In this document: positions 1 to 64,000 of the stretch, one piece after another
Layout of the letters: the number at the start of each line of letters is the position of its first letter
Numbering within the stretch: position 1 is the first letter of the stretch
NCBI GenBank assembly: GCA_963678705.1
Contig: OY783207.1
Coordinates: 930,001-994,000 of the forward strand
Reading direction: 5' to 3'
DNA from: Panorpa germanica
Lineage: Eukaryota; Arthropoda; Insecta; Mecoptera; Panorpidae
Length of the DNA: 64,000 bases
The notes under the pieces: model-generated
The model's database searches: none
What the model was told of the DNA's origin: nothing
What the model saw: the letters and a program-made list of their open reading frames with translations, nothing else
Position numbers and translations under genes: made by a program

Positions 1-1327
1 GTAGATCCCCAGCCGGATAATTCAGCAGTTCCGGTGTGGATAATTCCAAATCCAGGGAATGCGATGGGTTGCACGAAAGCGTTGAAAGACCATGGAGCAG
101 CTACTCGGATCTACATCAAATATTTTAATTAATAAACTGATAGAGTGAAACTTTAGATTGATTTTAGTTTCCTGTTTAGAAACTTACCAGAGCAATATCA
201 TGGGGTCCAACTCCGCCAGCGTATTGGGAGTGGATGTCGGTGCGCGCAATTTCGCGGGTCTGGCGTGTTCCTTCAGTGATGGCAATATTGTGTGCGCCAG
301 CAACAATCTGTAATTATTAGATTCTTGTTAATTTTATTTTCTAAGAAATCAGTAGTAAAATTTGTCAAATGAAACTTACTATAAGACGGCCAACACCTGG
401 TGCTTCGGTGATGCAATGGGCGGCTGTGAGGACATAGGTGTCACTGATGATGGAACCTCCGCAGATGTGGGTGTTCAAAGTAAGAATAACCCATTGAATG
501 GAAATCTGGTGAGGGTATTGGTTGGGTTGAGCAACTGATCCACCCACAACGCGTCCCTTAGGGAACCCGAAGGCTACGTCTGTAACAAGAAAAGAAAATT
601 ATACATCTCGGAACATGTTTTAAATTTGCATCAAAACATTTAAATGCTTAAGTATCATTCCCATTCACTGCTTTAATTTAATTTGAATTGTTTAGCATAT
701 GGCAATACGCACAGTACTATTTTTAATTTAATTTATTTTTAGGTTCTCTTAGTTTTTTTAAAACCTTACAAGGTCCAATGTTTTAAATTATAAATATTAA
801 ATTAAGAAAAACTATGTTATATTATAACCTCCAAAATGTGATAATCTGTCAAAATGTAGTAGGATTTACTTTTAAAAGAAATTTAATGTCAGTTTTTGAA
901 AAATATAGAAGAGAAAACAATTTCTATTACTAATTGTTATTAAAAATAGCAATTTATATTACTAAGGATGCATACGCACCAACTAAATTAAATTAAAACA
1001 CAAATGTGAAAAGGAATGCTTAAACGAAAACCTGAAATCTAGATTACAATATTAAATAAAAACAGTAAATTAAATATCAAAACTGTGAGTAGCTTATTTA
1101 TTTTGAGAGTACCTTATTTATTTTAGTCAATTCAATGTTTATAAATTTTTAGTAATTAATTTTTTTTTAAATTTCTATTGTAATATGATCTATAAATTTT
1201 AAAATTATTGTTCATAAGCATGAAAAAAGTAATAAGTAATATAATATTGTTACGGAAATAATTTTTACTTACCTTTGGCGTAAGCCGTTGCTACCAGCAG
1301 AGCAAGTGTCAGTGCGAAAATCTTCAT
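1..1327 (-). CDS. Secreted trypsin/chymotrypsin-like serine protease, 5' four exons (gene runs off the left edge)
   Basis: This is an S1-family protease, most likely a secreted digestive enzyme. Exons (minus strand) are 1327-1273, 579-380, 307-188 and 110-1, with GT-AG introns whose phases all join. Residues 1-17 form a signal peptide (MKIFALTLALLVATAYA). A short propeptide ends at R in RVVGG, the usual trypsin-cut activation site. Exon 2 carries the catalytic His in TAAHC and the first disulphide Cys in ICGGS. Exon 3 carries the catalytic Asp in HDIAL. Exon 4 reaches SGWGST, typical just past the mid-protein linker. The Ser (GDSGG) exon, and so substrate specificity (trypsin or chymotrypsin), lies beyond base 1. 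Intron 1 (580-1272) holds a MITE (652-1097). The family call is secure and the precise subtype is open. Confidence 0.93.
652..1097 (-). mobile_element. E-family MITE (copy E1) inside protease intron 1
   Basis: This about 446-bp sequence matches E2 (44760-45284) in inverse orientation, including CATTCCCATTCACTG at its left end and the inner ATCTAGATTACAATATTAAAT region. The left end follows TTAA at 648-651; the right end has diverged. It fills much of the 693-bp intron and touches neither splice site. Confidence 0.7.
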
Positions 1328-1334
1328 TTTGAGA

Positions 1335-1370
1335 AATGATGCTCTTGTTCAAACTTCTGCTCCTTTTATA
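1335..1370 (-). promoter_or_regulatory. Core promoter of the serine protease gene (TATA box)
   Basis: TATAAAAG is read on the minus strand at 1370-1363, 36 bases before the ATG at 1327. An initiator-like CATCATT about 28 bases downstream (near 1340) would give a 5' leader of only about 15 nt. A short leader and strong TATA box are usual for highly expressed insect gut proteases. The transcription start itself is inferred. Confidence 0.6.
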
Positions 1371-2245
1371 CAGAATCAAATCAGCACTAACCAACAAAAT
1401 AATAGATAACATGATTAAAATCTTTGTTCTATATACGATGTATTTGTTTTTGTAATTAAATATTTTAAATTATCTTCTTAATCTACATTAATTAATAATT
1501 CAAATTTGATAAAACCTCGAAAAACCCAATTTAATTACACCAGTTTTGATTGCAAATAATTAATCTTAAAATGATGAATTAGATAATTTGGTGTTAATAC
1601 CAGAATCAGTCAATCAAGAGATTAGTACTGTATTGATTCAATTAATTTAATTTGGTAAATGACGCCTGCCTGGTTTATCAAAAAGATTTGTTATCATTTT
1701 TATATTCCGCCCACTTACGCAGTATTTGAAGATCTACTATGACTTGCAATATCCAAATTAGAAGTATGGACCTTGTAGTAGCTATACATAAGGTTCATTC
1801 TAGAATAATACCGTCTAATCGTAACAACAATCACTAATTAATGAAATTTTTTAAATAAAAATAAATAGGAATAGAAAATTTATTAATGTTGTTCTACAGA
1901 TAAATTCAAAATAACAAAGAAAATATTTTCGATTCGTGTGAAAATATTTAGTAATAAATAAACTTGGACATGAAATAATATTTACAGATGTATGAAGCAA
2001 GTCTCCTGTAAGATGTTCGATTAGAATATAAGATGAAAACAGTAACTAGAAGAATGCACTAGTGCGCAGCGGGAAGCACCTTAATAAAGAAATGAATAAA
2101 TTACATACTCAGTTCTATTGCGTAAAGACTTTTATATTAGCATATCATTTAATTCGTTAAGTCATGAAAACGCATCTTAACTTAGGCATAGTTGCATGTA
2201 GTATTTAATTTGAGACCTCGTGTTTGGAATATGTTGTCAGTATCT

Positions 2246-2248
<3 letters not shown>
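1371..2248. other. Upstream of the protease, AT-rich, nothing recognised
   Basis: No open frame with coding character, repeat or RNA gene could be recognised. It should include the distal promoter of the protease. Confidence 0.5.

Positions 2249-2336
<88 letters not shown>
2249..2336. repeat. (CT)n microsatellite
   Basis: About 85 bases of nearly pure CT, with single T or A interruptions. The open frame across it encodes only Leu-Ser repeats and is not a gene. Confidence 0.95.
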
Positions 2337-4744
2337 TTATTGTTGCCAATGGATCTAAAACTCTTTTGCAGTTGACTGAATGCTCAATTTAAACTGCTTC
2401 GACCTTACTTCCTCGGGCTGTATTTTACGTAAAACTGGTAACGAAAAAAGTGAATTCGATTTTCGAAAACACGCGCGTCTTGTGTCAAAGTTTCAAGCCA
2501 ATCGACCGACTACTTTTCGAGTATTGCACAAATAAACACAGGCTAAATATAAGTCTAAAGTCTATATAAAGAACACTATTATTTTAATAGTACTTTCTTA
2601 TTCGAATGTACAATTCAATTGGGAAAATGTGAAAATGTCGTATATGACTATGATGATACACTGAGAGACTTCCCCCTTCTCCTTCCACCCCTAACACTAT
2701 CCCTATTTGTCGTTTTGTTTACAAACATGTTCCACTAACATTTATATTAAAAATTACTCAAACTCAAACAAAAAGTTTTGTTTGTTAAATATATAATAAG
2801 AAGTAATACAACTTCATATGTATGCACCCTATTTTGCACCCCATTTGCACCCTATTGTTAAAATACTTTTACGTTTTACAATACATACTCGTGTTGTGTT
2901 TAACTAAAGCAACGCCGATGCATCTTTGTCATTACTTATGCATGTTTATCATTGGTCTTTATGTAACAAAATCCAGAGCGGGATTCAACGAAATATATTC
3001 TTTCTACAGCGTAGCTTATTCGTAAGATGTTCGCATTTAATTAATTATTTCTGCTACACCTCTACAAATGTTTAAGCAATTGACCTGCTCTATAAGAATT
3101 TGATGAGCAAAAATATTCTTCCTATTTCAAAAGTAGTATAAAAAATATATATATTTATATGTAATTATGCAAGTAGCATTATGTAAGAAATAAAGTATTG
3201 AATTGTTATGATATAATGGGTTCGAGTTCCCATGTCGAAATTCGTGAATACATTAAAAGTTGTTGGGCTGCCAGCCAACTCTAATGAGCATTCATTATGA
3301 CGTGATGTGTGATAGCCGATAGCAGCGCATAAAAACTGCAGACTGAAGATGCTTCTACGACTATGCCCATGTCCCACACATGTTGCACTTGCAGTTGCAG
3401 TCTAGTTTGTTAATTACATCGTCATGGGAAATTCATTAGACTGACTTGAATGCATTTATTAAGAAACGAGCAAATTAGCGACATTAGCTGTCTTGGGTTT
3501 ACGAGACGGTTGCTTTTCTTTAAGGTCTTTAACTTTTTTAATTACTTTTTCAACAACAACTAACGCAAAGTAGTCTTTATTAGTGTGTAGCTCTCAGGAT
3601 TGTTCTTAAAGTAGCAATAAGCTCTGCACATGCAAATTAAATTTACATGCCTTATTTAATTTCTGCCTATTTCCGAAAATATTGATTCGTTTTGTTTATC
3701 AGAATAAGTGAGAGAAAACATTTTCTCCTTACTTCCAAATACAGACACACAAAATGATTTATCTACAGGTAATTAGACTTCTTTATTAATTTACTTAATT
3801 AATAAGATATAAATTATATAAATTAAATTCGGGATTTACAAATAAACAAAGCAGAATATGTTAAAACGACGGATTTATTAATTATTTAATTTCCAAGTTG
3901 AATAAACTGTTTCTAACCAGGTTCAGGTGTTTCGCCAGGTGAGCGACATTAGCCTTAGCGTAAATTCAGGTCCAAACAAACAGGAAACTGTCGGTCATCA
4001 CGTCGACTAAATTTTTTCTATTATAATTAATATTGTTTTAAATTTTAGGGACAAAATATACTACAAGTAATCTACATATATTATAAAAAGTGTGACGTCA
4101 TAAATTTATTATAAATAGTGGGGGATACACGCTTATTGTCTGTCTTCAGATTTACATATTATTTAAACAGAATAATAAAATATTTAATTTGTATTTAAAT
4201 GAATACTAACAGAGATTCTATTATCATTAACGAAACGAATCGTTGGATTTTAGTACAAAAGGCACCACGTAGCGGTAAAAGATGGAACTTAATAAGTATA
4301 AATGTGTCTGACTGCCTCACAGACGTTTAGACTCATGAATTACATCTTAAAAAGAACTTGCATTGACTCGCTCGGTTGTATGACTACATGAAAATTATCT
4401 TCGCAAACAGTTAGATGCAGTTATTTGTGTATACAGTAATTGTATGTTAAATTATATGAAATTGATTTAAAAGTATGTTATTTGATTAGAGGCATTAGCT
4501 ATGCAAACGCTAATTAGATTAACTTAATCTTATAATTATAACGTATCTATGTGCTTAACATCAAAGTGTTATTTTGTTAAATGTATAAATAACTGCTTTA
4601 TAGATAAAGAAAACATAGCACGAGTATATAAGCAAAATGTGTTATATTTATTATTAATATTTTATTGTAATGTTTTTGTCATTAGGCACTATCATTGTGA
4701 TTAATTACATACTGTCTACCCATTCTCGTTCTTTCCAAAAGAAA
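2337..4744. other. Intergenic, nothing recognised
   Basis: AT-rich sequence. A tRNA B-box-like string (GGTTCGAGTTCC, near 3219) has no matching A box or cloverleaf. No other feature can be supported. Confidence 0.5.
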
Positions 4745-5905
4745 CACATATAATTTATATCTCTGCTTTCCTTTTCTCTGGGAGATAGAAAGGAGAAACA
4801 AAAAGAAGAAAGGAATACTTTGAAAGTAACAGAATGGTGAAAGAAGAGGCAGAGATAAGAAGAGACGAAACCGCACGTGTGGAAGAGGGGCTAAGGAGGA
4901 GAGGCAGAGAAATATAGCAGCAGGAAAGAATGGAAGAAATGTATAATAGCAAATATAATGAAAGATACAAGAGGATTTAGGAGAGAGATACGAGAAAAAG
5001 AGACAAGAAGAGTAGCAAAATTTAGATTTGGAAACGAAGAGAAATGCAGCAGATACTGGATGCTGGAGAGAGATAGAAATGCTGAAGCACATCAGGAAAA
5101 AAAATTGTGCAGCTATTGAAAGGAGGCATTGAAAGGAAGAGATGGATGGTGGAGATAGAGAGAAAGTACTAAAAGAGGCAGTGAAGGGAAACAGGAGAAA
5201 GGAAGAAGTAGTGAGGAAACAGTTAAACTTCAGTCCAGAAAAATAGAGGATTTTTCGGAAAGGAGAAAAGGACAAGAGGTGGATGACGGAGATAGAGACA
5301 ATAATAAAATAGTAAAGGAAGAGAGTCAAGAAGAAATAGTAAAGTAAGAGAGTCAAGAGGAAATAGTAAAGATAGAGCGTCTATGCCTGTAATAGACATA
5401 AGTGGAGAAGTGAAAACGAAGACAGAAGGCAGGAAGGATAGTGAAAAGATAATAGAGGGTTTGTCGAGAGGAGACAAGGAAGGCAAGAGGTGATAAATGA
5501 AGATACAGGCAATAAGGAAGGAGAAGCAGGAAACGGTGTGAATAAAGGAGGAGTAGGGGACAGGAAAAGAGAGGATCAAGAAAAGAAGAAACAGAGAGTA
5601 CTATTCGAAGTAGTAATAGTCTAGAATAGTTTAAGTTTAGTTTTTAACTTTGAATTTATATGAAATGCATGGTGGAGATAGAGAGAAAGAGCGAGGAAAG
5701 AAAAGGAATGGCAGAGTAGAAACAAGAGAAAGAGTATCAGGACGAAACAAGCAGTAGGGATTTAAGTTTATTTGTTTTATTTTTATATATTTTTTAGCAG
5801 GAGTGAGAATGGGTAGATAGAATAAGGATTACAAATAAAATGTAATCAAGCACAAGGCGGCAGAATGTAGTGCCTAATGGCAAAAACATTAAAATATAAT
5901 AATAA
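4745..5905 (+). mobile_element. R1-clade-like LINE, subfamily 2, 5'-truncated, interrupted by a second LINE
   Basis: This is the tail of ORF2 and the 3' UTR of a non-LTR retrotransposon. Bases 4830-5166 resemble the ORF2 end seen intact at 33396-33794, with many lesions. The remainder of the UTR (5690-5905) ends in GCACAAGGCGGCAGAATG, GTGCCTAATGGCAAAAAC and a short A-rich tail, a tail shared only with 24838-25345. The 5' limit is approximate. It is split by 5167-5668. Confidence 0.7.
5167..5668 (+). mobile_element. R1-clade-like LINE, subfamily 1, nested in the subfamily-2 copy
   Basis: A 502-bp segment matching subfamily 1 (compare 9168-9657) is flanked by a perfect 21-bp direct repeat, ATGGTGGAGATAGAGAGAAAG without its last base, at 5146-5166 and 5669-5689. 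It is truncated at the 5' end. It also stops at GAAATGC, before the usual AAGCCGAAAGGCACAC tail, so its 3' end is short as well. Confidence 0.75.
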
Positions 5906-7461
5906 TAAATAAAACATATATATTGTGAGACATTCTTATAATTTAAAATAAGTACTGGCCCTTTGTCACGTGACAACTGAAGACAGTTACGTCGAGTGCT
6001 ACTTAAGCGACAGGCAGCGAGTCAACCCACTGTTGCTACTAGGCGTAGTGCTAGGCTCCGGGCCTATTTAACATAATTTGGAGCACCTCTGTTACTCTAA
6101 TGAAATCACGTACACAGATGAGGTGTCACTACATAAATAATCCTATGAAAGTGCGTACTGAATTCCTGGAATTTAGAAAAGAATTCGAGGAATTTGAGCC
6201 CATAGGGTTTTAATTTATTCCGTTTATAGAACAGACGTTGCGTACCTACTTGTAAGCCGCTTAACTGTTCATCTAATTATTCTCTGATCTTACAAAGATT
6301 ACATGTATGGTATATTTACTCATTCGGAACTTAATGAAAATTATTTGTTAGTATCTAGGTACACATGTTGGAAAATTTGGAGTCTTTCACATCATGATGT
6401 GAGCAGTACTGTGCAAATTAGTTGGAACCCACTTTCGTTCATTGTATCTAAGTGAAGATCGTTCTGATACAAGTCTAAACTTGCGCGTGTCCATTGCTTA
6501 TCCGAACTAATTCGCAGTACTGTAGATTCATTATCAAGAACTCTAATAAAGCAGTGGTAAAAATATATCACATAACATCGGTGTGTGTGTTTCATTGAAT
6601 GATTCTTGCAAGTCACAGACCTGTCAGACTTCAGAAAAAGTCGCTAATCTATGAGCATTACGAATAGAAATGTCAAATTTAGAAATACCAAAACAGCGAT
6701 TATATTTGGCAAACCACTTATTATGAATTCTAAATACATTTGTCGAATTGAAATGGTTTGATATGGTAATTACTTCATGCGGTCTGCGTTCTGGAAACGG
6801 ATCTTCAATAGAATTACCATAATTGCCAATTCCATGGCGCATTGAATAGTAGATGGCTTAGTTTATTTTTTTTAAATATAACTCGTGATATCGACTCCAG
6901 ATTATGTGTGGCTAATTTGTAGACCAGTCGAATTATATACTGTAATAGCAAACAGCCTTGGATCTTGGACTCTTTTTAAACGGAGCTATTTACTGATACT
7001 TACTTGAAACTTGCAAAAACGAGGCCTGAAACTCCTAGGTGCAGGATAAAAACAAAGTACAGTGGTACATCATATCTCTATGGATATTGAAACAAATTAA
7101 TTTGGGGTATCCTCTGTTCGCGTGAACATCATCAATCTAAAGCCACAGTTTCTTAACAATTAAAATGACTATTTCCTTTGCAAATCTGCTCTAAGGTCAA
7201 TCTAGAATTAAGTTTAGCACACTGTTGGAATTTATCTTCTAAACAATTACCTTTTGTGATATTCGAAGTTTCTTTTAATAGACAACCAACTATGTTTCCT
7301 TGCATAGGCATTTTTTTCAATTTCCGCATTATTCTTGCATTCAATCTTACAAATGTTGAAAGTAATGAAATAAATTCAAAGAAACGGGAAGCTTATTGAT
7401 GCACAGCCTCTGCTTTTGTGTTGTAGATGATAAGAAAAAGTCAAATTGTGTCAGTCATGCT
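5906..7461. other. Mostly unassigned DNA with one coding-like open frame
   Basis: Apart from the open frame at 6624-6842, no repeat or gene was recognised. The GC content is locally higher near 5980-6080. Confidence 0.4.
6624..6842 (-). CDS. Unrecognised 72-codon open frame with coding-like composition
   Basis: The frame starts with ATG at 6842 and is rich in charged and aromatic residues (FPERRPHEV, HNKWFAKYNRCF), unlike the low-complexity frames around it. No family could be assigned. The continuation beyond the stop is coding-like only in broken patches down to about 6390. It could be one exon of a host gene or a decayed element. Confidence that it is a functional gene is low. Confidence 0.15.
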   Translation of the reverse strand: MRHGIGNYGNSIEDPFPERRPHEVITISNHFNSTNVFRIHNKWFAKYNRCFGISKFDISIRNAHRLATFSEV

Positions 7462-7465
7462 TTAA

Positions 7466-8198
7466 GGAGGTATAGGACGTTAACGTAAATGATGAAAACG
7501 TTGTGAAATTTGGAAGGTCGATACAAATAGTTAAAATACATGCTGTCTCAAAATTTTAGAGACCTAGGGTTCACAGTTTTCTTTTTATACATGATTAAAA
7601 ATAGTCATTTTCCATACAAATCATAATTTTTAGCTCAATTTCACCACATAATATAACTTTTAACTATTAAAAAATGGTGACACGGCTTTCAAAAACTAAG
7701 TGTATATAAAAGAATCTTTTCTTTAACTATTGCAAACAGAAAATTATCAAAAGAATACCTATTTACGGAAATATTTAAATAAAACCTTTAAGAAACAGTA
7801 AGTGTAGGTTAGTAGCCGGCAACGTTGCAAATACCAATTTGAGCGGGAAATTCAAAATCGGAATAAATGTTATACAAAATATAACAGAACAATTTATTTG
7901 TCAAAGAACCAAATCACGCATGCGTCAACACACGTAAATTTACAGCGTTTCCAAATTCCTTTTTCCTTTTTCAAAATATTTAATTTGAATTTAAATTGAA
8001 TTAATATAAATTTGATATTAATTATAGGTAATTTTTAATTTATTAAACTATTATATGCATAAAAAAATTATTTTAACAAGCAAAAAGCAGTTTAATAGGG
8101 AATTGAAAAATTCAGTTTCAAAGTTACAGTCTCGTATATTTCCTTCTTGTATTACCGAGAGATAAACTTTTAGTATTGACGGTAGGTCCTGTACCTCC
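7466..8198 (+). mobile_element. G-family TTAA element, copy G1
   Basis: A non-coding element of 733 bp has ends GGAGGTATAGGACGT and its near inverse GGTCCTGTACCTCC. It is flanked by TTAA at 7462-7465 and 8199-8202, the target of piggyBac-type transposases. Two further copies lie at 14129-14856 and 44037-44755. No transposase is encoded, so it needs an enzyme supplied elsewhere. Confidence 0.85.
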
Positions 8199-8202
8199 TT
8201 AA

Positions 8203-9021
8203 GAGTATCTAATAAAAAATTTAGGAAACTTTGTAGGCAATGCATTAGAATTTACTGCCTTAAGGAACAGTGCAATTTTATCAAAAGTACGTGAAAGCAT
8301 AGGTTTAATTATTTCATGACGTAATATTTAGATTTTTATTTTATTGTACTGTATATCGTAATTTCAAATACTAATATAAAACTGGCCACTCATTATCATT
8401 CGGAATGTATAGGCCAAAAACTTCACTGCCAAAGTGATGTACATTAGTTCGATTCCAACTCGGCAAGATCGCGTCATGTTCTGGTCTTATTTTGTACTTG
8501 AACATGCTTGCGATTTCTAACCTAAATTTTAGTAAAAGCGTTTATGCGTCCATTGTTGCCAGACCATCCACTTATTCATATAATGAATTCCTTCTTATAC
8601 ATGTACACTCACTAATTAATATCTTAACGCCAAATTTTCTTATTTATTTATGATCAAACGTAAATGATTTGGTAATTATTTTAATTCTTCATTTCCGCAA
8701 ATAACACTTAAGATCATTTTGAAGGTCAAACATAATAAATAAAATCATTAAGTGTTGTTGATATTTTGGCGTACCCTTGTCCATGTAACCAGCTACTTGA
8801 TACGTGAAATTTGTAAACCATATGTCTTAATTATGTCTTGAATACTTCTGGAAGAAGCTGCTGCAATTAAATACTCGTAATTATTACATTTACATAATAG
8901 CACTCATGTGTAACTAGTTTTGTTTGTAACAAATAATGACTTATTACTTTGTTAGTTATTAGATAAATTTATCAATAACAAAGAGCACTTTTAGATGGGT
9001 ACTCATCACGGAAAAACAATT
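8203..9021. other. Intergenic, nothing recognised
   Basis: AT-rich sequence without a supportable gene, repeat or RNA. Confidence 0.5.
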
Positions 9022-9029
9022 TTCTATCA

Positions 9030-9735
9030 GCATATATTGGCCAGCTATTAAAGGGAGGCAGAGAAGGAAAGAGGTGGATGGCGGAAATAGAAAAAAGGAA
9101 AGAAAAAACCGGACAATAAATAAGCTCGTAGCTGGGTTGCATAGGGAACATGAAGAGAGAGGAAGTACTAAAAGAGGCAGTGAAGGGAAGCAGGAGAAAG
9201 AAAGAAGTAGCGAGGAAACAGTTAAACTTCAGTCCAGAAAAATAGAGGATTTGCGGAAAGGAGATAAGGATAAGAGGTGGATGACGGAGATAGAGACAAT
9301 AATAAAATAGTAAAGGAAGAGAGTCAAGAAGAAATAGTAAAGTAAGAGAGTCAAGAGGAAATAGTAAAGATAGAGCGTTTATGCCTGTAATAGACATAAG
9401 TGGAGAAGTGAAAACGAAAAGAGAAGGCAGGAAGGATAGTGAAAAGATAATAGAGGGTTTGTCGAGAGGAGACAAGGAAGGCAAGAGGTAGATACAGGCA
9501 ATAAGAAAGGAGAAGCAGGAAACGGTGTGAATAAAGGAGGAGTAGGGGACATGAAGAGAGAGGATCAAGAAAAGAAGAAACAGAGAGTACTATTCGAAGT
9601 AGTAATAGTCTAGAATAGTTTAAGTTTAGTTTTTAACTTTGAATTTATATGAAATACATTAAGAAATATAATAATGTAGATTGTAAAGCCGAAAGGCACA
9701 CAATTAATATTCGTATAATAAATAAAAAAAAAAAA
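9030..9735 (+). mobile_element. R1-clade-like LINE, subfamily 1, 5'-truncated
   Basis: It begins inside the last ORF2 codons (ATTGGCCAGCTATTAAA) and runs through the full 3' UTR to AAGCCGAAAGGCACACAATT and an A-rich tail. An 8-bp repeat TTCTATCA flanks it (9022-9029, 9736-9743), as expected for target-primed insertion. Confidence 0.8.
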
Positions 9736-9743
9736 TTCTATCA

Positions 9744-10654
9744 ACCGTCTTCTTTCTCATCATCCATCAGACTCATCAACGATGCTTGCAGTGCCATCCA
9801 TACGTCACATGGACACATTTCTTGGCGCATGCGCATCGTTCAGTTCTTCTAATTGTAGTTTGAATTGTTATTCACGCTTTGTAAAGGATTGTGTGAATTG
9901 TTGAGCGTTAAACATAGAGTTAGACCTCTGGGAATAAGATCGTAACGGGATTCAAACTGATTTAATACAAAACAGACATTTTAAAACATTTCTATAAACG
10001 TAAAACCATCAACGATTAACTCAACGTTTTCATTCATTTCGTATTCCCAACGTTCATTGTTCTTTATACGTGATGAAGTTGCGTAATCAAATTTTACTGA
10101 AAAGATCACTCAAGAGTTGCATGCAGACAGTGGCATTCTGCGTGGTGTAAGGCTAGGCGCACACTAGAACATCGGTACCCCAAAAATCGGCTACCAATCT
10201 TCGCTATAGTGTAGCTTTATAGTTTGTTATACTGGCTAATCTATATGACCTAGAGACAAAGGTAGAAAATGTAACGCACTGTAGTAACACTGAAATTAGA
10301 TTCTGTCTAATAGAACTATCACATGTGAACGTTACAAGACAATATAAGAAGTAGAAAATTAACTTTAAAATTAGGTTGGTGCATGCCAACAAAAGTTCCT
10401 TGCATTGCAAGACTATTTTCTATCTGGGGGTTAATTTCAGACTTTCTCAACTTCTCTTTACTTAGACTTTGACTCACCCCGAGTAAGACTGACTGACTTT
10501 GAGTTACTTGGACATATTCCGAATTGTATTTCTTTTTATAAAGCTTGACATAGTTAATACATTTATGCAACATGTATTGTTGCAATTTATCCGGACCGCA
10601 TTTTATGTAAATGTTCCTACCTCCACTGTCTGCAACAATTCGGAATCAGTCATT
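9744..10654. other. Intergenic, nothing recognised
   Basis: No gene-like or repeat structure could be supported, beyond a short GCGCACACTAGAACATCGG string near 10155 that may be an old MITE end. Confidence 0.4.
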
Positions 10655-10662
10655 CCTAACAA

Positions 10663-11023
10663 CAGAGGCGGCCTTAGGGGGTGGCAAGCAGGGCAACCGC
10701 CCGGGGCCTCGCTCTTGTAGCAGCCTCGCATTCTCGCGCAACAACCCACGTACAAAAATTCATTACTATTATTTATATATATGTATTCGAATCTCGCGCC
10801 TCGGTCTTTAGAAATTCCACTAGAATCACTGCTAGTTCCTCATCATCATTAATATTTGTAGTCTTTGTGCTTGTTAACTTTTATAAAACTTTTAATATAA
10901 AGTTTTATTTCTCGTCAATTATCATCAAAAATATTTACTTACAATTTACATAAATTATACAAAGAACAAGTGCCTCGCAAAGTTCTGCTGCCCGGGGCCT
11001 CGCAATGGCTAAGGCCGCCCCTG
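10663..11023. mobile_element. hAT-type non-autonomous element
   Basis: A 361-bp element has GC-rich inverted ends (CAGAGGCGGCCTTAG / CTAAGGCCGCCCCTG) in an AT-rich body, flanked by a perfect 8-bp duplication CCTAACAA (10655-10662, 11024-11031). CAG...CTG ends with an 8-bp duplication are diagnostic of hAT. Both subterminal regions also contain CCCGGGGCCTCGC. It has no transposase. Confidence 0.92.
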
Positions 11024-11031
11024 CCTAACAA

Positions 11032-11603
11032 TCCACTTTTTATCAAAGCAGCAAATTCGGTAGCTCACTCCAAAAAAACAAACATATCGCCAATGAATTG
11101 ACTTGAAATAAACCAATTAATTAGCGATTTTAATGGACCAACCACTGTGGTACAATCGTAAAATTTAAAAGCTAAATCAAGTAGATTCTTTTGGTCAATA
11201 AATCCATTAAACTGTTTCGAATAAGCAAATTAATATTCATTTTAAAATTATAATCAACAAGGAATTTTTTTCGTACATATTTATTTAATATAATAGTTGG
11301 TTTATATTTAGGCGCCAGAGAAAGAACCGTATTTTGATAACGATGAGACGCTGACAGATCCATTTAGTTTTCGTAGATCTGCAGGTCAAATTTAACAAGC
11401 TTCTTGTTTACATATTAAATTTAGAATTTAATTTATGATACTCTTAAATATATTTGAAAATTTTATAGTCATTTATTAATCAGAAATATGAATATTTACT
11501 TATTTATTTCATTTTTATTGTCTATGTATTTGTATTTTTTGTTTATACAAAATTAATTGCGGTTATACCTCGTTAATGAAAATTAATAATAATATTCAAA
11601 ACC
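11032..11603. other. Intergenic, nothing recognised
   Basis: AT-rich sequence; no supportable feature. Confidence 0.5.
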
Positions 11604-11605
11604 AT

Positions 11606-12212
11606 TGTTTTGTGTCCTCATTTTTTAGTGATCGATTTTTCAATTGTTGATTGAAATTGATGTTAATAAATGTGTATTGGTGTGTCTATTTTATTAAATA
11701 TCTAAATGTTGACGGAGATAAAGCAATTAAACATTTGAATTGTAGTTTTAGCGCTAGAAATGGTCGGCCATATTTGTATGACGTAAAATGTATTTTAACG
11801 TCAGTTATTGGTTGATTAGTTTAGTGCTGTGGTAATATTTTATAGCTGTTGGTAGTCGAAATAATCAAGTCAAGTCAAAGAATAATAAGTTTTTATTTTA
11901 TTTAACCCTGCTGAGGCAGACATGATATTGAAATCTGATTGATCCTTGAAATAGCTGTAAATAATATTTGATATTTTGAAATATAAATACATATAGCAGA
12001 GATTTATAAAAGAGATAGTCACATGCATTTGGAATGTTGTACAACGTTGAATCCCTTTAATAATTAAAGAGAAAAATTTACTTTTTTAATTTGTAATATC
12101 TCCTGAAATATAATGAGTTATTAAAAAGTAATTGGGCATCTGAGGTTCTAGTAACCCACTTTATCAATATATAGTACAGTTTTATAGAAATTAAGACATA
12201 GGACACAAGCCC
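11606..12212 (+). mobile_element. M-family element, copy M1
   Basis: A full-length 607-bp copy. Its ends are TGTTTTGTGTCC (the GGGCTTGTGTCC end with substitutions) and GGACACAAGCCC, each next to AT. The body includes the GGTCGGCCATATTTGTATGA block shared by all seven copies. It has no coding capacity. Confidence 0.85.
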
Positions 12213-12214
12213 AT

Positions 12215-14124
12215 TTTAGATCATATCGTTTATAGATTGGTAGTATCTAAAAATCATACAGATTTTTGCACCATCTATTTGTCATTCTACTAATTTATTG
12301 AGTGATTTGTCAATTGTTTCTAAACCAAACTATTTCACTTTTGTAGTCAAGTTTGACTGAGAATTGAAATGGCTCTTACAGACAATGCAGCATGAAACAA
12401 TTGCATAATATTAGTCCAGCTAGAACGCTCTAGACCTCATGAGGTTCACAGGCTGTAGCCATCAAGCCATGAGCATTGCACCAACTTTACAGTTATGCGT
12501 TCAGTTCGATATTTGATCATCAATTATATTACAATGTATTCATTAAGCAAACAAATATCAGAAAACAAACAAAAGACATTCTCTACACTAAATAATTATA
12601 CGTAACTCGTAAAGAGGTCTCGTTGTTTGCTCTGTACTTGTCCCATGGCTGTCCACAGTACATTGTGGATGGTGCGAGGGGTACAGGAGAGAGGGGGGAT
12701 TCTGTCGAGGTACTTCACTCTTTGCTAAGTACTTGGATATGTGAACAAATGTCTTCGGAAGATGCGGAATGCAAAGGTATAACACGGTGTCCTAGTTAAG
12801 CGTTAAACAACTGCTTCAGCGATGAATTACATTGCGATAACCTAGTCCTTTTTATCTAATGATAGTTTTAGATAAACTCGATACAGTGTAAGACTTAGCA
12901 ACGTTGCGAAAAGATGATTTTAGGTCGCCTGGTCTTTTTCTTCGTAGAGATGCGATTAAACCATGTTTTTTTAGCAATATTCATTTTCAAAACTTATTTT
13001 TGCGGTTCCAACTCATTAAAAATCAATGGAAGAAAGCTTAAAATGTAGATACGTTATTCATCTAACTAATTGTAGTTTGAGATTTTGATTCGCGTTTATA
13101 GTTACTTACATTAAACGATTTAAACATAAAAAAACATATTTTTTTGATAATATTTAACCTGCTGTATAGTATATTTCGCGAATCAAAAATAGCCAAGTAT
13201 CGTTTCACCTTAAGTAGTAATTCTATCTCTCTCCTGTCGCTCCTAGCTTTATACAATACGTATCTTCATTTTAACTTATACTTACTTAAAAATAAAATAA
13301 TAAAACTGAAGTTAAAAAAAACTGTCCACCGATTAGTCCAGTATCTATGACAGACTCACTCTGACATAGTACACGGTATTTAAGTCAAATATTCGCAGAA
13401 TGTTGCAGTACGCATGCGCATATTACATGCGTGCTAAGAATGTTTTGTGAAGGAAGTGACATTCACATACACTGGCGCCACATGTTCCAAGAAAATAGTA
13501 GCTAAGTAGCTAAGCCTAGTTGCTTTGACAGCTACAACATAAACTAGTTACTGGCTTGACTCTAACTGCCACTGCGAGTGCAATTCCAATACGGGAATGG
13601 TGTTTACCTAATTGCTATGATTATATATAATTTTGTAATAGATTTCCGTCACATACAAATGAAAATTGTTTATATTAGGATTTAGGTAAAAAAATTTGTT
13701 GACATTCGGATGTAGTTACAAGAGAATGATGTTGGGCACACTACACTGTAAAAATGACTATGTGCACATAGTACCTAGGTGCTATAATGGTTTTGTGATA
13801 CCCTGCAGGGGACCTTCACTTAGTATAAAATGTTTCGATATTGAAAAAACCGCTTTTAGCGACATCATATATTTATGTATCTTCTATGAACTAAAATTAC
13901 TCGGCGACTCTATAAGCGTGTTTTAAATAAGGACTAAATAAGGACGATGCGTTTATAATTAAAGTATATGTGAAAGTATTACGTAATAACGTCTTTAATA
14001 CTACACCGCTGCCTAATAAGTTTATGATCGACACTCAATCCAGAAAATATAACTATGGTCCAAGGAACGATCCCGAAGGGTCAAACATCAATGCTTGCTC
14101 ATACTGTGTGTGCCTTTCAATATT
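12215..14124. other. Intergenic with a degenerate coding-like patch
   Basis: Around 12600-12790, the minus strand reads as broken coding sequence (for example YLDRIPPLSCTPRTIHNVLW), probably an old element, but no family can be named. Nothing else was recognised. Confidence 0.35.
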
Positions 14125-14128
14125 TTAA

Positions 14129-14856
14129 GGAGATACAGGACGTACCGTCAATGCAAAAAGTTTATCTCTCGGTAATACGAAATGCAAAATACGAAGTAAA
14201 TGTGGGACGAGCAAATACTGAGACTGTATCTTTGAAAATGAATTATTCAATTCCCTATTAAACTGCTATTTGGTAGTTAAAATGATTTTTTTATGCATAT
14301 AATAGTTAAATAAATGAAAAATTACCTATAATTATTATCAAATTTATATTAATTCAATTTAAATTCAAATTAAATATTTTGAAAAAGGAATAATAAATTT
14401 GGCAACGCTGTAAATTTACGTGTGTTGACGCATGCGTGATTTGGTTCATTGACCAATAAATTGTTATATTTTATAAAATATTTATTCCGATTTTGAATTT
14501 CCCGGCTTATAACCTATACGTACTATTTCTTAAAGGTTTTATTTAAATATTTTTGTATATAGGTATCCTTTGGATAATTTTCTTTTTGCAATAGTTACAG
14601 AAAAGATTCTTTTATATACACCTAGTTTTTGAAAGCCGTGTCACCATTTTTTCATAGTTAAAAGTTATATTATGTGGTGAAACTGAGCTAAAAATTATGA
14701 TTTGTATGGAAAGTGACTATTTTTAACCATGTATAAAAAGAAAACTAGGAACCCTAGATCTCTAAAATGTTGAGACAGCATGTATTTTACTATTTGTATC
14801 GACCCTCCAAATTTCACAACGTTTTCATCATTTACGTTAACGTCCTATACCTCCTC
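14129..14856 (-). mobile_element. G-family TTAA element, copy G2
   Basis: Inverted relative to G1. It follows TTAA at 14125-14128 and begins GGAGATACAGGACGTACCG. It ends CGTCCTATACCTCC, with TTAA at 14857-14860 after two extra bases. Length and body match G1 throughout. Confidence 0.82.
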
Positions 14857-14860
14857 TTAA

Positions 14861-15635
14861 CTGGGCATTTTTTAAAATGAGTCTTAAGAAAATAGAAATT
14901 TTGGTAAAATTCACAAACCCTCTCCTTAATCCTTCCTTAATGAACTGACTATTAATTGGATTCAGTAACTTTTGTAACGGATAGCAATTAGAAGAAATAA
15001 ATTAGCATCACTCTAAGAGAAATAATTTTATTGCGTACAAACACACACATAGATAAATACCAGGAGTCGGAGAAACACACATTAGCAGTGGCTTTATTAG
15101 ATTTATTACTAATCTAATAGCTTCCATACAATTTTATTATTTAATCGTAAATAAATATTTAGTTATTTTTTTTTATCAGTTTCCTGGGTTCATTGTCCAG
15201 TTGGTCATAGGAGTCTCCTATCGGGCAAACACTTTGCAATGGAATAAGGAATGATGTTGGAATGGTGGTATGAGGGGCAGGGGTTGAACCAACGCTTCCA
15301 TTCATTCATTGGAATCACATAATTATGATATTAATTAACGTTAATTATTCACTATCATTTGCTACTTTTTTTTTTGAGTTAATTAGCTATAATCCATTTG
15401 AATGTAAATGTTTATTTGAAGAAACAATACATTCAAATGCAAAATAACGGCTCTCATATATCGATTATTATCTTAAACAACTAAAGATGTAAAGAAAATC
15501 ATTTAGAAATATACTAGTATAATAATAGCACAAAAAATGGAAAATTATAAATTTAATACATAATCAAATTTCGTATAATTTAAATCAATTTTGTTCTGAA
15601 TCCTCTTTCTACATTTTTTTAACTTATCTTCTTGT
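14861..15635. other. 3' flank of CFAP206, nothing recognised
   Basis: It should hold the CFAP206 3' UTR. No perfect AATAAA is seen close to the stop; a weak TATTAAAT lies at about 15555. No other feature was recognised. Confidence 0.4.
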
Positions 15636-18600
15636 TCACTTCTTGTTTAACTTCTTCGATTTTTCTTCATCACATCTAGCTCGATATGTGCATTTTTTAG
15701 GGGCGTAACAGATGTGCCCAGGTTGTGGTTTAACCCCAAACATTTTTGCGGGGTTGTATATTGTGTTCGTATAAGGTTCAATATCTATTGGAAATGATAA
15801 ATCAATATCCTTAGTTATGTTCGAAAATCGATCCGCTACTTTGAATAACCTTGATTTGCACATTGGGGTATTAGTGTAATTTTCTCGAGTAGTTTGCGTT
15901 GGCTTGCTTCGTTGCAGGACAGTCTGTGTCAGGACGGAAGGCTTGCCGTAAGTGAGATAAGTCTGCGAGGAATGCGTCTTACATCGGACAACCTTAGACT
16001 GAAATATATAAAGAAATAATTGATGAGTTCACAGTCTGAAATTTTATTTCACCTATTTATCCTTCACCGTCTTCCATCGGGATCTAATTACCTTCATTCC
16101 CGGAATATCTCCCAAGTAAGTAACGGATTCCTAACTCATCTTTATAGTGTAACGTCAAAATCAAAAAAAACTGCTAATATTTCTGGGTGGTTGTGAATAA
16201 AGTTCTACCGGGTTTTGTTTCTAGCACATAGCGATTATGTTGTTAACATGTTCTCGGACTGGAGATGTTTGCAATTATTGATGTGATTTGTAATTATTGA
16301 TTATGTGTTTATAGTGGACATAACTTAGATTAAGTGTCTGTATGTGTGTGATAATTACAATAGTGTCAGATTCCAATTGAAAATACAGTTAGGAATTTAT
16401 TAGCGAATTACGCTATTAATTAAATGAATAGATTATTTCTTAATGAAATGTTAAACATGTGGGTACACTGTCTGTTCAAAAAATAAGGAGTTTTCATTTT
16501 TCTCAAAAAATATTTATGTATTCATCAATTTCTATTTTGTCCCCTTATCATTTTGATTTTTTATATTAACATCACTGTCCGTCACTGAATTAGTGTTCAT
16601 TGTGGTGGTCACTTGGGCCTCAGGCCCGAACATGTTTATTTGTACCCAATACCAAACAAATTTATTTAATACACTCTCTATTAATTAAAACTTATCAAAA
16701 AACTGAAAGAATAACAACTGAAACAAACAAAACTAAAAAATTTATTCCGAAAATAGATAATTTAATAAAACCTCTGTGCGTAAAAATACAGCTACTCACT
16801 AAGAGATCTGAAACTCGACTCCTCCCCCTCAGATATAATACATTTGTGCCACCGTTTTTTCCAATCCTCGAAGCAGTTCTGATATGCACTTTTTGGTATG
16901 CTCTTGAGCTCTCTCAGCGATTCGGTTTGTATCTCCTCAATCGTCTCAAAACGCCGTCCTTTCATGGGTCTCTTCAATTTTGGGAACAGGAAAAAGTCGC
17001 AAAGGGCCAAATCTGGTGAATACGGTGGCTGAGGCATGATTACGGTGTTGTTTTTGGCCGAAAAATTACGAACAAGCAATGACGAGTGAGCAGGTGCATT
17101 AACAAACTTCGCTGCCACACACTTCATGCCCAAAATTTCCGAAAAAATTGCATGGCATGAGCCAACCGATATGCCGACATCCTCAGCAACTTCTCTAATA
17201 GTGATTCGACGATTCTCCATAACAATTTTCTTCACTTCCTTAACATTTTCATCGGTTGTTGATGTGCGGGGGCGTCCAGGGCGAGCGTCGTCATTCACAT
17301 CTTCTAGACCTTCTGTGAAAAGCTTGTACCACTTGTAAACATTTTTTTTGGCTTAAAGTAGACTCACCGTATGCCACTTTGAACATTTCAAGTGTTTTGG
17401 AGCACTTGATTCCATTTTTCACACAAAATTTAATGCAAACTCTTTGATCTATGTTTTTTCGACAGCAGAAAATCGCCGAACGCGCAAAACACTTCTAACT
17501 TTTATGCCTCTCACAAACAAACTAAATGTGCTATATAGCTAAAACTGTAAACATATCTTCGAGACGAATTTACCAACATAACAAAATAAAAAAATCGATA
17601 ATCGAATGTACGTAGTCCGCGAAATTTTTGCCTCACCTTATTTTTTGAACAGATGGGTATGGGGCTCGTATACCAAGATGGGATGTGGTATACTAAATTA
17701 ATTATGTCTCGCTTGAATAATATAATATGTTAATTGTCCTTCCCCCTCAAATACATAACCCTGTCAGCTTGATACTTATATACTCCCGGATTAATACCCT
17801 GCAAACAATTTGGATTCGAAGCGGATTTTGGATATTCTAGACCTCCATATTATAAACAACAAAAAAAAAAAAAGTGTCTGTGTTTCGAAGGTATTTCAAG
17901 TCAAAAACGGATGTGAAAATTTCAGAAGCAAAAATAAATTACCCCACCTTATAAACTTAAGCTTTAAAATATGAAATTTCTATTCCTGAACGTACCCAAA
18001 TATATTTTCTACCTGTGGCTTAGAACGTGCTTCGAAAAATCTTACTCAAATTTAGCAGGCTTCACGGAATCACTAAAATGAATCTATTTACGAAAATATC
18101 TCACCAATTGCAGGGCATTCTTCTTCATTTCCCAAATGTTCCATTCATAATTGGCGACTATCTTGCTGGTGACTGGATGTATTTCGGTTTGCATATATTT
18201 ATCAGACTTTTGACAAGCATTAAACTTATCTCTGTACTTCTCACACTTATTCAAAGCAACTTTAACTAAATCGTTCACTTTATCTTCTATTCCCAAGAAG
18301 TATGGTAGTGCTGGTCTAGTGCGAATGGCTTCAAATATTCCACAGGAGTACCTAGAGAATAGTTTCTTTGTTAACAAGTTAATCACAATTAAGTATATTA
18401 AATAGAAATTATATATTTACTGCAGTCCTTGTTCTGTTATTAGTTTTAAGGATTCAAGTCCTGCTGCTGCACATATCTTATCAATTCCATGCTTATGCTT
18501 ACACTTGTCAGGCGGAAAACGGAGGCCACACAATCTTAAGACTTCCCAAGGACATAGGCTGGTATACTAAATATTAGAACACGTAATGAACATGATTCTA

Positions 18601-21438
18601 TACCTATAAAGTACTTGTCTTGCGCGTGACGTCAACGTTTAATTATTCGTTATTAGACGTCCCTTTAATTATTAAAGGGATTCAACGCTGTACATAATCC
18701 AAGTGCATGTGACATCACAATCCTTGTGTAAGGTTACCAACCTTACAGCTCATAAATCTCTGCTATATGTATTTATATATTATAATATCAAAGATTATTT
18801 ACAGCTATTTCAAGGAACAATAAAATTCCAATATTATGTTTGCCTTGGCAGGGTTAACTAAAATAAAAACTCATTATTCTTTGACTTGACTTGATTATTT
18901 CGACTACCAACAGCTACAGAACATTATCACAGCACTGACCTACTCAACAAATAACTGACGTTAAAATGCATTTCACGTCATACAAATATGGCCGACCATT
19001 TCTAGCGCTAAAACTACAATTCAAACTTTTAATTGCTATATCTCCGTCAATATTTAGATATTTAATAAAATAGACACGCCAATACACATTTATTAACATC
19101 AATTTCAATCAATCGACCACTAAAAAATGAGGACCCAAGCCCATTAGTAATTCAATAAGTATTCACCTTAATTGGACATGAAGCTGGTCCAAAAAGTTTG
19201 TTGCAGATGCATGTCTTTATTTCATCTCGTTGCATCATATTAACTATTAGCTCAGCTTTGTTAATTCTTTCCAATTGACTTTGAATAGTTCCTTTATCTA
19301 ATTCACCCATTTCGAAGCCAAGTAAACCAACAATAAACCAGAGCCCTTTTGAAAGTGCCTTTATTTCTGTAAGCAACAGCGATATATCTTGAAGCTGAAA
19401 CCATACTGTGCAGATTTCATGAAACAACGGCTGAAATAATTATGTTAAATTTATATGGCTATTTTTCAGAGACTTTGTTACGCTAAAGGATCTTTATTCA
19501 TACATACTTTGGAATAACACATACCAATACATTTAATAATTTAACGACCTCCTTGTCTTTCAATTCAGTCGAGAGTGCATCCACTCTTGTATTAAAATTT
19601 TGCACAAGGTGGTTCGTGTTTTCATAAATGCCATGAATATGTTTCGCCAAATCTTTCAGCAAGACCTGCAATAAAGTGTAACGATCTCCTTAAGTTTCAT
19701 AAGGCCTGTCTCAGTATGGGACCGTATTTAAGCGACGGCGTATTCGGACGTAAATCGGCGGATTGGATGAGCTACAAAGCAAACCGCCTATGTGTGTCAC
19801 AGATGTCTGTAGTCGTGTATTAGGGGGTGTATTGGAGTTCTTTAGCACTTATATAATTTATCATGAGAGCAAACTTTAACTTTAATTTTTATCGATACAC
19901 TAGTGGTATTAAAGGGACTTTAGCATTTATTATATATCTGAGTTCTGGTTGGCGTGAATTTAAATTTAGTTCTATCGTATTGGTATCGGTATCGGTGTCC
20001 ATGATTCACTGAAATACAAACATAAACTGCATGCAGAGCATACTCGTCACAAGCGATGTCGCCGATAGATTTCATTTGAACCGTATTGCAGCGTAACAAC
20101 AAGCGATCTTAGGTATCCCCTCCAGTCTGAGGCGGCTGTTTGCATTTACAAAGGTTCGGATAGGATATCGTTGTAGTAGTGGTAACGCTTGGATAAAATT
20201 CGCCTTTATACGGTTTTAATGTGCGAGGTAGTGCGCCCGTATTCGGACGGCTTTGTAGCTTGCAGTCTGAGAGCTCCAGAGAGATCTCATTACATTTACA
20301 TGGTTCGGATAGGTAAAGCGTAGTAGCCCGTATACGTCCGGCAGAAATTCGCTTAAAGACGGTGCCATACTGAGACAGGCCTAAAGCGTACTTTCACAAT
20401 TTTACAGAAATACTTGTTGGCCTTTACCACATACTGATTAAACAGAACATAGTTGTCTCTAATTTGCTCGATATCCTTCATGATGTATAATCCTCCAACT
20501 TTGTTCGAAGAATGTTGCCTATTCTGTTCTAGAAAGTCGAAATACTTTCCAACACCTGATGTGTAAATATTGCTACTGGTTTGGGCAAATAAGAAATTCA
20601 TATCGATTAAATTTTGCATTTGTTGAATTGTTTCGAATAATGTTCCCGCAAGATTTATAATGCTTGCTCCTGGAATTTTATCTTTTTTCCAATTATATAG
20701 TCGAATTCCTGCTACGTAAGACGCCCAATTGTTAAGAGCCTTTAAAAGATAACGATATTACTTATTAGTGGATTTAATGTGATAGGATAACGAAAAATGT
20801 TGTAATCACCATCAATCGGTGCTTCTTATGCAACGAGTAGAAGAATTCAATATCGTCGTCCTCACAGATGCTGTTGAACGCTGCCAAAGTTTCGTTGTAG
20901 ACATCGATATCCGTCGGTTGGCCTATTGCAATTTTAAGAATAATGTATACCAATATCTTTAGTCGTAATTTTTTAGAATCTTCGTCATTGTCGTCCTTCT
21001 CCGCCATCAGTATTTCATCAACTAACGGCTGGTAACTTTCCAATTCACTCCTCCTGTGAATTTCTATGCATTCATTGATATGCCGCCATTTTGATATGTA
21101 AAGCCATTGAATTTTAAGTGTTATTAGAGATGGCGTGTTTTGATCTGCAAGTTATACGACCATTATTGGTAATGAAATCATCTTAAAGGAAAAGGAAGGC
21201 ATCTTATTATAAACTTACTGGATAATTTCTTCACACATCCCTCTACAAATCTCTCCAAAATATGTATGTCAAATGGTCCCGTCAGAATAAAACCAAAATT
21301 AGGATCCAGTGAATACGAATTTACTAAATATGCAACAAAATCTTGCTCGACAGATATTCCCTTGACATTGCATTCCTTCATTATTTCGGCAACAATATTT
21401 TTGATAAGATTGTTGCCATCGAATGTTGTATCCTTCAT
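15636..21438 (-). CDS. CFAP206: Cilia- and flagella-associated protein 206 homologue, complete (8 exons, 687 aa)
   Basis: In known axonemes the family docks radial spoke RS2 and dynein c to doublet microtubules; in insects that means sperm tails and sensory cilia. Exons (minus strand) are 21438-21219, 21144-20810, 20739-20392, 19665-19525, 19430-19167, 18566-18421, 18351-18105 and 15998-15636. All splice sites are GT-AG and every phase joins, giving 688 codons including TGA. Motifs shared with vertebrate CFAP206 are recalled, not searched: an N-terminal LDPNFGF block, PTDI (150-153), GIRLYN (196-201), YEWNIWE (553-559) and a C-terminal QT-rich stretch. The start is the first in-frame ATG, in good context (AAAATGA). 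The vertebrate protein is about 620 aa. No membrane segment or signal peptide is visible. Introns 3, 5 and 7 contain transposons. Confidence 0.93.
16466..17657 (-). mobile_element. Mariner element, copy 1, in CFAP206 intron 7
   Basis: The inverted ends read GTCTGTTCAAAAAATAAGG at each side, with TA outside (16464-16465, 17658-17659). The transposase frame (17298-16792) keeps the N-terminal helix-turn-helix part (VNDDARPGRP family motif, here starting MNDDARPGRP) and the C-terminal YSPDLALCDFFLFPKLKRP. The segment between GMKCVAAKFV and NAPAHS is deleted, which removes the first catalytic Asp region and most of the core. About 272 bp of unrelated sequence (16552-16823) disrupts the end of the gene. 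The copy is dead. Confidence 0.9.
16552..16823. other. Foreign 272-bp insertion inside mariner copy 1
   Basis: Mariner copies 2 and 3 read straight through this point, with about 8 bases that are missing here. The insert has no inverted ends or duplication that I can see; it contains GGGCCTCAGGCCC and a long A-rich tract. Its origin is unknown. Confidence 0.6.
18661..19142 (-). mobile_element. M-family element, copy M2 (truncated), in CFAP206 intron 5
   Basis: The end GGACCCAAGCCC followed by AT is intact at 19142. The other end is missing beyond the CTTTAATTATTAAAGG palindrome. The intact end lies about 25 nt inside the intron from the exon 5 donor (exon ends at 19167). Confidence 0.85.
19703..20381. 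mobile_element. PIF/Harbinger-type MITE in CFAP206 intron 3
   Basis: A 679-bp element has long imperfect inverted ends starting GGCCTGTCTCAGTATGG and a 3-bp TAA duplication (19700-19702, 20382-20384), both typical of PIF/Harbinger. There is no transposase. The duplication begins at intron position +8 relative to the exon 3 donor (GTACGC), so the element sits almost against the splice site. A decayed relative lies at 25368-25578. Confidence 0.85.
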
Positions 21439-21734
21439 TTTTAGATAACAAATTTTATCAAAAACTATTTGATTTTTCAATAATTAATTTTGATAATGAT
21501 GATTTATCAAATAGTGCAAAATGTGATAAAACTCGAAATAAAATAATAGACTCTACTTTAGTTATATGTACCTATGCATATACTAACTGATCGTCTTTTT
21601 TTCCTAAGGCGAGTTGATATATGAATTTCTAAGACTCATTTGATTTAAACCAGCGTCGGTTTTCTTTAAAAACTATCTCTGTGTCCTTGAATCTACTTCA
21701 GCATTCTACAAATATCCTGCCACTCTCTCTCAAT
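21439..21734 (-). promoter_or_regulatory. Probable CFAP206 5' flank
   Basis: Only about 300 bp separate the start codon from an M element. I looked for an RFX X-box, usual at ciliary genes, and saw none; no TATA box is clear either. The promoter could lie beyond the element. The role is inferred from position only. Confidence 0.3.
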
Positions 21735-22355
21735 GGGCTTGTGTCCTATGTCGTAATTTCTACAAAAGTGTACTATATTTTGATAAAGTGGGTTACCAGA
21801 ACCTCAAATGTTCAATTATTTTTTAATAACTCCTTATATGGTAAGAGATATTAACAAATAAAAGTCATTTTGTCTCTTTAATTATTAAAGGGATTCAACG
21901 TTGCACACATTCCAAGTGCATGTGACATCACAATCCTTGTGTAAGGTTACCAACCTTACAGCTCATAAATCTCTGCTACATGTATTTATATATCAAATAT
22001 TATTTACACCTATTTCAAGGAACAATCAAATTTCAATATTATGTCTGCCTTAGCAGGGTTAAATAAAATAAAAACTTATTATTCTTTGACTTGACTTGAT
22101 TATTTGACTACCAACAGCTACAGAACATTACCACAGCACTGACCTACTCAACAAATAACTGACGCTAAAATGCATTTCACGTCATACAAATATGGCCGAC
22201 CATTTCTAGCGCTAAAACTACAATTCGAACTTTTAATTGCTATATCTCCGTCAATATTTAGATATTTAATAAAATAGACACGCCAACACATTTATTAACA
22301 TCAATTTCAATCAACAATTGAAAAATCAACCACTAAAAAATGAGGACACAAGCCC
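21735..22355 (-). mobile_element. M-family element, copy M3 (full length)
   Basis: A 621-bp copy with both ends intact (GGGCTTGTGTCCTATG and GAGGACACAAGCCC), each bordered by AT (21733-21734, 22356-22357). It carries the TGTAAGGTTGGTAACCTTACA hairpin (9-bp stem, 3-nt loop) and the CTTTAATTATTAAAG palindrome. This is the best reference copy of the family. Confidence 0.9.
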
Positions 22356-22498
22356 ATTAAGCTATAAGCACAAAACTTAAAGTTTTGTATTACGTACTTA
22401 ACATAATATTTGTTACGTAACGTTACGTTTTATTATTTACCGAAAATACATTCTTCTTATTTTAAATTGTACGTTAATTTTCCTTTTGTTATTTTCAG

Positions 22499-22534
22499 AT
22501 GATGAAGAAGTCAGGCAGTTACTGTGGTGAAAAT
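22499..22534 (+). other. Possible 36-nt host exon
   Basis: A strong acceptor (TTTTCCTTTTGTTATTTTCAG) is followed by a 12-codon open stretch, MMKKSGSYCGEN, and then a GTGAGTAAG donor. It would belong to a plus-strand gene diverging from CFAP206. No partner exon was found, and an inserted LINE follows 70 bp later. It could be chance. Confidence 0.2.
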
Positions 22535-22606
22535 GTGAGTAAGCTTTATTTTAATTATTACTTCATTAATTATACTATAGACAGTGGTGTATTTACATTA
22601 GATGAG

Positions 22607-23545
22607 TATACAGATGCATCCATTGATTTAGAAAGAAATAAAGCAAGATTTGCTATATATGAACAAATAAATTTAAGATATTATAAATTTAAATTAAATA
22701 ACAAAGTTTGCTCTTATACTGGTGAAAAATTAGCATTATTAAAGGCATTGGAAATTAATGAAAATATCAACAATAATAAAATTATAATAATAACGGATTC
22801 TTTAAGTGTTTTAAAAAATTTAAATTCTAATGATAACAAATAAAATAATGGTATTTTGACATGCAAAATTAAGGAGATGTATTTCAATATAATAAATAAG
22901 AATAATACCATAAAATTTATGCGGATACCAGGACATTGTGGAATAAGAGGAAACGAAATTGCGGATAAATTGGCAAAGGAATCAATAAATTTAGAAATTG
23001 AGATGAAAGTGAAATTACCTTCATACGAAATTTTTGATATAACCAAAAAATTAAACTTCAATTTGATAAACACAGATTTCATTAACAAAAGTCAGTTAAA
23101 AGGAAGAGATTATTATATGTTACATCCAAATTTAAGTAAGAAAGATGGTTTAGAAATGAGTCCCGCAAAATTATATCAACTATAATCAGAATCAAAAGTA
23201 ATCATTGCAAAACTCCAGCTCACCTGTACAAAATTAATATTAAATCCGACGATAGATGTCAATGTGGTGAAAAAGGAACTTTAGATCATATTATATTTGA
23301 ATGCATAAATTATAGTTTAGAAAGATCAAAATTGAATAGTGATATATTAGATGTGATTAAAACTTTTCCTGTTAATACTAAACTTTTGTTAAGTGATTCA
23401 AAATTAATTAGTGAATTATTGAAATATTTAGAAATTTGTAAAATTGAATTATAAATTATAAAAGATGTATAAAAAATGTTTGATGGTGTTTATCACGAAA
23501 GAAAATCAAGGCAAATAAGTAAATAAATATAAAAAAAAATGAAAA
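22607..23545 (+). mobile_element. RNase-H-bearing LINE (I-like), 5'-truncated
   Basis: It carries the end of ORF2. The RNase H domain shows YTDAS, an acidic TGEK region and ITDS at about 22607-22840, then IPGHCGIRGNEIADKLAKE at 22926-22982. A CQCG...HIIFEC Cys/His tail follows, ending in a stop and A-rich tail. Stops and frame changes separate the three parts. ATTAGATGAG flanks it (22597-22606, 23546-23555). The cut falls right at the first catalytic Asp region of RNase H. Confidence 0.85.
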
Positions 23546-23664
23546 ATTAGATGAGCCCTTGGGCGCAAAAGAAAATGTTGATTGTTCGAAGAACAGCACT
23601 CTCTCTTGTTAAAATTGTTACTCAGGAAAAGTGCATGATATTAAAAACGTTTTGTACTCTTATT

Positions 23665-23765
23665 GCCTTACAATTAAAGCGGTTATAAAATTTATACCAG
23701 GTATAAGCCTCTCCGGATGGGCTTTATACCTGGTATCAATTTTATAACAGGTTTATTTGTAAGGC
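23665..23765. repeat. 101-bp hairpin (about 45-nt arms, about 9-nt loop)
   Basis: GCCTTACAATTAAAGCGGTT... at 23665 pairs with ...AGGTTTATTTGTAAGGC ending at 23765. The central TATACCAGGTATAAGCC pairs with GGGCTTTATACCTGGTAT. A few mismatches are present. It may be a tiny foldback MITE or a microRNA-like hairpin; there is no TA or TTAA duplication to decide. Confidence 0.7.
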
Positions 23766-24837
23766 GGTAAACTTATAATTAGAAAATAATAATTTAGTGG
23801 TTGTTGTTCATTGACCTTTAATATTGCTTGCCACTTCGCTTTGGTAGAGTAATTAAAATTGCAACAAACCAAACTTGGTGTCATTACAAAAAATTTCAGG
23901 CGCGCGCCTTGTGCACCCACTGAATGTAAATTCCTTTTAAAATACTCTCCAATAAATAATTAATTTACTCGTTGATTTATTTCAATCATAGATATATAAT
24001 TATTATATTAATTACGATTGAGGGCCCACAAAGTGGTTCTTGCTTACGTATGCCATTATCAAATCACTCGATCTTGCAATTAACGTATTTCTAAGATGAT
24101 CCACACTTGCTTGCAGATCACTGCCTATTATAATTAATAACCTCTTAACACAATGTCCAGTATCTTCAGATGATTGTTAACGTAAACACATGATGTAAGT
24201 CTCCTGTAAACAAACCAGGGAATGGTCTACAAGTGTGACTGTCAGATTAGAATTAATTTTATTATATTTAATTGATTTTATGACAATGACTCAATATAGA
24301 AGTACTTGCGCTGTTCAGCGGCGTACAGTTCTCTGTAAAAACTTTGTGCAGAATCTATATGTATCTAGATACAGTTTAAAATACAGATACAATCCTCTAG
24401 ATACGTTGTAATGTATAATAATCCCCTGTAAAAGATAGGATAGTCGTTTAGATACTTTAGTTATATAGTATATTGTATTTGTATCTGAAAATACATGTAG
24501 ATATTGTATTTGAAAAAGTATTGATATCAATAACTTTTTGCAATTATTGTACTGCACCGCTCTGTCATGGCTCGGTTCGGATTCTGGCTCCAGCTCCAGC
24601 TCCGGTTCTTTCTAGGGATGCTGAGTGTGCATCACCAACCGGTTATACATCCCGATCTAAAAATATCTTCCATAATACGCTTAGAGTTCGATAATATGCC
24701 TACCTTCCTAAAAAAAAAAGAAGAAACTGCATCAACAGCAGTAATTGCCTCCATGAATATTACATCAAAATTCTCAGTAGGTTTTAAATTTCTTAAAGTT
24801 GCACATGAAATAATTTTAGTATCAATATATAATTTAT
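23766..24837. other. Intergenic, low-complexity tract only
   Basis: An AT-rich TAGATAC/GTATTT tract at about 24340-24530 resembles the subterminal sequence of hAT elements, but no ends can be defined. A CCAGCTCCAGCTCCGG run lies near 24588. No gene was recognised. Confidence 0.4.
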
Positions 24838-25345
24838 CAGGAAAGAATGGAAAAAATTGAGATGAGCAATTGCAATAAAAGATATAAAAGGATTTGGGAG
24901 AGAGAGATACCACAATACTAAAGAGAAAAAGACACAAAAAACATGAGAAGGATTGTCAGATTTAGATTGGGAAACGAGGAGAAAGGAAACAGATACTAGG
25001 CTTAGTTTTCATGTGAGAAAAAGGTAATAAGCGAATAGAATATTGGGCAGTTATTAAAGGGAGGCAGTGAAGGGAAGAGGTGGATGGCAAGGTTAAAGAA
25101 AAGGAACGAGGAAAGAGAAGGAATGGGAGAGTAGAAACGCAGGAGGAGCGAAGCAATAGCAGTAGCAGTTTTGTTTTTATTTTTATAAGGATAAATTTAT
25201 ATATTTTTTTTTCGTTTGGAGGGAGTGAGAATGTTTAGACTTAATAAGGATCAAAATTGAAATAAGCACAATGTCATGTAAATAAATGAGTTAAGGCACA
25301 AGAATGTAGTGCCAAATGGCAAAAACATAAAAATAGTATAATGTA
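24838..25345 (+). mobile_element. R1-clade-like LINE, subfamily 2, 5'-truncated
   Basis: It matches the ORF2 end (GGAAAGAATGGAAAAAATTG onward) with small deletions. It continues into the subfamily-2 UTR ending AAGAATGTAGTGCCAAATGG CAAAAACAT. No clear flanking duplication is seen, so the ends are approximate. Confidence 0.7.
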
Positions 25346-25367
25346 TCTAAGTCATTAGACTCGATTG

Positions 25368-25578
25368 CGTAAATCGGCTGCTTCATTGAGTTGTTTTGCA
25401 CTAACATAATTTATCATGAGAACAAACTTTTACTTTAATTTTTATCGATACAACCACTGTTATGAAAGAGACTACTGCATTCCGTTCCAGTCTGAGACGG
25501 CTGATTGCATTTACAAGGTTATCGTGTATAGATTCGGTCAATATTCGCTTAAATACGCTTTCAGTGTGCGACGGGCCC
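25368..25578. mobile_element. Decayed relative of the PIF/Harbinger MITE
   Basis: About 210 bp align with blocks of 19703-20381, including ATAATTTATCATGAGA-like, TTTAATTTTTATCGATACA and CCAGTCTGAGACGGCTG. It ends GGGCCC near 25578. Both ends are eroded. Confidence 0.6.
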
Positions 25579-26620
25579 TATCTTTATGATTAATCACACA
25601 AATGTGCTTTTTCAAAGAGGTTCCTTCAATTATCCCCCTTTTGGATCTTCTTTTCTCCTCGTTGCGTTCAATTGATTCACTTTTTCGAATGTTTGCAAGA
25701 CCCCGCAGTCAAATCTAGAAGTCATATGGAATTTTCTGGGTGAATAACTTCAACGTATTGGAGTTTCCTTGTAATGTGATTCAGATTATTTTATTGGCCA
25801 GTTATCAGACATAACTGGCTGCAGACCCCAGTAAAGGAGTCTGGCCATTCAAGGCAACTTGTTACTGCACATGCGCGTACAATGGTCATTGTCATGGAAC
25901 ACTCACAATCATTAGCAATAGATAGAAACAGAAAATATTTTTTTATCACCATACAGGGGTGGAATTACAAATAATTATAAAAAGTATCGGGTATTTAAAA
26001 CGATCTCATATTATTGCCATTGCCTTTTGAATACAATACATTTACTAGCTGTAGTCGCGTGTTACAGAGATATCTTTAGGGTTGCCAACGGTTCTTCTTT
26101 CGCGCCTTTTCATCTCCTTCTATATCCTCTTAGAGTAGATTCCTTCAGTATTTAACAGTTGGCAACCCTATACGCTGTAGTATACACACTGTGCAAACGA
26201 CATTATTCTAGCGGGACTCTAACCATTATACAGCAACGTTCGAATTGTTAATTCCACATTTGCATACAAGACTGAGTTCTACTCATCGAATTTATTATAT
26301 ATTTAGAAATGGTAAAGCTATTTTTAGGTCGAAAAAGAAATAAAACCATTTATACAGGTTTCAAAGATTAAATAGATAAGTTCTAAAACAACTTTAACAA
26401 AAAGAAAACGAACGAACTTGATATATAAAATGTATATATTGTATAGTATTCTCTATTTTATTCTCTACTACTTCACTATTCACTACGCTTCTACTCTATT
26501 TTCGGTTGAACTGTTCCACAATTATAAAAAGAATTATTGTGCAGAAAATTTTAAATGTGTTCTTCCGCCTTTGTAGAACCTCACTCATAAGTCCTACATT
26601 TAAATTGGGTTCGTTATCCA
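25579..26620. other. Intergenic containing one 90-bp MITE
   Basis: Apart from 26079-26168, nothing was recognised. The interval's last 14 bases lead into the LINE target duplication. Confidence 0.4.
26079..26168. mobile_element. 90-bp MITE with GGGTTGCCAAC ends
   Basis: Perfect 11-bp inverted ends GGGTTGCCAAC / GTTGGCAACCC are bordered by TA on both sides. This is consistent with a miniature Tc1/mariner-type element. No second copy was found in the window. Confidence 0.6.
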
Positions 26621-26634
26621 AGGTAAAAAATTGC

Positions 26635-27394
26635 GGAATGGAGGACGAAACACTGGAGTACATTAAGTTTGAGTGTAAGGAAAAAGTAGGGAGTGAGATG
26701 AATATTGGCCAGCTATTAAAGGGAGGCAGTGAAGGAAAGAAATGGATGGCGGAAATAGATAAAAGGAAAGAAAAAACAGAACAATAAATAAGCTCGTAGC
26801 TGGGTTGCATAAGGAACATGAAGATAGAGGAAGTACTAAAAGAAGCAGTGAAGGGAAGCAGGAGAAAGAAAGAAGTAGCGAGGAAACAGGTAAACTTCAG
26901 TCCAGAAAAATAGAGGATTTGCGGAAAGGAGATAAGGACAAGAGGTGGATGACGGAGATAGAGACAATAATAAAATAGTAAAGGAAGAGAGTCAAGAAGA
27001 AATAGTAAAGTAAGAGAGTCAAGAGGAAATAGTAAAGATAGAGCATGTAATAGACAGAAGTGGAGAAGTGAAAACGAAGAGAGAAGGGAAGAAGGATAGT
27101 GAAAAGATAATAGAGGGTTTGTCGAGAGGAGACAAGGAAGGCAAGAGGTGATAGATGAAGTTACAGGCAATAAGGAAGGAGAAGCAGGAAACGGTATGAA
27201 TAAAGGAGGAGTAGGGGATATGAAGAGAGAGGATCAAGAAAAGAAGAAACTGAAAGTTTTATTCGAAGTAGTAATAGTCTAGAAGAGTTTAAGTTTAGTT
27301 TTTAACTTTGAATTTATATGAAATGCATTAAGAAATTTAATAATGTAGATTGTAAAGCCGAAAGGCACACAATTAATATAATAAATAAATAAAT
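26635..27394 (+). mobile_element. R1-clade-like LINE, subfamily 1, 5'-truncated
   Basis: It starts within the ORF2 Cys/His tail (GGAATGGAGGACGAAACACT) and runs to the AAGCCGAAAGGCACAC tail. It is flanked by a perfect 14-bp duplication AGGTAAAAAATTGC (26621-26634, 27395-27408). Confidence 0.88.
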
Positions 27395-27408
27395 AGGTAA
27401 AAAATTGC

Positions 27409-28323
27409 TTGGCGCAAGCTAATTTCATTGCCATAATCATTTGCTTATCCCTTTGATGATATATCTTTCATTAATCACCTGAAATATCTTAAGTAACTTA
27501 AGCCAAGTGCCTTGCACCTAGTTAAATACAAGTGCAGTGCAAGTTACTTGTAATCTGCTCTTTGCAGACAGTTGTAGCTTCGACGTTCAACTGCTCCTGA
27601 TGATATCTATTCTCTCAGCAACCCACAGCGTCTGGCTGACAACGTTTTATATCATTTACAAAAATATCTATTTATTTTCATTGCACATACTATGTAGTGT
27701 TTACTAGATCAGTCCGGTTCTTCACTTGTTGTGAAATCGAAATTTAATTCATCAGACAGTATTTATCGCGCAAATTAAAACCTTTTTTATGGCAAAAGCG
27801 CAACATTGAATTTTAATATGAGATAGAAATTTAGAAAAATTCGTGACTTGGTTATGAGGACAACCGTCCGGGCATCCGTTTTTGGAAGATATTTTATTAT
27901 AGGTTATTAACTTACAAAGGTGTGAAGACCACTTGCAATATCTCAGTTTATAGATTGTAATTAAATTTAAGACACCATTAACTTAATCCTTTAATTAGAA
28001 ACACCATCACAGATGTTATCAACGTAACTCAAGGTTGGATAGTTCTCTAGCCCTCTATTTATGAGCGGATGCACGCACTTTGCAACAATTGTTACAATGA
28101 TAAAGCTCTTCTACTACGATTCGGCTACGAAGACGTTCAGAACAGACACTGGTTTATTAATGTGATTGTCGTATTAGTTTATAGTTACAATTATTGCTTG
28201 TAGAACAATGTGAGAAGGTGCATTTAGTGCAGCGTTCCATGTCTGCACGGTTGATATCTTTGATCTAAATCCGACATTGCAGAATATGCGCCTGGCGCCT
28301 CTCATTATAAATATATATGTATA
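27409..28323. other. Intergenic, nothing recognised
   Basis: No supportable gene, repeat or RNA. Confidence 0.5.
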
Positions 28324-28325
28324 TA

Positions 28326-29150
28326 CTATCTTTTACACCCGTCGCAAGCGACGTCTGTTTTTTGTGTGTGGCTTGAATTTCATGTCAAAATTTAATTCCA
28401 TTTTTAAATTGAAATAATAAATAAACTCGTCCTATATTATGCTATATTAATTTTACATATAATAACAATTAATTTTTCATACAAACTGATTAAGAAAATA
28501 TATTTTTTATATCAAAATAAAAAATATTTTCAATTTATGCGTTATTTGACCAACTTTTTTTCAAAACTTGGATTTTTTTTTCGATTAGTAAATAAGTTAC
28601 CAAGGTTAGCAGCCTATATACAAAATTTCAACTTTGTAGCACAATTTTTACACTCGGAAAATACTGCCCCCCGTGCCACCAAATAAAATTTTGAAATTTT
28701 GAATTTTCTTTTATTAATAATATACTTAATTATTCTAGAATCTAGAATACGAACTTTCTCCAAAGTTCCCTACAGGGCCCCCGAATTTCTTGAACCCCCC
28801 CTTTTTGCAATTTTTAAATTTCTAATTTTTAAAAAATGTCAGCATTGAATACCTTAATACACATGCAAAATTTCAACTTTCTATCTTTTACGAATTAAAA
28901 GTAATACAGCAAAAAAGAGCTCACTTTTTTTCCAGTTTTTCCAAAATTACGGGTTTCCAGGAAATTCAGGAAAAAATCCGGGGACGCCAAAAGTCTTAGA
29001 AATTTTTCTCTACGAAATAGGCAATTTTCAAAAACATTGACAGAGCCGTTTTCGCGCTACCATACAAAATTCACTACCAAACATATAAGATCAGAAGATC
29101 ATAAGATCATAAGAATATAAGATCATAAATATACACCTGGGACATTATAA
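28326..29150 (-). mobile_element. Helitron, copy 1 (3' end at the left)
   Basis: It aligns with 37632-38690 over about 800 bp. Read on the minus strand, it ends in the hairpin CGTCGCTTGCGACG followed by GGTGTAAAAGATAG, a CTAG-type end with one change. The right part holds a local expansion of AGATCATA units (about 29085-29130) missing from copy 2. The 5' TC end was not located. No Rep/helicase gene is present. Confidence 0.72.
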
Positions 29151-31510
29151 ATAAGATATATATCACTAATCCGGCCCTGATGTTGTCTTCAACAACTCCA
29201 GCATCAACATCTATTTATAGAACTAGAATCCCTTAAGTTAGTAACATTGTGTGTTCCATATGTGCATAACCTGAACGATCGCACTGGTGAACTGAAACTG
29301 GAATACTTGTAGATGGTCTGGAGCTGGAGCTGGAGCTGGAGTATTTAATAGTTCCAACAGATCGTCATATTAGTTCCACATGAATCTTGATGCAGGAATC
29401 CTGATGAAGACTGAGAACGAAGAACCAACTCGCCGTAACACTTATTACTGAACTATTATTTATCAAAGATTGTTTTACGTTGTTTAACTTTTATTAACAG
29501 TACTGCTATTACAGTTGCTAGTTTATTTATCGAATTAGGGTCTTCTAAAAATATTAATTAATAGAGCCCAATCGTGCATTTTTATGTTCCATCACGTAAA
29601 TGGGTTTAGCCTAAATATAAATTTGAATTTTCGGAGTGCTGGATGCTCCCATTCGATCGCCATCTTGAAAAGAAGATTGTAACTAGTTTATTTTGTGTTT
29701 ATCTTGATAACTAAAGCTTTCATAGATAATGTTTATTTTATTTACAACTTTCATAATAAAAAAGTTACGGTACTAAAATAGTAGTGTGTAAATTACGTCA
29801 CAAAATTAAAGCTTTAGATTGTTTTAAGCTAATTACAAGGTTTTATTTTAATCTATCATATATAAATTATAACGCAGTGTCCATGATTCTGTTTGCTAGC
29901 ATGCTATTATCTAAATCAAAAATGTATTTAGCAAAATGACGCCAGTTATTTAAGCTTCCTATTCGAAATTCTTCCTTTTCTTGTTTCTTGTTGAATTGTA
30001 AATTTTTAATCAAACTCTGAAAATTAAAGACTTTTATTTTAGTAATTTACGTACGCATTATAATAATTACACTGTTTAACTTTAATCATACTATCCTACC
30101 TGAAATCAAAGAAACGACATTTAAAGTTTATTATTTAAATTAACAATATGCACAGTGAGTTCTGTCAGTTATAAATATCAACTGTGTTTCCTGTTATTCC
30201 TCACAACATCATCTGTGGATTCCATGAGTATATGGCCACTGTTTTACCGACAGACAATTAAAGAAATTTAATTTCGTTACATATATATAGTTGCAAGTAC
30301 GCCACTGCTTTTTGAATAGCTTTATTAGCACTTGTGCTTCATAATAAATTTTATTATCCTGAGGAATGATGATTCCATTGAACTTCCCGTTATAAAATAA
30401 AATAAATAATAACACAGTATAGTAATAAACCATTAAAAACAATACTAAAAATATGAGGAGCAAATGAAAACTTCAAAATGGTGCTATAACAATAAAATTC
30501 ATGGTCCATTAGAAACAAATATCTTACTCTTACCACATCAGGTTCAAATCGAATGATTTATAACAGACACCTGTTTGCAAATGCAAATTTAGATAAGCGT
30601 TTAAATAGTTAACTTCATCGTTTCTTCATTAGAAAATGCTTGCCTGGTTATGTTGGTACTGTTAGGATGTTATTAAATTTAAGATAAATATGAAAATATA
30701 TTAATTAAAACAGTAAGCAACTCATTAATTGTCTCATTAATTAACCACCTAGTGATTAGATGTCTATTTAGCAAAATATTTAAATAAATATCTTTATAAG
30801 TATTTTAATAAATTATGTAAAATTGCTAATTTGCTAATTGGTTGATACCTATTGAGATCTTTTAAGCAATAATTTTTAATTTATGTTAGAATATGAATTG
30901 TTTATAATACTAGATTTTAAATATGTTAGTTATGTAGGTTATTTTCCAATCTTCGAGCCGAAGAGACTCTCTCGCCTTGCTACTTTATTGAACTATTTTT
31001 AATTATTGTTTATTATATTTGTCGCGTTTTCTTTTCATTGAGAATTTCCTTGCACTTTCGAACCAGTGTAAAAATTCTCTGCTCCAATGAAGAAAGAAAT
31101 AATGTCGATTAAATTTTGTCGAGATCTATAGCAGGATCATTTTTGGTACGTAAAATACGATTTGTCTTTTCAATTTTCGTTATAAATTATACAGGCTACA
31201 GATTTTACATGAAGGACTTTGTTAGGTTTGAACCAGTTGTAATTGTGACACCTATGTAAAAATGCTTTTATTCAACAAGAAGTGTAATATTAACGTTAAG
31301 TTTAAGTACGAGTATATTAAGATTTTCTTAAAAAACTGAGAATAGTAAAGTTATTTTAAAGTAAAAGAAATGATTTAATTTTTTTAAATTTTAGTATTTT
31401 AGGTATTCCACCTCTATATTAGAGTAAAAAAGACACAGTTGATAGTACTGCAAGTACAAAAAATATTACAATTAACAATAATTTCAATTTTCTATTATAT
31501 CAAAAAAAAT
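29151..31510. other. Intergenic, nothing recognised
   Basis: A (GGAGCT)n run of about four units lies at 29316-29341. The rest is AT-rich without a supportable feature. Confidence 0.45.
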
Positions 31511-32406
31511 AAGGTTCAAAAAATAAGGTGAGGCAAAAATTTCGCGGGATTTTTTTATTTTGTTATGTTGGTACACTCGTCTCGAAGATATGTTCACAGT
31601 TAGCTATATAGCACATTTAGTTTGTTTGTGAGAGGCATAAAAGTTAGAAGTGTTTTGAATGTTCGGCGATTTTCTCCTGTCGAAAAACATGTATCAATAA
31701 GTTTGCAATAAATTTTGTGTGAAAAATGGAATCAAGTGCTCCAAAACACTTGAAATGTTGAAAGTGGCATACGGTGAGTCTACTTTAAGCCAAAATGTTT
31801 ACAAGTGGTACAAGCTTTTCACAGAAGGTCGAGAAGATGTGAATGACGACGCTCGCCCTGCACACCCCAGCACATCAACAACCGATGAAAATGGTGAGGA
31901 AGTGAAGAAAATTGTTATGGAGAATCGTCGAATCACTATTAGAGAAATTGCTGAAGATGTCGGCATATCTCGTTGGCTCATGCCATGCAATTTTTTCGGA
32001 AATTTTGGGCATGAAGCGTGTGGCAGCGAAGTTTGTTAATGCACCTGCTCACTCGTCATTGCTTGTTTGTAATTTTTTGGCCAAAAACAACACCGTAATC
32101 ATGCCTCAACCACCGTATTCACCAGATTTGGCCCCCTGCGACTTTTTCCTGTTCCCAAGATTGAAGAGACCCATGAAAGGACGGCGTTTTGAGACAATTG
32201 AGGAGATACAAACCGAATCGCTGAGAGAGCTCAAGAGCATACCAAAAAGTGCATATCAGAACTGCTTCGAGAATTGGAAAAAACGCTGGCACAAGTGTAT
32301 TATATCTGAGGGGGACTACTTTGAAGGGGACAAAATAGAAATTGATGAATAAATAAATATTTTTTGAGAAAAATGAAAATTCTTCTTATTTTTTTAACAG
32401 ACCTCG
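31511..32406 (+). mobile_element. Mariner element, copy 2
   Basis: The right end is complete (AACAGACCTCG, then TA at 32407-32408). The left end lacks its outer bases (starts about GGTTCAAAAAATAAGG). The transposase keeps YGESTLSQ and GREDVNDDARP at the N-terminus, and LAPCDFFLFPRLKRPMKGRR through GDYFEGDKIEIDE at the C-terminus. It shares the same internal deletion junction (AAKFV next to NAPAHS) as copy 1, plus a frame change near VGISRWL. It is non-functional. Confidence 0.9.
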
Positions 32407-32408
32407 TA

Positions 32409-33329
32409 GATGACAGCACTTGTGTGCACAAATGGTTATGTTAAAAAGCGGTCGGAGTACTAAAGGTAGCGGCGCCCTCATGTCTTTTTATACAGCCTAA
32501 GGTCTCAGATGCCTGATCTATGTTGTATTGAAATACTTTAGAAAACTATTTGTGCACATCTCTGGTAGTAAGAGTATTTTACAGACAGACTGTTACACTG
32601 TGGATGATACGCCACTGCTTTTACTCCGTGGTATAATAATACTAATACTAGTAATTGCAGTATTTCTAAGTAACTTTGTTTTCATGTGAATTGAAATAGT
32701 TTTTCGTTTTGTATCACGCATCTTTTGTAGAAGACAGTTGCAATAAATACAAGAATTGTTCGAGGTCACTATAGTGCGCATGCTTCAGAGGTCAAGAGGT
32801 CACGCGCAGGCGCCAATAGGTCGCTCCAGCTTTACCTCACATGTGCAGTTTATATGATGCACCTAGAGTACACTCTATTACAAATATACAATATATATCT
32901 TAATATATTCCTAGCAAGATTTAAATGTGATGTATCAATATTATGTTATCATGCATTTTTTGTCAAGCATGACGAAATATTTTTAAAACTGTATCTTACA
33001 GATAATTATATAAAACTTTAACTGTTTTAAATTCAAATTTTGTGGTTTTAGAAGAATACAGTTAAGATTGTATGTTAGCGCCACCACCAGTAGCTACCGC
33101 TCCTCAGCTGTCCACCACACGTGGTCACTTGGGTTGCCGAGCTATCACTATAATCACTGGAGTATAAATATATATTCGACATTGATCGCTGTAAACCATC
33201 AATTATTAAAACATAATTTATCTCATTACTGCAGTCCCGTTGTTTTTCTCCATCGCATCATCGAAAACGTTACGTTCAGTATACGATATTCTAATACAGG
33301 TCTGATAAACATATGTAACACGTGCCAAT
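32409..33329. other. Intergenic, nothing recognised
   Basis: No supportable feature. An open frame beginning at 33068 crosses into the LINE and is composite, not a gene. Confidence 0.5.
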
Positions 33330-33345
33330 ATATAAAAGTCCACAT

Positions 33346-34291
33346 CCACAAAGGCGATCGAGGAGGCAGAGAGGAGAAGAGAAGGAGGCGCAAGTGTGGA
33401 AGAGGAGCTAAGGAGAAGGGATAAGGAGATTCAACAGCAGGAGAGAATGGGAAAAATCGAAAAAAGCAACTACAATAAAAGATATAAAAGGTTATGGGAA
33501 AATAATGTGCCTCAGTACCTTATAGAAAAAGACATAAAACACATAAGAAGAACAGCAAGGTTTAGATTGGGAAATGAGGAAAAAGGAAACAGATACTGGG
33601 AAAAGAGTGAGGAAAGAAAGTGTAGAGTGTGCGGAGCGGAGGACGAAACACTGGAGCACATTAAGTTTGAGTGTAAGGAAAAAGTGGCGAGCGAAAGGAA
33701 TATTGGCCAGCTATTAAAGGGAGGCAGTGAAGGAAAGAGGTGGATGGCGGAAATAGTAAGAAGGAAAGAAAAAACAGGAGAAGAAATAAGCTGATGGCTG
33801 TTAAACAGTTAAACTTTAGCCCAGAAAAATAGACTAGGGAATAGACCAGTACAGAAGGAAGACTAGGGAAAATGAAGGAAGAATGTCAAGAGAAGAAAAA
33901 GCAGAAAGTACGTTTGGAGATAAAAAGGTCTAGAATAATGTAAATTTAATTGTCTGCGAAGTGACCGTCGTCCATATACGAGTATAAAGGCCAGTTATCT
34001 GGTCCAGCTCGTTATCTAGTTTGCATGGGGAACATGAAGAGAGAGGGTCAAGAGAAGAAGAAGCAGAAAGCACTTTTTGGAAGTACTAAAAGTCTAGAAT
34101 AGTTTTTTTTTTTAGTTTTAATAAATAAATAAAGTTTAGTTTTAAGAAAATAATTAGTTTTAAATAAAATTAGTAAGTTTAGTTTTAAGGTTGAATTGTT
34201 AAGATAGGAATGAAATGTAACAAGAAATAGAATACGGTAGATTGTAAAGCCGAAAGGCACACACAATTAACAATAAATAAAAAAAAGAAAA
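33346..34291 (+). mobile_element. R1-clade-like LINE, longest copy; ORF2 C-terminus open
   Basis: A 946-bp, 5'-truncated copy is flanked by a perfect 16-bp duplication ATATAAAAGTCCACAT (33330-33345, 34292-34307). Bases 33396-33794 form an uninterrupted 132-codon frame, the ORF2 C-terminus. It includes RFRLGNEEKGNRYW and the zinc-finger-like CRVCGAEDETLEHIKFEC, the arrangement seen at the end of R1-clade ORF2. The 3' UTR differs in its middle from other copies but ends in the same AAGCCGAAAGGCACAC. The intact duplication suggests a fairly young insertion. Confidence 0.9.
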
Positions 34292-34307
34292 ATATAAAAG
34301 TCCACAT

Positions 34308-34966
34308 AAAACTGAACACAAAGTAAATTGGGAAGTGTTTCCAAAAAAGTTCGCCACATCTGTCTGGGTGAGCTCACTAGTTCTCGGATGATGTACTTTC
34401 GATTGTAGTAGTAATGAATCGGCATTTTTAAAACAAATATCTCTATCAATTTATACGCGAATAAATATATACGAGCCTGTTCTGCTGGCGCTAATTAACG
34501 CTGGCTGCGTACTTACATAATTGTCTTGTGTTTGTTTTCATTATATATGCTTATTTATTTATTCATATTCAATGAGTTGTAGAAAATTTGAAGGAAGACA
34601 AGTTCTATTACAACAAAAAAAAACATGAGCAAATTTACTTGGGATCAACAAGTGTAAATGTGTATTTTTAGATGGAGGATAGATAAGAAATAGCGGATGA
34701 GTCAAGCTAGCGAATAATATTTAATATTGTATGTATTTAATCCTCTGTGTATTCAAATTTAAATCATTGGATTATCTACAATCTATAACGCTCCACAAAA
34801 GTTACAATTTTCATACTAACAAGTTAAGAATTTATAAACTCGGGGAAATCCGTGATCGAACTATTTTGTGTAGGTTTTTTGTGTAGCTATTTCATCATAA
34901 AAAATAATAGAACATGACTTCAAAAGTAATTTCTTGGTTCCTATTTAGCTGCCGTCTTCAAAATAT
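34308..34966. other. Intergenic, nothing recognised
   Basis: AT-rich; no supportable feature. Confidence 0.5.
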
Positions 34967-34981
34967 ATATGTACTCATCAC

Positions 34982-35914
34982 GCAAGTGTGGAAGAGGAGC
35001 TAAGGAGAAGGGATAAGGAGATACAACAACAGGAAAGAATGGGAAAAATTGAAAAAAGCAACTACAACACAAGATATAAAAGGATTTGAGAAAGTAATAT
35101 ACCTCAGTACCTAATAGAAAAAGATATAAAACATATAAGAAGGACAGCAAGTTTAAGATTGGGAAATGAGGAAAAAGGAAACAGATACTGGGAAAGTAGT
35201 GAGGAAAGAATGTGTAGAGTGTGCGGAACGGAGGACGAAACACTGGAGCACATTAAGTTTCGATTGGAAGGAAAAAGTAGTGAGCGAAATGAATATTGGC
35301 CAGCTATTAAAGGGAGGCAGTGAAGGAAAGAGGTGGGTGGCGGAAATAGAAAAAAGGAAAGAAAAAACAGGACAATAAATAAGCTCGTAGCTGGGTTACA
35401 CAAGAAACATGAAGAGAGAGGAAGTACTAAAGGAGGCAGTGAAGGGAAGCAGGAGAAAGAAAGAAGTAGCGAGGAAACAGTTAAACTTCAGTCCAGAAAA
35501 ATAGAGGATTTGCGGAAAGGAGATAAGGACAAGAGGTGGATAACGGAGATAGAGACAATAATAAAATAGTAAAGGAAGAGAGTCAAGAAGAAATAGTAAA
35601 GTAAGAAAGTCAAGAGGAAATAGTAAAGATAGAGCGTTAATGCATGTAATAGACATAAGTGGAGAAGTGAAGACGAAGAGAGGAGGCAGGAAGGATAGTG
35701 AAAAGATAATGAATAAAGGAGGTGAATAAAGGAGGAGTAGGGGACAGGAAGAGAGAGGATCGAGAAAAGAAGAAACAGAAAGTACTATTCGAAGTAGTAA
35801 TAGTCTAGAATAGTTTAAGTTTAGTTTTAACTTTGAGTTTATATGAAATGCATTAGGAAATATAATAATGTAGATTGTAAAGCCGAAAGGCACACAATTA
35901 ATATAATAGATAAA
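34982..35914 (+). mobile_element. R1-clade-like LINE, subfamily 1, 5'-truncated
   Basis: A 933-bp copy is flanked by the perfect 15-bp duplication ATATGTACTCATCAC (34967-34981, 35915-35929). The ORF2 end is broken by a stop near TATAAAAGGATTTGA and a frame change near 35270. The UTR ends AAGCCGAAAGGCACAC. It lies only 674 bp downstream of the 33346-34291 insertion, in the same orientation. Confidence 0.9.
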
Positions 35915-35929
35915 ATATGTACTCATCAC

Positions 35930-36431
35930 TTTTGTTTTAATTTATCCTAAAAACTATGATCCCCACAAAATTTTGTGAAGAACCTTTTTGTCTCAAAAGA
36001 TTATCTTTGAATCTTTATCAAAACATTTGAACGTTATCAATTCTATTTTAGGAACAACTTTGAACTTAATAATTTTTCTTTAACTTTTGATTTTTGGTCT
36101 TTGTTTAGTAAAGGTAACTGGATTTCCTTTTTTATGTCAGAAAGGTACAAGCATTATACCATTCCTGAATCTTCATAACAGAAGCAAGTTTTTAAAGTAA
36201 TTTGCTCATTTCGTGTCTAGTTCTTGTTCTTCAGGGTAGGAAGGTAATGTTTTTGCTGAGGATTTAAGTCAAGATTAAACTAGAATCTTTTCGTATTTTA
36301 CATAAGTCATCGACAAAATAATGCTTGCGTCGTCTTAAGTAACTATTCACGATAGCGTAGAAATAAGAAAAACTAAAAGGAGAGCTATTCAAGAAAACGC
36401 TGGCCCTAGCAGTGTTAATAAATGGAGATCA
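35930..36431. other. Intergenic, nothing recognised
   Basis: No supportable feature. Confidence 0.5.
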
Positions 36432-37039
36432 TTGTTTAGTGGTCGATGTTTCAATTGTTGATTGAAATTGATGTTAATAAATGTGTATTGGCGTGTCTAT
36501 TTTATTAAATATCTAAATATTGACGGAGATATAGCAATTAAAAGTTTGAATTGCAGTTTTTGCGCTAGAAATGGTCGGCCATATTTGTATGACTTGAAAT
36601 GCATTTTAACATCAGTTATTTGTTAAGTAGGTCAGTGCTGTGGTAATTTTCTGTAGCTGTTGGTAGTCAAATAATCAAGTCAAATTAAAGAATAATAAGT
36701 TTTTATTTTATTTAACCCTGCTAAGGCAGACATAATATTGAAATTTGATTGTTTCTTGAAATAGCTGTAGATAATATTTGATATTTTGATATATAGCAGA
36801 GATTTATGATGTGTAAGGTTGGTAACCTTACACAAGGATTGTGATATCACATGCACTTGGAATGTGTACAACGTTGAATCCCTTTAATAATTAAAGGGAA
36901 AAAATGATTTTTTTAATTGTTAATATCTCCTAACATATAAGGAGTTATTAAAAAATAATTGGACATTTGTGCTTCTAGTAATCAACTTTATCAATATATA
37001 GTACACTTTTATAGAAATTAAGACATAGGACACAAGCCC
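36432..37039 (+). mobile_element. M-family element, copy M4 (left end missing)
   Basis: It matches M3 inverted from TTTAGTGGTCGAT to GGACACAAGCCC followed by AT. The outermost bases of the left end are replaced. Confidence 0.85.
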
Positions 37040-37041
37040 AT

Positions 37042-37631
37042 TAAAAAAAATGTAAACTGCGACTTTTACTCAAGTCATGTTAGGAAACCCCGTACATGCA
37101 ACATTATAAAAAAGTTTAAACTTGTTTTGTAAGTATTTTACTTGAGAGTTAAATATAACAAATATAATTCATAACTTTGCAATCTATAATATTTTGAATC
37201 GACTATTAAATACACGTTGCTTTCTGACGGGGCGAGGCGCCATTCATTTTAGTTCACTAGTTTACTACGGTGTTCTTGTTATTTTTTGGTCGCTGGATAT
37301 GTTCACGTCAATAAGAAACAGTATATTATTCTTTCGTTATACGTTGTATATCTTGTGCCAATAAATTATTGATCTTCTACACATGAGATATGAAACTAAC
37401 CAACGATTATTATCTCTACCAGTTTTTCCTTGACCTTCATTCCATGTTTTAGTCTGGACTCTTCAGTCGATACGATACGATACATTAGGTACATTTGATC
37501 ACCCCTGTGGTGATGCAGTTGTAGAGATGTGTTGCCCGAGTTGCACAGGCTTTAGAACTGCAACAAATATCTAGATTTTAAAACAAAACGAAGAAGAAGG
37601 TCAACCTTGATGTACATACTTTATACTATTA
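37042..37631. other. Intergenic, nothing recognised
   Basis: No supportable feature. Confidence 0.45.
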
Positions 37632-38690
37632 CTAGCTTTTACTCCCGTCGCAAGCGACGTCTGTCTTTTGTGTGTGGCTTGAACTTCATGTAAAAATGCA
37701 ATGCGACATCTTTTTGGCGTGTATGATTTGAATCCAATAAAATAATTCGAAATTACATTTCATATTTAACTCTATTTTTAAATTGAAATAATAAACTCGC
37801 TCAATAATAAATTGACTAAAAAAATATATTTTTTTTTATCAAAATAATTTATTTGACCGCGTTATTTGACCAACTTTTTTTCAAAATTTGAGATTTTTTC
37901 GTAAATAAGCGATTTTCGTATTTTCGATTCGTAAATAAGCTACCAAGGTTAGCCTATATACACAATTTCAACTTTCTAGCACAATTTTTACTTTCGGCAA
38001 ATACTGTCCCCGTGCCCCCAAATAAAATTTTGAAATTTTGAATTTTTTTTTTAATAATAATATACCTAATTATTGTAGAATCCAGAATATGAACTTTCTC
38101 CAAAGTTCTCTACCGGGCTCCCGAATTTCTTCAACCCCCCCATTTTCAATTTTTGAATTTCTAATTTTTGAGAAATGTCAGCATTAAATACCTTAATACA
38201 CATGCAAAATTTCAACTTTCTATCTTTTACGAATTAAAAGTAATACAGCAAAAAAGGGTTCACTTTATTTCCAGTTTTTCCAAAATTATGGGTTTCCAGG
38301 AAATTCAGGGAAAAATGCGGGGAGCCAAAAGTCTTAGAATTTTTTTCTCTACGAAAATGGAATCGTTTTCGAGATGCCATACAAAATTCGAACCAAACAT
38401 ATAAGAATATAAATAAACACTTGGAACATTTTTTTTTTTTTTTTATTTTTAATTTAGGCTTTGGCTTATTCAGCCTTCTTGCCATTGGTTTTATTTGTAA
38501 AATTATATAAAAATTTACATATAAATTATAATTATTCTAATAAATACAAACAAATTGATTCTTTTAAAAAATTAAACTTAAAATTAAATACATACTAAAT
38601 AAAATATTCTAACTTAAATTACACTTCTATATTATTTTCTATCACAAAGTCTTGGAACATTATAATATTGGATCTATATTATTCTACGCA
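37632..38690 (-). mobile_element. Helitron, copy 2, with a nested retroelement tail
   Basis: On the minus strand the 3' end is textbook. The hairpin CGTCGCTTGCGACG (37659-37646) is followed by ten bases, then CTAG (37635-37632), with T next, as expected for insertion between A and T. The body matches copy 1 apart from a 231-bp insertion (38431-38650 plus duplication). No coding region is present, and the 5' end is approximate. Confidence 0.78.
38431..38650 (-). mobile_element. Short poly(A)-tailed retroelement (LINE 3' end or SINE) in Helitron copy 2
   Basis: A 220-bp insert, on the minus strand, ends in AAGCCTAAATTAAAAATAAA and a long A tract (the T tract at 38431-38445). It is flanked by an 11-bp duplication CTTGGAACATT (38420-38430, 38651-38661). 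Helitron copy 1 shows the unoccupied site at about 29137. The parent family is not identified. Confidence 0.8.
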
Positions 38691-39059
38691 TAGTTTCTTG
38701 CGTATAATATCTATAATATAATCAACTGCAAAAGTAAGATTAAGAAGTATCTAAAATGTATTTAGATACCTTGCTAGAAAATACGTTACTAACCTAAAAA
38801 TGTATGTGCTTACAACGACACAATCTCTGGAAAAAATGAAATTGTGTTCATACATTTGTCGCTGCTACACCTTCCCTGAGGTTTGTTTCATTTTCTACGC
38901 TTTACTCAATGAAGCCAATGCGTTTGATGAACGCAGTGCGGACCTGTGGACACTTACGATGCTCGTTTTGGCATTGATGAGATATTTCCACGTCAAATTA
39001 AAAATTAGAAAATAAATTAAATTTCTTTGTATTCTTAGTACCGGAGCAATTGATATGAA

Positions 39060-40075
39060 GCATATTTATATGGATTCACTATCCATATATATAGCCTATA
39101 TTTACTATAGATTAAAAGTGTATCCAAAATGTGTGCGAGAGAGAAAGGTATATGTTTCTATTTGTTCTCTGTACGCATGCGTCGAAAGTGACAGCTGTCT
39201 AGATATAATAAATATTCAATATCTAAAGGAATGGACTTGTGTCCTATGTCTTAATTTCTATAAAAGTGTACTATATATTGATAAAGTGGGTTACTAGAAC
39301 CTCAAATGTTCAATTATTTTTTAATAACTCCTTATATGTTAAGAGATATTAACAATTCAAAAAGTCATTTTGCCTCTTTAATTATTAAAGGGATTCAATG
39401 TTGTACACATTCCAAGTGCATGTGACATCAAAATCCTTGTGTAAGGTTACCAACCTTACAGATCATAAATCTCTGCTATATGTATTTAAATATCAAAATA
39501 TCAAATATCATTTACAGCTATTATTTCTGCCTTAGCAGGGTTAAATAAAAAAAAAACTTATTATTTTTTGACATGACTTGATTATTTCGACTACCAACAG
39601 CTACAAAATATTACCACAACACTGACCTACTCAACAAATAACTGACGTTAAAATGCATTTCACGTCATACAAATATGGCCGACCATTTTTAGCGCTAAAA
39701 CTTCAATTCAAACTTTTAATTGCTATATCTCTGTCAACATTTAGATATTTTATAAAATAGACACGCCAATACACATTTATTAACATCAATTTCAATCAAC
39801 AATTGAAAAATCCACCACTAAAAAATGAGAACACAAGCCCATTATATTTCTTTACTTGGTACAAAGCTCGTCTGTCGGTAAAACAGTGACCGTTCCGTGA
39901 AAGCATATACTCATGAACGCCATAGATGTCACTGAGGAGTGGGGACAGAACCCACGTTTTTATTTATATTTATATATAGTGTATTTATATTTATACATAT
40001 CTACATTATTCTACATCAATTAAATGTCATATTTATCAACTGTCACAAGATCTAAGCTCTATATATAGTGTTTTT
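39060..40075 (+). mobile_element. B-family element, copy with M5 inserted
   Basis: Its left part (TGTGTGCGAGAGAGAAAGGT, then GTGACAGCTGTCTAGATATA) and right part (GCTCGTCTGTCGGTAAAACAG, ACATCTACATTATTCTACATC) match 48537-49090 in order. Between them sits M5. The right long arm is lost. Ends are approximate. Confidence 0.75.
39233..39840 (-). mobile_element. M-family element, copy M5, nested in a B element
   Basis: A full-length 608-bp copy has ends GGACTTGTGTCC and ACACAAGCCC, each bordered by AT (39231-39232, 39841-39842). The interrupted B sequence reads CTAAAGGA-AT-TATATTTC after removal; two other B copies show the unoccupied site. Confidence 0.9.
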
Positions 40076-41176
40076 TTAGCTTCACACTTTATCATGATAT
40101 AAGAACGTGCTTAGAAATATACAATTTCGTAGAGAACATTGGTGTGTTGATAAACATTAAAATACAACAAGACTGAAAAAAATCGATGTCACAATCGATT
40201 GTACTGAGAGCAGTCTAACACAAAGTATAATCTACTGAACATACATTTATCTATTAGACTGTACAGCCCCACTAGTAATCACAGGTTCTTGCATTTCTGG
40301 ACATCATCGCTGTGCTCGTATATAGCTAATTCTAACATACGAATACGAGGCAAGTACATGGCATGTAGACGTAATTACTCATCTGTTTTGTGATGTTTAT
40401 CCACCATTTTGATGATCGTGATCGATCACATTATCACTGCAGACACTTGTTGTTTGTTGTTCTTGTGGTCTGCTGTTTCACCGGTCTAATGCGCAGACAT
40501 TGCCACTTGCGATCCACCATCCACCATCACCATCACCATCTTCAGCTTCAACCTGCCGTTGTACATCATCCATCGTCCATCGCGTTCGTTCGGCGTTGTT
40601 TTCAAACTTTTTTATTTATCATATATACAAGCTGGTATTTTTTTTTTTTTTATTGTTGGTGGGTTCTAAGGTTTTAAATTGCGCATCTTTCTCAAGTAAC
40701 ATTCTTCGATGACTTCGTCATCTTTAAATCTTTTTAGAACTAGAATCTGTTTTTCAGTATTTCAAATATTTTAATTCAATTTTTTTTTTTTTTGTGTTCA
40801 ATGTTTTGTACGTTTTATATTTTATGTCAACGATCTCTTGATATATGTACGAGTATCTTTCATTTGTCATCTGTGTCATTAGAACATCGTCGTTTCGTTA
40901 CGGTAAGCTGAAACAATAGCAGACAAAAAACTTGAGCATTTATACTTATAAACAAGTGTTTTTACCACTTGCTGTAAAATATACTACTCCTGATGTATGG
41001 CAACAGGTCCGTACTAAGTCATCACACGAATTAATAGATAAATTATCTTGTAGTGTAAGTTTCACACTTGTTTTCATTTTCTACCTGGGTTAATTCCATC
41101 TAAATGCTAATGAACTACTAAAATAGCTACGAAAACCAAAAGCTGGGAGACACAACTAACTATCAAGACAAATAAA
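40076..41176. other. Intergenic, nothing recognised
   Basis: Contains T tracts and a His-rich spurious frame (CATCAC repeats, about 40515-40545). No supportable gene. Confidence 0.45.
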
Positions 41177-41262
41177 AGCGTTATGCAGACGAGCTTTGTA
41201 CCAACTAAAGAAATATAATTTCTTTCCATATTTAATATTTATTATATCTAGACAGCTCTAAG
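41177..41262 (-). mobile_element. B-family fragment
   Basis: About 86 bp is inverted relative to 48537-49090 (GACGAGCTTTGTACCAACTA through ATTATATCTAGACAGCTCT). It contains an unoccupied equivalent of the M5 insertion site (AATATAATTTCTTTCC). Confidence 0.75.
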
Positions 41263-41265
41263 CAT

Positions 41266-41515
41266 CAGAGAGACAGTTTTGTAATCAAAAACTGTTTTGT
41301 TTTTAGTGTTTTTCTGTGTGTCCCATAAAAATTATAAACAACAACTGATAAGCGAAAATGTTCACAAAAAACAACATTGCGTGTTCAACCCAAGCAGACT
41401 AGAAAACAACAACAAACGTGTTTTCCTTTGATCTTACCAACTCCAGATGGGAATGTGTTTTGTTTACAAAAACAGTTTTTAAAGACAAAAATGTTTTAAG
41501 AACTGTCTCTCTTTG
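41266..41515 (+). mobile_element. H-family MITE, copy H1
   Basis: A 250-bp element has ends CAGAGAGACAGTT and AACTGTCTCTCTTTG. The body (TTTTTCTGTGTGTCCCATAA, ACAACAAACGTGTTTTC) recurs inverted at 58859-59152. No duplication is clear. It abuts the B fragment. Confidence 0.75.
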
Positions 41516-41559
41516 TTCAATACGTTCATATTATGTTTGTCTCTATCTTTCTACTACAA

Positions 41560-42065
41560 AGACAGTAGTTAAATTGTTGGGTTTTCGTCCGGTATCCAAA
41601 GAATTTATTCCAAGCAAAACTCAACTTGCGTCATACGCTAGGCTCGAATTACTTGTGCGTGCACCTGCAGAATCTATTAAGTTACATGATTCACATTTCG
41701 ATATTTATGCGATGGTCATTGCTATGAGTCAATTTGTTTTCCAACCAGAATATTCCATCGATTTACGTCACTGACGTACGCCTATCAATATGTGAATTAG
41801 CTAAAACATTAAAATTAAAGGAATCTCTGTCAAAATAGAACAAGCCGCAATCTCCCAGGTATTCATTAGAGCAGTAAATAATAAAAGTAGAGGTGAAGAA
41901 CTGCAAAGAGCAATGGAGTTACAAGACATAGCTGGAGCAAACGCCGAGAAGCTGCAACCGCGCGCGATTTGAAGCCGCAAGGCCGTGCAAGGCCTGTCAA
42001 TGCCCCGTGAGGTGAGAGTGGGAGACATCGTGAGGGGAATTACATGTGAACCACAGCAACTGTAT
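41560..42065 (+). pseudogene. Coding-like remnant of unknown origin
   Basis: Bases 41560-41774 are open (LLGFRPVSKEF, YARLELLVRAP). After stops, 41815-41970 reads GISVKIEQAAISQVF and ELQRAMELQDIAGANAEKL, then VRVGDIVRGITCEPQQLYDD to 42062. The composition is protein-like, unlike nearby sequence. I do not recognise the family; it may be an old mobile-element gene or a host pseudogene. Confidence 0.3.
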
Positions 42066-42434
42066 GATGACTGATGAAGAGGGAGAAGGAGAGGAAGTGA
42101 ACAAATGATTAAAAATAAGGTGAGGTAGAGGGGAAGAGATGATATCATTATCTGTTGTAAAGAAAAAGCAAAAAATGTGTAAGATTCATTTGACGTGACA
42201 GCGGAGGGATTTTAAGAATTTTGTAATGGTCCATGGATTCTGAATTTGTTAAATGATTGCAAACGTTACTATTAGGGAAGTGTTCTTAATCTTTAGAGAT
42301 TATTTTGGGACAAATATCTTTGTTGAAATAGAGGTGTCTTACTTTTACTGTAACTGCGGGAAAATATAAGGCATCTTCCCGATTTATTGGGACATGTATG
42401 GACAAAATGAGGAATTGTCAAGTGCCTTAATTAA

Positions 42435-43012
42435 CCCTCCGTGTGAACACTATATTTTTCGAGTCCACGGTGTGTACACTGGGTATTTGAGGGAACAGTT
42501 GAGTTTTTCAGTTTTCTAAGCTTTCAAAAAATCTGAAAACATTCTGGATTACTTCTTGAAGTGTCTACTAATTGGTCCAGAAGTGGACAAAGTCCAAAGT
42601 TTAAAACCGTTGTTAATAAAAATTCACAAATAGTGAAATACGCGAAAGAAAGGTAATATTGTTAAAAAAAAGTAATAACTTTATAACAAACAAATATTAA
42701 GAAAAACGGTTTTAGACTTTCTTACCTTAGACTATAAGCTATCGAAAGAATGTAGTGTCTTTGGCGTGGTCTCCAAAAAGTTGAATTATTTGTGCAACTG
42801 AAAATGAGAAATATTTTACGGATTCAGGCATGTCAGCAGAGCAAGTTTCACTGGCTCGCCTTTGCCAGTAATCTACCAGATCCGTACACTGCTGGAACCT
42901 TAAGTCCCTACCACTACCTAGATTATTTAGGGGGCATAGGTGAAGCGCGCTCTGTACTCATGAGAGAGAAATTTCAACTGTTCCTTAAAAGACCCAGTGT
43001 ACACACGCAGGG
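42435..43012. mobile_element. piggyBac-like non-autonomous element
   Basis: A 578-bp element between TTAA at 42431-42434 and 43013-43016 has inverted ends CCCTCCGTGTGAACAC and GTGTACACACGCAGGG. TTAA-CCCT ends are characteristic of piggyBac. There is no transposase frame. Confidence 0.87.
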
Positions 43013-43016
43013 TTAA

Positions 43017-44033
43017 TATTGACGCAAACCTTCCGCTGCATTGCAGTCGATGCATGTTAACGTAAACTTTTATACGTTATGGATAATACCACTTTACTAT
43101 TACGATAAAAAATTATCAATAAAGTAACAAATTCACGGACCAAAATAATGTCCAGAATTTTTGATAACGGAAAGTATTTTTTTTTGTAAATGTTCATCTT
43201 TTGAATCCACGGTGTCAGAGGTTAATTTCACGGTTACAGTCACTATGATTATAGCCATAATTTTACATATTTATAGTCTGGGTTCAGGTGAAGGACCTTA
43301 ATGTATTTGAATAACCAAAGTTTCAAGGAATTCATTAATATTGGTCATTAACGGAACTTGATATTTTGGTAAATATTAAATTACTGTATTATATTTCAAA
43401 AGGCTGTATTTAAAAAATAAATGTTTAGAAGAATATATTATATTAGCAAGGGCTAAAGATGTTTCACTTTTTAAAAGAGTTTCTGCACATCATATTAATG
43501 ATCTACAAGCACACAGGTTACAATTTGCTGGCATATACGCAAATAAAAAGTGTTTCTTTGTCCTGCGATGCATTGCTTTGGCATCACTGTCTGCATCTCC
43601 CGTCTCTGCGCATCTTCTAACTTATAGAGCTAAAGCATCCTCTACTAATTTGTTCATTACAGAGAGCGTATACTGTATTTGTATATTTTATGACTGATTT
43701 ATTATTCTTCTTATTATTTTCTTGTCGTCCTTGAACGGAAAAATACACGTGTTATGTTATTGTGCTGTAAATTGCTGATTATTGTACAGTCGCTCACAGA
43801 AGTCCAGACGATAATTATAGAGCAATCATCTTACCATAGCTTAGAATGATGCTGATGCTGATGTTGATGCTCTTTATACATTATGAATTATGTCTCTAGG
43901 TTCAGAGAACTGAACTACAAACCAAACTAAACTAAGGGTCCATTTGTCAACTGTGGTTTATTATAAACCTTGGTTTATACTTTTGTTTCTCAGCTCAATA
44001 GTGCGACTTAAACATACGACACTAATCAAACCG
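43017..44033. other. Intergenic, nothing recognised
   Basis: No supportable feature. Confidence 0.5.
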
Positions 44034-44036
44034 TTA

Positions 44037-44755
44037 GGAGGTATAGGACGTTAACGTAAATGATGAAAACGTTGTGAAATTTTGAGGGTCGATACAAATA
44101 GTAAAAATACATGCTGTCTCAAAATTTTAGAGACCTAGGATTCATAGTTTTCTTTTTATACATGATTAAAAATAGTAATTTTCCATACAAATCATAATTT
44201 TTAGCTCAATTTCACCACATAATATAATTTTAATTATGAAAAAATGGTGACACAGCTTTCAAAAACTAGGTGTATATAAAATAATCTTTTCTGTAACTAT
44301 TGCAAAAAGAAAATTATCAAAAGGATACCTATATACGAAAATATTTAAATAAAACCTTTAAGAAACAGTAAATGTAGGTTATAAGCCAGCAACGTTGCAA
44401 ATGCCAATTTGAGCGGGAAATTCAAAATCGGAATAAATGTTATATAAAATATAACAATTTATTGGTGAAAGAACCAAATCACGCATGCGTCAACAGACTT
44501 AAATTTACAGCGTTGCCAATTTTTTTATTCATTTTTCAAAATATTTAATTTGAATTTAAATTGAATTAATATAAATTTGAAATTAATTATAGGTAATTTT
44601 TAATTTATTAAACTATTATATGCATAAAGAATCATTTTAACAAGCAAAAAGCAGTTTAATAGGGAATTGAAAAATTCATTTTCAAAGGGACGTATTTTGC
44701 ATTTCGTATTACCGAGTCATAAACTTTTTGCATTGACGGTACGTCCTGTACGTCC
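44037..44755 (+). mobile_element. G-family TTAA element, copy G3
   Basis: A 719-bp copy has the same ends as G1. The left flank is TTA then G (one base lost or changed), and the right flank is TTAA at 44756-44759, which also borders the E element that follows. Confidence 0.85.
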
Positions 44756-44759
44756 TTAA

Positions 44760-45284
44760 GCCTCATTCCCACTCACTGTTTGATATTTAATTTACTGTTT
44801 TTATTTAATATTGTAATCTAGATTTCAGGTTTTCATTTAAGCATTCCTTTTCACATTTGTGTTTTAATTTAAGTCTAGTTAATTTGGTTGGTTAGTAATA
44901 TAAATTTTGACAGTTCGACAAAGTTGTATGTGAAATAATTAAAATTGCTATTATTAATAACAATTAGTAATACAAATTGTTTTCACATCTATATTTTTTA
45001 AAAACTTTCACAAAAAACTTCTTTTAAAAGTAAATCTTCTACTGCATTTTGTCAAATTGTCACATTTAGTAGGTTATAAAATAATACAGTTTTTCTTAAT
45101 TTAATATTTCTAATTTTAAACATTGAACCTTGTAAAGTTCTAAAAAAGCCAAGAAAGCTTAAAAAATAAATTAAATTAAAAATGGTACTATGAATGACTA
45201 CGCGTATTGCCATATGCTAAACAATTTAAATTAAATACAAAATACAAAATAAAATTAAAGCAGTGAGTGGGAATGATACTTTAC
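44760..45284 (+). mobile_element. E-family MITE, copy E2
   Basis: A 525-bp element lies between TTAA at 44756-44759 and 45285-45288. The inverted ends share TCATTCCCACTCACTG / CAGTGAGTGGGAATGA; the outermost few bases differ in length. A copy lies in protease intron 1 (652-1097). There is no coding frame. Confidence 0.78.
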
Positions 45285-45288
45285 TTAA

Positions 45289-45973
45289 GCAATTTTAAAA
45301 AATTCCAAGTATTATTTTTGTAACAAAAAAGTTTCAATCCTTCGGCGGGACTTCTAAAAATATATAATATATTTATATGAATCTCACATTGGTTTGGACC
45401 GTAAAAGTTCAACAAATCTATCATGTTCAACCGTCATGTTCAACAAATTCACAAATAAAATAAAATAACAAATTAGCAACAAGGAAGAAAATTATTTCGT
45501 TTAAATAATTAAATTTTTTGTTGGCTAAATTTGTCATACGATTTTAAATTACTATATTACTAATTTCTTAGAATTGCAGATCTAAATGTAAAAAGGGACA
45601 GAGCTGTTACAAAAACCAGCGCCTGTTCGCAAGCAATTCTTTAACTTAAGCTCTTAAGGAATTTTATTCAATTACAAGATTTTTTTGTCGGCTGGCGGTC
45701 TCCATTAATACGGATGTCATATCTTAGTTTTATTATTTATTTTCATTGTTTACTTCTGCACCAGGTGTCTCTACCTATTGTTATTCTTCTTTTTTATATA
45801 TAAAATATATTATTTTAAAGGAATTATATTAAATTAATATTCGAATAATACAAACAATTCAAAGTCACGCCTATTTTGTTATTATACTTAATATAAATAA
45901 ATAATTGTTGTAGTAAATTAAAATCTCAAAAATGTACTGATCTGAAAATGTTATATAATGAACAAGATACTTG
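45289..45973. other. Intergenic, nothing recognised
   Basis: No supportable feature. Confidence 0.5.
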
Positions 45974-46860
45974 CAGAGATGTGCACAAATGCTTTTCAAA
46001 AGTATTTAAATACAAAATGCAAATACCTCGTTCAAATACAAAATAAAAAATAAATTTCATGTTAGTATTTAAATACAAAATACGTATTTTAAAAATACTT
46101 TAGAGAAAATAGAATACTCTTTATGTTACTAATATAAATGTTTTTTTTTTAATAATTATGAGAATTCTCTTTGATAAAGACCGACTTCGTTTCGAAACAT
46201 TATTGTTTCATAAAAATACTACCTAGAATTTTTATAAATAGCAAAAGTAAGGGTTTTATTAGTGTCGCATGTTTATGTCGCACTAGTCTGTACGTTAAAA
46301 GTACAACACATTTAGTACACTCATGTCTAAATAATGTCAACTTATGAATGAAAATATATAAATGTTGGATGTCGCATGTGGGGGTAGTAGGCAAAATAAT
46401 ATATATGTATGTATATATATTTCAGTAAGGAATGTAGTGGAGTGATTGTCTTGTAGTAAAACAAATAATGAACGAGCAAATATGATAAACAAATTTAGAT
46501 AAACGAAAATCAGATGTCTTATGGTGGGGGTAACAGGAAGGATAATAAAACAATAGGCACATCTATCATTTTAAATTAGAATTATTAAGACAATTGAGCA
46601 GATACTTTTAGATCATAGATGGTGCTAATATTGGTGGGGTTTTAAGTTTATATTCAAAAAATAATATTTACTGATTAACACTATGAAGTAACAAAAATGA
46701 AAAAAGTATTTTGTATTTTCCAAATAGAAAATAGGTTTGTAAAAGTTTTCAAATAAAATAGAAAATTCTATACGCTTAAAAGATATTTAAATAGAAAATA
46801 GGTATTTACTGTTTTGTATTTGTATTTAGAGTACATGTATTTGAAAAACGCACATCTCTG
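45974..46860. mobile_element. hAT-type non-autonomous element
   Basis: An 887-bp element has perfect inverted ends CAGAGATGTGC / GCACATCTCTG. Next to them are the TATTTAAATACAAAATAC-rich subterminal tracts typical of some hAT families. The flanking 8-mers differ (GATACTTG, CTAACGTT), so the duplication is lost or the insertion is old. No transposase is recognisable. Confidence 0.7.
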
Positions 46861-47536
46861 CTAACGTTTCGCCTAGTAATTAAACCTTATACATACAGTA
46901 TATCATTTTACTTATTTCCTAGTTTCATTATACAATTATTATTCTACTAATAGAATTTTTTTTATGTGATTTCAATAATAATTTTATTACAGCAAATAAG
47001 GAAGTACATTAGCAGTAATTGAAACCAGTCTTACCTCAAATGAATACAGGTAACATGACTAAAATACTTATAATCGATTAAAGACAAAAACTTGTTCATT
47101 TAAGTGATATAACGAACAGCAAAGAACAACCTCAGTTTGGAGCACGTAAAAATCAGCAAACCACTTACATCTTAAAGAAGATTAATCGGCGATAAACATC
47201 AACAAAGATTACGCCTGGTTTGGCCAGTGTATTAGATTATTACGCATTATTTTTACTTAACAAAAATCTGACCGATAAAATACGATGTTCACAAAATTAG
47301 TATAGCGAGAAAAATGTTAGGAATGTAATGATACTTACTTAGATCGACTTTGCTACGCATTTTTAATTGAGGTATTTGTATTTAATCTAAATATGCTAAT
47401 CAAAAGTGAGCTATTAAGTTTTTATCAAAACAAAAATGAATTTGGAATTTTAATGGTACATTGTTACAAAGCCGACAAACCAAGAAAATACAACATTAAA
47501 ATTTTAGTTAAATATTTCTTTTACAGTTACTCTATA
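46861..47536. other. Intergenic, nothing recognised
   Basis: No supportable feature. Confidence 0.5.
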
Positions 47537-47538
47537 TA

Positions 47539-48475
47539 CGTAGTCTGTTCAAAAAATAAGGAGAATTTTCATTTTTCTCAAAAAAATATTTATTTATTCA
47601 TCAATTTCTATTTTGCCCCCTTCAAAGTAGTCCCCCTCAGATATAATGCACTTGTACCAGCGTTTTTTCCAATCCTCGAAGCAGTTCTGATATGCACTTT
47701 TTGGTATGCTCTGGAGCTCTCTCTGCGATTCGGTTTGTATCTCCTCAATCGTCTCAAAACGCCGTCCTTTCATAGGTCTCTTCAATCTTGGGAACAGAAA
47801 AAAGTCGCATGGGGGCAAATCTGGTGCATACGGTGGCTGAGGCATGATTACGGTATTGTTTTTAGCCAAAAAATTACGAACAAGCAATGACGAGTGAGCA
47901 GGTGCATTATCGTGATGCAAAAGCCACACGCTTCATGCCCAAAATTTCCAAAAAAATTGCATGGCATGAGCCAACCGATATGCCGACATCCTCAGCAACT
48001 TCTCTAATAGTGATTCGACGATTCTCCATAACAATTTTCTTCACTTCCTCAACATTTTCATCGGTTGTTGATGTGCTGGGGCGTCCAGGGCGAGCGTCGT
48101 CATTCACATCTTCTCGACCTTCTGTGAAAAGCTTGTACCACTTGTAAACATTTTTTTGGCTTAAAGTAGACTCACCGTATGCCACTTTCAACACTTTAAG
48201 TGTTTTGGAGCACTTGATTCCATTTTTCACACAAAATTTAATGCAAACTTTTTGATACATGTTTTTCGACAGTAGAAAATCGCCGAACCGCAAGACACTT
48301 CTAACTTTTGTGCCTCTCACAAACAAACTAAATGTGCTATATAGCTAAAACTGTGAACATATGTTTGAGACGAGTGTACCAACATAAGAAAATAAAAAAA
48401 TCGACAATCGAATGTACGTAGCCCGCGAAATTTGACCTTTTTAAAAAATTCACCTTATTTTTTGAACAGACCTCG
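47539..48475 (-). mobile_element. Mariner element, copy 3
   Basis: A 937-bp element has inverted ends GTCTGTTCAAAAAATAAGG inside outer bases CGTA/CGAG, with TA at 47537-47538 and 48476-48477. The N-terminal transposase frame runs 48326-47907 and the C-terminal one 47929-47594, out of frame with each other. It keeps LLHHDNAPAHS with its catalytic Asp, which copies 1 and 2 have lost. The deletion joins GMKRVA to WLLHHDN across a shared TGGC. It is non-functional. Confidence 0.92.
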
Positions 48476-48536
48476 TATATACATATATATATATACCTAG
48501 TTACAAAGTTCTAAAACAAAATACTTTTTAGACTAA

Positions 48537-49090
48537 CCTTAGAGAATATATATATGGAGTGTGAATAGCCTATGTTTCCTATAGATTAAATACGTATCCA
48601 AAATGTGTGCGAGAGAGAAAGGTATATGTTCCTATTCGTTCTTTATGCGTATGCGTTGAAAGTGACAGTTGTCTAGATATAATAAATATTAATATTCTAT
48701 TAAGATATAATAAATATAATATATGTAAAGAAATTATATTTCTTTAGGTGGTACAGAGCTCGTCTGTCGGTAAAACAGTTGTGAAAACATATACTCATGA
48801 ACGCCGTAGATGTCGCTGCAGGGATAACGGTCAACACAGTTGATATTTGGAGAGAACAGAACTCACGTTTTTAGTTATATTTATATTTATACATATCTAC
48901 ATTATTCTACATCAATATAACGTCATATTTAATAACTATCACGTATTATATCTAGACGGCTCTGACATGACAACTGTCACTTACGACGCATGCGTATAGA
49001 GAACAAATAGGAACATATACCTTTCTCTCTCGCACATATTTTGGACACACTTTCAGGTCCAGCATTCTCTCCATATATATATACTCTAAG
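48537..49090. mobile_element. B-family element with about 180-bp inverted arms
   Basis: A 554-bp element whose left arm (CTTAGAGAATATATATATGG, TGTGCGAGAGAGAAAGGTAT, AAAGTGACAGTTGTC) pairs with the right arm as an imperfect inverted repeat. AGACTAA stands on each side (48530-48536, 49091-49097), a probable 7-8-bp duplication. There is no coding region; the superfamily is not decided. Confidence 0.8.
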
Positions 49091-49097
49091 AGACTAA

Positions 49098-50526
49098 TAA
49101 GCTAAATTGTATTGCACTGCCACTGCATTATACGTCTCAATCTGCATTTAATTCATGTCACACATAATCTAGTACAGCTAACGCTATAAGATGATGAAAC
49201 GAGAGAGGCAAGAGATGACAGTCGGATGACTGATGCTTCATTAAATAAATAATCTCCCTGTAGCGTCATTTGTTAACTGTTTTACTTATTATATCAAAAT
49301 ATTTTTCAATTAAATTTATATTCATACATTTTTTATGGGAAATATTTTAATAAAGATTTAAAATCTCCAGGAGTCGATGACATAAACAAGTTCTTCTTGA
49401 TAGGATGTTAAACCGTATAGAATAGTTTTGTGGTATGTCTATTTGCTGCGGTCAGGTCACGTTAGTGACAAACTTGGTCTCTCTGTGTTTTTCGATATTG
49501 TAACACTGATGCGCTTGACATATTGACTGATATGTAGTCCACTGTCTCTTTTCAGTATTTGTATAAGTAATCGGAAGGTTTATTCTCCTAAATACAGCAA
49601 GAATCATTTAAAAATATTAAACGGTGTAGCTTTAGCAGCTATTTCAAAAAGAAACTTACAGATGGCCCACTGCATAGTTTTAAAAATATTTCTTAAATTC
49701 CTTCTATAGACTATATTCACCTGATTTATAACTCGTTCCTCTTTCACCTGCAATTAATTACACATTCTGACTATTAACAACTAAAATTGACTACAGCATG
49801 TTTTAATTATGTAAATATTATGACACCAGGGTGAATGGACCGTAATTCCTCACAAATCTCGTTGCGGAGATCCACAGAGTTTTATAAATAATGCATAAAA
49901 TCTAATATTAAAATTAGCTAATATTAATAATTGGAATGCTATTAATATCTAAACGATTTATAATTAATAGCTGATATTAAAAATGTTGTGAAATCCGTGA
50001 GAAAACTTTGACATGAAATTGTCGAAGACGAAGTTCATACTGATGTCATCCTGTGGTGATGAAAGGTCACACGGGGTCATCCTCTGTGCAGATGCAAATG
50101 TAATTAGTTATAAATATATATGACTTATAATTAGGATAGTGAGTTATAATTAATTGATGGTGCACTAGACATCATTTAACGCCTTCTGACGTCATTTTGG
50201 TATAGTGTTTGAAAGCAACCATCGTGTTCTACCATTTTTCAAGCGCCGCCATGCAATTTTCCGTATTGATTCATAAGTTAGTTTTAATTTGACAACTATT
50301 TGTGTTATTTAAACATTCAGCGCTCAGGTCAAACGGATAAATTGATGAAATTATTAAATTGGTAAAAGTGAGTGAAGTAACAGACGTCGTAGGCGTGTGG
50401 GACTCTTTAACATCATTTGGTGACGTAATTCTTTGCTAGTCATGGAATAAATTTATTCCATCTGCGAGAATCGAACTTAGATATCAAGCAACATCAAGAG
50501 AACTTCAATTTATGCATTTCTATTGA
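49098..50526. other. Intergenic, nothing recognised
   Basis: No supportable feature. Confidence 0.5.
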
Positions 50527-50528
50527 AT

Positions 50529-51155
50529 GGGCTTGTGTCCTTATTTTTTAGTGATCGATTTTCCAATTGTTGATTGAAATTGATGTTAATAAATGTGAGA
50601 TGTGTGTGTGTTAGGCGACTATTTTATTAAAAATCTAAATATTGACGGAGATATAGTAATTAAAAATTTGAATTGTAGTTTATGCGCTAGAAATGGTCGG
50701 CCATATTTGTATGACGTGAAATGCATTTTAACGTCAGTTATTTGTTGAGTAGGTCAGTGCTGTGGTAATGTTTTGTAGCTGTTGGTAGTCGAAATAATCA
50801 AGTCAAGTCAAAGAATAATAAGTTTTTATTTTATTTAACCCTGCTAAGGCAGACATAATATTCGAATTTTATTGTTCCTTGAAATAGCTGTAAATAATAT
50901 TTGATATTTTGATATATAAATGCACATAGCAGAGATTTATGAGCTGTAAAGTTGGTAATCTTACACAAGGATTGAGATGTCACATGCAGTGGAATGTGGA
51001 ACGTTGAATTCCTTTAATAATTAAAGAGAAAAAATGACTTTTTTAATTGTTAATATCTCCTGAAATATAAGTAGTTAATAAAAAATAATTGGACATTTGA
51101 GGTTCTAGTAACCTACTTTATCAATATATAGTACACTTTATAGAAATTAAGACAT
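50529..51155 (+). mobile_element. M-family element, copy M6 (right end missing)
   Basis: The left end GGGCTTGTGTCC, with AT before it, is intact. The copy stops at AAGACAT, where other copies continue AGGACACAAGCCC. Confidence 0.85.
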
Positions 51156-52037
51156 GGCTGGCTAGATGCCTATAGATTAATCTAGGTAGTCCCACCCCAA
51201 CCAAACAAGCTTCGGCAACCCAAATAACAAGTTGACATCGAACGGTATAGATAATTTGTATTATTTCGCACACATTTCTATGACAACTCGTATTTGACCT
51301 TTTCAGTGACATTTAACACAGAAGCATAATTTCGCAGTCTTGTCCTATCACTATCAGGTAGTTTCATGTACTAGCCGATGTAAATCTACTATCACAGTCC
51401 AGCCACAGTACAGCTTACGGTATTTGAAACGGATTTCACAAGAGGTCAGTTTGTTTTATATATTTCCTTATTAATTACATTAAATTATTTAACATTTCTT
51501 AAGTCACGGATTCTCCAATCTTCCCGGTATTTACGACCGGATTAATCAGTTTTTTTCTTAAAATTTGTGACACATATTTACATACAGAAGACATGAGAAA
51601 TTTCTTAATGGTATTGTGTCCCAACTCAAAACGCGTTAGTTGTTGCTAATTATGTTAATCAGATATTTATTGGTCACAGAACGAAACAAGATTTAACAGT
51701 ACTATTGTTAACAAACGGGCGGTCGTTTATTTATCAACAGATGCTAATGAAACTTGGGATCCTTACAAATCATAAATTTGCATACGTAATAGAGGTTATT
51801 AGCATAAAACGTTTAAATTCGCTCGTAAAGTACTAGCACTTCCTATTTCAATATTGTCACACACTTGTCAAGAGATTAGCAACAAGTTGTTTTGACAGAT
51901 CTAGTGTTATCAGATCGTGAATCACTTTAAGCTAATTTATGAACAATTATTTGTTGTTTAATTGGCTATATCTATATAATCCAATGGTTGTATTTTGTTC
52001 AAGGGTCACTGCTTCAAAGGTAAAGCCGGTCAATCTA
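51156..52037. other. Intergenic, nothing recognised
   Basis: No supportable feature. Confidence 0.5.
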
Positions 52038-52372
52038 TTTTTTATGATGTATTCGGACGTAGAATTTCCCGCTAATTCCAAATGTGGCAGTCATTTTGAA
52101 ATCGGTCCATAATTTGATCTATGAAATGCCGATAACTCGAAAACCGGCAGTCCAAATAAAAAATTAATTGCAGATATGGAATCAGCGTTGAAATTTACTA
52201 CAGGAACCGTTTAAGTTTGCCAAATCGAAGACCATCAATTTTTTGACAAAATGAAACGGCTCCCCCTGTTTCGCTTTTTTTTCGAAATTATTTTTATGAT
52301 GTATTTGGACGTAGAATTTCCCGCTGATTCCAAATCTGTCAGTCATTTTGAAATAGGTCCACATATTGAATT
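52038..52372 (+). repeat. 252-bp tandem repeat, 1.3 units
   Basis: The motif GGACGTAGAATTTCCCGCT recurs exactly 252 bases apart (52055, 52307). The first unit is complete, and includes CCGATAACTCGAAAACCGG. The second stops after ATAGGTCCA. The same unit occurs at 59990-60590. Confidence 0.85.
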
Positions 52373-52411
52373 AATTTTCGTGAAATACACGGCTTCACTT
52401 TGCTTGCTAGT

Positions 52412-52413
<2 letters not shown>

Positions 52414-52472
<59 letters not shown>
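52414..52472. repeat. (TA)n microsatellite
   Basis: About 29 uninterrupted TA units. Confidence 0.95.
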
Positions 52473-52474
<2 letters not shown>

Positions 52475-53219
52475 CATGTTCAGTAAATTAGCATTTCTAT
52501 TAATAAACAATTGACGCCTACAAATCGATCGGGACGTTAATTGATTTGTGTTTTGTTGATCATTGTTTTAAAAATGTTTTTTTTTTACAAAATATGTACT
52601 CATCACTTGCTGCATTTATATCCTGTTTGACGCTTAACATGATATCATACATTGCAAATTTTTAAATTTAAAAGTGAGGGGCTGTCACAAGGGGTATTGC
52701 AGTTTCATTACATCACCATTGATTCTTTATTGTTATCTACAGACAAAGTACAAGGATGAGACAGCGCAAGTGAAAGGTCATTTAAAAGTAAAAACTTCGT
52801 CAGTAGCATAATGCAGTTACCTTCAATATTGGGCAGTAAAACTTTAAATTGTAAAATTACACTATCGCTTTATTAGACAAAATATTTGTAATAATTCGAT
52901 TTATATTTTAAGCACGTTTTATTCCTTAATCACGATGTGTATTTAATTGTCATCAATTAAGTGGCCTTCGATGATATATTTATTATTGCAACCTGCTACA
53001 TTGTGGAAGGTTTACTACAATGTTTGTTTATTGTGATCGATGCTAGCAATTGTTCCAAATATGGCCAGACGTGCAGCATTGAAGAAGAATCATAAACATC
53101 GGTTGCGTAACTTAAATAAGTCGCAAATATCCGTAAATAACTACAAATTTCTTATAATTATTGGTGTTAACGCAACTGCCAATGCAAAAACGATGCTGGG
53201 CGAGAATTCACGGGTTACA
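52473..53219. other. Intergenic, nothing recognised
   Basis: Near 52593 ATATGTACTCATCAC recurs. It is identical to the LINE target duplication at 34967, but no LINE is present here. Nothing else was recognised. Confidence 0.45.
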
Positions 53220-53640
53220 CTGTTAATATATAATTATTTCTATAATCACTTCATGATAAAATGACATTTGAAGAATACTTTGAGAAATTTTCATAAATAA
53301 ATATCAAGAAATGAGGCATTGACAGCGAATCTCCGCAGACGTCACATTGCGGGGCCCTCATAATTCATCACTGAATTATCTTAAATCAAAAAACAAAATG
53401 ATTTCATTAGTTGATAAGATTCTGCAGGTAACCCTGTCGAGTTTTATTTTCAATTTTTTACAGTACTTTGAAGTTAAATCACAGATTTTTCATGAAAAGA
53501 ATCAGAAACGTTGTTATTTTAAAATACGTTAAAAATTAAAAATTAAATTTGAAAGCGTTACCTCGGCATTTATGTTAAGAAAGGGTGTACAAAATTTCAA
53601 AAGGATCGCTTCAATAGATTTTGAGCTAGAGAGGATACAA
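53220..53640 (+). repeat. Dispersed about 420-bp repeat, copy 1
   Basis: It matches 63582-64000 throughout (ATATATAATTATTTCTATAA, TTGACAGCGAATCT, GTTACCTCGGCATTTATGT). No inverted ends were found. The second copy runs off the window, so the full unit is unknown. Confidence 0.75.
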
Positions 53641-54663
53641 GTGTGAGAAAAACGCGTTGAGAAATTTCAAAGAAAGACGAAACCAGACCAGAGAAGTGAA
53701 AATTTAAAACTTTATATCTCCGACAGTTTTACTCCAATTGATTTCAAATTTTCACACAATCAACTTAATATGTTGTACATTAATACTAAAACTTTAACAC
53801 CCCCTCCCCCTACCCGCCCTTCTTAAACGAGGTACTACAACTTATCTTCCTCAATTATTATAAATCTACGACCTTGTAGAGCAAATGTATTATCTAACTA
53901 ATATACAATATGCTTAATTATACTGTTCATTAGTAAGTAATATGTCTTCAAAATAATACAATGATATGAAATTAATCGTTTTCAAATTATGCCAAAATCA
54001 CCTGTGTTCAAATTCAAAACACCTTGCATAAATTCTATGTTTATTAAAAATCATTTATTTATTTAATTAAAATATAGGATATACCATTGACCTGCTCACA
54101 AATTACTTATTACGCAACACACCATATCATAGCATGTCCCCGAACATACACACGCACAATAAAAAGTAAAAGCAAGCAAGGTAACAAGTAGCACTTGTTA
54201 GAAAACGATGAGCATTACTTATTTGTACAATCAAATTAATTTGTTTTTAAAGTTGTAATGACAGCCGTTTGAGGTCACTAATGTCACGATAATCTAACGA
54301 TAAGTGTTGAGCGTCACGTTGAGACCCTTGTTGAGCCATGACAGGATAGAGTTTTAATGATACTAAGTAAACGGTGCAAAGGTCGCGGCTTCCAGGTGTC
54401 CGGAAGTCGTTACAGAGTGTTCGCCATTCTGCAATTCCACCAGACTTTGTTGCGCTTTAAGTATCGCATAGAATGAGCACTAATGAGCTTAAATAATAAC
54501 CCTGTCGTTGTTTTAATTTATTCTTAATTAATTTTATGATCGTGTAGTAAAATATTACTAGATTTAAATTTACTAGGGAAAAGAAATTCACGGCAAACGT
54601 ATGCCTATATTTATTTATACTCTATCAATATTTTAGCATTACTATCTTTCTTAATTTATCATT
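53641..54663. other. Intergenic, nothing recognised
   Basis: No supportable feature; 53640-53770 may be further repeat sequence of the preceding unit. Confidence 0.45.
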
Positions 54664-54990
54664 CCTATGTCTTAATTTCTATAAAAGTGAACTACATATT
54701 GATAAAGTGGGTTACTAGAACCTCAAATGTTCAATTATTTTTTAATAACTCCTTATATGTTAGGAGATATTAACAATTAAAAGTCATTTTAATTATTAAA
54801 GGGATTCAACGTTGTACACATTACAAATGCATGTTACATCGCAACCCCTGCCAACCTTACAGCTCATAATTCTCTGCTATATGTATTTATATATCAAAAT
54901 ATGAAATATAATTTACATCTATTTCAAGGATCAATAAAATTTCAATATTATGTCTGCCGTAACAGTGTTAAATAAAATAAAAACTTATTA

Positions 54991-55960
54991 TTGACAACGG
55001 ACCAGTAGGCGGGGCTTAAAAAACATGGCTACTGCTGGTGTGCAACCAAAGAATTAACCATAAGTTTACATTGAATTAGTGTCATGAATTTTAATTATTT
55101 ATGTTTTCTTTAAACCAACTTTTTCACTGGGTTGGATCAAATCCAGCTCAGAAAATTGTTAGAAATGCAGAAAAAATTCTGCAAGCTGGACATTTGATAA
55201 AATGTGGTAAAAATAATGATAATCCAAACAGTGACGTTGTGATACACAAGTATATGGTTTAGTATAAATTTTTTAACCGTACGGAAAAAATGCAAGTTAG
55301 ATAAATTGTAGAGAATTTAAATGCGCATCTAGCCGTACTATTTTAAAAATTTAAAAAAAATATTTTACCATAGTTTTTGTGTTTTTCTGTTTTTGACCTC
55401 ACGTTTTTTGACCATAACTAGGCGACAAAATCAAAAAGTCCACGTTGTTTGTTCTACAAGTTGTAAAACTTATTGTTTTAAACATATTTATACATTAGAA
55501 AAAAAAAACACTTTTCATATAATTTTATGAAAAAACGTGAAAAAACGTGGACCAACAAAAATTAATTTTCAACATTTACGAAACGTTTTTTCACGTTTTT
55601 TTCATAAAATTATATGAAAAGTGTTTTTTTTTTCTAATGTATAAATATGTTTAAAACAATAAGTTTTACAACTTGTAGAACAAACAACGTGGACTTTTTG
55701 ATTTTGTCGCCTAGTTATGGTCAAAAAACGTGAGGTCAAAAACAGAATAACACAAAAACTATGGTAAAATATTTTTTTTAAATTTTTAAAATAGTACGGG
55801 TAGATGCGCATTTAAATTCTCTACAATTTATCTAACTTGCATTTTTTCCGTACGGTTAAAAAATTTATACTAAACCAATCAAAATTGTGTATCAAGTGCA
55901 CACCAGAACTAGTACTTCTTTCGACCACCAGGCGTCGTGGCCAAAGTGGTCAGTTGTCAA
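54991..55960. mobile_element. Foldback element with two about 294-bp near-identical inverted arms
   Basis: A 970-bp insertion in M7. The outer ends are TTGACAAC / GTTGTCAA. Arms 55255-55548 and 55583-55877 differ by about two substitutions and one indel and are separated by a 34-nt spacer, so a transcript would fold into a long hairpin. The left side has about 200 bp, including a coding-like frame, that the right lacks. Comparison with other M copies shows no more than a TT duplication. The superfamily is unknown. Confidence 0.88.
55101..55262 (+). pseudogene. 53-codon coding-like fragment carried by the foldback element
   Basis: The ATG-initiated frame runs MFSLNQLFHWVGSNPAQK... to ...IHKYMV and ends at the arm boundary. 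The segment SNPAQKIVRNAEKILQAGH recalls, from memory only, the N-terminal part of insect transposon-associated proteins that have a SWIM zinc finger further on. If so, this is a gene fragment left in a deletion derivative; on its own it is too short for that domain. Confidence 0.35.
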
Positions 55961-56239
55961 TTCTCTGACTTGACTTGATTTTTTCGACTACCAACAGCTA
56001 CAAAACATTGCCACAGCACCGACCTAATCAACAAATAACTGACGTTAAAATGCATTTTACGTCATACAAATATGGCCGACTATTTCTAGTGCTAAAACTA
56101 CAATTCAAACTTTTAATTGCTATATCTCCGTCAACATTTAGATATTTAATAAAAAAGACACGCCAATACACATTTATTAACATCAATTTCAATCAACAAT
56201 TGAAAAATCGACAACTAAAAAATGAGGACACAATCCCAT

Positions 56240-56510
56240 TACAATTATAACTTCTTAATTCTAAAGAAATAATAAAAAAGTTGAGCAAGATGAATAGTGG
56301 AATACTAATCTGGCTTATCTAGTAGCTCTGAAAATGAATGGGCTGCCTATAATCAGTCGTTGGGGCAAATGAAGCATTCATAACTTGCGTTACAATTATT
56401 AGATTAGAAGACCAAATAAGTCCACAAGTTGTTGCAAACAGATATAATGGAATCTGTAACAAATTGACACTGTATACATTATAGTTTAAGACCAATTTCC
56501 ACTGGATAGA
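56240..56510. other. Intergenic, nothing recognised
   Basis: Its last part leads into the LINE target duplication at 56511. Confidence 0.45.
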
Positions 56511-56522
56511 ACGAAATTAGTA

Positions 56523-57039
56523 TTCAGACATGAAAGCAGAGTTAGAAAAAAATGAAATGAAAAATTGGCAAGACAAGTGGGATAATTCTGATAAAGGTAG
56601 AAAATTTTTGTACAATACAACCAATACTGAGACGTAAGCCATGGTTTGCCAAACTAAAATGGCCAAGAAGATTAATAACAATTACCTCAAGACTAAGAAT
56701 GAATCATACTGGAGCTCCGAAACATCTGGTAAGAAATAAAATCATTCCAAACTCTAAATGCGAATGTGGTGAAGAGGAGGCAGATCCTGACCACATTCTG
56801 TGGCAATGTAAAAATACAGCAATGGCAAGAAATGGACTCCAACGGGCGGTGCTACAGACTTCGCAGACGGTTCCTGTTAACACCGCCTTTTTGATTGAGA
56901 AACCGAAATTTATAACAGCAGTAGCCATGAATAGATCATTCTTGTTGTCTGGATATAACGTATAAGAAGAAACAGAACAATACTATGGGCGATAAAAGGC
57001 TACGTGCCTAGGAAGCACGAGAAACTATATATAAAAAAA
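56523..57039 (+). mobile_element. RNase-H-class LINE 3' end, 5'-truncated
   Basis: A 517-bp insertion is flanked by a 12-bp duplication ACGAAATTAGTA (56511-56522, 57040-57051) and ends in poly(A). It encodes the end of ORF2: KNWQDKWDNSDKGRKFLYN, a frame change, PWFAKLKWPRRLITITSRL, then CECGEEEADPDHILWQC, a CCHC tail typical of I-like elements. A second copy is at 61063-61354. Confidence 0.88.
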
Positions 57040-57051
57040 ACGAAATTAGTA

Positions 57052-57771
57052 GTTTTAAATCTCCTCTACCAAATTTTCTGCTGCAGCTTGTAAAGTCTCA
57101 AGGTAACTTCAAGTTCTTAATCAGGCTGCTACATTGCTACATTGTTACAAATTCTTGTTATTTAACATTTTTCCTCGCTATAATAAAACGCTTTACTGAT
57201 CACTTAGCAGGAATGCGGCTTACGGCGTGCGTCTTATCTCTGTTTTATTGCACGATAGCTTTAGCATTACTTCGAGGCGTAATGATGAGTCTTCCGTCCA
57301 GGTTTTTTACAATTCTCACGTTTCTTGTATTCCAATCCGATGACTATGTCCGCAACGAGATAAGCCTGATGTCATTAAATTGACCACGATCTCTGATCTT
57401 CAGAAAAAAAATTCTAGAAATTTATAAAGAAATGAAGAAAACATGATGTGATAATCGATTGTTTAAAATTTATTTGGTGGTTTTTTTATCGGTGGTTTTT
57501 GTGGTTATTAGAACGTCTTGTTAATTAATAGATAAGTATGACTCATTATAAAGTTGTAATGAGATAATAATAATTATGCAGGCTATGCGCTAATGAACAG
57601 AAGAATGAATTTCTGAAAAGTGATAATTTCTAAATACAATGTAATCTAAAAGACAAGGTCGCCAATGAAGCATCTTTAAAGTTCTTATGATGTCACTATC
57701 TGTTTAGAATTCGCGTTGTACGAAACTTTACAATACATATTGCAGCTTTAACAGAAAGTAATACAGACCCC
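57052..57771. other. Intergenic, nothing recognised
   Basis: No supportable feature. Confidence 0.5.
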
Positions 57772-57779
57772 TGTGCAAC

Positions 57780-58486
57780 CAGTGGCGTAGCTAGGTAACC
57801 AAAGGCCCCGGTGCAAAAAGAAACTGGGGCCCTAACTAAACTGTTTAATCGCATTTTTGTAAAATTTTAGATGCATAATTGATGTCATTCAATACATGGT
57901 GCATGAATTTGCAAAAGAACACACGAACTCGAAATTTAGCATTTTTGTTTTAATACTTTCTGTTCGTCTTTACTGGAGCTCTTGAGAACTATTTCTGATA
58001 ACGCTTTGATAAAAATTTCGAAAAAACGAAGTTTTATTATAGATATTGTATTTAGTCGGGTTTAGTTTTTTTAGAGTGATGTCCAGTGAATTCGCCAGTG
58101 AATTTTGACAGCAGATCCCGACGTTTAATGCAATTTCCGAAAAAATTATACAAATCTTACAACGTTGCGAAAAAAATCTGTAATTCGATACAAGTGCTAA
58201 CGGCATCATTTACTATCAAATTTAAATTATGTGTGGCGCAATGTATGTTCAATATCTTTTAACTGGTTCTCTTTTAATCTTATTATAATCTACTAGTACG
58301 CCAAATTTTAGAAAATATTAAACGGTAACTCTCTGACCGACAGTACTACCTTAAAGTCGTGTTGCAACCTATTTCATTTACATTCCAAAGGTGGGTGAAT
58401 TTTTAGCTAGTACAATACGAGGTTTGCTGGTCAGGGTCCGAGGGCCCCCAGAGCTTGAGGGGCCCATACCTAGCTACGCCACCTAG
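57780..58486. mobile_element. hAT-type element, 707 bp
   Basis: The ends are CAGTGGCGTAGCTAGGTA and ACCTAGCTACGCCACCTAG, with a perfect 8-bp duplication TGTGCAAC (57772-57779, 58487-58494). Subterminal GGCCCC-rich tracts are typical of this hAT group. A minus-strand frame at 58209-57970 could be eroded transposase, but I see no motif to support it. Confidence 0.9.
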
Positions 58487-58494
58487 TGTGCAAC

Positions 58495-58858
58495 TATCCT
58501 AAGTCTATTGTTGTTAATCATGTTGCTGTTTTTATGTCTCCAGTTGTTGCAGAATGTAGAATATGCTACAAATATTTGTATTATTATGTTTTACAATACT
58601 TGTTTAATTAAAAACACTAATTGGCCGTACATAATCCTACTTGTGACATTCCACGCTAGAGATGGATGCACTCCCTCGTCGACGCGGCTTCATGTCGCTA
58701 CTCTCTCTCTCTCTTTCTCCCTTTTTGCTGCACCGGAGAATAAGAATACCATCTAGCACTTGCTCAGAGGTTCTCAACACAAAGTAAAAATGCTATAATA
58801 CATAAAAATGTACGTGCTAAAAGTCATGACAGTGTTCGTGTAATGCCGGTTTCATACC
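58495..58858. other. Intergenic, nothing recognised
   Basis: Contains a short CT run near 58702. No gene. Confidence 0.45.
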
Positions 58859-59152
58859 AGAGAGACAGTTCTATAAAACACGAACAAAAACACCAATGTT
58901 TACACCAAAGAGACAGTTCGTAAAACATTTTTGTCTTTAAAAACTGTTTTGTAAACAAAACACATACCCATCTGGAGTTGGGGTAAGATCAAAAGAAAAC
59001 ACGTTTGTTGTTGTTTCTTAGTCTGCTTGGTTTGAACACGTAGTTTTGTATTTTGTCAACATTTGCGCTTGTCAGTTGTTGTTTATCATGTTTATAATTT
59101 TTATGGGACACACAGAAAAACACTTAAAACAAAACCAGTCTGTTCAGTATGA
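58859..59152 (-). mobile_element. H-family MITE, copy H2
   Basis: Inverted relative to H1 (CATCTGGAGTTGGGGTAAGA, ATTTTTATGGGACACACAG). It carries two CAGAGAGACAG / AAAGAGACAG ends about 45 bp apart on the left. The other end reads CCAGTCTGTTC. The exact limits are uncertain. Confidence 0.7.
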
Positions 59153-59199
59153 AGCAAAACATGTTTTTGTTTTGTTTTTTGACAACAACAATCTGGTAC

Positions 59200-59395
59200 G
59201 GACGTAGAATTTTCTGCTGATTCCAACGGTGAAGTCGTATTTGAAATCGGACAATTATTTCGACTAGTAAGTGCCGATATCTCGGCAGGGGGGAGAAGCC
59301 ATAAAAATGGATTTAAAATTTGAAATCAGCGTTGAATTTTACTATAGGACCCGTTTAAATTTTTCAAATCGGAGACCATGAAATTTTTGAAGATT
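59200..59395 (+). repeat. Diverged single unit of the 252-bp tandem repeat
   Basis: It shares GGACGTAGAATTTTCTGCTG, GTGCCGATATCTCGGCAG and ATCAGCGTTGAATTTTACTA with the 252-bp family, but is clearly older or from another subfamily. Confidence 0.65.
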
Positions 59396-59989
59396 TAAGA
59401 AGGCTATATAGCCATCTTACTTTTTTGGCCCCAAAATTTTTTTTCGTTTTGAAAATGTATTTTCACGTAAAGTTGGCCATTTCTCGAAAATTTTTCGAAA
59501 TTTGTGTTTTTCCGAGTACAACCTCAGCTTGTATTTGACAATCACTGTTCTAAGTCTATTCGGGCGATGTCCATTCTAAAGATTTACTTTCCATGTACTG
59601 TGCATGAATTGTTTGTTGCTGTTAAACACTCCTAACAATGTTTGCTGTTATTCTAAACATAATTTAATGTAAAAATCAATTATTATGTCTACACAAGTTC
59701 TTAGTAAACTTGTGATAATTGTTTTTGTATATTTTTCGCGTATTGTTCCCTGCTCTTTTATTAACCATAAATCTAATACCGAGCAGTCTAAGTTGCTTCT
59801 AAGATTTCTTCTAGCTTCTTTGCCTTGCATTTCCTTGCTTTGTGTTTAGAAATAAATGTAATACATAATATGTACTATGCAAATACGTAACGCACATTTA
59901 TTATACACTCGTTATAACATATATATAAAAACGTTTCTGATGCATGAACGTTGATAGGTAAGAGATATAATGCTATACATTTCGTTTTT
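59396..59989. other. Intergenic, nothing recognised
   Basis: No supportable feature. Confidence 0.45.
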
Positions 59990-60590
59990 TATTTTTTTAT
60001 GACATATTTAGACGTAGAATTTCCCGCTGATTCCAAATATGACACCCATTTTGAAAGCGGTCCATAATTTGACCTATGAAACACCGATAACTCGAAAACC
60101 GGAAGTCCAAATAAAAAATTATTGGCAAATATGGAATCAGCGTTGAATTTTATTACAATAACCGTTTTAGTTTTCCAAATCGGAGACCATAAATTTTTTG
60201 GCAAAATCAAACGGTCCCCCCGTTTCGTTTTTTTTTTCGAAATTTTTTTTATGATTTATTTGGACGTAGAATTTCCCGCTGATTCCAAATCTGACACCCA
60301 TTTTGAAAGCGGTTCATAATTTGACCTATGAAACACCGATAACTCGAAAACCGGAAGTCCAAATAAAAAATTATTTTCAGATATGGAATCAGCGTTGAAT
60401 TTTATTACAATAACCGTTTTAGTTTTCCAAATAAATAAATAAATTTTTTGGCAAAATCAAACGCCCCTCCCCCTGTTTCATTTATTTTTTTTCCAAATTT
60501 TTTTTATGACGTGTTCGGACATAGAATATCCTACTGATTCCAAATCTGGCAGCCATTTCGAAATCGGTCCATAATTTGACCTATGACAAT
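59990..60590 (+). repeat. 252-bp tandem repeat, about 2.4 units
   Basis: Units begin near 60010, 60262 and 60517 (periods 252 and 255). The first two are nearly identical. The third stops after TTTGACCTATGA. Each holds CGATAACTCGAAAACCGGAA and GGAATCAGCGTTGAATTTTA. Confidence 0.88.
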
Positions 60591-61049
60591 GCATAGCATT
60601 CTCGCATCTCATTGTACCATCATCCATAAAATTGTGTGTTAAAAATCAATTGCAAAGTTTTGACCTCCTTAGTTAAATAAATAACACAATAAACGTTAAT
60701 GAGTTTACAAAAATAAGGCAGTACACACACAGACAATGGTTGAAAATGATGTCATCAGATGAAGATGAGTTTGGTTACTATTCGTAGTTCCATTAATGAT
60801 GATGTTGTCTTGTAAACGGTGCAAATTACAGTAATGTTCAACGACCTAGCCAATTAGAACAATTAAAAACCCATCAAACATAATACAAAGAAAGACGGGG
60901 AAACGTTTATTAATAATTGTAGGATAATTCGCTAATAGATGCCTATGAATAGGATGTGCATTGCTGGGTATGTTGCAATCACACGTCAAGAAATCCGCAA
61001 TCATGTGTGGGCCAGCTCTTGGTTTCTTTTTCAAAATAATTTAGAAACT
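60591..61049. other. Intergenic, nothing recognised
   Basis: No supportable feature. Confidence 0.45.
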
Positions 61050-61062
61050 AAACCGTTAAATA

Positions 61063-61354
61063 CTCTAAATGCGAATGTGATGAAGAAGAGGCAGACCCTG
61101 ACCACATTCTGTGACAATGTAAACATACAGCAATGGCAAGAAATGGACTCCAACGGGCGGTGCTACAGACTTCGCAGACGCTTCCTGTTAACACCGCCTT
61201 TTTGATTGAGAAACCGAAATTTATAACAGCAGTAGCCATGAATAGATCATTCTTGTTATCGGGATACAAAGTATAAGAAGAAGCAGAATATATTAGGGGC
61301 GATAAAAGGCTACGTGCCTATGAAGCCCGAGAAACTATTTAAAAAAAAAAAAGA
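61063..61354 (+). mobile_element. RNase-H-class LINE 3' end, second copy
   Basis: A 292-bp insertion is flanked by a perfect 13-bp duplication AAACCGTTAAATA (61050-61062, 61355-61367). It matches 56757-57039 closely from TCTAAATGCGAATGTG to the A tail, starting inside the CCHC tail of ORF2. Confidence 0.9.
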
Positions 61355-61367
61355 AAACCGTTAAATA

Positions 61368-62545
61368 TTTTTCAATTTTCTGTGGTTCTCTTTTGCATGA
61401 AAGACTCTTTGTCATCAAGAAGATATTATAAGATTATTTATTGTTCGCGTAAAATTAACGTTTCCCTATTCTGTTTATTTGCTCACGTAGATATTAATTA
61501 ACTAAATACCGATATGTAAATAAAATGCTAATCTACAGTTATGTGTGAATCTACTAATTAAGGAATGGGTTTTTGAAACTGAAGCAAACATAAAAAGTAT
61601 TTTTAAATATGTGATTTAAATTTTTGAACTTTCGAGAGGTCATACTTTTTTGTTCATAAAACTTAAACACAGCACATATGGTTTTTAGATAGTACCAACC
61701 TTTAAGTTATACGTGACAAAATTTCATGAAGTTCTGATCATTAGTTTACGGAATACAGTGGTTTTAGTGACGCTACTTTTGTAATTTTCTAAATCTGAAT
61801 TTCGTGTGTTAATACTATTTGCATTTGATCTTGGTTATGCAATAAAATATGGCACTTTTACTGGAGAATATAGCTTGGCACATATCTCTAATATGGTTCC
61901 AAGAACTACCGCTAGAATACCATAAATTTACGACTATTACATATTCGTTAAAACAATGGATACTAACAGTAAAATTTATTGTAGTTTACAGGAGCAGGCA
62001 TCTTCTTTTGTTTACTTCCTCGGATGTGATATCCGCGAAGTTCGGGGCCTGTTCTAATTATACAACTTCAGTAATTATAAAGTAAAATATAGAGGAAGAC
62101 ATGAACACTAATGGCTGAATTACTGAAGATGGAATGAACTGAATACAATTCTGAGAGAAAAAGTGGAATCCGTTAGATGAGTGCAAAGTAAGTATCCGTC
62201 ACCCACTGTTCTTTGGTGATGGGGGAGGGAAGGAGAGAGAGAATCATTACTGCGTGTAATGTCATGATTTATAAAGAATTTCAGCGAAATTTATAAATAT
62301 TAATCCATCACAAACAAACATTTGTTTAGCGCGACATGCTTCGGTGACTTCTCGCGTGGTTCACTGAGTGCTTTGCTTTGTTGACCATATTTCCTAGTAG
62401 GTTCAAAACAACATTAATTATCTTATAATAATTGTACAACGAAGAAGTTTGCCGTAAGATGGTCATTGAATATACGTTTAACAATATTCTGTTGAGGAAA
62501 TTATCTTTGAAGACGTGAATATGTTCATACAAGTTTTGTTTAAAC
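61368..62545. other. Intergenic, nothing recognised
   Basis: No supportable feature. Confidence 0.45.
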
Positions 62546-62666
62546 TGTGACTTTCGACGCATACGCATAGAGAACAAATAGGAACATATTCCTTTCTCTC
62601 TCGCACACATTTTGGACACACTTTCAAGTCCAGCATTCTAGTTCCATATATATACATGCTCTAAGG
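62546..62666 (-). repeat. Solo arm of a B-family element
   Basis: About 120 bp match the right arm of 48537-49090 (GAGAACAAATAGGAACATAT, CTTTCTCTCTCGCACA, CCATATATATAC...CTCTAAGG). The rest of the element is absent. Confidence 0.75.
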
Positions 62667-63581
62667 TTTTTCCACAACAATATTTTAGCTCTTTCTCTAT
62701 TTATATTGCTGTACTCTTTTCTTCGTATACAGACATCTTATTGTCACCAAATTATATTATCGCTGGCCTATCCTTATCTTAAATAGACCACCGCTCTTAT
62801 TTGGCACTATCTGCATAAGCTTATGAGATAAACTAGAAGAATGACTTGATTCTCGCTCATTAACCCGTCTTCAAAGTACTATTACAAATTGACTGCAATT
62901 AGTACCTGCAACATAATCTTAAAGGCAATCAATCACAACCAAATGAACTGCATAACATGCAGTGCTCATCCGCGTTGAAGACTTGTTAATGAGATCATCA
63001 ACGTACATACGTTACATAAGAAGTAAAGTTAATCTGTGAACAAAACGACAACTAGACAATATTTTAAGACTGCTCTGAGAGCTATGCCCGCGGATATGTT
63101 AATTGTGCGGTATCGTTGCCATCATCATTACCTGTACCACCATCTAGAGATGGAGCGAGCACTGTGCCCCCTGTGTGTGAACTTTATGTCCGAAAATACT
63201 AATCTGTTTAAATATCTTAGCAGAGTAACGCTTGAACAATGAAGAGGAAGCAAGTCATTTTGTTGGTAACTTCGTATCTGATATAATTACGGTACAAGTG
63301 GAATTATTGTTTCAGCGAGTTCCGTTATTGGTGTTCACTGACATTGAAGATGACAGAAATTAAATTTGGTGACATACCATCCAATTATAGAGATGTCGGC
63401 GAATTAGTTGGGATGAGAACACTAACAACGCAATAGGTACGAGCAAGTTTAGGCTTGCAACTCATGCGTGTTCGGGTACGAATGTTCGTGGTATTAATAC
63501 GCACACCTACGCGAAGATATCGAGATGGAAAGAGTAAGTCGAGGAAAACCTAACGAAAACGAAAATGTTTTTCGACGACAC
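62667..63581. other. Intergenic, nothing recognised
   Basis: No supportable feature. Confidence 0.45.
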
Positions 63582-64000
63582 AGTTAATATATAATTATTT
63601 CTATAATTACTACATGATAAAATAACATTTAAAGAATACTTTGTGGAATTATCATAAATAAATATTAAGAAATGAGCCATTGACAGCGAATCTTCACAGA
63701 CGTCACAAAAAAAAGTAACATTGCGCCACTCATAACTCATCACTAGATTTTCTGAAATCTAAAAACCAAAATGATTTCATTAGTTGATAAGTTTCTGCAG
63801 GTAACGCTGTCGAGTTTTTCTTTTTTATTGATTTTTCAATTTTTAACAGCACTTAATCTATTTTTCATAAAAGAAAACAGAAACTTTGTTATTTTAAAAT
63901 ACGTTAAAATATTTTTTTTTAGAAAAACTCGACCGCGTTACCTCGGCATTTATGTAAAGAAAAAGTGTGCAAAATTTCAAAAGATTCGGTCCAGTAGATG
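63582..64000 (+). repeat. Dispersed about 420-bp repeat, copy 2 (runs off the window)
   Basis: Matches 53220-53640 along its whole length with scattered substitutions and small indels, to the last base of the window. Confidence 0.75.

Follow-up and report, generated by a model that had tools for sequence, protein, structure and literature searches.

A young non-coding MITE with an internal palindrome in Panorpa germanica, very probably derived from an ISL2EU-type transposon of the same genome

A stretch of 64,000 nucleotides of the Panorpa germanica genome (hereafter, the window) carries two inverted arms of about 294 nt, 99% alike, with a 34-nt spacer between them. A sequence-only reading had taken the locus for an unclassified foldback element with ends that fit none of the common families. 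What kind of element is this, and why are its arms so similar? We conclude, with a probability of about 0.9, that it is a young non-coding MITE of approximately 100 copies that derives from an ISL2EU-type transposon of the same genome.

The whole non-autonomous element spans 970 bp of the + strand (54991-55960). Its edges, TTGACAAC from position 54991 and GTTGTCAA finishing at 55960, are common to many genomic copies, and the window also holds empty paralogs of the site. The element has a 14-bp terminal inverted repeat (TIR), a left end of 264 bp, two 294-bp arms that form an internal palindrome, and a right end of 83 bp. The left TIR, TTGACAACGGACCA, occupies 54991-55004 (+) and the right TIR, TTGACAACTGACCA on the - strand, 55947-55960, the right edge reading TGGTCAGTTGTCAA with its last base at 55960; the two ends pair at 13 of 14 positions. 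Some 40-50 bp inside each end lies one copy of a 16-nt subterminal inverted repeat, CTACTGCTGGTGTGCA at 55029-55044 (+) and its partner TGCACACCAGAACTAG at 55897-55912 (-), which pair at 14 of 16 positions and are a candidate transposase-binding site. The left end, E5 (54991-55242, +), corresponds to the 5' end of a coding parent (below) together with the beginning of exon 1 in its YqaJ-side gene. A remnant reading frame of 53 codons and a stop (55101-55262, +) aligns to the parent exon over its first 47 codons, and the remainder enters arm 1. The core inverted arms, 55255-55535 and 55597-55877, are 281 nt long and 99% complementary; a perfect 19-nt inner repeat extends them to 55255-55548 (arm 1, +, 294 nt) and 55583-55877 (arm 2, -, 295 nt), leaving the 34-nt spacer at 55549-55582. 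In the window copy, the arms match at 99% over 294 positions. The right end, E3 (55878-55960, +), comes largely from the coding parent.

The two facing arms were thus found where they had been described. They stop short of the ends of the element: the left and right ends lie outside the arms, and the real TIR is 14 bp. Foldback elements of the FB or Galileo type have long inverted arms that reach the element ends. The present element resembles them in its large inverted arms and differs in that these are internal, separated from the ends by 264 bp (left) and 83 bp (right), and in its AT target. "Foldback" therefore applies in a loose sense only, and long internal arms combined with a 14-bp TIR at the ends make the element a MITE rather than a classic foldback.

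The element has inserted into another repeat, six uninterrupted paralogs of which lie in the window (11610-12203, 18652-19146, 21744-22359, 36429-37030, 39242-39844, and 50522-51155). When its flanks were joined, the result corresponded to the unfilled site along all 160 bp of the probe in five paralogs and along 125 bp in the sixth, and filled and empty paralogs differed by no gain apart from the element itself. The host repeat, about 0.6 kb long, is dispersed through the 64 kb in seven copies of both orientations; six are 86%-89% identical to the seventh (around 54640-56250), which contains the element. The window holds other repeats as well. Units of 240-300 nt at 5252-5491, 9250-9489, 26910-27157, 35509-35748, and neighboring positions sit in strong GC and AT skew (4-6 kb and 34-36 kb). 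A 168-aa transposase frame at 16792-17298, which from its motif we take to be mariner-like, belongs to a repeat of which the window holds two or more further copies, 92%-97% alike; related stretches are found at 31661-32395 and 47551-48288.

At the window copy, the left flank is TA (54989-54990) and the right flank TT (55961-55962). To derive the target rule, we entered 48 loci, 44 of which had two readable ends; L004, L065, L088, and L100 were left out on account of changed tips or end type. In all 44 copies, A is the last base of the left flank and T the first base of the right flank. The flank pairs were TA/TA (23 copies), TA/TT (8), AA/TA (8), CA/TA (2), TA/TC (1), TA/TG (1), and AA/TT (1). 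The outer left base is therefore T in 33, A in 9, and C in 2 copies, and the outer right base A in 33, T in 9, and C and G in one each. Sites follow the pattern N|AT|N, in most copies T|AT|A. The duplication of TT suggested earlier for this copy is not the general rule: the A of its left flank and the first T of its right flank make up the AT target. Since the target is always AT, a duplication of AT and a clean insertion between A and T are formally identical; if AT is duplicated, the duplicates are 54990-54991 and 55960-55961. The element inserts at AT, with T|AT|A preferred.

The TA found on both sides of 23 of the 44 copies, together with the mariner-like frame in the window, could point to a MITE of the Tc1/mariner kind that duplicates TA at its target. 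However, 21 of the 44 copies are not TA/TA, even though near-full members of the family differ by only 0.94%, and the A at the left and T at the right form the sole invariant pair. An outer left T and an outer right A show no association in the 44 copies (Fisher p 0.24), so TA is a preference, not a duplication. The parent, moreover, encodes DDE_Tnp_4, THAP, and YqaJ domains. We rejected the TA duplication and regard a Tc1/mariner origin as extremely improbable.

The expectation that a mobile element should have other copies in the genome was borne out. A genome search with the whole element gave 163 candidates, 40 of which were scored, each near-full and 97%-100% identical. The exact TIR pattern matched 122 times in the forward and 108 times in the reverse orientation; the 230 exact TIR ends, against 8 matches (3 forward, 5 reverse) for the reversed TIR used as a control, indicate a family of about 100 copies. 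For divergence, we used 40 copies of 955-975 bp among 47 extracted elements. They differ pairwise by 0.94% on average and by 2.3% at most, and from their majority sequence by 0.53%. This set favors the best-scoring copies, and diversity across the family as a whole is probably a little higher. The low divergence among near-full copies shows the family to be young. In line with an insect source, the genome gave 97 matches to PBP_GOBP, a family of insect odorant-binding proteins, against none in 14 control genomes; Lipoprotein_11, with no match either here or in the controls, was uninformative.

The exact-TIR list also led to a coding parent, M111 (C6:17488164-17492258, 4,095 bp), in which the left end runs on into coding sequence. 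M111 shares with the MITE 252 bp of E5 at 98% identity and 71 bp of E3 at 94% (80 bp at 91% when the flank is included). The matches cover window positions 54989-55242 and 55885-55964 only; between 55242 and 55885, palindrome included, M111 gave no match to the element. It terminates in the MITE right end, differing slightly at the tip (CCCAA), and is itself flanked by ATA|...|TAC. The + strand of M111 carries an exon that begins within the MITE left-end sequence, and a YqaJ exonuclease domain (PF09588, 1.8e-13). The - strand encodes THAP (PF05485, 6.3e-5), HTH_Tnp_4 (PF13613, 1.9e-8), and DDE_Tnp_4 (PF13359, 6.5e-34) domains, the THAP domain on separate open stretches. A SWIM zinc finger was recognized in a sister copy, L104 (5.3e-6); the SWIM exon of M111 was not recognized by Pfam. 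M111 also carries, in its middle, an insertion of about 450 bp (L113, C6:17488765-17492264, about 1249-1700). The inserted sequence is a short abundant repeat, with an 8-bp overlap at the join and at least 37 further places at 94%-99% identity among 40 scored of 2394 candidates. Given this insertion and the unrecognized SWIM exon, M111 may not be functional.

A second parent copy lies on C7 at about 2027181-2031451. It matches M111 at 97% in two pieces, lacks the mid-element insertion, and has a transposase stretch of 406 aa without stops (C7:2029122-2030339) that is 96% identical to that of M111; the interval C7:2027051-2030249 is known from sequence matches alone. The right end of the C7 element is the M111 left end inverted (L117, 723 bp), and it carries the CTGCTGG subterminal motif of the young type. 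An E5-side 23-mer occurs at both 2027420 (+) and 2031190 (-), so E5 sequence is present at both ends of the C7 parent, at the left as judged by the 23-mer. The transposase has 51 matches in the genome, 49 besides those of the two parents. These 49 are 25%-42% identical, except for one 45-aa piece at 84% on C18; many lie on C5 and C1, others on C7 and elsewhere, several have uninterrupted frames, and they represent other families of the same transposase kind. A sequence search of solved structures with the transposase found no relative at E 0.01. E5 continues into coding sequence at seven places belonging to six elements (with up to 2 mismatches). Compared with about 120 E5 candidates at first look, this means that the MITE has far outgrown its parent.

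Taken side by side, MITE and parent show that the first ~252 bp and the last 76-80 bp of the coding parent were kept and that the coding middle is gone; in its place the MITE has the palindrome, whose two 294-bp arms enclose the 34-bp spacer. The DDE/THAP transposase encoded by the parent would recognize the 14-bp TIR and the subterminal CTGGTGTGCA repeat and would move the MITE in trans.

The ends, the AT target, and the coding parent together place the element with the ISL2EU group. In passages of Han 2015 (PMC4482050), ISL2EU elements are described as having an AT target duplication in the context A|AT|T, TIRs usually starting with GG, and an average length of ~4.8 kb; the PHIS (PIF/Harbinger-ISL2EU-Spy) groups are there defined by the duplication itself, A|AT|T being reported as a shared context. 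The YqaJ domain is tied to ISL2EU in portions of PMC4482050 and PMC9179366. Our family agrees with ISL2EU in its AT target (A left and T right in 44/44 copies, plus the six empty paralogs), in a parent that encodes DDE, HTH, and THAP domains, in a second gene with a YqaJ exonuclease domain, and in the length of the parent, ~4 kb compared with the published average. It differs in its context, for the most part T|AT|A rather than A|AT|T; in its TIR, which starts with TG (or TTG) instead of the usual GG (TGACAAC, or TGGGAAC at the right end of the parent); and in that the present copies are non-coding and carry an internal palindrome. With the AT rule and a partner that has both transposase and YqaJ domains in hand, we hold the assignment as an ISL2EU-derived MITE to be very probable. 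Like MITEs in general, which derive by internal deletion, the element is short, non-coding, bounded by TIRs, and present in many young copies that keep both ends of a coding parent; it is unlike them in its 0.62-kb palindrome, which neither parent copy shows.

Spy, of the same PHIS superfamily, was considered because the insertion can be read as having occurred between A and T without any duplication. Passages of PMC4482050 and PMC11304231, however, give Spy an AAA|TTT target and one reading frame. The sites here are mostly TA|TA and do not follow AAATTT, and the partner has the YqaJ domain tied to ISL2EU. A Spy-type element is thus highly improbable, and we retain the ISL2EU assignment. Among the titles and abstract openings listed in the literature searches, none reported this family or a palindrome-bearing ISL2EU MITE.

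Where, then, did the palindrome come from? It was found neither in M111 nor in the C7 parent as read or matched, and C7:2027181-2031451 contains no exact arm 29-mer. The left junction of the palindrome, GTTGTGA|TACACAAGTATAT, holds the reverse complement of ATATACTTGTGTA, a sequence present near the right end of both M111 and M104; the right-hand counterpart in the window copy is AAAATTGTGTA, where the match is partial. This motif suggests that the palindrome arose by inverted duplication of a piece of the 3' end. The other ~280 bp of each arm were found only beside these ends, in all 84 exact 29-mer matches on C1-C6 (181 genome-wide). We also considered that the arms are a separate element inserted into the MITE, and rejected this, as all 84 of the arm 29-mers on C1-C6 lie within 924 bp of an exact TIR; the search covered exact 29-mers at 84 of the 181 places, and a diverged source could escape it. 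Three copies, L038, L043, and L104/M104, are of an older subterminal type and have a shorter arm 1, and L104/M104 retains coding sequence beyond E5. The founder palindrome may have formed by inverted duplication of a segment beside the parent's 3' end, through gap repair or foldback synthesis.

Two explanations had been offered for the near-identity of the arms, a very recent insertion and ongoing homogenization. The divergence of the family agrees with the first. Comparison of the arms in the 40 copies spoke against the second. Within a copy, the arms differ by a mean of 2.45 substitutions (median 2, range 1-7). Between copies, the difference is 2.30 for arm 1 against arm 1, 2.58 for arm 2 against arm 2, and again 2.58 for arm 1 against arm 2 of another copy. 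Private changes affected a single arm 35 times and both arms of one copy once (L074), and at column 276 the two arms still differ by one base in 36 of 40 copies. Because the difference within copies equals that between copies and private changes fall in single arms, the arms age independently after insertion, and homogenization is ruled out as the main cause of their likeness. Arms do occasionally interact: the orientation of the spacer is flipped in three copies (L049, L112, and L119). Among 73 E5 places, the spacer was forward in 54, inverted in 2, and not recognizable in 17, a count that misses L119, whose inverted spacer is apparent in its sequence. Inverted spacers imply that arms sometimes pair or recombine, and the one private change shared by both arms of L074 counts toward gene conversion within a copy. 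Set against the equal differences within and between copies, the 35 one-arm changes, and the retained difference at column 276, we consider active gene conversion inside each copy very unlikely to be the reason that the arms are nearly identical. We infer that this likeness is the legacy of a young founder with fresh arms, inherited by its copies and not upheld in them.

The ends of the element have a history of their own. We examined 87 of 124 loci and three merged pieces and obtained 70 distinct E5 ends in which the motif is intact. An E3-type tip (TTGACAACTGACCACT) was present on 10 of these 70, one of them the right end of the C7 parent, and one copy, L100, has E3 at both ends. Ends have thus been swapped repeatedly in the family. 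Counted by eye, the TIRs match at 13/14 positions in the young type and at 11/14 in M111, and the subterminal repeats at 14/16 and 12/16, respectively; the more similar ends of the abundant young type may have aided its spread. The MITE palindrome, the C7 parent with E5 on either side, L100 with E3 on either side, and E3-type tips on E5 ends lead us to propose, tentatively and at somewhat short of even odds, that inverted swapping or duplication of ends has recurred in this ISL2EU lineage through hairpin or template-switch intermediates, and that its ~100 closely similar palindromes of 0.62 kb form a natural experiment on palindrome breakage in the germline, the truncated copies breaking near the center.

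To survey breakage, we used the exact TIR places listed for C1-C6, 100 of the 230 in the genome. They comprise 39 pairs, of which 30 span at least 940 bp and 9 are shorter, and 22 singles. The singles are 13 half copies, M111, and 8 copies with parts of both halves and an inexact other end. Since L106-L108 share one flank, the 13 half copies represent 11 independent ones, which stop at element positions 513, 545, 545, 551, 552, 558, 558, 558, 593, 596, and 597. The center of the palindrome is at 575.5, and 10 of the 11 stops fall within 31 bp of it. L122 (stop at 593) is less clear, having a further 70-bp piece of arm 1 at 80% identity beyond the stop, like deletions of the L095 type; without it, 9 of 10 stops are near the center. 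One half copy, L119, runs on into an inverted spacer. Two copies from another search, L009 and L013, stop at 600 and 595. Eight of the nine shorter pairs were examined (L095-L102). A deletion end lies within 40 bp of the center in six of them, L095, L096, L097, L098, L099, and L101; L095, L096, and L099 have a common junction and may represent one event. L100 joins at 608, and L102 (353/468) does not fit the pattern.

The distribution of stops agrees with breakage at the center of a hairpin or cruciform, and the palindrome would be unstable once inserted, since truncated copies end near its middle. The main rival to real breakage is that half copies are errors of assembly at a long palindrome, and long inverted repeats do trouble polymerases and assemblers. 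Most copies, however, were assembled through the palindrome, as the 30 of 39 end pairs of at least 940 bp on C1-C6 testify, and the half copies shown run into other sequence on the broken side. One half copy, furthermore, was recovered at three places with the same flank. We therefore judge assembly error to be unlikely, and favor breakage of the palindrome. The three places, L106, L107, and L108 (C3:24014899, 24021683, and 24036019), lie within 22 kb, where a local segmental duplication seems to have taken the broken element with it.

An RNA copy of the palindrome is predicted to fold almost fully, with 292 pairs in 623 nt and an energy of -441 kcal/mol, against a mean of -100 kcal/mol for 20 mononucleotide shuffles; by this measure, the palindrome is far above chance. 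The MITE retains the start codon of the parent and the first 47 codons, and these enter arm 1 directly, so a transcript begun at the retained 5' end would fold back onto its own sequence. The hairpin could on these grounds be a functional siRNA source, such a transcript supplying dsRNA as a candidate substrate for Dicer-2. Against this, the arms have no match in M111 or in C7 as read or matched. Given this lack of a match, any siRNAs from the arms should target MITE-bearing RNAs rather than the transposase gene, and we find a functional siRNA source a doubtful proposition, rather unlikely overall.

What had been an unclassified foldback now belongs to a named group and has a coding partner in the same genome, which makes its transposition directly testable. 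The T|AT|A context is unlike the published ISL2EU context, A|AT|T. The classification itself is ordinary; the breakage of the palindrome and the swapping of ends are the more interesting part. Should the breaks at the center prove real, this set of about 100 long palindromes, with a single recent origin, would provide a spectrum of palindrome breakage and repair in an animal germline.
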